Assembly (NCBI RefSeq): GCF_000733765.1
Contig: NZ_JPOG01000001.1
Span: 558,001 to 622,000, forward strand
DNA: 64,000 nucleotides
DNA from: Algiphilus aromaticivorans DG1253
GTDB taxonomy: Bacteria; Pseudomonadota; Gammaproteobacteria; Nevskiales; Nevskiaceae
Direction: 5' to 3'
The notes beneath the pieces are model-generated. The model ran no database searches. It was not told the DNA's origin and saw only the letters and a program-made list of their open reading frames with translations. Positions 1 to 64,000 of the stretch are shown one piece after another (positions within the stretch are counted from its first letter, which is position 1; each line of letters opens with the position of its first letter). Both the position numbers and the translations under genes were made by a program.

Positions 1-863
1 TTCGGGATGCCGACCGCCAAGCGGTTGGTCTCGGCTTCCTGGTCCGGCCAGGCGAAGAGCAACAGCGGCACGTGGCTGGCGCGTTCCCAGTTGCCCTCCA
101 TGGCCGCAACCTTGGTTGGCTGGTGCTCCATCGTGTTCAAGCCGTGCAGGTCACCAACGAATAGCTGCAGCGGCGCGATGATCAGCAGTAGCCACATGGT
201 CATCGAAAGTGCGCGCCGATTGGCCTCCACGGCGTGATTGCGGATGAGATTCCAGGCGCTGACGCCGGCGACGACGAAGCCGCCGGTCAGGAAGGCGGCC
301 AGGCCCATGTGCGCGAAGCGGTACCAGAAGGAGGGGTTGAAGATGGCCTCGCTCCAGGAGGTCAGATGCACAATGCCCTCGCGCATCTCAAAGCCCGCCG
401 GCGTCTGCATCCAGCTGTTCGCGGACAGGATCCAGAAGGAGGAAATGAAGGTGCCCGCCGAAACCATCACCGCGGAGAAGAAGTGCGCCGCTGGCGGTAC
501 CTTGTCGCGGCCGAAGAGCAGCACGCCGAGGAAGGTGGCCTCCATGAAGAAGGCCGTGACGACCTCGTAGCTGAGTACCGGCCCGAGGAAGTTGGCGGCG
601 GCGAAGGAGAAATTGCTCCAGTTCGTGCCGAACTGGAAGGCCATGACCAGACCACTGACCACGCCCAGTCCGAAGACCACCGCGAAGACTCTCGTCCAGA
701 AGGTGCTGAGCTGCTTCCAGACCGGGTTGCCCGTCTTCAGCAGCAGACCTTCCAATACTGCGATGTAGGCGGCCAGCCCGATGGTGAAAACCGGGAAGAT
801 GGCGTGGAAAGAAACCACGAAGGCGAACTGGAGGCGGGACAGCAGCAGCGGATCGAGTTCCAT
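1..863 (-). CDS. cydA: cytochrome bd-type quinol oxidase subunit I (N-terminal part)
   Basis: Heme-bearing subunit of a bd-family terminal oxidase in the inner membrane, oxidising quinol and reducing oxygen to water. The gene reads leftward from an ATG at 863, preceded by AAGGAG, and leaves the window after 287 codons. The start MELDPLLLSRLQFAF, a heme-ligand His at about residue 20 (SFHAIFP), FQFGTNWS, AFFMEATF and the Q-loop end PDQEAETNRLAVGIP match the family in order. The SFH-IFP motif resembles the cyanide-insensitive CioA branch more than E. coli CydA. Subunit II would lie beyond the left edge. The divergent neighbour is a lipoprotein gene, with an AT-rich promoter zone between them. 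Confidence 0.9.
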   Translation of the reverse strand, partial: MELDPLLLSRLQFAFVVSFHAIFPVFTIGLAAYIAVLEGLLLKTGNPVWKQLSTFWTRVFAVVFGLGVVSGLVMAFQFGTNWSNFSFAAANFLGPVLSYEVVTAFFMEATFLGVLLFGRDKVPPAAHFFSAVMVSAGTFISSFWILSANSWMQTPAGFEMREGIVHLTSWSEAIFNPSFWYRFAHMGLAAFLTGGFVVAGVSAWNLIRNHAVEANRRALSMTMWLLLIIAPLQLFVGDLHGLNTMEHQPTKVAAMEGNWERASHVPLLLFAWPDQEAETNRLAVGIP

Positions 864-961
864 GGTTTCTCCTTCGCCGATACGGGGGTATCGCGGCCCT
901 TCTGGCATTGTAGAGAGCCGCTGCTCACGAGGCGAATCGGGCTCAATATAAATAATAGTAT

Positions 962-1342
962 ATGAATAATCCTAAAAAGAATATAACGCTTGCTCTTTGT
1001 CTGCTCGCTGTCGCGGCATGCAGCCGCGCGCCGGGGGAGCCGGCCGTCGAGGGCAGTGCGCGATGGGAGGCGCCCATCACGGCACCGGTGACGCTGACTG
1101 TCGAGCTGGTGCCGGTCAGCAACGCTGCCGGGCGGCCCGTCTTCTCGGTGACGCAGGCACTGGAGCCCGACGCGCGCAGCGCCGAGTTTCGCCTGCCTTA
1201 TGAGCCGCTGCTGCTGGACAGCGAGTACCGGCTGAGCGCCCGGCTGGACCACGCCGAGGGGCTGCTTCTGAGTGAGGAAGAAGAGCGCCTGACGCTGCGC
1301 GGCGAGGGCTTCCGCCGGAGGCTGCGTCTGACGCCGCCCTGA
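962..1342 (+). CDS. YbaY/YscW-like lipoprotein
   Basis: A 126-residue probable lipoprotein. It has a lipoprotein signal peptide with lipobox LAVAAC (Cys at about residue 20), then a single beta-rich domain whose pattern (APVTLTVELVPVS, FRLPYEP, YRLSARLD) resembles the YbaY/YscW family of small lipoproteins. Function in the family is poorly defined. There is no clear Shine-Dalgarno sequence; the upstream 30 bases are strikingly AT-rich (TATAAATAAT at 947-956), so the transcript may be nearly leaderless. It stands alone between the divergent oxidase gene and the TPP riboswitch. The lipobox is directly visible; the family assignment is from pattern memory and moderate. Confidence 0.7.
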   Translation: MNNPKKNITLALCLLAVAACSRAPGEPAVEGSARWEAPITAPVTLTVELVPVSNAAGRPVFSVTQALEPDARSAEFRLPYEPLLLDSEYRLSARLDHAEGLLLSEEEERLTLRGEGFRRRLRLTPP

Positions 1343-1365
1343 GGGCGAACGAACCCATCGCGTAG

Positions 1366-3423
<2,058 letters not shown>

Positions 3424-3472
3424 TTTTGCGGAAGGTGGCGCTGGTGGCGTGTTGGTTTTAGTTGGCTCCGCT

Positions 3473-4256
3473 GTGCTCGTGGTTCCGCGCCCCAAGACCT
3501 TGTCGCTGTCGAATAAGCGCTTCTGCGAGGCGCGGGCTACTTTCTCTGCTTGCCCAGAGAAAGTAGCCAAAGAGAGGGCACCCTACGGAGGCGCTCCGGC
3601 CCGCTTTTGGGCGGGCCGAAGTCCCGGCGGCTGGTGGCGTGCTCGGGGTCGCCGTGAAGGGACATCCTGTCCCGTCACGGCTAGATCGGCCATCCGGGCC
3701 GATCTCCCCCTGCGCGCGCCACCAGCCGCCGCGCCTCCTGACGGGGACTCTTGAACGGCTCGTCGCTGCGCGACATCGCGACAGAGCGCAGTCGCCGTTT
3801 GCCGCGATGCCGCGAAGCGGCGAGCCGTTTAGGAACGTGCCCTTTGAGGGTGATGCGCGACCGACTTGCCGGTGGCAAGTCGCAGCGCGCATCACGGCTG
3901 GGCCATGGAAGGGCCAGCCCGGGTCACTTGGCGAGGTCCGGACGACCGAGCCTAGTGACCGCGGCGATTTTCGCGCGACACTCGATCAGCAGATGCTCGC
4001 CTTCCATGGCGCTACGGCATCGTCCGAACCACCCCCGGCCCGGACATCCCTGTCCGGGCGTTCGCTCGCTGCGAAGCACCACTGGCGCTTCGGTCGATCT
4101 CACCCGCGGCAGGCCACCCGGCGGGCACCATGGCTTTGGTTCCTTTGGCCGTAACCAAAGGAACCCGCGCGTGCGCAAGGGCTGCTACGCAAGCGGACTC
4201 GTTCCAAGCGCGGAACCAGGAGCGAGACGGTGCCAGGGCGCGGAACCAGCGAGCAC
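3473..4256. repeat. non-coding structured element with terminal inverted repeats
   Basis: A 784-bp gene-free stretch between thiC and the next gene. Its ends are near-perfect inverted repeats: 3473-3492 (GTGCTCGTGGTTCCGCGCCC) against 4236-4256, which differ by one inserted G. A third partial copy (GCGCGGAACCAGGAGCGAG) lies at 4208-4226. Inside are many hairpins: a perfect 14-bp stem 3535-3548/3555-3568, an 11-bp stem 4138-4148/4155-4165, and shorter ones near 3684-3702, 3868-3890 and 4039-4056. All frames are open by chance but show no recognisable protein. It resembles large intergenic repeats or MITE-like elements of gammaproteobacteria; whether it recurs in this genome cannot be seen here. 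Confidence 0.6.
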
Positions 4257-4411
4257 TACCGCCGCATTCCGAATCCAGCTCAGCCACATGTAATGAATGA
4301 ACGCACGCCAGCAACGCGATCCCCGTACTCCGGCAAGGGAGCCCCTTTTTGCCGGATCGTGCAGCCCGTCATAACATGCGCGACCCGCAAAGCAATCACG
4401 AGACCCAAACC

Positions 4412-4834
4412 ATGGCCGAAGAAGAACAGCAGCTGCCCGACATCCGTCTCGACGGCGAGCAGCTCTATCGCGAGGACAATTTCACGGACCGCCGGGTCGG
4501 TACGCTGCGCCGGCTGACGCCGGTTACCAGCGACGGTTCGGACGATCCTTCCCGGAGCGTCGTCTTCGAGGGCCAGGCCAGCCTGATGACGCCGGGCGGC
4601 GCGCTACCGCTGCACTTCGAGATCGAGGCGACGAGCATCGAGGAGGCGCTGGCCAAGTATCCGGAGGTCGCACAGCAGGCGCTGTTGGAGACCCTCGAGG
4701 AAATGCAGCGCATGCGCCGCGAGCAGCAGGGCAGCGGCATCATCGCGCCCGGCCAGGGCGGCGGTGGCGGCATGGGCGGCGGCATGCCGGGTCAGGGCGG
4801 CGGCATGCCCGGCGGCGGCAATATCCAGCTCTGA
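4412..4834 (+). CDS. hypothetical protein with Gly/Met-rich tail
   Basis: A 140-residue protein I do not recognise. The first 100 residues are acidic and soluble (MAEEEQQLPDIRLDGEQLY), with two likely beta strands around a segment SLMTPGGALPLHFEIEA and a helix rich in Glu and Gln (ALLETLEEMQRMRREQQG). The last 35 residues are low-complexity repeats of GGGM and GQGGGMPGG. No signal peptide or membrane segment. The start at 4412 is preferred over in-frame ATGs at 4349 and 4376 because the segment from MAEEE onward is protein-like. It may be co-transcribed with the ABC exporter that starts 76 bp downstream. Confidence 0.65.
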   Translation: MAEEEQQLPDIRLDGEQLYREDNFTDRRVGTLRRLTPVTSDGSDDPSRSVVFEGQASLMTPGGALPLHFEIEATSIEEALAKYPEVAQQALLETLEEMQRMRREQQGSGIIAPGQGGGGGMGGGMPGQGGGMPGGGNIQL

Positions 4835-4910
4835 GGCCACCGACGATTCCCGCCATCGGCGCGCGTCGGCGCGCATGCCGCGCGTCGGTCGTCCGCTCGC
4901 GTGATTCGCG

Positions 4911-6758
4911 GTGAGTCCGCCCGCTTCCTACGGTGAAGCGGAAAACGCCTCGCTGCTGACGCGCAGCCTGGGTGTCTTCCGCTACACGCGACGTGCACTG
5001 GAGCTGGTCTGGAGTACGTCGGCGCCGCTGGGCATCGCCCTCGGTCTGCTGACGCTGGTGGCCGGTGTGCTGCCGGCCACCGCGGCCTGGGTCGGGCAGC
5101 TCATCGTCGACTCGGTGGTGGCGGCCATCGAGGCGCGCGAGGCCGGCGAGGCCGTCGACTTCCGCACGCCGCTGCAGTGGGTGGCACTGGAAGGGCTGAT
5201 CATGGTGGGCATCGCCGGCGCCCAGCGCGGCATCGCGGCCTGCCAGTCGCTGCTGCGCGCGCTGCTGGGTCAGCGCGTCAACGAGATGATTCTCGACAAG
5301 GCCGGGCAGCTGTCGCTGGCCCAGTTCGAGGATTCCGAGCTCTACGACAAGCTCACGCGCGCCCGGCGCGAGGCCTCCCAGCGGCCGCTGGGGCTGGTCA
5401 ACAAGACCTTCGGCCTGATCCAGAACGGCATCTCGCTGATCAGCTTTGCCGTGATCCTGGTGCAGTTCTCGCCCTGGGCGCTGCTGATCCTCGTCGCCGG
5501 CGCCCTGCCGGTCTTCGCGGCCGAGGCGAAGTTCTCCGGCGACGCCTTTCGACTGTTCCGCTGGCGCTCGCCCGAGACGCGCATGCAGATGTATCTGGAG
5601 ACGGTCCTGGCGCGCGAGGACAGCGTCAAGGAGGTCAAGCTCTTCGGCCTCGGTCCGCTGCTGCTGGGCCGCTACCGCGATATCTTCAAGCGTCTCTACG
5701 GCGAGGATCGCGCGCTGACGCTGCGCCGCGAGGGCTGGGGCTTCGGGCTGGGCATCATCGGTTCCATCGCCTTCTACGGCGCCTATGCCTGGGTGGTGGT
5801 CGATGCGGTGCGCGGCCGCATCTCGCTGGGCCAGATGACGATGTATGTCGCGGTCTTCCGGCAGGGGCAGGCCGCGGTGTCGGCGATGCTGACCGCCATC
5901 AGCGGCATGTACGAGGACAATCTCTACCTCTCCAATCTCTACGAGTATCTGGAGGAGCCCACCGGCGCCGAGACGGGCTGGCGCGAGCAAGGCGTCGCGC
6001 CGGGCGACGGCGTGCGCTTCGAGCACGTGGCCTTCCGGTACCCGGGGGCGCAGGCCGACGCGCTGTCGGATGTCAGCTTCCACCTGCAGTCGGGTCAGAG
6101 CCTGGCACTGGTCGGCGCCAATGGTTCCGGCAAGACGACGCTGATCAAGCTGCTGACGCGCCTCTACGAGCCGAGCGCCGGCCGTATCCTGCTCGACGGC
6201 AGTCCGCTGGGCGAATGGAAGCTGGACGTGCTGCGTCGGCGCATCGGCGTCATCTTCCAGGATTTCATGCGCTATCAGATGCAGGTGGGCGAGAACGTCG
6301 GCGCCGGCGATGTCGCCGCCTTCTCCGACGAGGCGCGCTGGCGGCGGGCGGCCGAATTCGGTCAGGCCGATGTCTTCATCGAGCAGCTGCCGGCCGGTTA
6401 CGCCACGCAGCTCGGCCGCTGGTTCCGCGACGGCCAGGAGCTGTCCGGCGGGCAGTGGCAGAAGATCGCGCTGGCGCGTGCCTTCATGCGCGAGGAGGCC
6501 GACATCCTCGTGCTCGACGAGCCGACCGCTTCAATGGACGCCCAGGCCGAGGCCGACATCTTCCAGCGCTTCCGCGACTACGCGCGCGGGCGCATGACCA
6601 TCATCATCTCGCACCGTTTTTCGACGGTGCGCATCGCCGATCACATCCTCGTCCTCGAGGGTGGCTGCGTCGTCGAATCCGGCACCCACGACAGCCTGAT
6701 GGCCGACGACGGCCGCTACGCGCATCTCTTCCGGCTGCAGGCGCGCGGCTATCAGTGA
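4911..6758 (+). CDS. ABC exporter, fused permease and ATPase
   Basis: Homodimeric-type ABC exporter half-transporter in the inner membrane, 615 residues. About six membrane helices occupy residues 25-320, followed by the nucleotide-binding domain. Visible motifs: Walker A GANGSGKTT, Q-loop FQDFMRY, signature LSGGQWQ, Walker B ILVLDEPTAS and H-loop ISHRFST. The start is a GTG at 4911 (MSPPASYGEAEN) with a weak ribosome site. The substrate is unknown; the domain order matches MsbA/multidrug/peptide-type exporters. Its end overlaps the convergent membrane-protein gene by 7 bp. Confidence 0.92.
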   Translation: MSPPASYGEAENASLLTRSLGVFRYTRRALELVWSTSAPLGIALGLLTLVAGVLPATAAWVGQLIVDSVVAAIEAREAGEAVDFRTPLQWVALEGLIMVGIAGAQRGIAACQSLLRALLGQRVNEMILDKAGQLSLAQFEDSELYDKLTRARREASQRPLGLVNKTFGLIQNGISLISFAVILVQFSPWALLILVAGALPVFAAEAKFSGDAFRLFRWRSPETRMQMYLETVLAREDSVKEVKLFGLGPLLLGRYRDIFKRLYGEDRALTLRREGWGFGLGIIGSIAFYGAYAWVVVDAVRGRISLGQMTMYVAVFRQGQAAVSAMLTAISGMYEDNLYLSNLYEYLEEPTGAETGWREQGVAPGDGVRFEHVAFRYPGAQADALSDVSFHLQSGQSLALVGANGSGKTTLIKLLTRLYEPSAGRILLDGSPLGEWKLDVLRRRIGVIFQDFMRYQMQVGENVGAGDVAAFSDEARWRRAAEFGQADVFIEQLPAGYATQLGRWFRDGQELSGGQWQKIALARAFMREEADILVLDEPTASMDAQAEADIFQRFRDYARGRMTIIISHRFSTVRIADHILVLEGGCVVESGTHDSLMADDGRYAHLFRLQARGYQ

Positions 6759-7192
6759 GCGGGTCGGCTGAGCGTGGCAAAGACCAGCCCCCCCAGTGCG
6801 CCGCACAGGGCCAGCCCGGCCGTGCCCCCAGCCGTGCGCGCCGCGGCGATGGCCGTCACCGGCAGGCTCATGCCCATGATCGCCAGCAGGGCGAGGATGG
6901 CGGCCGCGCCGGCCAGCGCGTAGAGGGCGTAGCGCGCCTGCCCGGCAAGCGCGCGCACCAGCAGGGCCGCCACAATGAAGGCGACCAGCAGGGCCATGCC
7001 GGCGAGCGCCGCGAACAGTGGCCCGAAGCCGAGCAGGTCGGCCAGCATGGTCTCCGCCGCCAGCCCCGCCGGCACCTCGTGGCCAAGCTGCTCGATGGCG
7101 GCCAGATTGTGCCGGGTCTGCCACAGGCTGCCGGTGGCAGCGGTGGCCAGCACGCCGGCGATGAAGGCGAGGAAAAGGCGCAGCAGATGCAT
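6752..7192 (-). CDS. hypothetical integral membrane protein
   Basis: A 146-residue inner-membrane protein with about four hydrophobic helices: LLRLFLAFIAGVLATAA at the start, then segments near residues 57-80, 90-108 and 120-140. It has no catalytic motif I recognise. It is transcribed toward the ABC exporter, overlapping it by 7 bp at the 3' end, and diverges from the sugar dehydrogenase gene. Alanine-rich composition and regular spacing of helices support a real coding frame; function unknown. Confidence 0.65.
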   Translation of the reverse strand: MHLLRLFLAFIAGVLATAATGSLWQTRHNLAAIEQLGHEVPAGLAAETMLADLLGFGPLFAALAGMALLVAFIVAALLVRALAGQARYALYALAGAAAILALLAIMGMSLPVTAIAAARTAGGTAGLALCGALGGLVFATLSRPAH

Positions 7193-7263
7193 GACGGGGT
7201 CCGAAGTCGGCGGATGCGGCTGCTATCGTAGCGGCAGCGACTCTCCGAGGACGAACTTCGCCC

Positions 7264-8346
7264 ATGCGCCGACTGCTCTGCTGTGTGCTGCTCCTGCTGG
7301 CCGGCTCTGCCGCCCAGGCCGAGGACTATCGCGTGGAAACCGTGGCCGAGGGCCTCGACCATCCCTGGTCGCTGGCCTTTCTGCCCGACGGGCGCATGCT
7401 GGTCACCGAGCGCGTCGGCCGCCTGCGCGTCATCGGTACGGATGGCTCACTGTCGGCGCCGGTCGAGGGCGTTCCTGCGGTCCACGCGGAGAGCCAGGGT
7501 GGTCTCTTCGATGTGCTGCCGGCGCGCGACTTCGCCGACAGCGGCCAGATCTATCTCTCCTACGCCGATGGCCCGGCCGGCGCCAACGCCACTGCGCTGA
7601 TGCGCGCGCGGCTGGAAGGCGGGGAACTGATCGCGTCGGAGCCACTGTTTCGGGCCAAGCCGGCCAAGGACACGCCCGTGCACTACGGCGGGCGCATGTG
7701 CTGGATGGCCGACGGCACGCTGCTGCTCGGCATGGGCGACGGTTTCGATTTTCGCGAGCAGGCGCAGGACCCCGATAACCACCTCGGCACCATCGTGCGT
7801 CTGACTGCCGATGGCGGCGTGCCGGAAGACAATCCCTTCGCCGATGGCGGCGGGCGGCCCGAGGTCTACAGCTACGGCCACCGCAACGTGCAGGGCCTGC
7901 TCTGCGACGCCGACGGCGTGCTCGCCCATGAGCACGGCCCGCAGGGTGGCGACGAGCTGAACCGGATCGAAGCGGGCGCCAACTACGGCTGGCCGGTGGT
8001 CACCGGCGGGCTGGACTACAACAACGCCCGCGTCACGCCCTTCGACAGTCGGCCCGGCATGCTGCCGCCGCTGCTGGAGTGGACGCCCTCCATCGGCCCG
8101 AGCGGGCTGATGCGCTACACGGGCGATGCCTTCGGCGAATGGCAGGGCGATCTCTTCGTGGCGACCCTGGTCGAGCCGGGCGTGCGCCGCGTCCGCTTGC
8201 GCGGCGACGAGGTGCTCGGCCAGGAAGTGCTCTTCGAGGCCCAGGGCCAGCGCATCCGCGACGTGCGCAACGGGCCTGACGGCGCGCTGTACCTGCTCAC
8301 CGACGCGGCGGACGGCGCCGTGCTTCGGGTGCTGCCCGCGCGCTGA
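7264..8346 (+). CDS. PQQ-dependent aldose/sorbosone dehydrogenase-like protein
   Basis: Soluble periplasmic six-bladed propeller of the glucose/sorbosone dehydrogenase family (YliI/Asd type), expected to bind pyrroloquinoline quinone and oxidise aldoses. It is 360 residues with a signal peptide ending LLAGSAAQA. Family marks include DHPWSLAFLPDGRMLVTER near the mature N-terminus, HYGGRMCW (normally HFGSRL/HxGGR), SYGHRNVQGL, AHEHGPQGGDELNRI and GANYGWP. No PQQ synthesis genes are visible nearby, so the cofactor may be imported or made elsewhere. The gene stands alone upstream of the dcw cluster. Confidence 0.88.
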   Translation: MRRLLCCVLLLLAGSAAQAEDYRVETVAEGLDHPWSLAFLPDGRMLVTERVGRLRVIGTDGSLSAPVEGVPAVHAESQGGLFDVLPARDFADSGQIYLSYADGPAGANATALMRARLEGGELIASEPLFRAKPAKDTPVHYGGRMCWMADGTLLLGMGDGFDFREQAQDPDNHLGTIVRLTADGGVPEDNPFADGGGRPEVYSYGHRNVQGLLCDADGVLAHEHGPQGGDELNRIEAGANYGWPVVTGGLDYNNARVTPFDSRPGMLPPLLEWTPSIGPSGLMRYTGDAFGEWQGDLFVATLVEPGVRRVRLRGDEVLGQEVLFEAQGQRIRDVRNGPDGALYLLTDAADGAVLRVLPAR

Positions 8347-8395
8347 GCCAAAGCGCCCCACTTTTCCCCCGCCTTACCCAGCGGGCGTTGCCGGT

Positions 8396-8415
8396 GACGG
8401 CCGCCCGCGGCCGTC
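8396..8415. terminator. possible intrinsic hairpin after sugar dehydrogenase
   Basis: Perfect 9-bp stem (GACGGCCGC/GCGGCCGTC) with a 2-base loop, 50 bp after the dehydrogenase stop. No T-run follows, so termination would be weak or Rho-assisted. Confidence 0.35.
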
Positions 8416-8544
8416 TGTTGTCCGGCCGCGCGATGGCGTATTTCAGGAGAAATCGAAGAAAAACACCCAAGTGCATGTTTTTGAGAGTTTTTCGCCAGAG
8501 TTGCAAATGCTGCCGCAACTAACTGTTTCGCCTTCGATTTTCGG

Positions 8545-8573
8545 TTGCGATGTGGGGGAACGTGGAGTAAAGT
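8545..8573 (+). promoter_or_regulatory. candidate sigma70 promoter of the dcw cluster
   Basis: TTGCGA at 8545-8550 and TAAAGT at 8568-8573 are separated by 17 bp. The region between them contains MraZ-type repeats, so binding of MraZ would cover the promoter, consistent with autorepression known for this family. Inference from consensus only. Confidence 0.5.
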
Positions 8574-8597
8574 GGGTGACACGTGCACTAAGGTGGG
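8552..8597 (+). promoter_or_regulatory. MraZ-binding direct repeats (MRT boxes)
   Basis: GTGGG at 8552, GTGGA at 8562 and GTGGG at 8572 repeat at exact 10-bp spacing, the arrangement bound by MraZ in other bacteria. A fourth GTGGG lies at 8593, 21 bp after the third, on nearly the same helical face. They end 38 bp before the mraZ start codon. Confidence 0.8.
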
Positions 8598-8634
8598 GAG
8601 CGCAGGAGACTGACCGCTTCCAGAGGCGTAGCTC

Positions 8635-9072
8635 ATGTTCACCGGGGAACACCCGCTCAATGTCGATGACAAAGGACGCCTGGCAGTGCCGGCGCGTTAT
8701 CGACAGCAGCTGGCCGATACCCACGGGCTGCAGCTCTACGTCACCATCGTCAATCTGGACGGCAATGCGCGGCTCGAGATCTACCCGGCGCCGGTCTTCA
8801 AGGAGATCGCCGAACAGATCCAGCAGATGGAGGATCGCGACCTCGCCGAGGCGCTGAAGCTCGGCTTCGTCGGCCGCGCTGTCGAAACCGAGATCGATCG
8901 CCAGGGCCGCATCGTGCTGCCGCCGCTGCTCCGCCGCGATGCCGGCATCGATAACCGCGCCATGCTGGTGGGCCAGATCACGCGTTTCGACGTCTGGGAG
9001 CAGGCGACCTACGAGGCGACGCGCGTGCCGCAGGACCAGCTCGCCACCGCGCTACAGAAGATTCGGCGGTGA
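8635..9072 (+). CDS. mraZ: transcriptional regulator MraZ
   Basis: First gene of the dcw cluster: an AbrB-fold, ring-forming DNA-binding protein that represses its own operon. At 145 residues it has the usual length and shows the two duplicated SpoVT/AbrB-like halves: FTGEHPLNVDDKGRLAVPAR at the start and ETEIDRQGRIVLPPLLR in the middle, each with the DxxGR signature. Its presumed operator repeats lie immediately upstream. The stop is 6 bp before rsmH. Confidence 0.97.
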   Translation: MFTGEHPLNVDDKGRLAVPARYRQQLADTHGLQLYVTIVNLDGNARLEIYPAPVFKEIAEQIQQMEDRDLAEALKLGFVGRAVETEIDRQGRIVLPPLLRRDAGIDNRAMLVGQITRFDVWEQATYEATRVPQDQLATALQKIRR

Positions 9073-9078
9073 TCCTCG

Positions 9079-10002
9079 ATGCTGCCCGCCTCCGACATCG
9101 CGCTCCGCCCCCGGGTAGGCGGCCCACTCGCTGACATGGACAGCCACCGGCCAGTCATGCTCGAGGAAGCCCTGGCCGGGCTCGCGGTCCGGCCGGGTGG
9201 CTGTTACATCGATGCGACCTTCGGGCGCGGCGGTCACGCTGCCGCCATCCTGGAGCAGCTCGGCGACGGTGGTTGGCTGCAGGGTTTCGATCAGGATCCG
9301 GAGGCCGTCGCGACGGCGCGCACGCGCTTCGGCGACGCACCCAACTTCGGTATCCGCTATGCGCGCTTCGATGCCCTCGGTGAATGGGTGGTCGAGACCG
9401 ATCGCGTCGGGGCAGTGGATGGCGTGCTCATGGATCTGGGTGTGTCCTCGCCGCAGCTGGACAACGCCGCGCGCGGCTTCTCCTTCCAGCACGACGGCCC
9501 CCTAGATATGCGCATGGATCCCGAGCGTGGCGAGCCGGTGGCCGATTGGCTGTCGCGTGCCAGCGCCGAGGAGATCGCCGATGTCCTCTATATATACGGC
9601 GAGGAGCGGGCCAGCCGCCGCATCGCGCGCGCCATCGTCGCCGCCCGTGTCGAGACGCCGATCACCACCACCGGGCAGCTGGCGGAGATCGTGCGCCGGA
9701 CGATGGGCCGGCGCGGCCGTATTCATCCGGCGACACGCAGCTTCCAGGCACTTCGCATCTTCATCAACGACGAACTGGGCGCGCTGGAGGCGGGGCTTGC
9801 CCGCGCGGCGGAAATTCTGGCGCCTGGCGGTCGGCTGGTGGTCATCAGTTTTCATTCGTTGGAAGACCGCATCGTCAAGCGCTTCATCCGCGACGCGTCG
9901 CAGCTCAAGGCCGTGCAGCGCGTGCTCGCCGACGAGCAGCACGCCCGTGACAACCCGCGTGCACGCAGTGCCGTGCTGCGCGCAGCGGAGCTGCGGGCAT
10001 GA
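9079..10002 (+). CDS. rsmH: 16S rRNA (cytosine-1402-N4)-methyltransferase RsmH
   Basis: SAM-dependent methyltransferase modifying C1402 in the ribosomal P site (formerly MraW). At 307 residues it contains the SAM-binding block YIDATFGRGGHAAAIL, VLMDLGVSSPQLD, and the C-terminal VISFHSLEDRIVKRFIR. The ATG at 9079 is supported by GGCGGTGATC just upstream, 9 of 10 bases matching the 16S anti-Shine-Dalgarno complement at good spacing. The alternative ATG at 9136 (MDSHRPVML) matches the usual family start but has a poorer site. It overlaps ftsL by 4 bp. Confidence 0.96.
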   Translation: MLPASDIALRPRVGGPLADMDSHRPVMLEEALAGLAVRPGGCYIDATFGRGGHAAAILEQLGDGGWLQGFDQDPEAVATARTRFGDAPNFGIRYARFDALGEWVVETDRVGAVDGVLMDLGVSSPQLDNAARGFSFQHDGPLDMRMDPERGEPVADWLSRASAEEIADVLYIYGEERASRRIARAIVAARVETPITTTGQLAEIVRRTMGRRGRIHPATRSFQALRIFINDELGALEAGLARAAEILAPGGRLVVISFHSLEDRIVKRFIRDASQLKAVQRVLADEQHARDNPRARSAVLRAAELRA

Positions 10003-10259
10003 TGCTGCTGCGCGCGCTATTGCTGGCGGCGGTCATGGTCTCGGCTTCCGGCGTGGTGTGGAGCACGCATGCTTATCGCGGCCTGGTCTCCGAGGTCGAG
10101 GTGCTGCGCGCCGAGCAGCATCAGCTCGAGGTTGAGTACGGCCAGCTGCAGATCGAGGAGGCCTCGCTCGCGCATCCGGGACGCATCGATCAGGCTGCGC
10201 GCAGCGAGCTCGGCATGCGCCTGCCTGATCACCGCACTGTGGTCGAGGAGCGGCCATGA
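9999..10259 (+). CDS. ftsL: cell division protein FtsL
   Basis: Bitopic inner-membrane protein of the divisome that forms a coiled coil with FtsB and works with FtsQ. It has 86 residues: a short cytoplasmic start, one membrane helix (residues 3-22), and a periplasmic heptad-rich helix (VSEVEVLRAEQHQLEVEY). The sequence is poorly conserved across species; position between rsmH and ftsI and topology make the call. Overlaps both neighbours by 4 bp (ATGA). Confidence 0.9.
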   Translation: MMLLRALLLAAVMVSASGVVWSTHAYRGLVSEVEVLRAEQHQLEVEYGQLQIEEASLAHPGRIDQAARSELGMRLPDHRTVVEERP

Positions 10260-11992
10260 GTCGGGCCCGCCGCAAGCCGCAGGTCAAGGCCGTGCCGACG
10301 TGGCGCCGTCACAGCATCACGGCACTGATTCTGGCGGCCAGTACGGTGCTGGCGTTGCGCGCTTTCGACCTGCAGGTGCTCGACCGTGCCTTCCTTGAGA
10401 ACGAGAGCGCTAAGCGCGCGCTGCGCCATGTCGAGATCCCGGCTCACCGCGGCGCGATCCGCGACCGCAACGGCGAGCCGCTGGCGGTTTCCGCACCGGT
10501 AGAGTCGATCTGGGTGGTGCCCGGCGACCTGCTCGCTGCGCCCGAGTATCTGGCGCCGCTGGCCAATTTGCTCGACCGGGACGTCGAGAGCTTGCGCGCC
10601 GAGCTGGCCGCGCGCAGTGAGCGCCGTTTCTACTGGCTGGAGCGCCATCTGGCGCCGGCGCAGGCGCGTCGCATCAAGGCGCTGGAAGCCCCCGGCGTGG
10701 CGAGCGCGCGCGAGTACCGGCGCTTCTACCCCACCGGCGAGATCACGGCGCATCTGGTCGGGCTGACCAACATCGACGGCAAGGGCCTGCAGGGTTTCGA
10801 AGCTGCTGCCGAGGAGGCGCTTTCCGGGCGCCCTGGCAAGCGCCGGGTGACGCGTGCTCGCGACGGCCGCGTCGTCGACGCTGGCGTCGAGCTGCAGCCG
10901 GCGCGTCCGGGGCAGGACGTGCGCTTGAGTATCGACCTGCGACTGCAGTACCTGGCGCATCGCGAACTCAAGGCCGCTGTGCAGCGCCATGGCGCCGCCG
11001 GCGGCATGGTGCTCGTCGCCGATGTGAAGACGGGCGACATCCTGGCCATGACCAGCGCGCCCGGCTATAACCCCAATGATCGTTCGAGCATCGGCGACGC
11101 GCGCATGCGCAATGGCGCAGTCGCCGATCTTTTCGAGCCCGGCTCGACGGTGAAGCCGCTGCTGGTGGCGCACGCCCTCGACGCCGGCCTGATCGCCCCC
11201 AATGCCACCTATGACACCGGTGACGGATGGACGCAGGTCGGGCGGCTGACCGTGCAGGATGTCAGCGCCTACGGGGTTGTCGATCTGGCGCGCCTGCTGC
11301 AGAAGTCGAGCAATGTCGGTGCCGCCAAGCTGGGCCTCGATATCGGCGCCGAAGAGGTTTTTTCGGCCTATCAACGTTTCGGCTTCGGCCAGCCGCTGTA
11401 CTTCGGTTTCCCCGGCTCACGCCCGGGCCTGCTGCGCTTCTGGGGCGATTGGGGCGAGGTCACGACCGCCACCGCCTCCTATGGCTACGGCGTTTCGACC
11501 TCGGCGGTCCATTTGCTGCGCGCCTATGTAGCGCTCGCGCGCGACGGGGAGATGCCCGGGTTGCGCCTGCGCACGGATCAGGCGGCCATGCCCCCCGAGC
11601 GCGTCATCTCCGCTGATACTGCACGCAGAGTCCGCCGCATGCTGGAAGGCGTGGTCAGCGAAGCTGGTACCGCACCGCAAGCCGCGGTACCGGGTTTCCG
11701 CGTTGCCGGCAAGACGGGCACCGTGCGCAAGGTCGGCGCCGGCGGCTACGCCGAGGACCGTCACCAGGGGCTCTTCGTCGGCATGCTGCCGGCCGAGAAT
11801 CCACGCCTCGTCGGGCTGGTCATGATCGACGAGCCCACGCGCGGGGGATACTACGGCGGCGCCACAGCCGGCCCGGTGTTCTCGCGCGTCATGCAGGGCG
11901 CGGCCCACTGGATGCAGCTGGCGCCGCGCGCGCCCAGCGCCCCCGGTTTCACCACCGTGGAACATCGCCTCGACAGGGAGTCACGCTCATGA
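10256..11992 (+). CDS. ftsI: peptidoglycan D,D-transpeptidase FtsI (PBP3)
   Basis: Class B penicillin-binding protein that cross-links septal peptidoglycan in complex with FtsW. The 578 residues comprise a basic N-terminus, one membrane helix (about 20-37), the pedestal domain (HRGAIRDRNGEPLA) and the transpeptidase domain. The catalytic motifs are present: S297-TVK (active serine and lysine), S351-S-N353, and K486-TG. Usual length for the family. Start overlaps the ftsL stop by 4 bp, and the stop overlaps murE by 4 bp. Confidence 0.97.
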   Translation: MSRARRKPQVKAVPTWRRHSITALILAASTVLALRAFDLQVLDRAFLENESAKRALRHVEIPAHRGAIRDRNGEPLAVSAPVESIWVVPGDLLAAPEYLAPLANLLDRDVESLRAELAARSERRFYWLERHLAPAQARRIKALEAPGVASAREYRRFYPTGEITAHLVGLTNIDGKGLQGFEAAAEEALSGRPGKRRVTRARDGRVVDAGVELQPARPGQDVRLSIDLRLQYLAHRELKAAVQRHGAAGGMVLVADVKTGDILAMTSAPGYNPNDRSSIGDARMRNGAVADLFEPGSTVKPLLVAHALDAGLIAPNATYDTGDGWTQVGRLTVQDVSAYGVVDLARLLQKSSNVGAAKLGLDIGAEEVFSAYQRFGFGQPLYFGFPGSRPGLLRFWGDWGEVTTATASYGYGVSTSAVHLLRAYVALARDGEMPGLRLRTDQAAMPPERVISADTARRVRRMLEGVVSEAGTAPQAAVPGFRVAGKTGTVRKVGAGGYAEDRHQGLFVGMLPAENPRLVGLVMIDEPTRGGYYGGATAGPVFSRVMQGAAHWMQLAPRAPSAPGFTTVEHRLDRESRS

Positions 11993-13470
11993 GCCCCATC
12001 GGCGAAGGCGTGCAACGGCTGACCGAGCTGCTTGAAGGGCTGGTCGATGCCGCCGAGGTTCCGGACCTGATCGTCTCGGATCTGACGATGTCGAGTCAGG
12101 AGGCGGGCTCCGGTCAGGCCTTCCTCGCCGTGCGCGGCACGCGCATGCACGGCCTGGCCTTCGCGGCCGAGGCGGTGGCGCGTGGCGCCAGTTGCGTGAT
12201 CTACGAATCGGGTGAGGGGGCGGTTGCTCCTGATCTCCCCGTGCCCTCGGTTGGCGTGCCGGAGCTGTCGCGTCATGTCGGCGAGATTGCCGCGCGCTTC
12301 CACGGGCGCCCCTCCGACGCGCTTGCCGTGACGGCCATCACGGGAACCGACGGCAAGACCTCGGTGGCCTGGCTGATGACCGGGGCGCTGGCGCATCTGC
12401 GCGTTCCGGCGCATTACATCGGCACGCTCGGCAGCGGCGTGCCGGGTGGCCTCTCGGCGACCCAGCACACCACACCCGATCCGATCCGGCTGCAGGCGGC
12501 ATTGGCTGAGGCTCGCGACGCGGGCGCGCGTGCCGTCGTCATGGAAGTCTCCTCGCACGCCCTCGATCAGCACCGCTTGTCCGGCACGCGAGTCGCCTGC
12601 GCCCTGTTGACGAATCTGGGTCGCGATCACCTCGACTATCACCCGGACGTTCAGGCCTATCACGAAGCCAAGCGCCGACTGTTCGCGGACTGCGCGCCGA
12701 CGACCAGTGTTTTTAACGCCGACGACCGCATCGGCCGGGAATGGGCGCAGGCCGATCCGTCTGCGTGGTGCTATGCGCTCGATCACGATGCCGATGTGCG
12801 AGGGATCGATCCGGTCTTCAGTCAGGACGGCCTGCGCTTTGCGCTCGAGTATCAGGGCAGTCGTGCGCAGGTGAAGGCGCCGCTGATGGGGCGCTTCAAC
12901 GTCTCCAATCTCGCGGCTGTGGGCGCGGCGCTGCTAGCGCAGGGGCATCCCCTGAAGAATGTCGGTGCAGCGCTGTCGCGCGCTGGCGTCGTACCTGGCC
13001 GGATGGAGCCGGTGCGCACCGATGGCAAGCCACTGGTCATCATCGACTACGCGCACACCCCGCAGGCGCTGTCGCAGGCGCTGTTGGCCTGTCGTGCCCA
13101 TACGCGCGGGAAGCTGTGGTGCGTCTTCGGCTGCGGCGGCGATCGCGATCGCGGCAAGCGTGCCTTGATGGGTCAGACTGCCGCGGCCGTGGCGGACCGC
13201 ATCGTCATCACCGATGACAATCCACGCAACGAGGCACCCGAGGATATTGCCGCAGCGATCCTCGAAGGCGTCGGCGCCCACGGCGAAACGCAGGTCATCC
13301 ATCGCCGCGCCGACGCCATCGCCCAGGCCATCGCTGCCGCCGGTGCCGACGACATTGTTCTGGTTGCCGGCAAGGGGCACGAGACGGTGCAGCAGTATGG
13401 CGGCGTTGAGTACCCCTTCTCGGATCGCGACTGCGCGCGCGCCGCACTCGGTCTGGAGTCCCTGGCATGA
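11989..13470 (+). CDS. murE: UDP-MurNAc-tripeptide synthetase MurE (meso-DAP type)
   Basis: Cytoplasmic ATP-dependent Mur ligase adding the third amino acid to UDP-MurNAc-L-Ala-D-Glu. 493 residues, with the ATP loop TGTDGKTS near residue 117, EVSSHALDQHR, and a C-terminal DNPRNEAP block; DNPR is the signature for meso-diaminopimelate selection rather than lysine. Substrate choice therefore fits Gram-negative peptidoglycan. Coupled by 4-bp overlaps to ftsI and murF. Confidence 0.97.
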   Translation: MSPIGEGVQRLTELLEGLVDAAEVPDLIVSDLTMSSQEAGSGQAFLAVRGTRMHGLAFAAEAVARGASCVIYESGEGAVAPDLPVPSVGVPELSRHVGEIAARFHGRPSDALAVTAITGTDGKTSVAWLMTGALAHLRVPAHYIGTLGSGVPGGLSATQHTTPDPIRLQAALAEARDAGARAVVMEVSSHALDQHRLSGTRVACALLTNLGRDHLDYHPDVQAYHEAKRRLFADCAPTTSVFNADDRIGREWAQADPSAWCYALDHDADVRGIDPVFSQDGLRFALEYQGSRAQVKAPLMGRFNVSNLAAVGAALLAQGHPLKNVGAALSRAGVVPGRMEPVRTDGKPLVIIDYAHTPQALSQALLACRAHTRGKLWCVFGCGGDRDRGKRALMGQTAAAVADRIVITDDNPRNEAPEDIAAAILEGVGAHGETQVIHRRADAIAQAIAAAGADDIVLVAGKGHETVQQYGGVEYPFSDRDCARAALGLESLA

Positions 13471-14849
13471 CCGCGCGCAGCGCAGCGGCCCTCGCCGAGC
13501 AGACTGGCGGCCTTCTGGAGGGCGCCGACGTGCCCTTCGAAGCCGTGGTGACCGATAGCCGTGCCGTGACTGCCGGCGATTGCTTCGTTGCGTTGTCCGG
13601 GCCACGCTTCGACGGCCACGACTTCCTACAGGATGTCGCCAATGCCGGTGCCGCTGTCGCGCTGGTGGCGCGCAGCGCGGCAGTGTCGCTGCCGCAGGTG
13701 CGTGTCGCCGACACCCTCGACGCGCTGCAGGCCTGGGCGGCTATTTGGCGCAGCAACTTCGCGCTGCCGGTTGTCGGTATCACCGGAAGCAACGGCAAGA
13801 CCACGCTGCGCGCCATGTGCGAAGCCGTGCTGGCGCCGCTGGGGTCACTGCTGGCGACGCGCGGAAATCTCAACAATCACATCGGCCTGCCGCTGACGCT
13901 CTGTGGCCTGCGCGAGAACCACGCTGCAGCGGTTATCGAGATGGGTGCCAATCACCGCGGCGAGATCGCTCAGCTCGCGGCTATCGCCCGGCCGGACATC
14001 GGCATCGTCAGCAATGCGGGCGACGCACATCTGGAAGGTTTCGGTTCGCGCGACGGTGTCGCCCGGGGCAAGGGCGAACTCTTCGCCGCGCTACCGGCGT
14101 CGGGCACCGCCATCATCAACGCCGACGACGCCTATGCCGGTCTCTGGCGCGAGCTCAGCACGGCCGGTCGGCAGCTCGCCTTCGGGCTGGACGTGGCGGC
14201 CGATGTCACGGCGCGCGATATAGCGCAGGAGGCCGACGGCAGTCGCTTCAGGCTGGTGCTGCCGGACGGTGAGGCCGCCGTGCGCCTGCCGCTGCCGGGA
14301 CGGCACAACGTGCGCAATGCGCTTGCCGCCGCGGCCGCGGGCCACGCGCTGGGCCTCGACGCCGAGATCATCGCTGCCGGGCTGGCCGCCACAAGGGCGC
14401 CGGCCGGTCGCCTTGCGCCGGTGGCCGCGCGCGGCGGCGCCCGATTGATCGACGATAGCTACAACGCCAACCCGGCCTCACTGGCCGCGGCTATCGACTG
14501 GCTGGCAACGATGCGCGGCCACCGCGTGCTGGCGCTGGGCGATATGGCCGAGCTTGGCGAGGCGGGTCCGGCGCTGCACGCTGAGGCAGGCCGCGCTGCG
14601 CGCACAGCCGGTATCGAGAGCCTGCTTGCCGCAGGCCCGCTGGCAGCCCGCGCTGCAGAGGCTTTCGGCCCCGGCGCAGAGGTTTTCGACGACGCCGAGG
14701 CGCTGGCTGCGGCGCTGCGTGCGCGGCTGCAGTCGGATTGGATCGTGCTGGCCAAGGGCTCACGCGCGGCCGGCATGGAGCGGGTCGTGGCAGTGCTGCG
14801 CGAAAACAACGTGTCGACGGGGGAGACCGATGCTCTACCACCTCACTGA
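13467..14849 (+). CDS. murF: UDP-MurNAc-tripeptide:D-Ala-D-Ala ligase MurF
   Basis: Adds D-Ala-D-Ala to complete the UDP-MurNAc-pentapeptide. 460 residues with ATP loop ITGSNGKTT, an N-terminal substrate-binding domain ([15 protein letters not shown]), [12 protein letters not shown], and the C-terminal [12 protein letters not shown] block typical of MurF. Its last 20 bp overlap the mraY start, the longest overlap within the cluster; a GGGGGAGA ribosome site for mraY lies inside the murF frame. Confidence 0.97.
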
Positions 14850-15912
14850 GTACCTGCAGGAGTGGGAGAGCGGCTTCCGGGTCTTCCAGTATCTGACCTT
14901 CCGCTCCCTGCTGGGCGTGCTGACAGCGCTGATCTTCTCCTTCATCGCCGGACCCTGGATGATCCGGCACCTGCAGCTGCGCCAGATCGGTCAGGTGGTG
15001 CGCCACGACGGGCCGCAGACGCATCTCGTCAAGTCCGGCACGCCGACCATGGGCGGAGCGCTGATCCTTGCCGCGGTGACGGTCGGCACGCTGATGTGGA
15101 GCGACCTCAGCAACCACTACATCTGGATCTGTGTGGGCGTGACGCTGGCCTTCGGCATCGTCGGCTTCGTCGATGACTACAAGAAGATCCGCTACGGCAA
15201 GTCCAAGGGACTGTCTGCGCGAGACAAGTACTTCTGGTTGTCGCTGGCCGGTTTTGCAGCCACCACCACCATGTACGTCACCGCCAAGACGCCGGTGGAG
15301 ACGGCGCTGATCCTGCCCTTCGTCAAGGATCTGACCATTCCGCTGGGTGCGGGCTTCATTATCTGGGCCTATCTCGTCATCGTCGGCACGTCCAACGCGG
15401 TGAATCTCACCGACGGTCTCGATGGTCTGGCCATCATGCCGACCGTCATCATCGCCTCGGCGCTGGCGGTCTTCGCCTACGCCCACGGCCACGCCGAGAT
15501 CGCGGAATATCTGGGCATCCCCTTCATCCTCGGCGTTGGTGAGGTGGCGATCTTCTGCACCGCCATCGCCGGCGCCGGCCTCGGCTTCCTCTGGTTCAAC
15601 GCCTATCCGGCACAGGTCTTCATGGGGGATGTCGGCGCTCTGGCGTTGGGTGCGGCGCTGGGTACCGTCGCCGTGCTGGTGCGTCAGGAGCTGGTGCTGG
15701 TAATCATGGGCGGCATCTTCGTCGCCGAGACGCTGTCGGTGATCCTGCAGGTCGGCTCCTTCAAGCTCCGCGGCAAGCGCATCTTCCGCATGGCGCCGCT
15801 GCATCATCACTACGAGCTCAAGGGCTGGCCGGAGCCGCGCATCATCGTGCGCTTCTGGATCATCACCTTGATCCTCGTCCTCATCGGCCTGTCCACGTTG
15901 AAGATCCGATGA
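14830..15912 (+). CDS. mraY: phospho-N-acetylmuramoyl-pentapeptide transferase MraY
   Basis: Integral membrane enzyme forming lipid I from undecaprenyl phosphate and UDP-MurNAc-pentapeptide. 360 residues, about ten helices, beginning [16 protein letters not shown] as in other gammaproteobacteria. Catalytic and magnesium-binding Asp motifs are visible: [16 protein letters not shown] and [10 protein letters not shown], plus the C-terminal [11 protein letters not shown]. The frame is open upstream to 14554 inside murF, but homology and the GGGGGAGACCG site support 14830. Confidence 0.97.
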
Positions 15913-17243
15913 TTCCGGGCGCGCACAGCGGACGCATGCTGGTCATCGGCCTCGGTGCTACCGGGGCCTCGGTGCTGCGTTTCTGTGCCGCCCGCAACAT
16001 CGCCTTCGACGCTACCGACAGCCGCGCCGAGCCGGCCGACTTGTCGGAGCTGCAGGCTCTCGACTCGCAGGCACGTTTCGCCCTTGGTGGTTTCGCCGCA
16101 CCCGGGCCGGTATCCGGCTACGCGGCGGCGGTGGTGTCGCCGGGCGTGTCGCTGGAGGAACCGTTCGTGCGCGCGCTGCGCGCCGATGGTCTGCCCCTGA
16201 TCGGGGACATCGAACTCTTCGCTCAGACGGCGGAGGCGCCGGTGGTGGCCATCACCGGCAGCAACGGCAAATCGACGACGACCGAGCTGCTGGGCGCCAT
16301 GGCTGAATCCGCGGGTCTGCGCGCGGGGGTCGGCGGCAATCTGGGCACGCCCGCGCTGGATCTGCTTGACCCGGCCGCCGAGCTCTATGTGTTGGAGCTG
16401 TCGAGCTTCCAGCTGGAGACGACGCACAGCCTGGTGGCTGCGGCGGCCACGGTGCTGAATCTTTCCGAGGATCATCTCGACCGCCACGGTGACATGGCGC
16501 GTTACGCCGCCGCGAAGGCGCGGGTCTATCGTGGTTGCGGCACGGCCGTCATCAATCGCGACGAGCCACTGACCGCGGAGGGCGCCGAGGCCGCGCGCAG
16601 GCAACTGCGCTTCGGCGCCGGCGCACCGGAAAGCGAGGCCGACTACGGCATCCGCGATGGCTGGCTCGTGGCCGGCGAGCAGGCGCTGATCGCCATCGAC
16701 GCCATGCGTTTGCGCGGGCGTCACAATCATCTGAATGCGCTGGCAGCGCTGGCGCTGGCCGAGGCTGCCAGCCTGCCACGCGAGCGCTGCCTGCAGGCCT
16801 TGCGCGACTTCGACGGCCTGCCGCACCGCTGCGTACTGGTTGCCGAAGGCCACGGCGTGCAATGGCTGGACGACTCCAAGGCCACGAATGTGGGCGCGGC
16901 CTGCGCCGCCCTCGCCGGCATGGATGCGCCGGTGATCTGGATTGGCGGCGGTCAGGGCAAGGGTCAGGATTTCGCACCGCTGGCGGCGCAGCTGGCCGAG
17001 CGCGCGCGCGCAGCCATCGTTTTCGGCCAGGATGCTGAGTTGCTCGCCGAGACGCTGCGCGCCAGCGCGGTGCCCGTGCAGGTCGTCGGGGATCTTGAGG
17101 CCGCCGTGCGCGACGCCGCGCAGACGGCGCAGTCGGGAGACTGCGTGCTGCTGTCGCCGGCCTGCGCCAGCCTGGATCAGTTCAGCGACTACCGCGCGCG
17201 CGGCCAGGCCTTCGCGCGGCTGGCGCGGGAGGTGGCGGCATGA
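15909..17243 (+). CDS. murD: UDP-MurNAc-L-alanine:D-glutamate ligase MurD
   Basis: Cytoplasmic Mur ligase adding D-Glu to UDP-MurNAc-L-Ala. 444 residues with a Rossmann-like N-terminus ([16 protein letters not shown]), ATP loop [34 protein letters not shown] and the C-terminal [18 protein letters not shown] that is diagnostic for MurD. Overlaps mraY and ftsW by 4 bp each. Confidence 0.97.
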
Positions 17244-18433
17244 TGCGCGCGCTGATCGAGCGGCTGCCGCGTCCCGAGATGCCGGATCGCTGGCTGGGTG
17301 GTGTGGCGTTGGCGCTGCTGCTGCTGGGACTGATCATGGTGGCCTCCAGCTCCGTGGCGGTTGCCGAGCAGGGCGGCGGCTCGCCGCTGCAGCTCTTCTG
17401 GAAGCAGTGCATCTACGCACTGATCGGATTGGGCGCGGTAGTGACGCTCATGCAGTTGCCGCTGGCTGCCTTCGAGCAGTACGGCATGCTGCTGCTCGGC
17501 GGTGCCTTCCTGTTGTTGCTTCTGGTCCTGGTGCCGGCGGTGGGCGTGGAGGTCAACAGCGCCCGGCGCTGGATCGATCTGGGCATCGTGCGCCTGCAGG
17601 CCTCCGAGCCGGCGCGCTTGATGATCGTGCTCTATCTGGCCGGCTTCATCGTTCGGCGCCAGCTGGAGGTTCAGAACCAGTTCCGCGGCCTGCTCAAGCC
17701 TTTCGTCGTGATTCTGCTGGCCAGTGGTCTGCTGCTGATGCAGCCGGACTTCGGCGCGGCCGTGATCCTGTCGGCAATCTGCTTCCTGATGCTCTTCCTG
17801 GGTGGCGCGAAGCTGCGCTATCTGGGCATCCCGATGCTCGTGACCGGCGCCGGCTTCGTCGCGCTGGCCGTGACCCAGCCCTACCGACTGCGCCGACTGC
17901 TCGGTTTCTCGGACCCCTGGGCTCAGGTGGAATCGGCCGGCTGGCAGCTGTCGCAGTCATTGATCGCCATCGGTCGCGGTGGTTGGTTCGGTGAGGGGCT
18001 GGGCAACAGCCTGCAGAAGATGCTCTATCTGCCCGAGCAACACACCGACTTCATCTTCGCGATCTACGCCGAGGAGTTCGGCCTGTTCGGCGTGCTGGTG
18101 CTGATCGGTCTCTACCTGGCGCTGTTCTGGCGTGGCCAGCAGATCGCCGCGGAAGCGGAGGCGCGCGGCGCCCGCTTCGCGGCCTATCTGGGTTACGCGC
18201 TGAGCTACTGGATCGCCCTGCAGGTGCTGGTCAACATGGCCGTCAACATGGGCCTGCTGCCCACCAAGGGCCTGACGCTGCCGCTCATGAGCTACGGCGG
18301 ATCGAGCCTGCTGACCGTCTGCGCCATGGTCGGCCTGCTGCTGCGCATCGACATCGAGAATCGCCAGGCCGCTCCCGCATCGGCGCCGGCCAGTCGCTCG
18401 CGCCGAAGCGCGCGCCGTGAGGTGCCGGCATGA
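17240..18433 (+). CDS. ftsW: peptidoglycan glycosyltransferase FtsW
   Basis: SEDS-family membrane protein that polymerises lipid II at the septum together with FtsI. 397 residues with about ten helices. Family blocks: VASSSVAVAE near the first helix, NSARRWIDLG, LMQPDFGAAVIL, EQHTDFIFAIYAEEFG and LPLMSYGGSS. The last 20 residues are a basic cytoplasmic tail (SRSRRSARRE). Overlaps murD and murG by 4 bp. Confidence 0.96.
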   Translation: MMRALIERLPRPEMPDRWLGGVALALLLLGLIMVASSSVAVAEQGGGSPLQLFWKQCIYALIGLGAVVTLMQLPLAAFEQYGMLLLGGAFLLLLLVLVPAVGVEVNSARRWIDLGIVRLQASEPARLMIVLYLAGFIVRRQLEVQNQFRGLLKPFVVILLASGLLLMQPDFGAAVILSAICFLMLFLGGAKLRYLGIPMLVTGAGFVALAVTQPYRLRRLLGFSDPWAQVESAGWQLSQSLIAIGRGGWFGEGLGNSLQKMLYLPEQHTDFIFAIYAEEFGLFGVLVLIGLYLALFWRGQQIAAEAEARGARFAAYLGYALSYWIALQVLVNMAVNMGLLPTKGLTLPLMSYGGSSLLTVCAMVGLLLRIDIENRQAAPASAPASRSRRSARREVPA

Positions 18434-19485
18434 AGATCCTGGTGATGGCAGGTGGAACCGGCGGTCATGTTTTCCCGGCGCTGGCCGTAGCGGACATCCT
18501 GCGCGCGCGCGGCCATCAGGTCGCCTGGATGGGCACGCCGGAGGGACTGGAGGCGCGCGTCGTCCCGGAGCACGACATTCCGCTGCATCTGGTGCGGGTC
18601 CAGGGTCTGCGCGGCAGCGGTCTCAAGCGTCTCTTCGCGGCGCCACTGGTGCTGCTGCGCGCGCTCATCCAGGCCCTCGGCATCCTGCGCGCCCAGCGTC
18701 CCGCCGTCGTGCTGGGCATGGGCGGCTTCGCCTCCGGTCCCGGCGGGCTGGCGGCCTGGCTGCTGCGCCGTCCGCTGGTGATCCACGAGCAGAATGCGGC
18801 ACCGGGTCTGACGAACCGGCTGCTGCGCCGCCTCGCCCGCCGCAGCCTCCAGGCCTTCGAGGGCGCGCTGCCCGGCGCCGAGACAGTGGGCAACCCAGTG
18901 CGCGCCGCCTTCTCCGAGCTGGCTGCGCCGGAAGAGCGCTTTGCCGGCCGCGACGGCGCGTTGCACTTGCTTGTGGTGGGCGGCTCGCAGGGCGCGCGCG
19001 CCCTCAATGAGCTGGTGCCCGCCGCCCTGTCGCTGTTACCGGAGGGGCGCTTCCGCGTGCGCCATCAGGGCGGCCGTACCGTCGAAGCCGCACGCACGGC
19101 CTATGCCGGGGCGCAGCGCGAGGCGGAGATCAGCGACTTCATCGAGGATATGGCCGGCGCCTACGCTGCGGCCGATCTGGTCATCTGCCGCGCTGGCGCG
19201 ATGACGGTCGCCGAGCTCGCGGCGGCCGGCGTCGGCGCGATCCTGGTGCCCTTCCCGGCGGCGACGGATGATCACCAGACGCGCAACGCGCAGCAGCTCG
19301 TCGATAGCGGTGCGGCGCGCTGCCTGCAAGAGGCAGAACTCACCCCCGATCGGCTGGCGCAGGTTCTGCGTGATTTGGCTTCACGTGAGCGCCTGTTGGC
19401 CATGGCACGCGCTGCACGCGCCGCGGCGGTGCCGGATTCCGGTGAGCGAATCGCCGAAGTCTGTCTGCAGGAGGCCCGCCCATGA
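18430..19485 (+). CDS. murG: UDP-GlcNAc:lipid I N-acetylglucosaminyltransferase MurG
   Basis: Peripheral inner-membrane GT28 glycosyltransferase converting lipid I to lipid II. 351 residues, with the N-terminal glycine loop [15 protein letters not shown], the second glycine loop [13 protein letters not shown], and the donor-binding [15 protein letters not shown] near residue 255. [13 protein letters not shown] is also conserved. 4-bp overlaps with ftsW and murC. Confidence 0.97.
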
Positions 19486-20930
19486 CGCGCGAGCCCACAC
19501 CCGTGCAGCAGCAGGATATGCGCAGTCAGCCGATGCGCCGGGTGCGTCGCATCCACTTCGTTGGCGTCGGCGGCAGCGGCATGGCCGGCATCGCCGAGGT
19601 ATTGGCCAATCTGGGTTACGCCGTCAGCGGCAGCGACGTGCGCGCCTCGGCGGCGACCGAGCGCCTGGAGTCGATGGGCGTGACGGTGCAGATCGGCCAC
19701 GACGCGGCACACGTCCAGGACGCCGATGCGGTGGTCGTTTCCACTGCCATTAATCCGGCCAACCCTGAAGTCGCCGAGGCGCGGGCGCTGCGCAAGCCCG
19801 TCGTGCGCCGCGCCGAGATGCTGGCGGAGCTGATGCGCTTCCGCTATGGCATTGCCATTGCCGGCACCCACGGCAAGACCACGACCACCAGCTTGGTCGC
19901 CGCGCTGCTCGCCGAGGGCGGCTGCGATCCGACCTTCGTCGTTGGCGGCAAGGTGAAGTCGGCCGGTGCCAATGCCCGCCTGGGCGAGGGCCCCTATCTG
20001 GTGGCCGAAGCCGACGAGAGCGACGCGTCCTTCCTGCATCTGAATCCGCTGATTGCCGCACTCACCAACATCGACGCCGATCATCTGGAAACGTACGGCG
20101 GCGACTTCGCGCGGCTTCGCGCGACTTACGTGGAGTTCCTGCAGCGGCTGCCTTTCTACGGTTTGGCAGTGGTCTGCACCGACGACGGCTACAACCGCGA
20201 GCTGATCCCGCAGATCGGCCGGCCGGTGACGACCTACGCGCTGCATCGCGAAGCCGACTTCCGCGCCATCGATTTGACGCCGGGGCAGGGCGGTACTCGC
20301 TTCAAGGTGAGCGCGCCCGACGGCGTTCACGAAGATCTCTTCCTGGCGTTGCCGGGTGAACACAATGTTGCCAATGCGCTGGCCGCTATTGCGATCGCGC
20401 GCGAGGTTGGGGTCGAGTGGGAAGCGATTGGCCGCGCGCTGGCGGGCTTCCAGGGCATCGGCCGCCGGCTGGAACCCTGCGGCGAGCTGCAGGCCGGCAA
20501 TGCGCGCGTGGCCTTGGTCGATGACTATGGCCACCATCCGCGCGAACTGGAGGCGACCTTCCAGGCCGTGCGCGCGGCCTGGCCGGGACGGCGGCTTCTG
20601 GTGGTCTTTCAGCCGCATCGCTACTCGCGTACGCGTGACTGCTTCGACGATTTCTGCGCGGTGCTGTCCACCGCCGACGCGCTGGTCCTCTGCGAGGTCT
20701 ATCCGGCCGGCGAACAGCCCATTCGCGGCGCCACCTCGGCGGCACTCGCCGAGGCGCTGCGCGCGCGCGGCAAGATCGTGCCCGTGGTCGTGCACGGCCC
20801 CGACGAGGTCGTGCCGCTGCTGGCCGATGTCGCCGAAGACGGCGACGTTGTGCTGACGCTGGGCGCCGGCGATATCGGTGGCCTGCCGGCGAAGCTGCGC
20901 GCTGCCTACGCGCTGGAGGAGCTGTCATGA
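19482..20930 (+). CDS. murC: UDP-MurNAc:L-alanine ligase MurC
   Basis: First Mur ligase, attaching L-Ala to UDP-MurNAc. 482 residues: N-terminal [18 protein letters not shown] loop [26 protein letters not shown], and [11 protein letters not shown]. An N-terminal extension of about 18 polar residues ([15 protein letters not shown]) precedes the conserved core; an in-frame ATG at 19500 or 19515 could be the true start, but the 4-bp overlap with murG favours 19482. Confidence 0.96.
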
Positions 20931-21841
20931 ACGCGGCGATGCAACACGACGCGCTGCGGGGCCGGCTGCTTGAGGGCGAGTCGATGGCGCGCTATACCTC
21001 TTGGCGCGTGGGCGGCCCGGCTGAGCGTCTTTACCTGCCGGCTGACCGCGAAGATCTGCTCGCTTTCCTGGCGCAGCTGCCGCCCGATGAGCCGCTGCAC
21101 TGGATCGGCCTGGGCAGCAATCTGTTGGTGCGCGACGGCGGCCTGCGCGGCACGGTGGTCTGTTTGCATCGAAGCCTCGACGGCCTTGAGCAGCCTTCCG
21201 AAGGCGTGTTGCAGGCCGAGGCCGGGCTGCACTGCGCGCGCCTCGCCAAGTTCTGCGAGCGCAGCGGCCTGGCGGGCCTTGGCTTCATGGCGGGCATTCC
21301 CGGCACAGTCGGTGGTGCACTGGCAATGAACGCAGGCGCCTGGGGCGGCGAGACCTGGCCGGCCGTGATCGAAGCCGAGGTCGCGTTGCGCGGTGGCGGT
21401 ACCCGCTGGCTGGCGCGCGATACGGTGGACTTCGGCTACCGCCATGTGGCGCTGCCGGCCGACGTGCTGGGCTTCATTGCCGCGCGCTTTGCGGTGACGC
21501 CGGACACCGACGGCAGCCAGGCTGCCGCCACGCGCACGCAGCTCGCTCGCCGCAAGGCGACGCAGCCGGTGGGCCGACCCAGCGCCGGTTCGACCTTCCG
21601 CAACCCGCCCGGCGATTTCGCCGCACGCCTGATCGAAGCCGCCGGCTTGAAGGGGTACGCCGTTGGTGGTGCCCGTGTGGCCGAGCAGCACGCCAACTTC
21701 CTTCTTACCGAGGCCAGCGCCACGGCCGCTGACGTCGAGGCCCTGATCGGGCACGTCCAGGCGACCGTCGCCGAGCGCACCGGTATCCGGCTGGAGCCGG
21801 AGGTGCGCATTGTCGGCGAGCTGTCGGAGGACCGCCCATGA
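20927..21841 (+). CDS. murB: UDP-N-acetylenolpyruvoylglucosamine reductase MurB
   Basis: FAD- and NADPH-dependent enzyme making UDP-MurNAc. 304 residues; the FAD-binding blocks [26 protein letters not shown] and [16 protein letters not shown] are clear, followed by [10 protein letters not shown] with the catalytic serine and the EPEVRIVG end. It lacks the long loop of E. coli-type I MurB, so it looks like a type II enzyme. 4-bp overlaps on both sides. Confidence 0.96.
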
Positions 21842-22773
21842 GCCAGAACATCAGCAATCCACGCGTCTTCGGCCGAGTCGCCGTTCTGTCGGGTGGCTGG
21901 TCGCCCGAGCGCGAGATCAGCCTGCAGTCCGGCGAGCAGGTCTTTCTCGCCCTGCAGCGTCAGGGCGTGAACGTCGAGCTGTTCGATATCCAGCGCGAGG
22001 ACCTGCTCGGCAATCGCCTCGAAGGCTTCGACCGCGCCGTGAACATGATGCATGGCCGCGGTGGTGAGGACGGGCTGGTGCAGGCCGTGCTGGAGCTGCG
22101 CGGGCTGCCCTATCCGGGCGCCGACGTGGCGGCTTCTGCGCTGGCCATGGACAAGCTGCGCAGCAAGCGGCTGTGGCGCGACGCCGGGCTGCCGACGCCG
22201 GGATTCGCCGCGCCGGCGAGCCCCGTGGAGGCCTTGGAGGCCGCGCAAGCCATCGGCTACCCGATCTTCGTCAAGCCGGTGGCTGACGGCTCCTCGGTGG
22301 GCATCAGCAAGGTGCATTCCGCCAAGGATCTGGAGGCCGCCTTCGCCGAAGCGGCGATCTACGGCGACGTGCTGCTCGAGGCCTTCGCCTCCGGACGCGA
22401 GCTGACCTGCAGCGTGCTCGCCGGCGAGGCGCTGCCGTTGGTCTGCATCGAGCCGGACGGCGATTTCTACGACTACCACGCCAAGTATCTCTCCGACGCT
22501 ACGCGCTATCTCTGCCCGGCACCGGTGGATGCGGCACTGACCACCCGCATCCAGGAAATGGCCCTGGCCGCCTTTGCGGCCATCGGGGCGCGCCACTGGG
22601 GACGGGTCGATTTCATGCTCGATGGCAGTGGCGAGCCGCAGCTACTGGAGATCAATACCTTGCCGGGCATGACCACGCATTCGCTGGTGCCCATGGCCGC
22701 GCAAGCGGCCGGTATGAATTTCGAGGCGCTGTGCTGGCGCCTGCTGGAGTTGACGATGGAGGACGCCTCATGA
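21838..22773 (+). CDS. ddl: D-alanine--D-alanine ligase
   Basis: ATP-grasp ligase producing D-Ala-D-Ala for MurF. 311 residues, DdlB-like in length and position. Motifs: VLSGGWSPEREISLQSG at the N-terminus, MMHGRGGEDG, FVKPVADGSSVGISKV, and LLEINTLPGMTTHSLVP with the magnesium ligands. 4-bp overlaps with murB and ftsQ. Confidence 0.97.
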   Translation: MSQNISNPRVFGRVAVLSGGWSPEREISLQSGEQVFLALQRQGVNVELFDIQREDLLGNRLEGFDRAVNMMHGRGGEDGLVQAVLELRGLPYPGADVAASALAMDKLRSKRLWRDAGLPTPGFAAPASPVEALEAAQAIGYPIFVKPVADGSSVGISKVHSAKDLEAAFAEAAIYGDVLLEAFASGRELTCSVLAGEALPLVCIEPDGDFYDYHAKYLSDATRYLCPAPVDAALTTRIQEMALAAFAAIGARHWGRVDFMLDGSGEPQLLEINTLPGMTTHSLVPMAAQAAGMNFEALCWRLLELTMEDAS

Positions 22774-23492
22774 AGGACTTCACGACACGCTGGCGCGAGC
22801 GCCTGCTGCCGCTGCTGCTGGGCATGCTGCTCGCTGGCGGTGCGGGCGCGGCCACGCACGTACTGGTCGAGCGGGAGGGCGGGGTCGCCGAGATCGCCGT
22901 TTCGCCCTCGCCGCAGCATCTGGATGTCGAGCGACTTCGGGACCTGGTCGCCGAGCATGTCGACGCGCGCTTGGCGCTCATTGACCTGGAGCTGCTGCGC
23001 GCCGAGATCGAGGCCCTCGATTGGGTTGCCTCTGCGCGCGTCCGCCGCGCCTGGCCGGACCGGTTGGAGATTCATCTCGATGAGCACGAGCCGCGCGCAC
23101 GCCTCGACGATGGCCGCTTCCTGACGGCGGCGGGCGAGGTGGTGGCTCTCGAGGGCGTGGCGGATGCCGATGCGCTGCCGCAACTGGATACGGACGCCGT
23201 CCATGCCGAGGCCGCCCTGGAAGCATTCGAAACCTTGCGTGATGGCCTCGCAGCCACCCGCCTGACGCCGATGACCCTTGCGCGTGACGCGCGTGGAAGC
23301 TGGACGCTCATCGACCAGCATGGCGCCGCGTTCCGCTTGGGCAAGGGCGCGCCGGAAGCGCACCTGGAACGGCTGCGCGATGCAGTAGTGCCAGCGCTGG
23401 GGGCGCGCATCGAGCGCGTTGCCTATGTCGATATGCGCTATGGCAATGGTTTCGCGGTGGGCTGGGACGATAGCGCCGAGGAGAGCGAGTAA
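22770..23492 (+). CDS. ftsQ: cell division protein FtsQ
   Basis: Bitopic divisome protein linking cytoplasmic and periplasmic components through FtsL and FtsB. 240 residues: a short basic start (MKDFTTRWRERLLP), a membrane helix at residues 11-28, a POTRA domain (from about 50) with IEALDWVASARVRRAWPDRLEI, and the FtsQ domain ending in DMRYGNGFAVGW. The start at 22770 was chosen over an upstream in-frame ATG at 22731 because it gives the usual ATGA overlap with ddl. Overlaps ftsA by 1 bp (TAATG). Confidence 0.94.
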   Translation: MKDFTTRWRERLLPLLLGMLLAGGAGAATHVLVEREGGVAEIAVSPSPQHLDVERLRDLVAEHVDARLALIDLELLRAEIEALDWVASARVRRAWPDRLEIHLDEHEPRARLDDGRFLTAAGEVVALEGVADADALPQLDTDAVHAEAALEAFETLRDGLAATRLTPMTLARDARGSWTLIDQHGAAFRLGKGAPEAHLERLRDAVVPALGARIERVAYVDMRYGNGFAVGWDDSAEESE

Positions 23493-24730
23493 TGGCGAAG
23501 AAGGGCAACAACCAGCTGCTGGTCGGTCTCGATATCGGCACCTCCAAGGTCGCCGTCATCGTCGCCGATACGCGCGACGACGGCACCCTGGAGATCATCG
23601 GTCACGGCGAGGCGCCCTCGAAGGGGCTCTCGCGCGGTGTCGTGGTGGATATCGAGGCGACGACCTCGGCCATCCGGCGCGCGGTCGAAGAAGCCGAGCT
23701 GATGGCCGGCTGCCGCGTGCAGTCGGTCTACGCCGGCATCTCGGGCAACCACGTGCGCGCGGTGAACTCGCAGGGCATCGTCGCGGTGCGCAATCGCGAG
23801 GTCACCGAGACCGACAAGGAGCGCGTCATCGACGCGGCGCGCGCCGTCGTGATTCCGGCGGACCAGCGCGTGCTGCACGTCGTCCCGCAGGAATGGTCGG
23901 TCGACGGCCAGGAGGGCATCCGCGAGCCGGCCGGCATGGCCGGTGTGCGTTTGGAAGCCAAGGTGCACATCGTGTCGGTCGGCACTTCGGCGGCACAGAA
24001 CATCTACAAGTGCGTCGAGGGCTGCGGCCTGGAAATTGACCGCCTGATACTCGAGCCGCTGGCCTCGAGCTACGCCGTACTGCAGCCCGACGAGCGCGAT
24101 CTCGGCGTATGCCTCGTCGACATCGGCCACGGCACCGCCGATATCGCCATCTTCAAGGACGGCTCCATCCGCCACATCGCGGTGGTGCCGGTGGCCGGCG
24201 AGTACGTCACCCGTGACATCGCGGCGATGTTCCGCACGCCCAGCCAGTCCGCCGAATCCATCAAGCGCCAGTATGGCTGTGCATGGCCGCCCATGTGCGA
24301 GCCGGGCGAGGCCATCGAAGTGCCGTCGACCGGGGACCACCCGGCCCGCCAGATCTCGCGCCAGGAGATGGCCGAGGTCATCAAGGCGCGCTACGAGGAG
24401 CTGTTCCGCGAGTTCATCGCGCGCGAGCTGCACCGCAGCGGCTTCTACGACCTCATTGCCAGCGGCATCGTGCTCACCGGCGGCAGCGCCCGGCTGCCCG
24501 GGGTCATCGAGCTGGCAGAAGAGATTTTCCAGGTTCCGGTGCGTCTGGGTTTGCCTCAGGAGCAGGTCAAGGGCATCACCGACGTCACCAAGAATCCGTC
24601 CTACGCCACAGCAGTCGGCCTGCTGCTGTTTGGACGGGACCAGCGACCGCAAGAGCGCGTCGACTTCGACCAGGCCGGCCTGAAGCAGTTGTGGGGACGT
24701 CTCCGCAACTGGTTTCAGGGGAACTTCTGA
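23492..24730 (+). CDS. ftsA: cell division protein FtsA
   Basis: Actin-like ATPase tethering FtsZ to the membrane. 412 residues with LVGLDIGTSKVAVIVAD (phosphate 1), the 1C-domain segment, VDIGHGTADIAIFKDG (phosphate 2), VLTGGSARLPGV (adenosine) and a C-terminal amphipathic helix (LKQLWGRLRNWFQG) for membrane binding. ftsZ starts 42 bp downstream with its own strong ribosome site. Confidence 0.97.
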   Translation: MAKKGNNQLLVGLDIGTSKVAVIVADTRDDGTLEIIGHGEAPSKGLSRGVVVDIEATTSAIRRAVEEAELMAGCRVQSVYAGISGNHVRAVNSQGIVAVRNREVTETDKERVIDAARAVVIPADQRVLHVVPQEWSVDGQEGIREPAGMAGVRLEAKVHIVSVGTSAAQNIYKCVEGCGLEIDRLILEPLASSYAVLQPDERDLGVCLVDIGHGTADIAIFKDGSIRHIAVVPVAGEYVTRDIAAMFRTPSQSAESIKRQYGCAWPPMCEPGEAIEVPSTGDHPARQISRQEMAEVIKARYEELFREFIARELHRSGFYDLIASGIVLTGGSARLPGVIELAEEIFQVPVRLGLPQEQVKGITDVTKNPSYATAVGLLLFGRDQRPQERVDFDQAGLKQLWGRLRNWFQGNF

Positions 24731-24772
24731 CACCCATCAGTCAAGCGCACGCGCACTTTAGGAGGCTTCACC

Positions 24773-25969
24773 ATGAGCGAAATCTTTGAGGTTCTGGACG
24801 GACAATCCCCGGATCGAGCCATCATCCGTGTTATCGGCGTCGGGGGCGGTGGCTGCAACACCGTCAACCAGATGGTCGAGGCCGAGATCGAAGGCGTCGA
24901 GTTCATCTGTTCCAACACCGACCGCCAGCATCTGGACCGGGCCCGGGCGGCGAACATCCTGCAGATCGGCGCCACCGTGACGCGGGGGCTCGGTGCGGGC
25001 AGCGATCCCGAGAAGGGGCGTGCCGCGGCCGAGGAAGACCGCGACCGCATCCGCGATCTGTTGGAAGGCACGGACATGCTCTTCCTCACCGCGGGCATGG
25101 GCGGCGGCACCGGCACCGGTGCGGCCCCGGTCATTGCCGAGATCGCGCGCGAGCTCGATATCCTGACGGTGGCGGTGGTCACCAAGCCCTTCATGTTCGA
25201 GGGCAAGAAGCGCAACAGCGCCGCCACGGCGGGCATCAGCGAGCTGCACAAGCATGTTGATTCGCTGATCCTGATCCCGAACGAGCAGCTGCAGCGCGTG
25301 CTGGGTGACGATGCCACCATGAACGAGTGCTTCCGCAAGGCCAACGACGTGCTGCAGAACGCCGTGCAGGGTATCTCGGATCTCATCACGCGCCCCGGTC
25401 AGGTCAACGTCGACTTCGCGGACGTTTCCACCGTCATGCGCTCGCGCGGCAAGGCGATGATGGGGCTGGGTCGCTCCTCGGGCGACGATCGCGCCATCAA
25501 CGCCGTCGACGAGGCGCTGACCAGTCCGCTGCTGGATGACATCGAGCTGACCAACGCCCAGGGCATTCTGGTCAACGTCGCCTGCGACCACTCGCTCAAG
25601 ATGGGCGAGATCAATCGCATCATGGGCCGCGTGCTGGAGATCGCCAGCGAGGACGTCGATCTCAAGTTCGGCACTTCGCTCGACGAGTCGCTGGACGGCG
25701 AGCTGCGCGTCACCGTTGTGGCCACTGGCCTGGGCGGCTCGCATTCGCAGCAGCAGCCTGTGCATGACGCAAGCAGCAACGTCACGCCCATCGGCCGTCA
25801 GCAGCAGGCCGATGTCAATGGCCAGCCCCGCCAGCGCTCGGTCGAAGTGCCCGCCGTCATGCGTGAATCGGGCGGTCGTGTGGCGGTCGGCCAGGACTTT
25901 CATCGCGGCAGCATTCCGGACGATGAGGTGCTGAATATCCCGGCCTTCCTGCGCAACCAGGCCGACTGA
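24773..25969 (+). CDS. ftsZ: cell division protein FtsZ
   Basis: Tubulin-like GTPase forming the Z ring. 398 residues. The tubulin signature GGGTGTG lies at about residues 108-114, with IGVGGGGCNTVNQM near the start and NVDFADV as the catalytic T7-loop region (synergy aspartates). A variable linker rich in Gln and Ser (about 320-380) leads to the conserved C-terminal peptide NIPAFLRNQAD that binds FtsA and ZipA. AGGAGG sits 8 nt before the ATG, the strongest ribosome site in the cluster, fitting FtsZ's high level. Confidence 0.98.
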   Translation: MSEIFEVLDGQSPDRAIIRVIGVGGGGCNTVNQMVEAEIEGVEFICSNTDRQHLDRARAANILQIGATVTRGLGAGSDPEKGRAAAEEDRDRIRDLLEGTDMLFLTAGMGGGTGTGAAPVIAEIARELDILTVAVVTKPFMFEGKKRNSAATAGISELHKHVDSLILIPNEQLQRVLGDDATMNECFRKANDVLQNAVQGISDLITRPGQVNVDFADVSTVMRSRGKAMMGLGRSSGDDRAINAVDEALTSPLLDDIELTNAQGILVNVACDHSLKMGEINRIMGRVLEIASEDVDLKFGTSLDESLDGELRVTVVATGLGGSHSQQQPVHDASSNVTPIGRQQQADVNGQPRQRSVEVPAVMRESGGRVAVGQDFHRGSIPDDEVLNIPAFLRNQAD

Positions 25970-25981
25970 TGGCCTCCGGAA

Positions 25982-26013
25982 GGCGCGGCTCCGGCGCGTG
26001 CCGGGGCCGCGCC
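25982..26013. terminator. GC-rich hairpin between ftsZ and lpxC
   Basis: GGCGCGGC-T-CCGGC, loop GCGT, GCCGG-G-GCCGCGCC: a 14-bp stem with one wobble, 12 bp after the ftsZ stop. No T-run follows, so it may attenuate or protect the 3' end rather than terminate fully. Confidence 0.5.
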
Positions 26014-26052
26014 CGCCGGGCGTTCAGGCTGGAAGCAGCTTCATCCTGCTGT

Positions 26053-26058
26053 CATAAT
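26053..26058 (+). promoter_or_regulatory. candidate -10 element for lpxC
   Basis: CATAAT followed by an AT-rich stretch (GAACAATTAATG) 50 bp before the lpxC start. A matching -35 is not convincing. Its place after the ftsZ hairpin suggests separate transcription of lpxC. Confidence 0.3.
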
Positions 26059-26108
26059 GAACAATTAATGCTCTCGTATAGCGCTCTTGCGCTTCCGCTA
26101 CCGCGCCG

Positions 26109-27026
26109 ATGCTCAGACAAAGAACACTGAAGAATACCGTCCGCGCTTCCGGCGTCGGATTGCATAGCGGCCGCAAGGTCTATATGTCTCTGCTGCCCGC
26201 CGAGCCGGACACCGGTGTGGTCTTCCGGCGCATCGACCTGCCCGACGCGCCCGAGATTCCCGCAAGCGCGCATCTGGTCACCGATACGCAGCTCTGCACC
26301 TGCCTGACGAGCGATACCGGTCTCAAGGTGCAGACCGTTGAGCATCTGCTGTCGGCGCTGTCCGGCATGGGTGTGGACAACGTCGTGGTAGAGCTTTCCG
26401 CCACCGAGGTGCCGATCATGGACGGCAGCGCGGGGCCCTTCGTCTTCCTGCTGCAATCGGCCGGCATCGTCGAGCAGAACGCTGCCAAGCAGTTCCTGCG
26501 CATCAAGAAGCCCGTGCAGGTACAGGATGGTGACCGGCTGGCGCGCCTGGAGCCGCATAACGGCTTCCGGCTGTCCTTCGGTATCGAGTTCGCACATCCG
26601 GTGGTTCGCGGCACACGTCAGCATGTGACGGTGGATTTCTCCAGTACGGCCTATGTGCGCGAGGTCGCGCGTGCACGCACCTTCGGCTTCATGCAGGACG
26701 TCGAATTCATGCGGGCGCGCAATCTCGCGTTGGGCGGTAGCCTGGAGAACGCTGTCGTGCTGGACGAGTACCGCGTGCTCAATCGCGATGGTCTGCGCTA
26801 TGACGACGAGTTCGTGCGCCACAAGGTGCTCGATGCGGTGGGGGATCTCTATCTCGTCGGCTACAGCATTCTCGGCGCTTATTCGGCCTTCAAGGCCGGG
26901 CACGAGATGAACAACAAGCTGGCGCGCGCGCTGCTCGACACGCCCGAGGCCTGGGAGTTGGTAACGGTGCCCGACAGCGAGGAGGCGCCGGTACGCTTCA
27001 GCCCGGCGCTGCCGGCGACGGCCTGA
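26109..27026 (+). CDS. lpxC: UDP-3-O-acyl-N-acetylglucosamine deacetylase LpxC
   Basis: Zinc enzyme for the committed step of lipid A synthesis. 305 residues beginning [21 protein letters not shown] as in gammaproteobacteria. Zinc and catalytic residues are visible: VEHLLSAL (His near 79), [14 protein letters not shown] (His and Asp), and [12 protein letters not shown] (His near 264). [13 protein letters not shown] is conserved. The C-terminus lacks an obvious LAXXXX-type degradation tail beyond PALPATA. It has no clear Shine-Dalgarno sequence. Confidence 0.97.
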
Positions 27027-27113
27027 AAAGGTGCCGCGCGGCGGGCGCGGAGTTGTCAGCAAGCGCTTGTCTGCCTAGACTCCCCGTCATGCATTTGTCA
27101 CCGAGTCATATTC

Positions 27114-27130
27114 GGGGCGCGCTGCGCCCC
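27114..27130. terminator. small hairpin between convergent lpxC and dciA-like gene
   Basis: Perfect 7-bp stem GGGGCGC/GCGCCCC with a GCT loop, placed 3 bp from the 3' end of the minus-strand gene and 88 bp after lpxC. No T-run on either strand. Confidence 0.3.
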
Positions 27131-27132
27131 GC

Positions 27133-27465
27133 TCAGCCTCTTGCGTGCCGCGCGGGCCGAACCTGGAAGATCAGCCGTGCGCAGTCGACGCCTTCAGCGC
27201 GCAGGCAGTCAGCGATGCGCTGCGATTCCAGCTTCGCGCGCGTGGCGGCGGCGGCGTTGTCGGCGAACAGCACCACGGCGTCATCCCGGATGTTACCCAC
27301 GCGCAGCGCGGCCGCCCAGGGCGCCTGCATTGCCTGGACCGCTTCGCTCAGCTGCTGCAGTCGGCTGGCACGGGCGAGAATGCGCGACGTCGTCGCGCCT
27401 CGGGCGCTGATCAGCTCGGACAGCTTGTCCGCTTGCTTGCGCTCATTGCCGTCGGACTGCGTCAC
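27133..27465 (-). CDS. DUF721/DciA-like protein
   Basis: A 110-residue protein matching the DUF721 family, whose member DciA loads or manages the replicative helicase DnaB in bacteria lacking DnaC. The pattern LQQLSEAVQAMQAPWAAALRVGNIRDDAVVLFADNAAAATR matches the KH-like domain (a weak helix, then strand-rich core with a Trp/Ala-Ala-Thr-Arg end); only parts are quoted from memory. Start is GTG at 27465. Location between lpxC and secA is the usual place in gammaproteobacteria. It diverges from the M23 gene with 19 bp between the starts. Confidence 0.7.
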   Translation of the reverse strand: MTQSDGNERKQADKLSELISARGATTSRILARASRLQQLSEAVQAMQAPWAAALRVGNIRDDAVVLFADNAAAATRAKLESQRIADCLRAEGVDCARLIFQVRPARHARG

Positions 27466-27484
27466 TTAAGGAAATCTCTGACCG

Positions 27485-28414
27485 ATGCAGATCATTATCG
27501 TAGACCATCGGCGCGGTACGACGCGGCGCTTCGATACCGCCAGAGCGAAGGCAGGGCTGCTCGCAGCCGGCGTTGGCTGCACCGCTTTTCTGCTGGCGGC
27601 GCTGCTGATCGTTGGCGGCTGGAAGTTGCACGGCTGGCTGGTTCCGCCGCGCGTGGAGGTCGTCGACATCGGCACGATGGATACGGCGGAGCACAAGGGC
27701 GAGCTCGATGAGCTGCGTAGCCGCATTCACGATGAATCGGCGGCTTTCGCGCGCCGTATCGCGACCCTGCAGGCGCACATCGCGCGCATCGATGCTGCTG
27801 GCGAGCGGATGACGCGGCTGGCCAATCTGGACGAGGGGGAATTCGACTTCGGCCAGCCACCGGCGCTTGGTGGTCCCATTTCGGAGGAGGGCGATACCCC
27901 GGAGCTTGGCCAGCTGCTCGACGAGCTCGATGCGCTGGAAGCACGGGTGCGCAGCCGCTCGCGCCAGCTGAGCGTGCTCGAGGACATGCTCGTAGACGCC
28001 CAGGCGCGTGAGGCTTCGCGCCCAGAGGGTCGACCAGTGACCAGCGGTTACATCTCCTCCGGTTACGGGCGCCGTACCGATCCCTTCACGGGACGGCCGG
28101 CGTCTCACTACGGTCTCGACTTCGCGGCACGTCCGGGTACCGATGTTTCGGCGGTTGGCTCCGGCATTGTCGAGTCTTCGGGGATGCGCAGTGGTTATGG
28201 CCAGATGGTCGAGATCAATCACGGCAATGGCTACTCGACCCGCTACGGGCACAACAGCAAGCTGCTGGTGCGCGCCGGCGAGCGCGTGACGCGCGGTCAG
28301 GTCATCGCCGAGGTCGGCGCCTCCGGGCGCGCCACCGGCCCGCATCTGCACTTCGAGGTCTGGCACAACGGCAAGGCCGTGAACCCCTCGAAATACGTGC
28401 ACGCCGCACGCTGA
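27485..28414 (+). CDS. M23 family metallopeptidase (LytM/murein endopeptidase-like)
   Basis: Probable periplasmic, membrane-anchored peptidoglycan endopeptidase or LytM-type regulator. 309 residues: a basic start, one membrane helix (about 24-46), a coiled-coil segment (70-180), and the M23 domain (190-305). Zinc motifs look intact: HYGLDFA (HxxxD) and HLHFEVW (HxH), with GYGRRTDPFTG before them, so it should be an active enzyme. It lies between the dciA-like gene and secA, as in related genomes. Confidence 0.92.
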   Translation: MQIIIVDHRRGTTRRFDTARAKAGLLAAGVGCTAFLLAALLIVGGWKLHGWLVPPRVEVVDIGTMDTAEHKGELDELRSRIHDESAAFARRIATLQAHIARIDAAGERMTRLANLDEGEFDFGQPPALGGPISEEGDTPELGQLLDELDALEARVRSRSRQLSVLEDMLVDAQAREASRPEGRPVTSGYISSGYGRRTDPFTGRPASHYGLDFAARPGTDVSAVGSGIVESSGMRSGYGQMVEINHGNGYSTRYGHNSKLLVRAGERVTRGQVIAEVGASGRATGPHLHFEVWHNGKAVNPSKYVHAAR

Positions 28415-28528
28415 ACGTCGGGACATACGCGCGTCTCCTGTCTCGGCCCGCGCCAGCCGGCATAATGCGCGGCTGACGCCGCCCGGAACTGGTGCGGCGC
28501 GGCTTCGTTTTCTTCCCGCGAGCTTTAG

Positions 28529-31345
<2,817 letters not shown>

Positions 31346-31357
31346 GGGCGCGCGCAC

Positions 31358-32569
31358 ATGGCGGTGAATCTGTCTGCTCCCGGTGATCTTCTACCGGTCG
31401 ACGGCGTGCGTCTGGGGATCACCTCGGCAGGAGTGCGCACGGCCGGCCGCGAGGATCTGCTGCTGATCGCGCTGGACGCCGGAACCAGCGTCGCGGGCCT
31501 GTTCACGAGCAACGCATTCTCGGCGGCGCCGGTACAGATCTGCCGCAGTCGGCTACGCGAGCGCACTGCCGTGCGTGGCCTGCTGATCAACAGCGGCAAC
31601 GCCAACGCCGGCACCGGTGCGGCAGGATTGGAAGCTGCCCGCCACTGCACGGCGGCAGCCGAGACGCAAGTCGGCGGCATGGTGCTGCCCTTCTCCACCG
31701 GCGTCATCGGCGAGCCGTTACCCGCCGCACGCATCGCCTCGGCCGTTCCGCGCGCGGCTGACCGGCTGCGCCCGGACGGATGGCTGGAGGCGGCGCGCGC
31801 CATCATGACCACCGACACGCAGCCCAAGGCGGTCAGCCGGCAGCTCAGCATCGATGGACAGACCCTCACCATCACCGGCATCGCCAAGGGGGCGGGCATG
31901 ATCTGCCCCGATATGGCGACGATGCTCGCCTTTATTGCCACCGACGCCACCATCTCGCGTTCCACCTTGCAGGAGGTGTTGGGGCGTGCCGCCGCCGACA
32001 GCTTCAACGCCATTACCGTCGACGGCGATACCTCCACGAACGACAGCCTGATGCTAATGGCTACCGGCGCAGCCGGCGGCGCGGCGTTGGTCCCGGATAG
32101 CGAGCAGCTCGCCGCTTTCGAGGCGACGCTGGCAGAGCTCTGTGTCGAACTGGCGCAGGCTGTGGTGCGCGACGGTGAGGGCGCGACCCGTTTCATCACC
32201 ATCTCGGTGGCCGGCGCGCGGGACCGGAGCGAGGCACGGCGCGTGGCCTACACGCTGGCGCATTCGCCGCTGTTCAAGACAGCCGCCTTCGCCGGTGATG
32301 CCAACTGGGGACGGATCCTCGCCGCCGTGGGGCGTGCGCCGGTGGAGGCCCTGGACCTGTCGCGTGTGGCCATCGCCATCGACGAGGTGCCGCTGATCGC
32401 CGGCGGTGAGCCGCATCCCGAGTACAGCGAAGCCAGGGGAAGCGCTGTCTTCGCGCGCGCAGAGTTCGGCGTGAATATCGATCTCGGTCGCGGCGACGCG
32501 CAGGCGTCGGTCTATACCTGCGATCTCTCGCATGACTATGTCCGCATCAACGCCGAGTACCGCAGCTGA
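31358..32569 (+). CDS. argJ: bifunctional glutamate N-acetyltransferase/ornithine acetyltransferase ArgJ
   Basis: Cyclic-pathway arginine enzyme moving the acetyl group from acetylornithine to glutamate. 403 residues. The self-cleavage site CPDMATMLAF is present with the nucleophile Thr188; KGAGMI before it and DGDTSTNDS after it are family blocks. It starts 12 bp after secA, so may be co-transcribed, and its last 38 bp overlap the next gene. Confidence 0.97.
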   Translation: MAVNLSAPGDLLPVDGVRLGITSAGVRTAGREDLLLIALDAGTSVAGLFTSNAFSAAPVQICRSRLRERTAVRGLLINSGNANAGTGAAGLEAARHCTAAAETQVGGMVLPFSTGVIGEPLPAARIASAVPRAADRLRPDGWLEAARAIMTTDTQPKAVSRQLSIDGQTLTITGIAKGAGMICPDMATMLAFIATDATISRSTLQEVLGRAAADSFNAITVDGDTSTNDSLMLMATGAAGGAALVPDSEQLAAFEATLAELCVELAQAVVRDGEGATRFITISVAGARDRSEARRVAYTLAHSPLFKTAAFAGDANWGRILAAVGRAPVEALDLSRVAIAIDEVPLIAGGEPHPEYSEARGSAVFARAEFGVNIDLGRGDAQASVYTCDLSHDYVRINAEYRS

Positions 32570-33488
32570 AGCCGAGCCGCTGCGGGTTGCCGCGGCAGCG
32601 CTGCGCGCACCCGACGGCAGCGTGCTGCTCGCCCAACGCGGGCCGCATAAGTCCTACGCCGGGCAATGGGAATTCCCAGGCGGCAAGATCGAGTCCGGCG
32701 AGACCGCCGAAGCTGCCCTGCGGCGCGAGCTGACGGAGGAACTGGGCATTGCCGCCGGCGCGCTGGAGCCGCTGATCCGCCTGCGCCACGATTACCCGGA
32801 GTTGTCGGTGGCACTGGAAGTCTTCGAGTGCCGTGACTGGCAGGGGCAGCCACAGGGTCTCGAGGGCCAGCGCCTGGAATGGGTGGCGCCGGGCGCGCTC
32901 GTCGACTGGCCGCTGTTGGCTGCCGACGCGCCCATCGTGACGGCGCTGCGCCTGCCGGTGCACTACGTATTTACCGCTGTCGATATGCAGGTGGAGGCAG
33001 TGCTTGGAGGCCTCGACGATCTTCCGGAGGGTGCCTTGCTGCGGCTACGCCTGCCGGCGATGCCGCAAGCTGAGTACGCGCGCTTGGCCGAACAAGTCGC
33101 AGGCAGCATCGGAGCGCATCGGCTGGTGGTCGACCGCGGGTCGGCGCTGGCCGCGCGGCTGGGCTGCCGTCTGCATCTCGACGGCGCGGCACTGGCTGCC
33201 GGGGAAGCTATGGCGGGTTTGAGCTGTATCGCCTCCGTGCACGACGCCGAGCAGATCAGGCGCGCCCGCACGCTTGGCGCGGAGGCTGCTGTATTGGGCC
33301 CCGTCGAGGCCACCGCAAGTCATCCCGGCGTGTCGCCGCTGGGTTGGAGTGGTTTCGAGTCGTTGGCGGCCGATGCCGGCCTGCCGGTTTACGCAATCGG
33401 CGGCATGAAGCCGGCCGACGCCGCCAAGGCGCGCGCCCGTGGCGGACAGGGTTGCGCCGGTATCGGCGCCTTCTGGCCCAGGCGCTGA
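32532..33488 (+). CDS. Nudix hydrolase fused to a ThiE/TenI-like domain
   Basis: 318-residue two-domain protein. The N-terminal half is a MutT-like Nudix pyrophosphohydrolase: GGKIESGETAEAALRRELTEELG fits the box GX5EX7REUXEEXGU (residues about 50-72), expected to cleanse oxidised nucleotides. The C-terminal half (about 145-318) resembles thiamine-phosphate synthase/TenI barrels (LSCIASVHDAEQIRRA, PVYAIGGMKP), with degenerate phosphate-binding sites. This fusion is known in Pseudomonas and relatives; the role of the second domain is unclear. Starts at 32532 or 32538, inside the argJ end. Confidence 0.9.
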   Translation: MTMSASTPSTAAEAEPLRVAAAALRAPDGSVLLAQRGPHKSYAGQWEFPGGKIESGETAEAALRRELTEELGIAAGALEPLIRLRHDYPELSVALEVFECRDWQGQPQGLEGQRLEWVAPGALVDWPLLAADAPIVTALRLPVHYVFTAVDMQVEAVLGGLDDLPEGALLRLRLPAMPQAEYARLAEQVAGSIGAHRLVVDRGSALAARLGCRLHLDGAALAAGEAMAGLSCIASVHDAEQIRRARTLGAEAAVLGPVEATASHPGVSPLGWSGFESLAADAGLPVYAIGGMKPADAAKARARGGQGCAGIGAFWPRR

Positions 33489-33580
33489 GCGTCTTTCAGC
33501 GGTCTTCGTGCAAAACAACGAATGCGATGCCGGCGAGGCGCCGCTAGGCTGACCGCAAAACGATACGCGGAGAAACGCTC

Positions 33581-35497
33581 ATGGAAGGCAGCACGGGCAC
33601 GACTTTCGATACGGTGATTCGCGGCGCGCGCGTCTTCGATGGCACCGGAAGCGCACCGGTTACGAAGGATGTCGCCATCCGCGACGGGCGTATTGCTGCC
33701 GTGGGCGAAGGCCTTGCGTCGGGGCGCGAGGAGATAGACGCCGACGGGCTCTGGCTTATGCCTGGGTTACTCGATATCCACACCCATTTCGATCTGGAAG
33801 TGGAGTTGGCGCCGGGGCTCCCCGAGGCGGTGCGCCACGGCAGCACGACGGTGGTCATGTCGAACTGCTCGCTGGGCCTGGCCTACGGCAATCAGCGGCG
33901 CGACGGCGCCGACCCCATCGTCGACTGTTTCGCGCGCGTCGAGAACGTGCCCAAGCATGTACTCACCAAGGTGGCCGATGCGGTGGACTGGTCCGATTCC
34001 GCCGCCTATCTCGATCACTTCGACGGCCTGCCGCTGGGCCCGAACGTCGTGGCCATGGTCCCGCACTCGATGCTGCGCATCGAGGTCATGGGTATGCAGG
34101 ATTCAGTGGAGCGCGACCCGACCGAAGCCGAGTTGGCGCAGATGGAGCGACTGGTCGAGAAGGGGATGACGGAAGGCTACGTCGGCTTCTCCACCGATTC
34201 GCTGCCTTTCCATTTTCTCGCCAACCAGCCCAACGTGCGCAAGCAGATTCCGACGCAGTTCGCGCCCTATCGTGAGCTCAAGCGACTGACCAACGTCGTG
34301 CGCCGCTGGGGGCGCGTCTGGCAGGCGACACCGCCGAAAGACAGCAAGGTCGGTGTCTTCCGCAACTTCCTGCTGACTTCCGGGCGCCTCTTCGGCAAGC
34401 CGCTGAAGGTCACCGCCGTCGCGGCCATCGACCTCGCGATGAACCGCTCCATCCTGAAGATGGGGCTGCTGCTGTCGCGCCTTCTGAATTCGCGACTGGT
34501 GGGGGGGCACTTCCGCTTCCAGGCGTTGCCGGCGCGCTTCAAGACCTGGGCCGACGGTGTCATCACGCCGATCGCCGAAGAGATTCCCGCGCTGCGCCGC
34601 CTCAATGAGTGCGACCTGGAAGATCGCGCCAGCCGCCAGCGAATCCTCGCTGATCCCGAGTACGTCACTGACTTCCGGCGCATGTGGTACCACGGCCGGC
34701 ACGGCTTCAATCTGGCGCGCATCAAGCATTGGCTGCGCATGGATGACAACGTGCTGTCGCGCGATCTGGCCGACATGACCATCGACGACTGCCCGGTTGC
34801 CGAGTGGCGCGGCGAGACCATGGCGGCCGTGCGCGAGCGCCTGCTCGTCTGGCAGCACGACGGTAGCGGCGTGCGCAGCGAGGCCGAGGCCGAGACCTTC
34901 GCCAGCTTCCCGCAGGCCCCCGACGAGGCCGATTTCTTTCTGCACCTGCTGCGCCGCTTCGACACCGATCTGCGCTGGTGGACGATCTCGGCCAACCGCG
35001 ACATGGCGGTGGTCGAGGAGCTGTTGTTCAATCCCAAACTGCTGCCCGGATTCAACGATAGCGGGGCGCATCTCACCAATATGGCCTTCTACGACGGCAA
35101 CCTGCGTATGCTCAAGATCGCGCAGCGCCACGGTGAGGCCAAGGTGGCGGAGGCGGTGCGTCGGCTGACACGCGAGCCGGCGGACTTCTTTGCCATTGAC
35201 GCCGGCCGGCTGGAGCCGGGCGCAGCCGCCGATCTGTTGCTCGTCGACCCGAAGACCTTGGCGGCCTGGGAGCCCGAGGCCACCTATCAGTACATCTGGC
35301 GAGACGCCTTCCAGCACCACCAGCTGGTCAATCGCTCGGAAGGTGTGGTGAGGCGCGTTTACGTCGCCGGGCACTGCGCTTTCGCCGACGGTGCCTTCAC
35401 GCCCGATTTCGGCTGCAAGCCCATGGGCCGGCTTCTGCGCAACCGTGACCATGAGGCCGCGCAGGCCGTCGATACAGCGACGCGCGTTGCCGCCTGA
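33581..35497 (+). CDS. amidohydrolase family protein (N-acyl-D-amino-acid deacylase-like)
   Basis: 638-residue metal-dependent hydrolase. It begins TFDTVIRGARVFDGTG and has the first metal motif HTHFDLEVE near residue 68, GSTTVVMSNCSLG, and a C-terminal DPKTL segment, as in the D-aminoacylase/dihydroorotase-like group. GGAG-type site (CGGAGAAACGCTC) precedes the ATG. Substrate cannot be deduced; N-acyl amino acids or hydantoin-like amides are typical. It is monocistronic and converges on the TolC-like gene. Confidence 0.85.
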   Translation: MEGSTGTTFDTVIRGARVFDGTGSAPVTKDVAIRDGRIAAVGEGLASGREEIDADGLWLMPGLLDIHTHFDLEVELAPGLPEAVRHGSTTVVMSNCSLGLAYGNQRRDGADPIVDCFARVENVPKHVLTKVADAVDWSDSAAYLDHFDGLPLGPNVVAMVPHSMLRIEVMGMQDSVERDPTEAELAQMERLVEKGMTEGYVGFSTDSLPFHFLANQPNVRKQIPTQFAPYRELKRLTNVVRRWGRVWQATPPKDSKVGVFRNFLLTSGRLFGKPLKVTAVAAIDLAMNRSILKMGLLLSRLLNSRLVGGHFRFQALPARFKTWADGVITPIAEEIPALRRLNECDLEDRASRQRILADPEYVTDFRRMWYHGRHGFNLARIKHWLRMDDNVLSRDLADMTIDDCPVAEWRGETMAAVRERLLVWQHDGSGVRSEAEAETFASFPQAPDEADFFLHLLRRFDTDLRWWTISANRDMAVVEELLFNPKLLPGFNDSGAHLTNMAFYDGNLRMLKIAQRHGEAKVAEAVRRLTREPADFFAIDAGRLEPGAAADLLLVDPKTLAAWEPEATYQYIWRDAFQHHQLVNRSEGVVRRVYVAGHCAFADGAFTPDFGCKPMGRLLRNRDHEAAQAVDTATRVAA

Positions 35498-35516
35498 GCC
35501 CGCTGTCTGAGCCTGC

Positions 35517-36908
35517 CTACTGCCGCATCAGCTCGGCTTCGACGACCGCGGCCTTCAACAGAGGCTCGCCCGGACTGAGCAGCTTGTTGAGGCGCAGCAG
35601 GTCGTCCGGGCCGAGGCTGCCGGCGGCGCGCTCCAGTTCCAGCACGGCCAGCATGTAGTCGTAACGCGCGCGCGACAGATCACTGCGCGCGCCGAAAAGA
35701 GTCTGCTGGGCGTCCAGCGCGTCGACGGCCGTACGCGTGCCGACCTCGATGCCGGCCTCGGCGGCTTCCAGCGCCGTCTCGTTGGAGCGCACCGCCTTCT
35801 GTAGCGCAGCCACGCGTGCGCGACTGGTGCGGATGCTCTGGAAGCTGTTGCGCGCAGTACGCAGCACGCTGCGCAGCGTGCCCTCGCGCTCGGCGTCGCG
35901 CTGGTCGGCGATGGCAGCGGCCTGATCCACCTGCGCGCTGATGCGCCCGCCGGTGAAGACTGGAACCTCGAGCAACAGGCCGATGCGTCGCGATTCCGTG
36001 CTGAGCACGAAGCCGGGCTGCTCGCTGCGCCCGTAGCGTCCCTCCAGTTCCAGCGTCGGCCAGCGTTGGGCGCGGGCGATGGCGGTGTCGCGCTCGGCCA
36101 GCTCGGCGTCGAGCTCGGCAATGCGCAGTGTCAGATTCTGCGCGCGTGCGCGCTCGATCCAGGGCTCGAGCTCTGCCGGGTCCGGTGGCGGCGTGGAGAA
36201 GGCGGTTTCGGGGCGCGCTAACTCGGCGGGTCGCTGGTCGATGATTTCCTGCAGCGCGTCGCGGGCATCGAAGAGCGCCTGTGCAGCCTCCAGCGCACGC
36301 GCGATTGTCAGGTCGTAGCGCGCTTGCGCCTCCTGTACGTCCGTGATGGCCGACAGGCCGACCTCGAAGCGTTGCTCGGCCAGCTCGCGCTGTTCGGTGA
36401 CGGCGTCGCGCTCGGCCAGAGCGAAGCGCAGGGCGTCGTCGGCGGCGAGCACGTCGAAGTAGGTGCTCGCCACGCGCAGCAGCAGGGCCTGCTCGGCCTC
36501 GGCCAGCCTGATGTCGGCGCGGGCGGTGGCGCGCTCGGCGCGGCGCATTCCCAGCCAGGCAGGGGCGTCGATGACGGGCTGGCTCAGTTCAGCGGCGATG
36601 TTCTCGGTGCGGGCTGTCTCAGCGCCGAAGATCTCGGCGCAGTCGCGCGCCGGTGTCGGGTTGGCGCCGGAGTCGTCGCGCGTGCTCTGATCCTGGCGTT
36701 CGCAGCCGAGGGCGGCCGAGACCAGGATCTGAGGCAGGTAGTCGGCACGCGCCAGCGGCTGCCCGGCGGCCGCAGCTTCGCGCTCGTGGCGCGCCGCTGC
36801 GAGTTGACGGTCGCTTTGCAGGGCGCGCTCGAAGGCCGCCACCAGATCCATCGCCTTGAGCTCAGTCGTCAGGGCAAACAGCAGCACGATGGCAAAGCAG
36901 CGGCGCAT
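35517..36908 (-). CDS. TolC family outer-membrane efflux protein
   Basis: 463-residue outer-membrane channel subunit with a signal peptide (MRRCFAIVLLFALTTELKA) and the paired helical repeats of the family: AFERALQSDRQLAAARHE at the start and VDALDAQQTLFGARSDLSRARYDYMLAVL in the second half. The start at 36908 was chosen because GGAG lies 8 nt upstream; the in-frame ATG at 36947 lacks a site. No membrane-fusion or inner-membrane pump gene is adjacent, so it likely serves several transporters, as TolC does, perhaps including the ABC exporter at 4911. Confidence 0.9.
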   Translation of the reverse strand: MRRCFAIVLLFALTTELKAMDLVAAFERALQSDRQLAAARHEREAAAAGQPLARADYLPQILVSAALGCERQDQSTRDDSGANPTPARDCAEIFGAETARTENIAAELSQPVIDAPAWLGMRRAERATARADIRLAEAEQALLLRVASTYFDVLAADDALRFALAERDAVTEQRELAEQRFEVGLSAITDVQEAQARYDLTIARALEAAQALFDARDALQEIIDQRPAELARPETAFSTPPPDPAELEPWIERARAQNLTLRIAELDAELAERDTAIARAQRWPTLELEGRYGRSEQPGFVLSTESRRIGLLLEVPVFTGGRISAQVDQAAAIADQRDAEREGTLRSVLRTARNSFQSIRTSRARVAALQKAVRSNETALEAAEAGIEVGTRTAVDALDAQQTLFGARSDLSRARYDYMLAVLELERAAGSLGPDDLLRLNKLLSPGEPLLKAAVVEAELMRQ

Positions 36909-37280
36909 GCGGCGCGCTCCGGCAAGAGGGGCCCGGCAGCATAGCAAGCCCGATGGCGGCTACTGGTCCGTCCAAGGCTTTGTGGTGGTTTTGCCCACCC
37001 GTGGGCGCACGGGTGGCAACGCGGGATCGCCGCTATGTTCGGTACCGAACGGATAGGCCCTTCACGTTTGCCCATGCTGGAGGGTGGATTACCGACAGGT
37101 CGCATGTCGCGAACCGGTTCGCAGCAACTGTCGCCCCCGGCGGCGAAACCGCTTTGCCCCTACGCAATGTAAGGGTTTTCCTTATTGGCAAGGGGGCGGT
37201 TGCATGAAAGCATGGGCCGTTAGAATGAAAGCTTCAATCGCGGCGCATTGCAGTCGCATTAGTACACTAGGGAGAGCATC
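36909..37280. other. intergenic region upstream of the OmpA-like gene
   Basis: No gene is seen in these 372 bases. They hold a perfect 8-bp hairpin at 36995-37016 (CCACCCGT, loop GGGCGC, ACGGGTGG) and, nearer the porin, TTGCAT (37200) and TAGAAT (37221) separated by only 15 bp, a weak promoter candidate. GGGAG precedes the start at 37281. Confidence 0.5.
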
Positions 37281-38342
37281 ATGAAATTACGTTCCATCGC
37301 CTCGGGGCTGGCCTGCGCCGGCCTCATCTTTGCGGCCAATGCCGCGGCTGAGGAAGACAAGACCAGCAGCTATTTTTCCGTCCTGGGTGGCTATACCATG
37401 ATGGACGAGGATCGTACGCCCATGGAGGCGGGCGACGAAGGTTACGGCATGCGTTTCGTCTACGGCTGGCAATACCCCTCGCGTTGGGGCTGGGGCCTGG
37501 CGCTGGAATCGCAGATCCTCGAGACCGACATCCCCTCCTTCACCGATTTCTACCGCCACAGCATCGAGTTGCATGGCACCTACGCTCTGGGCGATCGGGA
37601 GGGTTTCACGCCCTACGCGTTGCTCGGCGTGGGTGGCAACTACAACGATGTCCGGGATGTCGACTATTCCGGCGACAGCTTCGACCCCTACGGCACGGCC
37701 GGCCTCGGCTTCGTGACCGCACCCATCATCGAGACCGGGCAGATCAAGCTTCGCGGCGAGCTGCGCTACATCTACGACACCTTCGGCGATGAGTTCCAGG
37801 ACTATCAGGCCTCGATCGGCATCGAGATCCCGCTCTTCGGCAAGCGCGAGCCGTTGGAGCAACCCGAGCAGCCGGAGCCTGAAGTCCGCGTGGTGGAAGC
37901 CGAGCTGGAGGATTCCGATGGCGACGGCATTCCGGATGAGGGTGACAAGTGCCCCGGCACGCCTGCCGGGACGCGCGTAGACGGCGAGGGTTGCGCCCTG
38001 GGCGACACCATCGACCTCTACGGCGTGCTCTTTGCCTTCGATTCGTCGGATCTGCACGGCAATGCGCGCCGCCTGCTGATGCCGGTGGTGAATCTCTTCA
38101 ATCGCTATCCGGATCTGGAGGTCGAGGTCGCCGGTCACACGGATAGTCTCGGATCCGACGACTACAACCAGGATCTCTCGCAGCGCCGCGCGGAGGCAGT
38201 GCGTCAGTTCCTGATCGACCACGGCGTTCCGGCTGGACAGGTGGAAGCGCGCGGCTACGGCGAGGAAGAGCCGGTGGCGAGCAATGACACCGAGGAAGGG
38301 CGCGAGCTGAATCGTCGCGTCGAGATCCGGATTCTCAACTAA
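37281..38342 (+). CDS. OmpA family outer-membrane protein
   Basis: 353-residue protein: signal peptide (MKLRSIASGLACAGLIFAANAAA is its span), an eight-strand type N-terminal barrel (about 25-190, many aromatic-alternating strands), a thrombospondin type-3-like calcium loop (DSDGDGIPDEGDKCPGTPAG), and a C-terminal OmpA peptidoglycan-binding domain (VAGHTDSLGSDDYNQDLSQR, NRRVEI). It anchors the outer membrane to peptidoglycan. It is 28 bp upstream of the duplicated-repeat lipoprotein and probably co-transcribed with it. Confidence 0.93.
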   Translation: MKLRSIASGLACAGLIFAANAAAEEDKTSSYFSVLGGYTMMDEDRTPMEAGDEGYGMRFVYGWQYPSRWGWGLALESQILETDIPSFTDFYRHSIELHGTYALGDREGFTPYALLGVGGNYNDVRDVDYSGDSFDPYGTAGLGFVTAPIIETGQIKLRGELRYIYDTFGDEFQDYQASIGIEIPLFGKREPLEQPEQPEPEVRVVEAELEDSDGDGIPDEGDKCPGTPAGTRVDGEGCALGDTIDLYGVLFAFDSSDLHGNARRLLMPVVNLFNRYPDLEVEVAGHTDSLGSDDYNQDLSQRRAEAVRQFLIDHGVPAGQVEARGYGEEEPVASNDTEEGRELNRRVEIRILN

Positions 38343-38370
38343 AGGTAGTACTGATTCACGGAGGAATGAC

Positions 38371-39264
38371 ATGAAAGCAATGAAGCTCACATTCGCCGCG
38401 CTGGCGGCAGTCGGCCTCTTGGCCGGCTGCGCGCAGGGCGGCGATGACACGACCGGTGTCGGGCCCGGCGGGCCCGGCGGCGGCGGTGGTGGTGGCGGTA
38501 ATTCCGGCGTCGAGAACTGCTCGGTGCCGCTGGGTGGTGTCTGCGTGCTCGCCGGTAGCGAGGGTGGCGAAGGCTTGGTCGACGCCCTGCTTGCCGACGA
38601 CGGCGCGCTGGCACCCATTGCCGGCAACATCAACACGGCTGATCTGGAGGATGCGCTGGAGACGCTGCTCGCGAGCGACGGCGATCTCGCCAGCCTTGTC
38701 GAGAATCTCCTCATGGAGGGCCAGCTGCAGGAGGGCCTCACTCAGCTGCTGATGGGTGGCGAGGACGGCGAGGGTGGTCTGGCTGACATCCTGGCCGATC
38801 TACTCATGGGCACCGAGCAGGGTGAAGGTCTGCAGGATCTGGTCGGCGAGGGTGGTCTCTCCGGTCTCATCATGGCGCTGCTGGTCGAGCCCACGGACCC
38901 CGATTGCCAGGTGCCCCTGGGCACGCTCTGCGTCATTACCGGCGATGGCAGTCAGCAGGGGCTGGTTGATCTGCTGATCACCGAGAACGGGGCGCTGACA
39001 CAGATCACCGACAACGTCTCGCAGGACGATCTCGTCGCGATCCTCGCCAACTTGCTGGAAAGCGACGGCTCGCTGGCCAATCTCGTACAGAACCTGTTCG
39101 CGGAAGGTCAGCTTGTCGAGGGTCTGCAGGCGCTGCTGGTCGGCGATGGTGAAGACCCGATGTCCAGCGGCCTCGTGCAGGCATTGCAAGGCTTGCTCGA
39201 TCCTTCGTTGGTTGAAGAGCTTGTCGGCTTCATCGGTGGCCTGCTCGGGGTTGGAGAACTCTAG
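38371..39264 (+). CDS. lipoprotein with two tandem Leu-rich repeats units
   Basis: 297-residue predicted lipoprotein I do not recognise. Lipobox LLAGC with Cys20, a Gly/Pro-rich linker (residues 29-46), then two homologous units of about 120 residues starting at Cys50 and Cys179. Each unit opens with CxVPLGxxC, then GLVDxLL, a GAL(A/T)xI-x-N segment, LLxSDGxLAxLVxNLxxEGQLxEGLxxLL. The paired cysteines may form a disulfide in each unit. Helices rich in Leu, Asp and Glu suggest an acidic helical repeat. SD GGAGG precedes the ATG. It likely shares the OmpA-like promoter and ends at the strong terminator at 39291. Confidence 0.75.
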   Translation: MKAMKLTFAALAAVGLLAGCAQGGDDTTGVGPGGPGGGGGGGGNSGVENCSVPLGGVCVLAGSEGGEGLVDALLADDGALAPIAGNINTADLEDALETLLASDGDLASLVENLLMEGQLQEGLTQLLMGGEDGEGGLADILADLLMGTEQGEGLQDLVGEGGLSGLIMALLVEPTDPDCQVPLGTLCVITGDGSQQGLVDLLITENGALTQITDNVSQDDLVAILANLLESDGSLANLVQNLFAEGQLVEGLQALLVGDGEDPMSSGLVQALQGLLDPSLVEELVGFIGGLLGVGEL

Positions 39265-39290
39265 CTCTCCTGTGACCTGAGCCGCTCGTA

Positions 39291-39327
39291 GCAGAAGGCC
39301 CGCCATTCGGCGGGCCTTCTGCGTTTT
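39291..39327 (+). terminator. Rho-independent terminator
   Basis: Perfect 14-bp stem GCAGAAGGCCCGCC/GGCGGGCCTTCTGC with an ATTC loop, followed by GTTTT. It closes the OmpA-like/lipoprotein unit. Confidence 0.92.
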
Positions 39328-39409
39328 GGGCAACCTGCCGATTCAACATACGGTACAGTATGGTCCTGGCCTCGGGTCACCTCCTCAACGCAACACAGGG
39401 AATCGCAAC

Positions 39410-41191
39410 ATGCCCCAGTACACGCCCCCCGCCCGCGACATGCAGTTCGTGCTACACGAGCTTCTTGATGTTGGCAGCGCCTTCTCGGAGATGCCGGACT
39501 TCTCGGAAATTGACGGCGATATCGTCGACCAGGTGATCGACGAGGCCGGCAAGTTCTGCTCGGAAGTGATCTTTCCGATCAACGCCAGCGGAGACGCCGA
39601 GGGCTGCAAGCGCGAAGCAGACGGCAACGTGACCGCGCCCACCGGCTTCAAGGCAGCCTATCGCCAGTACGTCGAGGCCGGCTGGCCGGCGCTGGCCTGC
39701 TCGCCGGATTTCGGCGGCCAGGGCCTGCCCGAGCTGGTCAACAACTGCCTCTACGAAATGCTGAACTCGGCGAATCAGGCCTGGACGATGTATCCGGGGC
39801 TGACGCACGGCGCCTATGCCTGTCTCGCCGCGCACGCCACGGATGAGATCAAGCAGACCTATCTGCCCAAGATCGTGGAGGGCAGCTGGACCGGAACGAT
39901 GTGTCTAACCGAGTCGCACTGTGGCACGGACCTCGGCCTGCTGCGCACCAAGGCCGAACCCAACGACGATGGCTCCTATCGTCTGAGCGGCTCCAAGATC
40001 TTCATCAGCTCGGGCGAGCACGATCTGGCCGACAACATCATCCATCTGGTCCTCGCGCGCCTGCCCGACGCCCCGGCCGGCACCAAGGGTATTTCGCTCT
40101 TCGTCGTGCCCAAGTTCATTCCCGATGCCGAGGGCAACCCCGGTGAGCGCAACGGCATCCGCTGCGGCGCCATCGAGGAGAAGATGGGCATTCACGGCAA
40201 CGCCACCTGCGTGATGAATCTCGACGAAGCCAGGGGCTGGCTCGTGGGCGAGCCGCACCGCGGCCTGCCGGCGATGTTCGTCATGATGAACGGCGCGCGC
40301 CTGGGCGTGGGCATGCAGTCGCTGGGCCTGTCCGAAGTCGCCTACCAGAACGCCGTGGCCTACGCGCGCGATCGTCTGCAGATGCGGTCGCTGTCCGGCC
40401 CCAAGGCCAAGGACAAGCCGGCCGACCCCATCATCGTGCACCCGGATGTGCGCCGCATGCTGATGACGCAGAGGGCTTACACCGAGGCGGGCCGTGCCTT
40501 CGCATACTGGATCGGCCTGATGATCGACAAGGAGCATCACCATCCGGATGAAGCCGTGCGCAAGGAATGCGCCGAGCTGGTCGCGCTGCTGACGCCGGTG
40601 ATCAAGGCCTTCATCACCGACAACACCTTCGAGACGACCAACATGGCGCTGCAGTGCTACGGCGGCCATGGCTACATCCGCGAATGGGGCATGGAGCAGT
40701 TCGTGCGCGATGCCCGCATCAACATGATCTATGAGGGCACCAACGGTGTGCAGGCGCTGGACCTCATCGGCCGCAAGGTACTGGGCGACGGCGGTGCGCG
40801 CCTCAAGCGCTTCGGCAAGCTCGTGGAAGCCTTCATCAAGGAGAACGCCGAGCGCGAGGATATGAAGGAATTCATCGAGCCGCTGTCCGACATCGGCGGC
40901 AAGCTGACCAAGCTCAGCGGCGAGATCGGCGCCAAGGCCATGCAGAACCCGGACGAAGCTGGTGCGGCCTCCACGGCCTATCTGCGCGTGTTGGGTCATA
41001 CGATCTACGCCTATCTCTGGGCCCGCATGGCGCGCATTGCACTGGACAAGCAGGGCGACAGTTTCTACGACGCCAAGCTCGCCACGGCGCGCTTCTATTT
41101 CGCGCGCCTGCTGCCCGAGACGGCCTGGCATATCCGTGCCGCGCGTTCGGGGGCCGAGTCGCTGATGGCGCTGGACGAAGCGCAGTTCTGA
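39410..41191 (+). CDS. acyl-CoA dehydrogenase (long form with C-terminal extension)
   Basis: FAD enzyme for the first step of fatty acyl-CoA beta-oxidation, 593 residues. N-terminal MPQYTPPARDMQFVLHELL, FAD/substrate loop MCLTESHCGTDLG, the catalytic base region MIYEGTNGVQALDLIGRK near residue 440, and the extra C-terminal domain typical of the roughly 600-residue FadE-like group. The start at 39410 has AGGGAA before it; the upstream in-frame ATG at 39326 overlaps the terminator and was rejected. It is followed by an amidase 26 bp downstream. Confidence 0.95.
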   Translation: MPQYTPPARDMQFVLHELLDVGSAFSEMPDFSEIDGDIVDQVIDEAGKFCSEVIFPINASGDAEGCKREADGNVTAPTGFKAAYRQYVEAGWPALACSPDFGGQGLPELVNNCLYEMLNSANQAWTMYPGLTHGAYACLAAHATDEIKQTYLPKIVEGSWTGTMCLTESHCGTDLGLLRTKAEPNDDGSYRLSGSKIFISSGEHDLADNIIHLVLARLPDAPAGTKGISLFVVPKFIPDAEGNPGERNGIRCGAIEEKMGIHGNATCVMNLDEARGWLVGEPHRGLPAMFVMMNGARLGVGMQSLGLSEVAYQNAVAYARDRLQMRSLSGPKAKDKPADPIIVHPDVRRMLMTQRAYTEAGRAFAYWIGLMIDKEHHHPDEAVRKECAELVALLTPVIKAFITDNTFETTNMALQCYGGHGYIREWGMEQFVRDARINMIYEGTNGVQALDLIGRKVLGDGGARLKRFGKLVEAFIKENAEREDMKEFIEPLSDIGGKLTKLSGEIGAKAMQNPDEAGAASTAYLRVLGHTIYAYLWARMARIALDKQGDSFYDAKLATARFYFARLLPETAWHIRAARSGAESLMALDEAQF

Positions 41192-41217
41192 TCGGCCACG
41201 GCCGGGGAGGGCGGTCG

Positions 41218-42690
41218 ATGGAATTCGCGGACTATCGCGGCAGGGATGCGGTGGCCTTGGCCGAGGCCTGTGCCTCGGGCGAGGCGACAGCCGAGGCACT
41301 GTTCGATCTCGCCCAGGCGCGGCTGACCGAGGTCAACCCGCAAGTCAATGCGGTCTGCATCGACATGGCGGACATCGCCCGCCAGCGGCTTGCGGAGCCG
41401 CTGGCGGGGGCCTTTGCGGGCGTGCCTTTCCTGATCAAGGACATCATCCAGGATCACGCCGGCGTTCCGACCACCGCAGGCAGTCGCGCATTGCGCGAGC
41501 AGGTGCCGGAACAGCATTCGGATTACACCCAGCGCGTGCTCGATGCCGGCATGGTGATCTTCGGCAAGACCACGACGCCGGAGCTGGCGCTCAAGGGCGT
41601 CACCGAGTCGCGCCTGTGGGGTGCGACCCGCAATCCCTGGAATCCGGCGCATACACCCGGCGGCTCCAGCGGCGGCGCGGCGGCAGCGGTCGCGGCGGGT
41701 GTCGTCCCCATGGCAGGTGCCAACGATGGCGGCGGCTCGATCCGCATTCCAGCCTCGCACTGCGGCCTCTTCGGGCTGCGGCCCTCGCGCGGTCGCGTGC
41801 CGGTCACGCCCGCCGAGAGCGAGCACTGGCACGGCGCCTCCAGCGATGGCGTGGTCAGCCGCAGCGTGCGCGATTCCGCACGTATGCTGGATGTTCTGGC
41901 CGGGCCGGGGCGCGCGGCGCCCTATCACGTCGCGCCGCCGGCCGAGGCCTTCGAGGCGATGGCCAATCGAGCGCCCGGCCGGCTGCGTATCGGCTGGAGC
42001 ACGCGCTCGCCTATCGGTGCTGACGTCGATCCCGAGTGTGTGCGGGCTATCGAGCAGACGGTCGCGCTACTGGAAGCGCTCGGGCATGAGGTGGTGGAAG
42101 CCGAGCCGGCCATCGACGGCATGCTGGTGGCGCGCGCCTATCTCGGCATGTACTTCGGCCAGGTCGCCGCGGCGGTGGATACGGCCGTGGCGGCGGGCGC
42201 ACGCGAGCGCGACTTCGAGCCCGACACGCGCACGCTGGCGGCCATCGGGCGCGCGGTGTCGGCCGGCGAGTACGTCGCGCTGCAGAGCCGCTGGCAGGAG
42301 ATCGGCGCCGCCCACGCCGACTTCTTCGACGATTTCGATTTCTGGCTGACGCCGACCGTGGCGGCGCCGCCGGTGCGCATTGGCGAGCTCGACCCGCCGC
42401 CGGCCTTGGCGGCGCTGCAGAAGGCGCTGCTGTGGTTGCCCAGCGGGCGCCTGCTGAAGAGTGGCGGCTTCGTCGACCGCTTGATCTTCGAGGCGCTGGC
42501 CAAGACCCCCTTCACGCAGGCGGCGAATCTCTCCGGTCTGCCGGCCATGTCGGTGCCCTTGCACTGGACAGCGGCCAAGCTTCCGGTAGGCGCCCATTTC
42601 ACCGGCCGCTGGGGCAGCGAGGGAGAGCTACTGGCGCTGGCCACGCAGCTGGAGGCTGCGCAGCCCTGGTTTGACCGCGTCCCGGATTAG
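41218..42690 (+). CDS. amidase signature family hydrolase
   Basis: 490-residue amidase with the Ser-cisSer-Lys triad visible: LIKDI (Lys near 78), TPGGSSGGAAAAVAAG with the cis-Ser and GANDGGGSIRIPAS with the nucleophilic Ser near 180. GVPFLIKD is the usual opening. Substrate is not evident; aryl or fatty amides are common. It starts 26 bp after the acyl-CoA dehydrogenase, so a shared transcript is likely, and converges with the CNNM gene 6 bp away. Confidence 0.93.
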   Translation: MEFADYRGRDAVALAEACASGEATAEALFDLAQARLTEVNPQVNAVCIDMADIARQRLAEPLAGAFAGVPFLIKDIIQDHAGVPTTAGSRALREQVPEQHSDYTQRVLDAGMVIFGKTTTPELALKGVTESRLWGATRNPWNPAHTPGGSSGGAAAAVAAGVVPMAGANDGGGSIRIPASHCGLFGLRPSRGRVPVTPAESEHWHGASSDGVVSRSVRDSARMLDVLAGPGRAAPYHVAPPAEAFEAMANRAPGRLRIGWSTRSPIGADVDPECVRAIEQTVALLEALGHEVVEAEPAIDGMLVARAYLGMYFGQVAAAVDTAVAAGARERDFEPDTRTLAAIGRAVSAGEYVALQSRWQEIGAAHADFFDDFDFWLTPTVAAPPVRIGELDPPPALAALQKALLWLPSGRLLKSGGFVDRLIFEALAKTPFTQAANLSGLPAMSVPLHWTAAKLPVGAHFTGRWGSEGELLALATQLEAAQPWFDRVPD

Positions 42691-42696
42691 TCCCGG

Positions 42697-43758
42697 TCAG
42701 TCCTCGTCGAGCGGGCGGCTGCCGTTGGCGCGTGCCAACTCCTGCATGTCGGCGACGGTGTCGGCTTCGTCCATGATCTCCATGCCGAGCAGCGTCTCGA
42801 CCACGTCCTCCATTGTGACGACGCCCTGCGTGACGCCATATTCGTCGACGACGACGGCGAGCTGCGCGCGCGCGCCGGTGAGCTGGCGCAGCAGCCGCGG
42901 CAGGTGCTGCTGGTCAAGGACGAAGAGCGCCTCGCGCGCCAGGCTGTCGATGCGGAGGTCGTGCTCGTCGCGCGCCGCGGCGGCGAGCAGATCGTCCTTC
43001 AGCAGGATGCCGGTGACGGTGTCGATATCCTCCGGGTAGACGGGCAGCCGCGAGACGGTCAGATCCGGATGGGCGCTGAGGAAGTCGCCGACGGTATCGC
43101 TGCCGCGCGCGGCGACAACGACAGTGCGCGGCGTCATGATCTGGCGAGCGCGCGTCTCGCGGAAGGCCAGCAGATTCTGGATGACCGAAGCCTCGGAGGC
43201 GTCCAGTCGGCCCTCCTGCCGGCCCAGTTCCGCCATGGCCAGGAAGTCGGCGCGCGAGAAGACGGGGCCCTTTGCCCCACCCTTGAGGAAGCGCGTGATC
43301 AGCTCGCTGAGGCGCACGAAGGGATAGAGCGCGATGATCAGGAACTTGAGGCAGCGCACCGTCAGCGGCACGAAGCGTTCCCAGTAAGTCGCGCCCAGCG
43401 TCTTCGGAATGATCTCGGAAAGCACGAGGATGGCCAGGGTCGCGCCACCGGCGATGATTGCCTCGAAGCTGAGACGCGCACCCAGGATGCTCAGGCCGGC
43501 GCTCCCGAAGAGCACGTTGGCCTGGGCGCCTACGCCGATCGCGCCGACGGTGTGCGCGACGGTGTTCAGTGTCAGGATCGCCGACAGTGGGCGATCAATA
43601 TCCTGCTTGAACTCGCGCAGCAGGCGGCCGGTCGGGTCGCCCTCCTGCTCGTGCCGGGTGACATAGCTGGGGGTGACCGACAGCAGCACGGATTCCCACA
43701 TCGAACAGGCGAAGGACACGAGCAGCGCCAGCAGCAAGAAAAAGAGCAGTAGGCCCAT
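42697..43758 (-). CDS. CNNM/CBS-domain transporter (HlyC/CorC-like)
   Basis: 353-residue inner-membrane protein: CNNM (DUF21) domain with four hydrophobic segments (residues 1-150), then two CBS domains (IMTPRTVVV near 205; VVDEYGVTQGVVTMEDVVETLLG near 315) that sense nucleotides. Members are linked to magnesium or cobalt export. The C-terminal CorC_HlyC module is absent, so this is the short form. It is third in a leftward series hsp20-cbpA-CNNM, 47 bp after cbpA. Confidence 0.9.
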   Translation of the reverse strand: MGLLLFFLLLALLVSFACSMWESVLLSVTPSYVTRHEQEGDPTGRLLREFKQDIDRPLSAILTLNTVAHTVGAIGVGAQANVLFGSAGLSILGARLSFEAIIAGGATLAILVLSEIIPKTLGATYWERFVPLTVRCLKFLIIALYPFVRLSELITRFLKGGAKGPVFSRADFLAMAELGRQEGRLDASEASVIQNLLAFRETRARQIMTPRTVVVAARGSDTVGDFLSAHPDLTVSRLPVYPEDIDTVTGILLKDDLLAAAARDEHDLRIDSLAREALFVLDQQHLPRLLRQLTGARAQLAVVVDEYGVTQGVVTMEDVVETLLGMEIMDEADTVADMQELARANGSRPLDED

Positions 43759-43805
43759 GTTGATTGCCGCAGGAGTAGGCCAACGAGTCTAGCGCGAGAT
43801 GGCGT

Positions 43806-44717
43806 TCAGCCGATTTTGCTGTCCCTGCCTGACTCGAAGGCGCGGCGCAGCTGTTCGTAGGCTTCGCGCTGGGCGTCCGTTCGCGGTTCCGGGGGGGCGA
43901 CGGCGAGTTCGGCGTAGGTGTCGCCGGGCGGGGATCCGGGCAGGCCGCGCCCGCGCAGGCGCATCTTGCGGCCACCCATGGACCCGGCCGGAATCGACAG
44001 CGAGACGCGCCCGCCGAGGGTGGGCACCTCCACCTGGCCGCCGAGGGCGGCCGTCCAGGGCGGCACGGGCACCTCGACGTGCACATCCTTGCCGTCGGCG
44101 CGCATGCCATCGCTGGGGCGCAGCGCCACCTCGAGCAGCAGATCGCCGCCCTGCTGGCCCTGACCGGAGAGGCGAATGACCTGGCCGGTGGTGATGCCCC
44201 TCGGAATCTTCACCGACAGGCGCTTGCCGCCCACGTTGACGGCGCGCGTGGCGCCCTCGAAGCTCTCGCGCACGCTGACGCTGAGCTTGGCGCGCGTCTC
44301 CGGTGGGGCGCGGCGGAAACCGGCGCCGCCGCCACCCATGTCGCCGAAGAGATCGAAGTCCTGGGCGCCGCGACCACTGGCGCCGCCGGCGCCAAAGACG
44401 GTCGAGAAGAAGTCCGAGAAGCCGCCGAAGTCCTGGGTGCGGCGGCTCTGCCGGAAGCCGCCCTCCCAGCCGGGCGGCGGTCGGAACTGCTCGCCGGACT
44501 TCCAGTTGGCGCCGAGCTGGTCGTAGGCCTTGCGCTTCTCGGGGTCCGAAAGCACTTCGTAGGCCTCGTTGACCTCCTTGAAATGCGTCTCGGCGTCGGG
44601 GTCCTTGTTGCGGTCCGGGTGGTACTTGCGCGCAAGTTTGCGGTAGGCGCGCTTGATCTCGTCAGCGCTCGCGCCCTTGTCGACTTCCAACGCCTTGTAG
44701 TAATCCTTGTATTCCAT
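43806..44717 (-). CDS. cbpA: curved-DNA-binding co-chaperone CbpA-type DnaJ protein
   Basis: 303-residue Hsp40: J domain (residues 1-70: [17 protein letters not shown], with the HPD motif in KYHPDRN), a Gly/Phe-rich linker, and two C-terminal substrate domains ([25 protein letters not shown]). It lacks the DnaJ zinc fingers, which defines the CbpA class. The start at 44717 is supported by GGAG 9 nt upstream; the longer frame from 44765 crosses the hsp20 terminator and was rejected. Next to hsp20, so likely a stress function. Confidence 0.94.
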
Positions 44718-44735
44718 GACGCGCAAGTCTCCATC

Positions 44736-44762
44736 AAAAACGGGGCGCACGTGGCGCCCCGT
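44736..44762 (-). terminator. Rho-independent terminator of hsp20
   Basis: Minus-strand stem ACGGGGCGC/GCGCCCCGT (9 bp) with a 5-base loop followed by TTTTT at 44740-44736. It lies between hsp20 and cbpA, so cbpA transcription from the heat-shock promoter depends on read-through. Confidence 0.88.
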
Positions 44763-44785
44763 CACTCACGACCCCGGCGCTGCGA

Positions 44786-45229
44786 TCAGGCAGCCACTGA
44801 AATGCGCCGGGGCTGACTGGCCGCGCGCTTCGGGATGACGATCTCCAGCACGCCGTTGTTGCCCCGCGCCGACACATTATCGGCATCCGCGGTGTCGGGC
44901 AGGGTGAAGCGCCGGTAGAAACGCCCGCGGGCGCGCTCGACACGGCGCCGCTCGGCGGCGTCCTGCTGCTCGACCTGCCCCTCGCGGGAGCCCGACAGCG
45001 TCAGCACGCCATTCTCCAGCGTGACATCGATGGACGAGGGATCAATGCCCGACACATCGGCGTAGATGACGAACCTGTCCTTGCTCTCCTCGATGTCGAC
45101 CGGGGGCACCCAGTCCGCCGTGGCGCCGCTGGAGGCGTCGTCGGACTGCTGCATGCGCTCCAGCGCACGGCCCATCTCGTTCCAAAGGTCGCGATGCAGC
45201 GACCAGGGTTCATAACGCGTGACACTCAT
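44786..45229 (-). CDS. small heat shock protein, Hsp20 family
   Basis: ATP-independent holdase, 147 residues. Alpha-crystallin domain from about 40 to 140: VPPVDIEESKDRFVIYADVSG, NGVLTLSGSRE, FYRRFTLPD, and the conserved ANGVL-type motif here GNNGVLEIVIPK. The C-terminal IxI-like tail is RRISVAA. AAGGAGGTCGCT gives a strong ribosome site. A sigma32-like promoter lies 64-91 bp upstream, and the ribosome site can fold into a hairpin. Confidence 0.95.
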   Translation of the reverse strand: MSVTRYEPWSLHRDLWNEMGRALERMQQSDDASSGATADWVPPVDIEESKDRFVIYADVSGIDPSSIDVTLENGVLTLSGSREGQVEQQDAAERRRVERARGRFYRRFTLPDTADADNVSARGNNGVLEIVIPKRAASQPRRISVAA

Positions 45230-45232
45230 AGC

Positions 45233-45247
45233 GACCTCCTTGAAGTC
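45233..45247 (-). promoter_or_regulatory. hairpin covering the hsp20 ribosome site (possible RNA thermometer)
   Basis: On the mRNA GACUUC (45247-45242) pairs with GAGGUC (45238-45233) across an AAG loop, burying most of AAGGAGGU just 3 nt before the AUG. A short, weak helix of this sort would open on heating. Inferred from base pairing only. Confidence 0.4.
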
Positions 45248-45292
45248 TTTCCTTGTGTGAGTGGCTGGCGGTCATCGCCGCCACACCGTTAA

Positions 45293-45320
45293 AGATGTGG
45301 TCGGGCGCGTCGTCTTCAAG
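45293..45320 (-). promoter_or_regulatory. sigma32-type heat-shock promoter of hsp20
   Basis: Minus strand: CTTGAA (45320-45315), 14 bp, then CCACATCT (45300-45293) against consensus CTTGAAA-N11-15-CCCCATNT. Expected start near 45285, giving a leader of about 56 nt. Confidence 0.75.
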
Positions 45321-45347
45321 AGGGGGGTGTGCTGTGCGCGTGACCCC

Positions 45348-45353
45348 TATAAT
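45348..45353 (+). promoter_or_regulatory. -10 element of cysC
   Basis: Perfect TATAAT with no good -35 at normal spacing (GGGTGT), 37 bp before the cysC start. It lies 28 bp from the divergent heat-shock -35, so the two promoters may interfere. Confidence 0.5.
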
Positions 45354-45389
45354 CGCGGGCTCACTCGCAGGAGCAGGTTCGAGGCGGTC

Positions 45390-46001
45390 ATGGACAAGTC
45401 GAGCAACGTCGTCTGGCACGCGCATCAGGTTTCGCACGCGGATCGGGTGCAGCAAACGGGACAGAAGCCCTGCATCCTCTGGTTCACGGGGCTTTCCGGC
45501 TCCGGCAAGTCGACGCTGGCCAATGCCCTGGAGGGCGAGCTCTTCCGTGCCGGCCACCACAGCTATCTGCTCGACGGCGACAACGTTCGCCATGGGCTGA
45601 ACAAGGACCTGGGCTTCTCGGAAGCCGATCGCGTCGAGAATATCCGGCGCATCGGCGAGGTCGCCAAGCTCTTCGTGGATTCCGGCCTTATCGTGCTGAC
45701 CGCCTTTATTTCCCCCTTCCGTGCCGACCGCGACCTGGTACGCGGCCTCGTAGGTGATGGCGAGTTCATCGAGGTCTACGTCAAGGCGCCGCTGGATGTC
45801 TGCGAGTCGCGTGATCCGAAGGGCCTCTACAAGAAGGCGCGATCCGGCGAGATCAAGCACTTCACCGGCATCGATTCGCCCTACGAGGCACCCGAAAAGC
45901 CCGAGATCGTCATCGACACCGGTGCCGAGGATCTGGCGGCCTGCACGAGCCGGTTACTGGACTTTCTCGTCGAGCGCGGTGCCGTGACGCGCTCGAAATA
46001 G
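45390..46001 (+). CDS. cysC: adenylylsulfate (APS) kinase
   Basis: Makes PAPS from APS and ATP for sulfate assimilation or sulfation. 203 residues with P-loop GLSGSGKST near 36-44, [16 protein letters not shown], the lid segment and [22 protein letters not shown]. The start at 45390 ([10 protein letters not shown]) is typical of the family; the frame is open upstream to 45261 inside the heat-shock promoter. No cysD or cysN is adjacent. Confidence 0.95.
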
Positions 46002-46090
46002 CGTATAGGCATAAAAAAAGCGGGCGTAGGTCTTTGTCAGCCTGAGTGCTCTCCCCGATACTCGCGCCCGAAAACGGGAGGGAGCCAAGC

Positions 46091-46228
46091 ATGACTTCGA
46101 TACGCGCCCGCGCGCTGTTGGCGCTACCACTGGTTCTTGCGCTGCCGGCGGCCTTCGCGACCAACGGCTATTTCGAGGGTTGGCCGGGATTCCTGAAAAA
46201 TGTGCATTATATCGGCGTAACACTATAA
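46091..46228 (+). pseudogene. 5' fragment of an OmpP1/FadL-type outer-membrane transporter
   Basis: Strong ribosome site (GGGAGG) and a signal peptide MTSIRARALLALPLVLALP then FATNGYF, the conserved mature start of OmpP1/FadL/TodX proteins (normally followed by a GYGxKS segment). After about 25 codons the homology stops and unrelated sequence runs to a stop at 46226-46228. The break is close to the Tn3-type fragment, so the gene was probably cut by that insertion. Confidence 0.6.
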
Positions 46229-46258
46229 ATAATAAGGAGAATATCGGCGCTACCGGGG

Positions 46259-46685
46259 CTATTTTTTTAGCGGGGTTCCATCGGGTCCAAAGATGCGGAG
46301 ATCCGGCTTCATCGGTTCAGACTGCCGGGCATAGTCAAGCACGTAGTCCCCGAATCGATTGATGTGCCAAGTCCGGTAAGGAGACAAGTATGAAAGCATC
46401 TCCGGCGTGATCTCCATTCCCTCCCGACGGAGCGCTTGGATGACCACGGTCATGGCCTGTACGTTGTGCAACGAAATCATGCTGGACACCAGGTGGCTGT
46501 ATTTGACCAGCTTGCGCTGCTCATGAGCAAGGTTCTCCTGAATGATGCCCTCGCTACCAAAGAACACCCACTTGATGAAGTTGTTGAATGCCTCGCTTTT
46601 ATTTGTCGCTGCATTGATTACCCGGCGCAGCTCCTCGGTCTCGACATAGTCGAGCAGAAACAGCGTGCGAATGACCTTCTTAGAC
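46259..46685 (-). pseudogene. Tn3-family transposase, C-terminal fragment
   Basis: About 140 residues of the C-terminus of a Tn3-type TnpA: RTLFLLDYVETEELRR, KWVFFGSEG, EQRKLVKYSHLVSSMISLHN and LSYLSPYRTWHINRFGDYVL are family blocks. The upstream (N-terminal) end is cut by the IS30 insertion at 46686, and no continuation is found on the other side of the IS. A 38-bp-type end of the element may lie near 46177-46215, by the fadL-like break, but no partner is present to confirm it. Confidence 0.8.
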
Positions 46686-47765
46686 TCAATAACCAAGTGC
46701 AACACCCACCTCTGATGCAGATACGGTGTTGCGATGACAAGAAGAAGCTACCGCCATCTCTCGGCGGAGGAACGGGCGGCGATCATGCTCTTGGCTGAGC
46801 AGAAGGTTACGACGCGAGAGATCAGCCGGCGGTTGGGGCGCTCGCCGTCGACGATATCGCGCGAGTGTCGGCGCAATGCGTTGGCCGGCAAGGCGTACGA
46901 CGCCACGGCAGCGAGTGCGGCCTACCGGCAGCGACGACATCGTTGCGGGCGGCATCGGAAGCTGCAACCCGGCATGCCGCTGTGGCAGTACGTCCACGAC
47001 CGCCTGATCTATTTCGCCTGGTCGCCGGAGCAGATCGCCTGCAGACTGGAACGCATGTTTCCCGACGAATCTGACTGGCAGATCAGCCACGAGACCATTT
47101 ACGCGGCCATCTACGCGCACCCCAAGGGGGCGCTGAAGAAGGCCATGGTCGAGGCGCTGCGCCAGCACAAGCCGCAGCGCGGCCAGAAACGGCGTACCGC
47201 CGCCGGCAAAGGCGGCATGGTGGTGCCGGACGATCTGCGCATCGTTCATCGCCCCGAGGATGTGACGCAGCGCAAACTGCCGGGCCATTGGGAAGGCGAT
47301 TTCATCAAGGGCGCCTACAACCGCTCGGCTGTCGGCACCGTGGTCGAACGCAAGACGCGCTTCGTCGTGCTCTGCAAGATGGCCGACTGCAGCGCCGATG
47401 CGGCGCTGGAGAGCTTTACCCGTCAGATGAAGAAGGTCCCCGCCTTCATGCGCGAGAGCTTCACCTACGACCGGGGCAGCGAGATGGCGCGTCATGACGA
47501 GCTCGCCCGACGCCTGAAGCTCGACATCTGGTTCGCCGACCCGTACGCGCCTTGGCAGCGTGGCAGCAACGAAAACATCAACGGCCTGCTGCGCCAATTC
47601 CTGCCCAAGGGCGCCGACCTTTCCTCGGTCAGCCAGACCCAGCTCAACGACATCGCCCGCCTGCTCAACGGGCGACCACGCAAAACCCTGGACTGGCAAA
47701 CGCCTGAAGAAGTCATGGCCCACGAAATGGCGAAATTTCACGAAAGCGTTGCACTTGATTCTTGA
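46686..47765 (+). mobile_element. IS30-family insertion sequence
   Basis: 1,080 bp with imperfect inverted ends: 46686-46706 (TCAATAACCAAGTGCAACACC) is one arm at 20-base core and 47745-47765 the other, sharing CAAGTGCAAC. The trinucleotide GAC flanks both sides (46683-46685, 47766-47768), a possible target duplication. The right end includes the transposase stop codon. Confidence 0.85.
46734..47765 (+). CDS. IS30 family transposase
   Basis: 343-residue DDE transposase. N-terminal helix-turn-helix (SAEERAAIMLLAEQKVTTRE, ISRRLGRSPSTISREC), then the catalytic core with first Asp in HWEGDFIKG, second Asp in FTYDRGSEM, and Glu in PYAPWQRGSNENINGLLRQF, all in the normal IS30 context. Full length and intact, so the element could still move. 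Stop lies within the right inverted repeat. Confidence 0.96.
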   Translation: MTRRSYRHLSAEERAAIMLLAEQKVTTREISRRLGRSPSTISRECRRNALAGKAYDATAASAAYRQRRHRCGRHRKLQPGMPLWQYVHDRLIYFAWSPEQIACRLERMFPDESDWQISHETIYAAIYAHPKGALKKAMVEALRQHKPQRGQKRRTAAGKGGMVVPDDLRIVHRPEDVTQRKLPGHWEGDFIKGAYNRSAVGTVVERKTRFVVLCKMADCSADAALESFTRQMKKVPAFMRESFTYDRGSEMARHDELARRLKLDIWFADPYAPWQRGSNENINGLLRQFLPKGADLSSVSQTQLNDIARLLNGRPRKTLDWQTPEEVMAHEMAKFHESVALDS

Positions 47766-48197
47766 GACCAGCAAGAAGCGGTGAGCGAGATGCTTAATCA
47801 CTATCGACTTGCAGCGAATCGTCCAGTACCGCCATTTCTGTTTGTGTCCGTGCGTGGAAATGGGGAAGCCGTCCAGGCGCTGTGGGTAGACGACAGGAGG
47901 TACGCGTGTTTCCGTTGTCTTCGCAGGCCCCCCGGTCCGCATTACTTTCAAGACCGGTTCAAGCTGCTGAATGCGTCACCCATTGAAGGCTTCAAGGGAT
48001 GCCAAGCCTTCACTCCATACGCTGTATCTGCTCCGATGAGCGCGGCGGCACTAGCCACAGACATGGTCGCCGACTGGTTGAAAGGAAATGTGTCTCCGCG
48101 GTTTCGAACGCGAGCTATGGAACGGGCCGACGTGAATCAGATCAAGAACAAAGATCTCGAGCCGATCGCTGGATGCCCGGCATGCCGGGCCCGCTAG
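47766..48197 (+). pseudogene. C-terminal fragment of a CBASS-type Cap2 (ThiF/E1-like) protein
   Basis: The frame is open from the IS30 boundary (47766) to 48197, 143 residues, and lacks any E2 or adenylation N-terminus. Visible: two CxxC pairs (CFRCL and CPAC) that form the E1-type zinc site, GCQAFTPYAVSAPMSAAA, and DWLKGNVSPRFRTR, the usual tail of ThiF-family E1 proteins in type II CBASS. It overlaps the JAMM gene as cap2 overlaps cap3. The upstream effector, cyclase and most of cap2 were removed, presumably by the IS30/Tn3 events. Confidence 0.7.
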
Positions 48198-48670
48198 TTC
48201 TTCCGCGTCCCGGCGAAGGCGAAGCATGGATACTGATTGAGGACAGCGTCGTCACCCTGATTGCGTCATATCGCCAGCGATTGCTTGGAGACAGTGAGGC
48301 TGGGGGAGTGCTGCTCGGATATCGGCGTCACAAACATTTGCACGTCGTGCATGCGACCACGCCAGATCAGGAAGACGCGCGGGCGCGCTTCTCGTTCGAT
48401 CGTCTGGACGAAAGCCATGCCCGAATAGCCTCCAAGCATTGGGCACTTACGGATCGGCGTTGTGACTACTTGGGTGAGTGGCACACCCACCCGGAGCGTT
48501 CTCCGACACCGAGCGGAATTGATCGGCGCGAGTGGCGCAAGATTTACGAACACCGCTCGCAGCCCCTGCTGTTCTGGATAGAAGGCACCGAATGCCGATG
48601 GATTGGATTGGCGCACAAGTCGCGCCTTGTCGTAGTCGGGTCGTCAGTCGAGGGTGTCGGCCAAGTTTAG
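48173..48670 (+). CDS. JAMM/MPN metallopeptidase, Cap3-like
   Basis: 165-residue JAB-fold zinc isopeptidase. The motif is complete: Glu in SEAGGVLLGYR, then EWHTHPERSPTPSGID giving HxHx7SxxD. In type II CBASS, Cap3 removes the cyclase from targets to which Cap2 attached it. Start at 48173 or 48182, overlapping the Cap2 tail by 25 or 16 bp, as in intact operons. Without a cyclase or full E1, its present role is unclear; it may be a relic or serve in trans. Confidence 0.8.
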   Translation: MPGMPGPLVLPRPGEGEAWILIEDSVVTLIASYRQRLLGDSEAGGVLLGYRRHKHLHVVHATTPDQEDARARFSFDRLDESHARIASKHWALTDRRCDYLGEWHTHPERSPTPSGIDRREWRKIYEHRSQPLLFWIEGTECRWIGLAHKSRLVVVGSSVEGVGQV

Positions 48671-48696
48671 GCCAGCCCAAGTTCTTAAACGCGCGG

Positions 48697-49065
48697 TTAT
48701 CGGGGGTAGGAGCCCAAAGCGCCGCGCTCTGCAGCACGCCGACGGCGGTACTCGGGTGAGTGCTCATCCAGAAATGCGGCCATGGCCTCGCGGAACTGGA
48801 GCACTTCCGCTGGTAGCTCCAGGTTCAGCGTCCTGGCGATCTGGAGCGCATATTGGATCTGTTTTTCGCTCGGCGGCAGCGGGGAGCGCTCGATCATGTC
48901 GGTGACGATCGTCACCAGCCCCTGCACGAATTCGACTGCTGCGCGATCCGGGACAGCACTATCGGCTCGTTTTGACAGCAGAGCGAGGACGCGATCTTCG
49001 ACGTGGGGTTCAAAGGGAAGATCGACGGATAGCTCGTGATCGCCATAGACCAAGCGGAATGACAC
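48697..49065 (-). CDS. small hypothetical protein
   Basis: 122 residues starting at a GTG (49065) with GGAGG 8 nt upstream; a longer open frame to 49227 lacks a site. Sequence starts MSFRLVYGDHELSVDLPF and is helical after residue 25, with LPPSEKQIQYALQIARTLNL and FREAMAAFLDEHSPEYRRRR. I recognise no family. It converges with the Cap3-like gene and diverges from the XRE regulator. Confidence 0.65.
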   Translation of the reverse strand: MSFRLVYGDHELSVDLPFEPHVEDRVLALLSKRADSAVPDRAAVEFVQGLVTIVTDMIERSPLPPSEKQIQYALQIARTLNLELPAEVLQFREAMAAFLDEHSPEYRRRRAAERGALGSYPR

Positions 49066-49193
49066 TGATGACGCCTCCAACACAACGGGCCCCAGTGTTC
49101 GACCGCTGCGGAGCGCCCACGACTGCCTTCCGGGCTTTTCCGCTCGGCTGCCATGGGCCGGGCACCACGCTCCGCACGCGCCGGCCTGTCGAT

Positions 49194-49211
49194 TATTCCC
49201 AAGTGGAAATA
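49194..49211. promoter_or_regulatory. 18-bp palindromic operator, copy 1
   Basis: TATTCCCAAGTGGAAATA, with 7 of 9 symmetric pairs, centred 45 bp before the XRE regulator start. It is nearly identical in reverse orientation to the site at 49496. Confidence 0.6.
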
Positions 49212-49246
49212 GACCGTCCAGTCCCATGACCTGACGCTAGCCTCCC

Positions 49247-49471
49247 ATGCGGAGGCCAGCGAAGAAACTACGAGAACTCCTGGGAGTCAACGTAAGGCGC
49301 CTGCGCCAGGAAAAGAACTTGACCCAAGAAGAGCTGTGCGCGCGGGCAGGCATGGGCCAGTCGTACCTCAGCCAGCTGGAGTCCGGGGCCAAGTCAGTGT
49401 CCATTGACGTTCTCGATAAGCTTGCTCGAGCCCTGAACGTTTCACCGGATCAGCTACTCAGGAAGCAGTAG
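49247..49471 (+). CDS. XRE-family helix-turn-helix regulator
   Basis: 74-residue repressor or controller consisting of a single Cro/C1-type domain: LGVNVRRLRQEKNLTQEELC, AGMGQSYLSQLESGAKSVSI and LDKLARALNVSPDQLL. There is no effector domain. Size and the lack of a visible ribosome site resemble controller proteins of restriction-modification systems, but no such enzymes are nearby. Matching palindromes lie on both sides of the gene, suggesting autoregulation. Confidence 0.9.
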   Translation: MRRPAKKLRELLGVNVRRLRQEKNLTQEELCARAGMGQSYLSQLESGAKSVSIDVLDKLARALNVSPDQLLRKQ

Positions 49472-49495
49472 CGGCGGCCCGCGGCCTCGACAGAG

Positions 49496-49513
49496 TATTT
49501 CCAATCGGGAATA
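49496..49513. promoter_or_regulatory. 18-bp palindromic operator, copy 2
   Basis: TATTTCCAATCGGGAATA, the reverse complement of copy 1 except for two central bases. It starts 25 bp after the XRE stop codon and would control whatever is transcribed to the right. Confidence 0.6.
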
Positions 49514-49784
49514 ATGACGGCGTCGGCGCCCCCACGCGCTCAATTGCCTGTCGATGTGTCAGCGGACAGTCCGGAGCCGCGGCAGGCTGCGTGGGTAATG
49601 CGGTCGAATCCCATGCAGTGCTTCACGCCGAGGGACGACCGTGGCAATCAGCTTCTCCATCGAAGATGGGCGGCGACGCCGTCGCATTTTTTCGCGAGTT
49701 CAGGCACAGTGTCGGCGTCATGACGTTCACCAACCATTTCCTCATACCCGTCGGCGTGCGCGCGATTACGCGCGCGATGTTCAC
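49514..49784. other. gene-poor stretch before the tRNA-like gene
   Basis: With 49472-49513 this is a 313-base gap. Three overlapping short frames are open (for example from ATG 49514 and 49591) but none looks like a protein I know. A GC palindrome GCGCGCGATTACGCGCGC lies at 49758-49775, just before the tRNA-like gene. Confidence 0.5.
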
Positions 49785-49894
49785 GCCCGGGTAGCTCAAT
49801 GGTTAGAGCAGCGGCTTTATAAGCCGACCCGTCCTTCGGACGGCTTCGCCAGATCAGCGACAGGTTGCCGGTTCGAATCCGGCCCCGGGCACCA
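49785..49894 (+). tRNA. tRNA-like gene, apparent anticodon UAU, with enlarged variable region
   Basis: Acceptor GCCCGGG/CCCGGGC pairs perfectly, D stem GCTC/GAGC, anticodon arm GCGGC-TTTATAA-GCCGA (anticodon UAU, reading AUA as Ile), T arm GCCGG-TTCGAAT-CCGGC, and an encoded ACCA end. The segment between anticodon stem and T stem is 39 nt instead of about 5, and includes a stable hairpin CCGTCC-TTC-GGACGG. Total length is 110 nt. It may be a functional oddity, an interrupted gene, or an element-borne tRNA; it starts the accessory operon that follows. Confidence 0.65.
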
Positions 49895-49918
49895 CCCAAG
49901 GTATCCCGGAGCATTGCC

Positions 49919-50395
49919 GTGACTTCCATTCATCGGCTTACCCCCGACACCGCGCGCGCCCTTGCGGGCGGGCGTGCGCTCGCGTTTCTCGTCGACTATC
50001 GACATCCTGGCTTAGCAGATCACACCTTCACGATCGTCGGCTTTCTCGACTCGCAGTCCTTCGAGGGAACCCTCGTTCCCGACGACGATCCGGAGTGCGA
50101 GCTCGTCCGGTGTGAGCTGCCGCTCGGACCCTGCTTCGTTGCCGAGACATCTCTCGAGTCCGCCGACGCCCGCGCCGTTCATGAACTGTGGGCATCCTGG
50201 ACCGGCGGCGTCCACGAAGACTACCTGCGGCTTCTCGATTTTCTGGCGAGCGCACGCGCGCGAGCGCGGTTGATGACGGCGCTTGCGGCAACTGAGACCG
50301 ACGAGAAGCCGAAGAAGAAGTCGCGCACCGCCGCTCGGAACCCGAGCCGAAGGGCGCGCAAAGCGAAGCGTGCGGAGAAGGGGAGGCGGTCATGA
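49919..50395 (+). CDS. hypothetical protein with basic tail
   Basis: 158 residues from a GTG at 49919 with GGAG 8 nt upstream; the longer frame crosses the tRNA-like gene. The first 120 residues look like a folded mixed domain (ALAGGRALAFLVDY, VGFLDSQSFEGTLVPDDD, AVHELWASWTGGVHEDYL). The last 35 are Lys/Arg-rich (KPKKKSRTAARNPSRRARK), suggesting nucleic-acid contact. No known family. First gene of a run with 4-bp overlaps. Confidence 0.7.
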   Translation: MTSIHRLTPDTARALAGGRALAFLVDYRHPGLADHTFTIVGFLDSQSFEGTLVPDDDPECELVRCELPLGPCFVAETSLESADARAVHELWASWTGGVHEDYLRLLDFLASARARARLMTALAATETDEKPKKKSRTAARNPSRRARKAKRAEKGRRS

Positions 50396-50892
50396 GCGAA
50401 CGCAAGCCCCCACACCCCGGCGACATCTACGCGCGCGAGCGCGCCAACGTCGCCGCGCTCAAGGCCGCGTACCCGCACCAGTTTCCAGAGCCGTACTGGG
50501 CGTACGGCTGGCCTGACGGCTGGCATCGCCTGGTCGTCGAAGCCTGCGCGGGTCTCGCTCGTCACAGCCCGCAAGGCCACTGGCTGCAGATCAAGGAGAA
50601 GTTCGGAGGCCTGCGTCTGTACTACGACGGCGGCCCGCTACGCCTTGACCTGCAAGCCGCCGACGGCGTGCACTGCATCGCCTTTAGCCCTGGCGGTGGC
50701 CTGGTCGAGCCCACCGATCTCAACGCTTTGATCTCCGGGCTTGAGAAAGCCAGCCGTGAAACCTGCTGCCTGTGCGGCGGCGTACAAGGTACCGGCCGAG
50801 CCGTGTGCTTCTCGGGTTGGTGGCTGACCGCGTGTGAGACCTGCGAGCCCTTGATCCGCGCCCATCGCGCCCTCCCGCCGGGGGAGCGTTGA
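50392..50892 (+). CDS. zinc-ribbon-like protein of the KEKFG group
   Basis: 166 residues. The segment WLQIKEKFGGLRLYYDG followed by a C-terminal CxxC...CxxC pair (CCLCGG and CETC) recurs in small phage and plasmid proteins of unknown role; I know no named family. The spacing of cysteines suggests a zinc ribbon. Overlaps the previous gene by 4 bp and is 3 bp from the next. Confidence 0.7.
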   Translation: MSERKPPHPGDIYARERANVAALKAAYPHQFPEPYWAYGWPDGWHRLVVEACAGLARHSPQGHWLQIKEKFGGLRLYYDGGPLRLDLQAADGVHCIAFSPGGGLVEPTDLNALISGLEKASRETCCLCGGVQGTGRAVCFSGWWLTACETCEPLIRAHRALPPGER

Positions 50893-50895
50893 GCC

Positions 50896-51657
50896 ATGAA
50901 GATCCGCATCTACTCGGGCCTGCACCTCGAGTTCGGGCGCTTCGACTCACCGTTCACCGAGTGCGGAGACGAGGAACTCGTGATCCTGGCCGGCGACATC
51001 GCTGGCGGCACCGACGGCGTGGCATGGGCCGCACGCATGTTCCCGCACGTACCCGTGGTCTATGTGCTCGGGAACCACGAGTTCTACGGGCAGAACTTCG
51101 ACACCTTAGTGCAGGAGTGCAAGATCGTTGCTCAGGGCTCGAATGTGCATGTCCTCGAGCGCGACGTCTACGACTACCAGGGCGTCTGCATCCTCGGCAC
51201 CACCTTGTGGACCGATTTCGCGGTCTACGGAGAATCGCGCATCGAGGAAGCGATGGACTGGGCCGGCCAGGCCATGAACGACTTCTGCTTGATTCAGAAG
51301 CAGGGACGTGTCTTGACGTCTCTGCATACGAAGGAGACCTTCACGACGAGTGCTGACTGGCTCGATCGCCAGATTGCGTCCGCCGATCGACCCGTCCTGG
51401 TGGTCACGCACCATGCGCCAACGCTGGCGACGATGTCTCCGTACTTTAAAGAGCAAATCAGCAACGCAGCCTTTCACTCAAACGCCCAGCATCTCCTCCG
51501 AGCGCCGGTGCGAATGTGGATCCACGGCCACACGCACTACAACGCAGATGCGCTCGTCAACGGCGTGCGTGTCACCTCGAACCAATGGGGCTATCCGGAC
51601 GAGAACATGCTCGGGTTCCGGCGGGACGGAGTGTTCATCCTGGACGCACGGCCATGA
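50896..51657 (+). CDS. metallophosphoesterase with altered first metal motif
   Basis: 253 residues of the calcineurin-like fold. Motifs II-V are normal: LAGDIAGG, LGNHEFY, VVTHHAPT, IHGHTHYN. Motif I, normally S-D-L-H, reads S-G-L-H: Gly8 (GGC at 50917-50919) replaces a metal-binding Asp, a one-base change from GAC. One metal site may be impaired. Relatives occur in phages and plasmids. Overlaps the next gene by 4 bp. Confidence 0.88.
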   Translation: MKIRIYSGLHLEFGRFDSPFTECGDEELVILAGDIAGGTDGVAWAARMFPHVPVVYVLGNHEFYGQNFDTLVQECKIVAQGSNVHVLERDVYDYQGVCILGTTLWTDFAVYGESRIEEAMDWAGQAMNDFCLIQKQGRVLTSLHTKETFTTSADWLDRQIASADRPVLVVTHHAPTLATMSPYFKEQISNAAFHSNAQHLLRAPVRMWIHGHTHYNADALVNGVRVTSNQWGYPDENMLGFRRDGVFILDARP

Positions 51658-52604
51658 GCGAGTCAGCGACTCAGCATGTCGTGCACTGGCACGAAGGCAA
51701 ACCTGGGCGTGTCCTCATCGTTGGCGACATCCACGGCGAGTTCGAGATGTTCCAGCGCCTGCTCAAGCTCGCCGAATTCGATGAACGCCGCGACTTCGTC
51801 TACGCATTGGGCGATCTCGTCGATCGTGGCCCCGATAGTCGAAGGGTGCTGGACTGGTTTGCCCACGACTACGGCCGCGCCTCATTGATGGGCAACCACG
51901 AAGCGCTGATGCTGGGTGCGGCCAACGACTGGGACACGTCTCGAATCTGGCAGCGCAACGGCGGAGGCTGGGCTTTCGACCTGGGGCCCACGATGGGGTA
52001 CCTGTACCGCTGCATGCTGCGCGGGTTCCCGATGACCGCCGAGATTCGGTACGGCGAGCATTTGCGCGTCGGCCTCGTACACGCAGAGGTGCGTGCGGGC
52101 GTGGCGTGGTCGTGGATGAGCAAGGTGCGCCTTCAGAGCGGCGACGCTACGAGGGACTGGAGCCCGACGAACTCCGCCGGCGCCATCTGGGGACGATCCA
52201 GATTCCGCGCCGATGACCTCTTGCGAACACAGCACATGGTCGACCTCGCGGCGGATCGCAAGGTTTCGGTGTGGCGCTGCATTCAGCCGGTCAGGGGGAT
52301 CGACTGGGTGATCTGCGGTCACACGGTCATTCCCGACGGCATTCCGCGAGGACGCGGCAACGTGCTGTGGATCGAGACCGGGGCCGCCTATGGGGGACGC
52401 CTGACCGCAGTCGATCCGCTCGCGCGTGTCTATTGGCAGGTGGGTCGCGATAACGAACAGTGGGGCCCCTTGCCCTGGCCCGAGTTCGAGCCCGTCTTGC
52501 CAGCCTGGAAGCCGACACGCAAGGAGATTGAGAAAGCCAAGGAGATCGGGGCCAGCCACAAGGCGAAGCGGCTTGAAGCGTTTCGGCTGATGGGATTCGG
52601 ATGA
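51654..52604 (+). CDS. PP2A/lambda-phosphatase-like metallophosphatase
   Basis: 316 residues of the serine/threonine phosphatase (ApaH/PrpE-like) group: VGDIHGEF near 24, LGDLVDRGPDSR near 50, MGNHEALML near 79 and the His in VICGHTVIPDG near 225. All metal ligands appear present, unlike its upstream neighbour. Substrate may be a phosphoprotein or dinucleotide. Start 51654 gives an ATGA overlap; the longer frame from 51516 lies inside the previous gene. Confidence 0.92.
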   Translation: MSESATQHVVHWHEGKPGRVLIVGDIHGEFEMFQRLLKLAEFDERRDFVYALGDLVDRGPDSRRVLDWFAHDYGRASLMGNHEALMLGAANDWDTSRIWQRNGGGWAFDLGPTMGYLYRCMLRGFPMTAEIRYGEHLRVGLVHAEVRAGVAWSWMSKVRLQSGDATRDWSPTNSAGAIWGRSRFRADDLLRTQHMVDLAADRKVSVWRCIQPVRGIDWVICGHTVIPDGIPRGRGNVLWIETGAAYGGRLTAVDPLARVYWQVGRDNEQWGPLPWPEFEPVLPAWKPTRKEIEKAKEIGASHKAKRLEAFRLMGFG

Positions 52605-52753
52605 GCGCGCATCGCCACTACCGTCCACGAAACGAGCCAGTTCAACCGGTGAACAAGGGGCCGACCGTGAGCGCCATGCCGACTACCAAGCGCCTCCAGA
52701 ATCAGCTCGCTCCCGATCGAGATGCTCCGCACAAGCACGAGGAACTGCCGTGA
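52601..52753 (+). CDS. small 50-residue protein
   Basis: ATGA overlap with the phosphatase gene and GTGA overlap with the next gene support translation. Sequence is polar and basic (MSAHRHYRPRNEPVQ, PTTKRLQNQLAPDRDAPHKH). No family; too short for domain calls. Confidence 0.5.
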   Translation: MSAHRHYRPRNEPVQPVNKGPTVSAMPTTKRLQNQLAPDRDAPHKHEELP

Positions 52754-53109
52754 TCGCCGGACTGGCGAGTGGGGTGCTCGCAGGCTCCGGCCTCGAGCGC
52801 CATATTGCGAGGGGCGAAGTCATCCCGCAGGCCGAGTCGTGTCCGGACAAACAGGTTCCGGAAGTGACCTGGGACCAATACGGAGTCGTCCCGACCGATG
52901 AAGTGGCCGTCGTCGCTCGGTGCGGACCAGCCCGGTTCTTTGCCAAGGCGCAGTCCTACCTTCTGGTTCCGCCCATGGCTGACCGCATTTTCGGCCTGGA
53001 CGTCGACGATCAGCGTCTCGGTCACGAACTGGCGGAGTACCTTTGGGGGCAGTACGGCGCGGAGTTGATGGCGGCAGCTGAGCGCCAGCGCGCCGGGCCG
53101 GCAGCATGA
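52750..53109 (+). CDS. hypothetical protein
   Basis: 119 residues from a GTG overlapping the previous stop, with GAGGAAC upstream. It has MIAGLASGVLAGSGLERHIA at the start and VVPTDEVAVVARCGPARFFA in the middle, ending in a helix. No membrane helix or known motif. Coupled by 4 bp to the next gene. Confidence 0.6.
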   Translation: MIAGLASGVLAGSGLERHIARGEVIPQAESCPDKQVPEVTWDQYGVVPTDEVAVVARCGPARFFAKAQSYLLVPPMADRIFGLDVDDQRLGHELAEYLWGQYGAELMAAAERQRAGPAA

Positions 53110-53354
53110 CGACCGTCGACGTCAGCCGGTTCCGGCGGCTGCTCTTGTTCCGTCGCCGCGGCCATCCTTTACAGATCCTGCGTGTTCTGGAGGACTTCGA
53201 TGGCTGGTACTACGTCGTGAACTTGGCGGGGACGCCAGATTTCGGACCCTACCTGCATGCCGAGATCGTCGATGCCTTCGATGTCGAGCAAGCCCCGTGC
53301 GCCACGCGCGATCTGACGCCTACCGTCGGCGGCAATGCCGCGCCGAGCGACTGA
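53106..53354 (+). CDS. small hypothetical protein
   Basis: 82 residues: MTTVDVSRFRRLLLFRRR, then a compact beta-like segment (LQILRVLEDFDGWYYVVNLAG) and a polar tail. No recognised family. ATGA overlap upstream; the next gene starts inside its end or 31 bp after. Confidence 0.55.
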   Translation: MTTVDVSRFRRLLLFRRRGHPLQILRVLEDFDGWYYVVNLAGTPDFGPYLHAEIVDAFDVEQAPCATRDLTPTVGGNAAPSD

Positions 53355-54501
53355 TCGCTTGCGGGCTGATAAGCGCACGACCGGTATGTCTGAATCAGCG
53401 CGTCCTGAAGGTGCTCCCGGATCAGCCGACCGATCCGGTATCGAGACCGACAATAGGAGCCGGGCTCGTCTGCCACTGCGCATCTTCATCGACATGGATG
53501 GCGTGCTCTGCGACATCGCCGCGGCATATCAGGCAGCGGCACGCACGCATCCCGACGTGGCGTTTCCGCAGAGCATTCCCGGCCTGTTCGCCTCGCTCGA
53601 CGCCATTCCAGGGGCAATAGAAGCCGTCGCCGCACTGCGGCGCGATCCTCGACTCGATGTCTGGATTCTGTCGGCACCGTCAACGCGCAACCCCGCGTGC
53701 TACTCGGAGAAGCGCATCTGGGTCGAAAAGGTCTTCGACTACCCATTGGCCAAGCGTCTAATCCTGGCTTCCGACAAATCGCTGCTGCGCGGCGACATCC
53801 TGATCGACGACAACATCAGTGGAAAAGGGCAGGAGCGATTCGAGGGTGAGCTAATTCACTTCGGCTCCGCACGCTACCCGACATGGAGCAGCGTGCTCGA
53901 GTACCTGCATCAGCGCGTTGAATTGGTGGCCGCCCGCACCGGTCATCCCGCTCCTGGCGCTGCCGTCGGGCCACCGTCAACCGAAGACTTTGCAGTTCTT
54001 CTCCGGGAGCTCGGGATGATGCACCCCGTTGAGATCGCGGAATTGATGAACCAAGCAGGTGGAGCAGGGTGCTTTGTCCTTCAGACAGCGGCCCTGGAGC
54101 CGCGCCTGGTGCGGGGAAGGTGGGAGGATATCCAGGAGGCGCGCCCGGAGCCGCTGACAGAAGAGGAGTACGCGGCGATGCTCCTGGGGAAGGCCGTTCA
54201 CTCCTCCCGCTCGGGGAAGGCGATCGACAAGGGAATGTATCCCGGGTGGCGCGTCAGTTCCGTGGTGGTCCTGCCGGACTATTGCCTACGCGTCGTCTTC
54301 AACGATGGAATAACCGGCATCGTCCGGATGAAGCGGCTGATTCACTCGGACGGCGCCGGCGTGTTCGCGGCGCTTCGTGATCCAGCTCGGTTTACGGAGG
54401 TTCGTGTCGAGCTGGGCGCGGTAACGTGGTCTGGTGGAATCGACCTTGCACCTGACGCTATGTACGACGCAATCGCTGCCTCTGGGGAATGGGTGCCGTA
54501 G
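53335..54501 (+). CDS. HAD nucleotidase fused to a DUF2442 domain
   Basis: 388 residues. After a polar N-terminus, residues 48-205 match the 5'(3')-deoxyribonucleotidase branch of HAD phosphatases: IFIDMDGVLCD (nucleophile Asp), ILSAPS, and DILIDDN. Residues 300-388 match DUF2442 (YPGWRVSSVVVLPDYCLRVVF, GITGIVRMKRLI), a small domain often found as a separate gene. The middle region (205-290) is unassigned. The start may instead be 53386 (MSESARPEG); neither site is strong. Last gene of the coupled run. Confidence 0.8.
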   Translation: MPRRATDRLRADKRTTGMSESARPEGAPGSADRSGIETDNRSRARLPLRIFIDMDGVLCDIAAAYQAAARTHPDVAFPQSIPGLFASLDAIPGAIEAVAALRRDPRLDVWILSAPSTRNPACYSEKRIWVEKVFDYPLAKRLILASDKSLLRGDILIDDNISGKGQERFEGELIHFGSARYPTWSSVLEYLHQRVELVAARTGHPAPGAAVGPPSTEDFAVLLRELGMMHPVEIAELMNQAGGAGCFVLQTAALEPRLVRGRWEDIQEARPEPLTEEEYAAMLLGKAVHSSRSGKAIDKGMYPGWRVSSVVVLPDYCLRVVFNDGITGIVRMKRLIHSDGAGVFAALRDPARFTEVRVELGAVTWSGGIDLAPDAMYDAIAASGEWVP

Positions 54502-54523
54502 CGGACGCGCCGGTGCCCACTTT

Positions 54524-54536
54524 CGATTAGGCCCCG
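54524..54536. repeat. 13-bp direct repeat, copy 1
   Basis: CGATTAGGCCCCG, identical to 56504-56516 next to the IS256 element. Copy 1 coincides with the point where the HigB homology begins, so it may mark an old recombination edge. Confidence 0.45.
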
Positions 54537-54896
54537 AAGTTCTCCGGCATCGCCAAGGTCGCCACGCGCAAGCTCGCGCAGTTGGCCGCCGCCACCACGC
54601 TCGACTTCCTTCGGGTTCCGCCGGGCAACCGTCTCGAGGCACTTCAGGGTGATCGCGCCGGTCAACACAGCATTCGCGTCAACGACCAGTTCCGCGTGTG
54701 TTTCGTGTGGACCGAGGTGGGCCCTGCGGACGTGGAGATCGTGGATTACCGCAGAGGCGACGACAATGACCATCAAGAACGGAATGCGACCTGTCCACCC
54801 CGGCGAGGTTCTGCGCGAGGACTACCTGCGGCCGCTGCATATGAAGCCCAACGCGCTCGCGATGACCCTGCGCGTGCCGGCTCCCCGGATCAATGA
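54537..54896 (+). pseudogene. HigB/RelE-type toxin remnant
   Basis: Residues matching HigB run from about 54537 to 54752: [50 protein letters not shown] and VEIVDY. The first roughly 18 codons are missing; the frame meets a TAG at 54528-54530. The usual stop after the VDYH end is also gone, so the frame runs on to 54896 across the antitoxin gene. Probably inactive. Confidence 0.8.
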
Positions 54897-55067
54897 CATC
54901 GTGCTGGAACGGCGCGCCGTGACGCCGGATACGGCCATGCGTCTCGCACGCTACTTTGGCGGCGACCCCAGAGCTGGCTCAACCTTCAGGTGGCGTACGA
55001 CTTGCGCGTGGCCGAGATCGCGGCCGCGAAGAAGATCGAGCGGGAAGTGACGCCACTGGACGCGTAA
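54766..55067 (+). pseudogene. HigA-type antitoxin, frameshifted
   Basis: [21 protein letters not shown] and the helix-turn-helix ([21 protein letters not shown]) are normal. After LARYFGGDP the frame shifts: one base is missing near 54970 (GACCCCAGAGC). Restoring it would continue with SWLNLQVAYDLRVAEIAAAK and end at the TAA 55065-55067. As it stands the frame ends at 55050 with a scrambled tail. Confidence 0.85.
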
Positions 55068-55136
55068 GGCCGACGAGTAACGCCTCGCCGGGGGCGGCTT
55101 CATTCCGGCACTTGGCAACCGTTGTGACGATTAGGC

Positions 55137-56504
55137 GGTCGTGTCCCTAGCCGTGGTGTAGCTCCTTGGGTATGACGGTGGCTACCGGTTCGGCTGGCTG
55201 CGTTGCTTAGGCTGCCACAGCCGGCAGTTGCATGGCGGGTGGATGGATGACCTCGGTGATGGTTTCCCGGGTCATGTAGCGGGCACGTTGCACGGCCCAC
55301 TCGTCGTTCTGTTCCAGGAGGATGGCGCCGACGAGGCGCCGGATTGCCGCTTCGTTGGGGAAGATGCCGACAACCTCGGTGCGTCGCTTGATCTCGCCGT
55401 TGAGACGTTCCAGCGGGTTGGTGCTGTGCAGCTTCACGCGGTGGGCGGCGGGGAAGTCCATGTAGGCCAGTACGTCGGTTTCGGCGTCGTCCATGAGCGT
55501 GGCGAGCTTGGGCACGCTGCTGCGGAGTTGGTCGGCGACGTGGCGCCACTGCTGGCGCGCTGCCTCGGCGTCATTCTGGGCGAAGGCGGTGGCGATGAAG
55601 GCGGAGACCACGCGCCGGCCACTCTTGCCGGCATGTGCCAGAGCGTTGCGCATGAAATGGACACGGCAGCGCTGCCAGGTGGCGGTGAAGACCTTGGAGA
55701 CAGCCGCCTTGATGCCTTCGTGGCTATCGGAGATCACCAGCTTGACGCCCCGCAGTCCTCGCCGCGCGAGCTTGCGCAGAAAGTCCTTCCAGAAGGTCTC
55801 GGCCTCCGACGGGCCGATATCCATGCCAAGCACCTCGCGGCGGCCATCGTCGTTGACGCCGACCGCGACAATCACCGCCACCGAGATGATCCGGCCGGCT
55901 TGTCGGACTTTGACGTAGGTGGCATCGATCCACAGGTAGGGCCAGTCCCCCTCGATCGGTCGCTCCAGAAACGCGTGGACGCGCTCGTCGATCTCCTCGC
56001 ACAGCCGCGAGACCTGGCTCTTCGAGACGCCGGTGCCGCCCATGGCCTGCACCAGATCATCGACCGAGCGGGTCGAGATCCCCTGGATGTAGGCCTCCTG
56101 AATCACCGCCGTCAGTGCCTTCTCCGACATCCGTCGGGGCTCCAGAAAGCCCGGGAAGTAGCTGCCCTTGCGCAGCTTGGGAATGCGCAGCTCCACGGTC
56201 CCGGCCCGCGTCTGCCAGTCACGCTCGCGGTAGCCATTGCGCTGCACCAGACGCTCGGCGCTCTTCTCGCCGTAACCCGCACCCGTGCGGGCGCCAATCT
56301 CCAGCTCCATCAGGCGCTGACTGGCAAAACCAATCATCTCACGCAGCAAATCAGCGTCCGGGCTCTTCTCCAGCAGCGCTCGCAGGTTCATCATCTCATC
56401 GGTCATCGGTGGTTCCTCGGTGAAGGTTGGTCGTCGCAATCCAAACCTAAACCAGTTGCCACCGGTGACACCCAATCACTTACACCACGTCGTGGGACAC
56501 GACC
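55137..56504 (-). mobile_element. complete IS256-family insertion sequence
   Basis: 1,368 bp with inverted ends sharing GGTCGTGTCCC and CGTGGTGTA, then TTGGGT. It is flanked by a perfect 8-bp target duplication GATTAGGC (55129-55136 and 56505-56512), the size expected for IS256. Transposase intact, so this is a recent insertion. Confidence 0.95.
55207..56406 (-). CDS. IS256 family transposase
   Basis: 399-residue mutator-type transposase. Catalytic residues: [12 protein letters not shown] (Asp), [15 protein letters not shown] (Asp) and [16 protein letters not shown] (Glu), with the [10 protein letters not shown] helix between. ATG at 56406 ([17 protein letters not shown]) has GAGG 9 nt upstream; a longer frame begins at 56475. 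No internal stop. Confidence 0.96.
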
Positions 56505-56836
56505 GATTAGGCCCCGTTATCACGACTATTGCTGGGCAGGGCGCTCAACTATCCCACCCAAGGCCTTCAACTTGAGGCGCCGAATCGGTCTAGATAGCAC
56601 TTCCAAACTGCGCGTTACCTTTGCTAGCGCTGCAGGCGACATGTGAGGGCGCCCCTATCACGGGCAGAACATGCGTGATGCACTAAACGCAGAAACCTAG
56701 TGTCCTGTAGCTACGGGTGATGACGTCAGGCTATTCACCTGAGTGATGGCGCTCATTACTGCAATCGGGTTCACTTATATCGCTGCTTCACTGATTCTCC
56801 TCTCGCAGTACACAACCACGCGGAGGAGATTCGATA
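56505..56836. other. intergenic region upstream of the aromatic-transport operon
   Basis: 332 bases with no convincing gene. They contain two palindromes, TGACGTCA (56721-56728) and TCACCTGAGTGA (56735-56746), which could be regulator sites, and a ribosome site GGAGGAG before 56837. No clear -35/-10 pair. Confidence 0.5.
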
Positions 56837-57808
56837 ATGAGCCGTCGCGCGCCATTGGCGCCCCATCTTGGATTGCCCAGCGCGATCGTGGTTGTCTTCG
56901 CGTCGGTTGCCGCCTTTTCGCCAACCGTTCATGGCGCCGCGGACGTTGCTGACGACCTGCAGAAAATTGCCTCCAATGGCCAGGTCATGGTGGCTGTCGG
57001 CAATGACGTGCTGTCCCGTTCGACCGATTCCGGCAAGACCTGGGAGGCGCAAAAGCTCGAGGAGCGGGCGGCGCTGATTGACGTCGCGGCTTGCGCTGAC
57101 GAGAGCTTCGTTGCGCTCGACTTCCATCGTCATGTCTGGACCGGGGACGCACAAGGTAGCGGTTGGCGCCTCGCCGAGGGCTCCATGCCCGAGGACTTCA
57201 CCCCTATGGCCTTGGCATGTGCGCCGGACGGTGGATTCTGGGTGGTCGGAACCTATTCCACGGTGCTGCATAGCAGCGATCGCGGAGCGAGCTGGCAGAA
57301 GACCGAGTTCGGCGAGGACGCGATCCTCACCACCATCCGTTTCCTCGACGCCGACCACGCGGTTCTTGCCGGAGAGTTTGGCATCGTTGCGCGCAGCAGT
57401 GACGGCGGCGCCAGCTGGCAGATGCTGCCCCCCGTTCCGGACGATTTCTACGCTTTCGACGCCTGGTTCACAGACACCGATACCGGCTGGCTGACGGGCC
57501 GCGGCGGAATCATCCTCGGCACCCGCGATGGCGGCCATAGCTGGACATCGGAGCCGAATGCCGCCGGTGTGCCGATGTACGGCTTTCTGTCGGGCGGTCA
57601 TGGCCACCTGTTTGCCGTTGGCGAACTCGGTTTGGTCCAGCAGCGCGGATCCGACGGCACATGGCGGGTCCTGCCGAGCCCCACCTCGGGCAGCGGTTAC
57701 CTGCGCGGCGGTATCGCCGTGCCGGAGCGCTCGTCCCTCATCGTGGTCGGCGGTTCCGGCGCCAGCACGCCAGCGATGGTGAGCATCGAACCGCAGGGGG
57801 TCCAATGA
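56837..57808 (+). CDS. YCF48/BNR-repeat protein
   Basis: 323-residue predicted periplasmic beta-propeller, with a signal or anchor segment (LPSAIVVVFASVAAFSPTVHG) and Asp-box repeats SSDRGASW, SSDGGASW and TRDGGHSW. YCF48-like proteins recur beside RND and DUF1302/1329 genes in aromatic- and steroid-degrading bacteria; function there is not known. ATGA overlap with the transporter. Confidence 0.88.
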   Translation: MSRRAPLAPHLGLPSAIVVVFASVAAFSPTVHGAADVADDLQKIASNGQVMVAVGNDVLSRSTDSGKTWEAQKLEERAALIDVAACADESFVALDFHRHVWTGDAQGSGWRLAEGSMPEDFTPMALACAPDGGFWVVGTYSTVLHSSDRGASWQKTEFGEDAILTTIRFLDADHAVLAGEFGIVARSSDGGASWQMLPPVPDDFYAFDAWFTDTDTGWLTGRGGIILGTRDGGHSWTSEPNAAGVPMYGFLSGGHGHLFAVGELGLVQQRGSDGTWRVLPSPTSGSGYLRGGIAVPERSSLIVVGGSGASTPAMVSIEPQGVQ

Positions 57809-60237
57809 TCCGCCAGAAGATAATCGCCGCGCTGCAGCGGGGCGAAGAGTGGATTTTTGCCAGCCCGCGCTTCGTGCTCGCGCTGATTCTCGGTCTGTCG
57901 GCGTTCTTCGCCAGCCAGATCCCCGGCATGAAGATGGCGTCGGATTTCGAGGACCTCCTGCCGCAGCAGCATCCCTATATCCAGCTGCATAACGAGGTGC
58001 GCGGGATCTTCGGTGGCGCCAATGTCATCACGGTTGCGGTGGAGGTCGAGCAGGGCACGATCTTCAACAGCGAAACACTCGCCGCGATCGAACGCATCAC
58101 CCAGGGCATCGACATGCTGCCCGGCGTCAATCACAACCTCGTGGCCAGCATCACCCATCGCACGACGCGCCGCGTTTATATCAACGAGGCCGGCACGATC
58201 CGCTCCGGTCCCTACTATGACCCTAATGCCGAGACCCTGACGGCGGCGCAACTCAAGGCCTTGCAATCGCAGGTGCAGGCGGACCCGCGCGTCAGCGGAC
58301 GCCTGGTGTCGGCCGATGGCAAAGTGGCGATCATCCGGGCACAGATGAACAGTTCGACCTCCGACGAACTGATCGAGGCCTTCGCCGGGCTGCAGAAAAT
58401 CCGCGAGGCGGAAGCACGCGACGGCCTGCGCATCCATGCGGTCGGAAACCCGGTGCTGACCGGCTGGGTTTACACCTATCTGCCGCAGATCGTCGAGATT
58501 CTGCTGTACACCGCGGCCCTGATTGTCCTGTTGCTGGCGGGATACTTCCGCCGCCTCTACGGCATCGTGCTGCCCTTGCTGGGCATTCTCCTGTCCTCGG
58601 CATGGGGCCTGGGCTTCATGAATCTGGTCGGCATTCATCTCGATCCACTGTCGATGCCGATACCCTTTCTGATTGCCGCCCGTGCGACCTCACACGGGGT
58701 GCAATTGGTCGAACGCTACTACTACGAACTGGCGCGCACCCAGAACGGTCGCCAGGCTGCACGCAATGCATTGGACGCGCTGTTCCGCCCGGGCTCGCTG
58801 GCGATCATCGTCGACGCCATCGGTATCGCCGCGGTAGCGATCGGTGCGGCGCCGTTCCACAAGCATCTCGGCGCCTTTGCCGGCTTCTGGGCCTTCTCGG
58901 TGATCTTCACAGTGCACTTCATGGTGCCGCTGGCGCTGACCGTGCTACCGCAGCCCCGGCGCACCGAGAACAGCCGCGACCAGACTTCGGCGACGCTGCA
59001 CCGGATAGTGGAGCCGGTCTCCAGCCCCGGCGTCGGCCGTGCGGTGCTACTGGGCGCCCTGGCGCTGGTGGGGCTGGGCGCATGGGGTGCGACCCAGGTG
59101 CAGTTCGGAGAGTCCGAGCCTGGATCACCGATTCTTCAGCGTGACCACGACTACAACCGCTCGGCGCACCTGATTTCGGAGCGCTTCCCCGGCAGCGAGG
59201 AGTTGTTCGTGGTGGCTCGCTCCAGCGAACGCGAGGGCCTGCGTAGTCCTGAGGCGATGGCAGCCATGGAGAAGTTCGAGCGCTACATGCTCGAAGAGCC
59301 GGTGGTGGGCGGCGCCAAGGGCCTCCCTGACCTGGTGAAGCAGGTCAACCGCCTGACCCACGAGGGCGATCCGCGCTGGCTGCAGATTCCCGGAGATGCG
59401 CGCGGCGTCGGCAGCCTGATGTACGCCTTTGAGTACTCCAGCCCGGTACCCGGAGCCCTGCGTGAGTACGTCAACCCCGAGGAGACGCTGGCCAACCTGA
59501 GCTTCTACCTGCCGGATCTGCAGGCCAAGACGATCGAGGCGGCGGTGCAGCGCGCGAAGCAGGGCGCCGAGCTTTTCGGCAAGGGCATCGAGGGCTTCAC
59601 GATCGAACCGGCGGCCGGTGTCGTCGGCGTCAACGCCGCGATCAACCAGGCTAACTTCCATGACAGTGTCGTGGTCACGGCCTTCGTGCTGATCGCATCG
59701 TTCCTGATGGTGGCGATCTACTACAACTCGGCGCACGCCGGCTGGCTGATGATCCTGCCGATGATCTTCGCCACGGTGCTCAGCTACGGCTATCTGGGTA
59801 TCGCCAACGTCGGCATCAACGTCAACATCATTCCGGTGGTCGCGGTGGGAATGGGCGTAGGAGTCGACTACGCGATCTACGTCATGGACCGCGTTCGCGA
59901 CGAGATCGAAAAAGGCCGCAATCTCTCCGATGCCGTGGCGCATGCCATCAGCACCACCGGCCTCGCGGTGATGTTTACCGCCGCGACCCTTGTCGCCGGT
60001 GTGGTCATGTGGGTGTTCTTCTCAGACCTGCGCTTTCAGTCCTCGGCCGCACTGCTGCTGATTGTGATGCTGGTGCTCAACGCCATCGGTGCGATGGTCG
60101 TGGTGCCCGCCTGGATTCTCGCTTTCAGGCCGCGTTTTGTCACGGTGTCCTTCGCACACACCGGGGCGGTTTCCAGCGAAGCCCGATCACCGGATCTTTC
60201 CGAGCCTGGCTGCAGCCGCCAGGCGCTCACCGAATAG
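57805..60237 (+). CDS. RND/MMPL superfamily transporter
   Basis: 810-residue inner-membrane protein with two repeats, each of a membrane helix, a periplasmic domain and a five-helix bundle. Blocks: DFEDLLPQQHPY after helix 1, PFLIAARATSHGVQLVERY in the first bundle, VAVGMGVGVDYAIYVMDRVRDE in the second. The charged G-x-G-V-D-Y motif is the proton-relay region of MMPL proteins. Likely exchanges hydrophobic compounds with the outer membrane via the DUF1302 and DUF1329 partners. Confidence 0.93.
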   Translation: MIRQKIIAALQRGEEWIFASPRFVLALILGLSAFFASQIPGMKMASDFEDLLPQQHPYIQLHNEVRGIFGGANVITVAVEVEQGTIFNSETLAAIERITQGIDMLPGVNHNLVASITHRTTRRVYINEAGTIRSGPYYDPNAETLTAAQLKALQSQVQADPRVSGRLVSADGKVAIIRAQMNSSTSDELIEAFAGLQKIREAEARDGLRIHAVGNPVLTGWVYTYLPQIVEILLYTAALIVLLLAGYFRRLYGIVLPLLGILLSSAWGLGFMNLVGIHLDPLSMPIPFLIAARATSHGVQLVERYYYELARTQNGRQAARNALDALFRPGSLAIIVDAIGIAAVAIGAAPFHKHLGAFAGFWAFSVIFTVHFMVPLALTVLPQPRRTENSRDQTSATLHRIVEPVSSPGVGRAVLLGALALVGLGAWGATQVQFGESEPGSPILQRDHDYNRSAHLISERFPGSEELFVVARSSEREGLRSPEAMAAMEKFERYMLEEPVVGGAKGLPDLVKQVNRLTHEGDPRWLQIPGDARGVGSLMYAFEYSSPVPGALREYVNPEETLANLSFYLPDLQAKTIEAAVQRAKQGAELFGKGIEGFTIEPAAGVVGVNAAINQANFHDSVVVTAFVLIASFLMVAIYYNSAHAGWLMILPMIFATVLSYGYLGIANVGINVNIIPVVAVGMGVGVDYAIYVMDRVRDEIEKGRNLSDAVAHAISTTGLAVMFTAATLVAGVVMWVFFSDLRFQSSAALLLIVMLVLNAIGAMVVVPAWILAFRPRFVTVSFAHTGAVSSEARSPDLSEPGCSRQALTE

Positions 60238-60264
60238 CTAAGACAAAAAAAGGAGGAGAGCACA

Positions 60265-62340
60265 ATGAACATTACTATAAAGGCATTGGGATACTTGGCG
60301 ATTGGATTTTGCACATGGCATATGGCCTTGCACAGTCCGGTGGCGCAGGCGGGAAAGGCCGGAGAGTGGCGCATCAATGGCTTCCTCGAGAACGACACCC
60401 GCTACCGCAAGGACGTGGGGCTGTCGAAGCTGCGCAACACCGTCAGGCTCGAGGGGAACCGCGAGTTCGATGACTTCGGTTCATTCATCGGCAACTCGTT
60501 TACCTTCAAGCTGCGGGGTACCTACGACGCGGTCTACGATCTCAACTCCGATCAGTATGGCAAGGATGCTGGCGGCTCGATCTGTCTCGAGGACACTTCG
60601 CGCCTGATCCCGGCGGGTTGTGTGCCGCATGGGCAGGGCGCCTTTGGCGGCAACAACCTCGGATACGGCTTGTTCAATGGGGTGCCGGGCGTGGGGCTGG
60701 GAGAGTTCGGCTTCAACCTGGCTCGCAATCCCAACGACGGCATGATTGTACTGGGAGAGCCTTTGCACCGACCCAACGGCGGCGTCGCCTTTGGCGTTCC
60801 GGTACGACCGTGCAATGTCGATCCGCGTGGCTGCCTCAATGGCTACATGGACTATGACGAAGACGATCTGCGCTTCCCCGAGTTCGCGGAGCCCGAGCGT
60901 CTCGACTGGATGCGCGAGGTCTATTTCGATACTTCGCTGCTGTTCTCCTCGCCGTTCAGCGATAACGAGCAGGAATTGTTCTTCCGTGTCGGCAAGCAGC
61001 AGGTGATCTGGGGCCGCACCGATCTGTTCCGCGTGCTCGACGTCATCAACCCGGTCGACTTTTCGCGCAACAACATCTACGACGAACTGGAGGACATCCG
61101 CATCCCGATGTGGATCGCGACGGCCGAATACCGCATGGGGCCGGTGGGGGCCCTGCAGGGCCTCAACTGGCAGGTGGTCTGGAACTTCGACAAGTTCCGC
61201 CCGAACAGCCTGGGCCAATGCGGCACCGCCAACGTCATCCTGGATGCCGGCTGCTTCTTCCGCGGCATGAAGAACCTGTGGGACAACGGCGGCACGGTGT
61301 CCAACTTTGCCCTGGTGCCGCCAATCCTCGGTCAGCCGGGCATGGCCATGACTACGGACTTCGGCCCCGGCCAAATCGGCATCCGCGAGGCGCAGCTGCC
61401 GAACTGGTCGCTGTCGAACACGCAGATCGGTACCAAGTTCGAGGGCGTGCTCGGCGACGTCAGCTTCTCGCTCAATGGCCTGCTCTACCGTTCGCAGCTG
61501 CCCAGCCTGCATGGTGGCTCCGGGGGACCGCCAGCGATCAGTCCCTTCGCCAACCTGCTGCTGCCGGTGGACCTGCAACTGCCGGAACTGCTGCCCGGCG
61601 TCGGCCAGTACAACACCACACCGCGCCCGGTGCCTTACCTGATCGCCTTCGACATCGCCTTCCCGCGCGTCAAGCTGCTCGGCGGTTCGCTCGACTTCAC
61701 GATCGCGCCGATCGAGACAGTGGCACGCATCGAAGCGGCGATGACTTGGGGCGAAGAGTTTGCCAATACCCTGCGCCCCGAGCTGTACAGCGAGTCGCGC
61801 GTCGCGCGCTACGTCGTCGGGCTTGATCGCCTGACGTTCATTCCCTTCCTGAACGCCAACCGAACCTTCCTGTTCTCGCTGCAGATTTTCGGCCAGCACC
61901 TGCTCGATCACGAACTGGAGCAGGCGCAGCTTGGCCAGATCGGCATGCCGGACTGGAAGGACAACTGGACCGCCACGCTGTTTATCCAGACCTGGTACCT
62001 GCAGGACCGTCTGCAGCCGAAGTTCGTTCTGGCACGCGACTGGAAGGCCGGAGCATATGCGGTACAGCCCTCGGTCGATTTCCTGCTGTCGCAGAACTTC
62101 TTGGTTTCGTTCGGCGCCAACGTCAAGTTCGGCGACGGTGCGCAGAAGTTCAACGACTGCCGCGACTGCAACCCCTATCCACCGTTTACCGCCTACGCCT
62201 CGTCCGGCGGCCCCTTGCTGGAGGCCGGCCCCGTCGGTCTCACCGGCTATGAACCGCTGGGCCGATTCCGCCAGGGCCCCCTGGGCTCCTCGGACAAGGA
62301 AGACGAGGTCTTTATCACCCTGAGCTACCAGTTCTTCTGA
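60265..62340 (+). CDS. DUF1302 outer-membrane barrel protein
   Basis: 691 residues with a signal peptide ending near SPVAQAG. Family segments: GFLENDTRYRKDVGLSKLRN, FFRVGKQQVIWGRTDLFRVL and DVINPVDFSRNN, with alternating strands to the C-terminal SYQFF, a barrel-type end for BAM recognition. GGAGGAG precedes the ATG. DUF1302 proteins are presumed outer-membrane channels; they pair with DUF1329, as here. Confidence 0.94.
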   Translation: MNITIKALGYLAIGFCTWHMALHSPVAQAGKAGEWRINGFLENDTRYRKDVGLSKLRNTVRLEGNREFDDFGSFIGNSFTFKLRGTYDAVYDLNSDQYGKDAGGSICLEDTSRLIPAGCVPHGQGAFGGNNLGYGLFNGVPGVGLGEFGFNLARNPNDGMIVLGEPLHRPNGGVAFGVPVRPCNVDPRGCLNGYMDYDEDDLRFPEFAEPERLDWMREVYFDTSLLFSSPFSDNEQELFFRVGKQQVIWGRTDLFRVLDVINPVDFSRNNIYDELEDIRIPMWIATAEYRMGPVGALQGLNWQVVWNFDKFRPNSLGQCGTANVILDAGCFFRGMKNLWDNGGTVSNFALVPPILGQPGMAMTTDFGPGQIGIREAQLPNWSLSNTQIGTKFEGVLGDVSFSLNGLLYRSQLPSLHGGSGGPPAISPFANLLLPVDLQLPELLPGVGQYNTTPRPVPYLIAFDIAFPRVKLLGGSLDFTIAPIETVARIEAAMTWGEEFANTLRPELYSESRVARYVVGLDRLTFIPFLNANRTFLFSLQIFGQHLLDHELEQAQLGQIGMPDWKDNWTATLFIQTWYLQDRLQPKFVLARDWKAGAYAVQPSVDFLLSQNFLVSFGANVKFGDGAQKFNDCRDCNPYPPFTAYASSGGPLLEAGPVGLTGYEPLGRFRQGPLGSSDKEDEVFITLSYQFF

Positions 62341-62377
62341 TCCGGCCCTACCCAGAAACCCCCGAGAGGAATCCAAG

Positions 62378-63691
62378 ATGAAGAGAATCACCCGATCCGT
62401 ATTAGCGATGCTCGCCGGCACGCTGTTCACCGCTCCGGCGCTGGCGCAAAGCGCAGACGACGTCATCAACCAGGCCTTCTCCCCCTACAAGGCCGGCGCG
62501 CCGACGGCGGCGGGCGTTAACGTCGGTGTCGTGATCGACAAGAACAACGCCGACCAGTTCAAGGCGGTGCTGGACCCGGTCACCTATGACCTTCTGAAGA
62601 AAGGTGTGCACCCATCGATCGAAGTGGGTCCGACCGATTCCTTCGAAGTGCATCCGAAGTACATTGAGGCGACGCGACAGAACATAGGCAAGGTCAAGAT
62701 CGTCGGTGGCAACCTCGAAGGTTACATCGCCGGCCGGCCGTTTCCGGAGCTGCCGTCGAGCAGCGATGCCGACGCCGGCCGCAAGCTGGCGTTCAATTTC
62801 CGTCACACCTTCTCGGCTGGCGACAACGTCCAGATCAAGCCGTTCTACTGGAAGTACCGCAACGCCGCCACCGGAAAGGTGGATCGCACGGTCGAATTTC
62901 AGTTCAACTTTCTGAACTTCAAGCACCGCGTCGCCGAAGAGCCGATCCCGGCGGTCTCGCCCAACCCCAACGACTACTTCCGCGGCATCTACGGCAAGGC
63001 CTTCAGCCCGCAGGACGTGCAGGGCACGCAGCTGATGATTCTGCTCCCCGACCAGGATCAGGAGGCCAGCGACGGCTACCTGTATCTGGGCTTCCAGCGC
63101 CGCGTGCGTCGCCTGGAGACCAGCCAGACCACGGATGCCTTCCTCGGCTCCACTCTGATGATCCAGGACTTCGAAGGCTACTTCGGCCGCGTGGCCGAGA
63201 TGAACTGGAAGTTCAAGGGAACCAAGACCCTGCTGATGCCGCTGTACCGCCACAACGAGCAGAAGCTCTCGGATGAGTACAAGCAGCCGGACGGCTACAA
63301 GTTCGTTGCAATGGCCGGAAAGGGCGAGTGCTTCCCCGACGTCACCTGGCAGCTGCGGCAGGTGCACGTACTGGAGATGACGCCGGTTGATAAATCCTCG
63401 CCGGTTGGTCGCCGCGTGATGTACCTCGACTCCCAGACTTTCGTCGCGCCGCGCACGCTGATCTACGACCGCGCCGACAAGTTGTGGAAGTCCTGGACCA
63501 TAGGCCACACCTCTACCGAGCATCATCTGCCGAGCAATAAGGGCAAGTTTGCAGCGATCTACGATAGCTTCGGCATGTTCGACGTGCAGAACCAGCGTTG
63601 CACCACCGGGCAGTTCCGCACCGAGATTGACGCCAGCAAGAGTCCAGTGCGCATGTTCAGCCCGCAGTTCATGCGCAGCGGCGGTGCCTGA
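62378..63691 (+). CDS. DUF1329 periplasmic protein
   Basis: 437 residues, signal peptide ending APALAQS. Family blocks: TPAxxx-type [44 protein letters not shown] and an LolA-like fold inferred for the group. AGAGGAA ribosome site. Its TGA overlaps the next ATG by 1 bp (TGATG), so translation is coupled to the aldolase gene. Confidence 0.93.
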
Positions 63692-64000
63692 TGGGCAGGC
63701 AACTGCTCACTGTCGATGAGGTTCGTGGGTGTTGGGCGATCATGCCCACACCCGCGACCCCGGACGCCGGCGACTGGCGCGTCCAGAACACCGTTGACCT
63801 CGACGAAACCGCGCGAGCGGCCGAAAAGCTGATCGCCGCAGGGGTCGATGCGATCGTGACCCTGGGCTCCCTGGGCGAGTGCGCGACGCTGACCTGGGAG
63901 GAGAAGCGCGCCTACCTGAGTACGCTGGTCGAGACCGTGCGCGGCCGCGTGCCGCTGTTCGGCGGCACCAGCAGCCTGGGCACGCGCGAGACCATCCGGC
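63691..64000 (+). CDS. trans-o-hydroxybenzylidenepyruvate hydratase-aldolase (N-terminal part)
   Basis: 103 codons before the window ends. [22 protein letters not shown] (shown in two parts: [22 protein letters not shown]) and [20 protein letters not shown] closely match NahE/PhnE-type enzymes of the DHDPS superfamily, which cleave ring-opened naphthalene or phenanthrene intermediates to an aldehyde and pyruvate. The Schiff-base lysine lies beyond the edge. Position after DUF1329 ties this operon to polycyclic aromatic catabolism. Confidence 0.85.

Follow-up and report, generated by a model that had tools for sequence, protein, structure and literature searches.

What is the function of a tRNA gene in which a long additional stretch lies between the anticodon arm and the T arm? 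This question is raised by a 64-kb stretch of the Algiphilus aromaticivorans DG1253 genome (the window), which contains such a gene on the plus strand at 49785-49894. A textbook tRNA has a single anticodon, which serves the codon and in many cases the synthetase as well. The gene described here belongs to a family in which a second arm, resembling the anticodon arm of tRNA-Ile(GAU), is located downstream of the arm carrying the UAU anticodon.

Anatomy of the window gene

The gene at 49785-49894 has a complete cloverleaf, the anticodon UAU and an encoded CCA end, as the sequence-only reading had stated; Rfam confirms it with a match to RF00005 (tRNA) at 49785-49891 (62.8 bits, E 3e-11, gathering score 29). 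ARAGORN reported zero tRNAs in a scan of the whole 64-kb window and thus missed the gene. The 5´ strand of the 7-bp acceptor stem (49785-49791) pairs with 49884-49890, and the 3´ strand together with A73 and CCA occupies 49884-49894. The D arm (49794-49809) contains U12-A23 and is followed by arm 1, the putative decoding arm (49811-49827), which has four pairs, a G27.A43 mismatch and the loop UUUAUAA with U33 and the anticodon UAU. The T arm has 5 bp and is located at 49867-49883.

Between arm 1 and the T stem lie 39 nucleotides. This unusually long stretch, with a hairpin closed by a UUC loop, had been noticed in the sequence-only reading and taken for a 39-nt variable region; the length is correct, the nature of the region is different. 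It consists of a spacer hairpin with 6 bp and a UUC loop (49829-49843), a second anticodon-like arm that had been overlooked (arm 2, 49846-49860) and a class I variable loop of 5 nt, AGGTT (positions 44-48 of the tRNA, 49862-49866). Arm 2 has a 4-bp stem, TCGC/GCGA, which includes C29-G41, and the 7-nt loop CAGATCA, keeping G34, A35, U36 and A38, with C at position 37. Folding of the single sequence gives both extra hairpins as well. The spacer hairpin is present in the long members of the family, with varying stem letters, and missing from most short members; the conserved part of the insert among the relatives is the second hairpin, arm 2.

A family on phages, plasmids and chromosomes

The relatives of the window gene constitute a widespread, apparently undescribed family of two-armed tRNA-Ile genes borne by phages and plasmids. 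Our collection from phages, plasmids and chromosomes comprises 117 places with 91 distinct genes, and arm 2 was parsed in 90 of them. Seven of 99 other genomes match over the whole gene with 73-92% identity; the gene of G014 (locus L266) is 92% identical to the window gene, and an eighth carrier genome (G037, locus L025) was recognised from the locus sequence. Ten records of Xanthomonas plasmids match the window gene along its full length and two further records, from Alteromonas plasmids, were matched by a phage-type query. According to the PLSDB typing, seven of these 12 plasmid records are conjugative and three are mobilizable. E. coli genomes searched with one phage-type query gave zero matches.

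In the phage collection, 44 records among the 60 matches listed cover at least three quarters of the phage-type query, and they are labelled tRNA-Ile (42) or tRNA-Arg (one) or carry no label (one). Three of these records were examined at the sequence level, as was the gene of phage DLP6, which is labelled tRNA-Ile-TAT and in which arm 2 reads ACCGC-CAGATTA-GCGGT; the available excerpt of the DLP6 paper (PMC5349666) gives a tRNA count and leaves the two-armed gene undiscussed. ARAGORN labels many of the two-armed genes plain tRNA-Ile(tat) and misses 16 of the 117 places, all of them genes of 98-108 nt without CCA. Public phage records already give these genes as tRNA-Ile, and what is new here is the second arm and its meaning.

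A search pattern describing arm 1 only found 50 stretches in genome contigs: 38 two-armed genes, nine ordinary one-armed genes and three that could not be parsed (L044, L066 and L071). The two-armed genes on genome contigs were assigned by title to Pseudomonadota, Planctomycetota, Nitrospirota, Bacteroidota and Verrucomicrobiota; some of the records are metagenome bins, whose contigs may be of viral origin. In viral contigs the same pattern found 41 stretches, of which 21 are two-armed, 13 one-armed, six unparsed and one long without arm 2 (L108). Two of the six unparsed viral stretches, L104 and L110, are cut or broken two-armed genes. With a pattern naming both arms, 63 viral stretches were found.

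Several members deviate from the common form. Plasmid p66_OSU778 carries a second, diverged two-armed gene (L034, 1326-1428) with a full 5-bp arm 2 stem, CGCGC/GCGCG, which ARAGORN labels tRNA-Ile(gat), taking arm 2 as the anticodon arm. Two two-armed genes (4826-4913 and 6349-6438) lie on one Kiloniellaceae contig (L068), separated by 1.4 kb. A related gene in L261 has a degenerate D arm, with both arms, the T arm and the acceptor intact. At 14535-14630 of the viral locus L108, arm 1 and the tRNA stems are present and a different hairpin with a longer stem replaces arm 2. In L093 the arm 2 loop is TGGACTG, which is off the family pattern.

Structure and covariation of the two arms

RNAalifold recovered both arms unprompted from an alignment of 45 genes, and the whole structure of these genes beats all 500 shuffles and all slid versions. 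The stems of the tRNA body are nearly perfectly paired (acceptor 100%, D 99.4% and T 99.6% of the cells), and the acceptor and T stems of the family comprise 7 and 5 pairs, respectively. Arm 1 directly follows position 26 and has the stem GCGGN/NCCGU and the loop UUUAUAN or CUUAUAN; its pair 31-39 is broken in 23 of the 45 genes.

The stem of arm 2 covaries. Its 7-nt loop contains GAUAA, like the loop of tRNA-Ile(GAU), but mostly lacks U33. Pair 29-41 is C-G in all 45 genes. The two pairs next to it vary: 30-40 is G-C in 42, C-G in two and A-U in one gene, and 31-39 is C-G in 30, A-U in 11 and U-A in four, with changes on both sides in three and 15 sequences, respectively. The outer two pairs are mostly unpaired (36 and 41 of 45), which rules out that arm 2 is a 5-bp stem in every member. 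The 3´ end of arm 2 joins a class I-type variable loop of 4-5 nt in most genes, and the tertiary pair 15-48 covaries, being A-T or G-C in 87 of the 90 parsed genes (A-T 63, G-C 24, other 3; the counts ignore relatedness).

The UUAUA core of arm 1 had been written into most of the search patterns, and its constancy in those scans is therefore a selection effect. A scan in the reverse direction used only arm 2 and the T loop and gave 106 viral matches, 71 of which combine a perfect T stem with an acceptor stem; UUAUA is located upstream in all 71. Only two matches with a T-like stem are devoid of UUAUA (L254 and L257), and both are also devoid of an acceptor stem. A tighter arm 2 pattern found 21 stretches, 20 of which were already known with arm 1 and one of which is unrelated (L177). 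With covariation and conservation of this kind in arm 2, we reject decay of a normal tRNA as an explanation. The sequence-only reading had named, as a finding that would refute it, relatives that carry the gene without the insert and show simple decay; the relatives found here keep the second arm, with covarying stems. Taken as a whole, these genes very probably represent a real tRNA family with a second, Ile-type anticodon arm.

Isoleucine identity determinants

The bacterial Ile identity set, as listed in the table of a review, consists of A73, C4-G69, U12-A23, G16, U20, U21, C29-G41, C/G34, A35, U36, A37 and A38 (PMC9976931); at position 12-23 the review is inconsistent, the table giving U12-A23 and the text U12-G23. 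For comparison with this set we used 53 distinct genes from the arm-1-only scans (the strict set), in which arm 2 was parsed blind to the loop letters; 52 of them could be parsed. An earlier parse had favoured loops with GAT, and the loop-blind parse gave identical counts. A larger set of 60 genes includes eight from whole-gene similarity or the window itself.

In arm 2 the determinants are almost invariant: C29-G41, G34 and A35 are present in all 52 parsed genes, U36 in 51, and A37 and A38 in 50 each. All of them together (C29-G41 and GAUAA) are found in 49 of 52 genes of the strict set and in 55 of 60 if the similarity relatives and the window gene are included. U33 is present in arm 2 of only five of the 52 genes. 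The full determinant set is found in arm 1 of none of the 60 genes, since arm 1 has G29-C41 and U34; A38 is present there in 16 of 60. One-armed UAU tRNAs mostly retain A38 (17 of 22), whereas the two-armed genes show it in seven of 80 arm 1 loops. In the tRNA body, A73 was found in 59 and U12-A23 in all 60 genes. Two features of the Ile set are not generally present, C4-G69 being found in only 30 of 60 genes and G16 in one of 91.

Among tRNAs from the same loci that are neither Ile nor CAT, 46 of 623 have C29-G41; of the ordinary tRNA-Ile(GAU) there, 16 of 26 have it, so the pair is not universal in tRNA-Ile(GAU). With the IleRS letters in arm 2 and the decoding letters in arm 1, most members have no arm that would suit both tasks. 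Position 37 of arm 2 is C in the window gene and U in two close relatives (L002 and L059, the latter identical to L003); thus t6A could not form in the arm 2 loop of these copies. The CAGATTA loop of phage DLP6 is a further departure from the common letters.

TilS in carrier genomes

If arm 2 enables charging by an IleRS of the lysidine-requiring type, two-armed genes are expected in hosts with TilS and one-armed UAU genes in hosts without it. TilS (TIGR02432) was found above the cut-off in 39 of 41 two-armed carrier genomes searched; including G001, which is without a two-armed gene, the tally is 40 of 42, the exceptions being G120 (weaker match) and G129 (none). In the same scan, one of ten genomes with one-armed UAU genes has TilS above the cut-off, namely the one with the unparsed L066, and five others have weaker matches. 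The contrast is significant (Fisher p 1.7e-7; for the arm-1-only scan of genome contigs alone 30/32 versus 1/10, p 1.2e-6; relatedness ignored), and it is drawn from few clades and some partial genomes. Since the ten one-armed genomes are by title mostly Chloroflexi and Clostridia, several of them bins of unknown completeness, we regard it as support and not as proof.

A tRNA-Ile3(UAU) in place of Ile2 has been reported for 17 bacterial genomes (PMC8450103), and tRNA-Ile(UAU) is described from TilS-less bacteria whose IleRS accepts UAU (PMC4013482, PMC8450103, PMC4810244). Evidence against AUA reading by a plain UAU arm is that on E. coli ribosomes the UAU tRNA of M. mobile was reported not to read AUA preferentially (PMC4014445); arm 1 may thus depend on modification of U34 or on another aid.

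Viral context and AUA codons

The viral two-armed genes are found in tRNA arrays: 60 of 66 viral loci contain further tRNA genes, with five or more in 41 of them. Among the 23 viral loci with at least 15 tRNAs, tRNA-Ile(GAU) is present in 19 and an Ile2-like CAT gene, recognised by a rough rule, in five. By the same rough rule, Ile2-like CAT tRNAs were found in 11 of all 66 viral loci, which are contig pieces, so that absence from a locus is unproved. This coexistence leaves the idea of the two-armed gene as a strict substitute for tRNA-Ile2 unsupported. In the 19 viral loci with one to four other tRNAs, the companions include Arg(UCU) in ten and Leu(UAA) in nine. The codons AGA and UUA, which belong to these two tRNAs, and AUA are rare in many GC-rich hosts. 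In 32 hand-chosen loci of the 66, including L108, which has no arm 2, AUA accounts for 4-35% of the Ile codons. Such a location within phage tRNA arrays is more in keeping with a tRNA that decodes AUA than with a decoy or a replacement for a tRNA attacked by nucleases.

The island of the window and its host genome

The surroundings of the window gene support the earlier suggestion that it is island-borne: the gene lies among remnants of Tn3 and IS elements and cargo genes, and relatives are located on plasmids and in phages. The island contains a Tn3 transposase fragment, IS30-type and IS256-type transposases, a Prok-JAB protein, an XRE-type regulator, two calcineurin-like phosphoesterases, an NT5C/DUF2442 protein and a HigB-like fragment. 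Four plus-strand genes follow the tRNA gene. The one right after it (49919-50395, the frame being read from 49919 with an uncertain start) encodes a protein without Pfam family, whose homologue in L266 (G014) has 35% identity and the same place. It is followed by a second protein without Pfam family (50392-50892, 65% identity in L266) and by the two phosphoesterases, both PF00149, at 50896-51657 (homologues near the two-armed gene in L266, L274, L045 and L078) and 51516-52604 (homologues in L266, L273 and L274). In G014 the two-armed gene is thus followed by the same four genes, with proteins 35-65% identical. Altogether, phosphoesterase homologues were found near two-armed genes in five of the 63 loci searched (L266, L273, L274, L045 and L078). 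In two Xanthomonas plasmids, pXCV19 and p66_OSU778, a "3'-5' exoribonuclease" is annotated as the following gene, and in a third plasmid the following gene is a different one.

In the stretch compared, G003, assigned to another genus of the family, shares 97% DNA identity with the window only over 56689-59923; this block adjoins the right-hand transposase of the island. An empty-site comparison with G003 did not reveal the left border of the island. Elsewhere in the window, a TPP riboswitch was found at 1389-1485 (65.3 bits).

The host has its own Ile2-like CAT tRNA (L186) and TilS. Among the genes of the host assembly (G000), 16S rRNA, tRNA-Ile(GAU) and tRNA-Ala(UGC) were not found, and all three are probably part of an rRNA operon missing from the assembly. 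AUA accounts for six of 79 Ile codons in the island versus 35 of 651 in the remaining window; we see no enrichment and have dropped this argument for the window island.

A possible division of labour between the arms

The two-armed gene probably serves translation as a reader of AUA. How the two arms would contribute can be deduced from their letters with less certainty. We lean towards a mechanism in which arm 1, with UAU, U33 and A37, would read AUA on the ribosome, and arm 2, as a copy of the part of tRNA-Ile(GAU) that is read by IleRS (C29-G41, G34, A35, U36, A37 and A38), would act as the charging handle, no lysidine being needed. With such a gene, a phage or plasmid could supply a tRNA for AUA without using TilS, in hosts whose IleRS requires lysidine at position 34 and rejects a plain UAU anticodon. 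The gene would be transcribed, charged with isoleucine via arm 2 and used on AUA codons via arm 1, and each arm would have to be presented to its own partner. Position 26 leads straight into arm 1, and arm 2 leads straight into the variable loop; with these junctions each of the arms could stack under the D stem, and the molecule may switch between the two arrangements. That charging (3´ arm, GAU, IleRS) is split from decoding (5´ arm, UAU, ribosome) in this family, making it a natural tRNA class of its own, is a reading we favour only by a narrow balance.

This mechanism is argued for the family and is less sure for the window copy, because of C37 in its arm 2, the low AUA use of the island and the CAT tRNA and TilS of the host itself. 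As to the origin of the family, a fusion of a tRNA-Ile(UAU) with a tRNA-Ile(GAU) would be fitted by the U33 that is kept in arm 2 of some long members with spacer hairpin (L042, L060, L081 and L091), but this is speculation.

Alternative explanations

The gene might also be an ordinary UAU tRNA-Ile in which arm 2 is an extended variable arm that provides stability or binds another host factor, and charging would then occur via arm 1 or independently of an anticodon loop. One-armed UAU tRNAs do exist, and class II tRNAs commonly have long variable arms (PMC7609411). However, a class I-length variable loop and the 15-48 pair are already present after arm 2, the arm 2 loop has 7 nt with GAUAA, C29-G41 is fixed while the adjoining pairs vary, and A38 is mostly lost from arm 1, unlike in one-armed UAU tRNAs; we therefore consider an extended variable arm unlikely. 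A bait function appears quite unlikely as well. Here, arm 2 would attract a host nuclease directed against the anticodon loop of tRNA-Ile and thereby spare the tRNA-Ile of the element or of the host, which would agree with the location of the genes on phages and plasmids and with an arm 2 that resembles the loop of tRNA-Ile(GAU) and, having no U33, is usually unable to decode. Such a bait would leave unexplained why arm 1 is strictly UAU (71/71), why the genes are placed in tRNA arrays, why A73, CCA and U12-A23 are conserved and why the TilS contrast exists.

Removal of arm 2 and the spacer after transcription would leave a plain cloverleaf, that is a UAU tRNA of normal size, and the sequence-only reading had suggested a tRNA that is interrupted and processed. 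This suggestion is not supported, since a conserved arm lies within the insert and Rfam yields no group I intron: at the gathering threshold Rfam reports the tRNA only and no intron family at the site, and the insert of just 34-39 nt also speaks against a group I intron. The insert is moreover located outside the anticodon loop, and the loop letters of arm 2 are conserved beyond the needs of a removed piece, so that excision is highly improbable. Also improbable, if not quite to that degree, is that the window copy on its own is a decaying relic of the two-armed family. C37 in arm 2, the 27-43 mismatch in arm 1, the unraised AUA use of the island and the adjoining transposase remnants could be read in this way, but its acceptor, D, arm 2 and T stems and the CCA end are all intact, and the G014 gene is still 92% identical within a syntenic block whose proteins are only 35-65% identical.

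Comparison with known tRNAs and implications

The two-armed genes share features with several known tRNA types and differ from each of them. Bacterial tRNA-Ile(UAU), known as tRNA-Ile3 and found for example in Mycoplasma mobile, likewise has UAU, U33, A37, A73, a 7-bp acceptor and a 5-bp T stem and is the expected AUA reader, but tRNA-Ile3(UAU) has a single anticodon arm, and the two types differ in how often TilS occurs among their carriers, as given above. With tRNA-Ile(GAU) the genes have in common the GAUAA loop letters in arm 2 and often C29-G41, whereas their GAU-type arm mostly lacks U33 and is located 3´ of the UAU arm. AUA is also the codon expected for tRNA-Ile2(CAU, lysidine), which depends on TilS, while U34 is encoded in the two-armed gene. 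Class II tRNAs (Ser, Leu, Tyr) have an additional arm 5´ of the T stem too; in the two-armed genes, however, this arm has a fixed 7-nt Ile-type loop and is followed by a class I variable loop. Allo-tRNAs (8/4 or 9/3) are similarly non-canonical, and some are reported to carry UAU (PMC7609411); the 7/5 acceptor/T stems of the two-armed genes rule out this assignment, and A73 and the Ile features likewise set them apart. In an open-access library, as far as titles and abstract openings go, we found no description of a tRNA with two such anticodon arms.

If the separation of charging and decoding can be shown, the two-armed genes would be a new kind of tRNA. With arm 2 as the synthetase handle, the two jobs would be separated within one RNA, and the mutual dependence of IleRS recognition and codon reading would become directly accessible. 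Such a separation would also account for the way in which phages and plasmids supply an AUA reader independently of the host's lysidine pathway, and it could provide a template for tRNAs with a free choice of codon.
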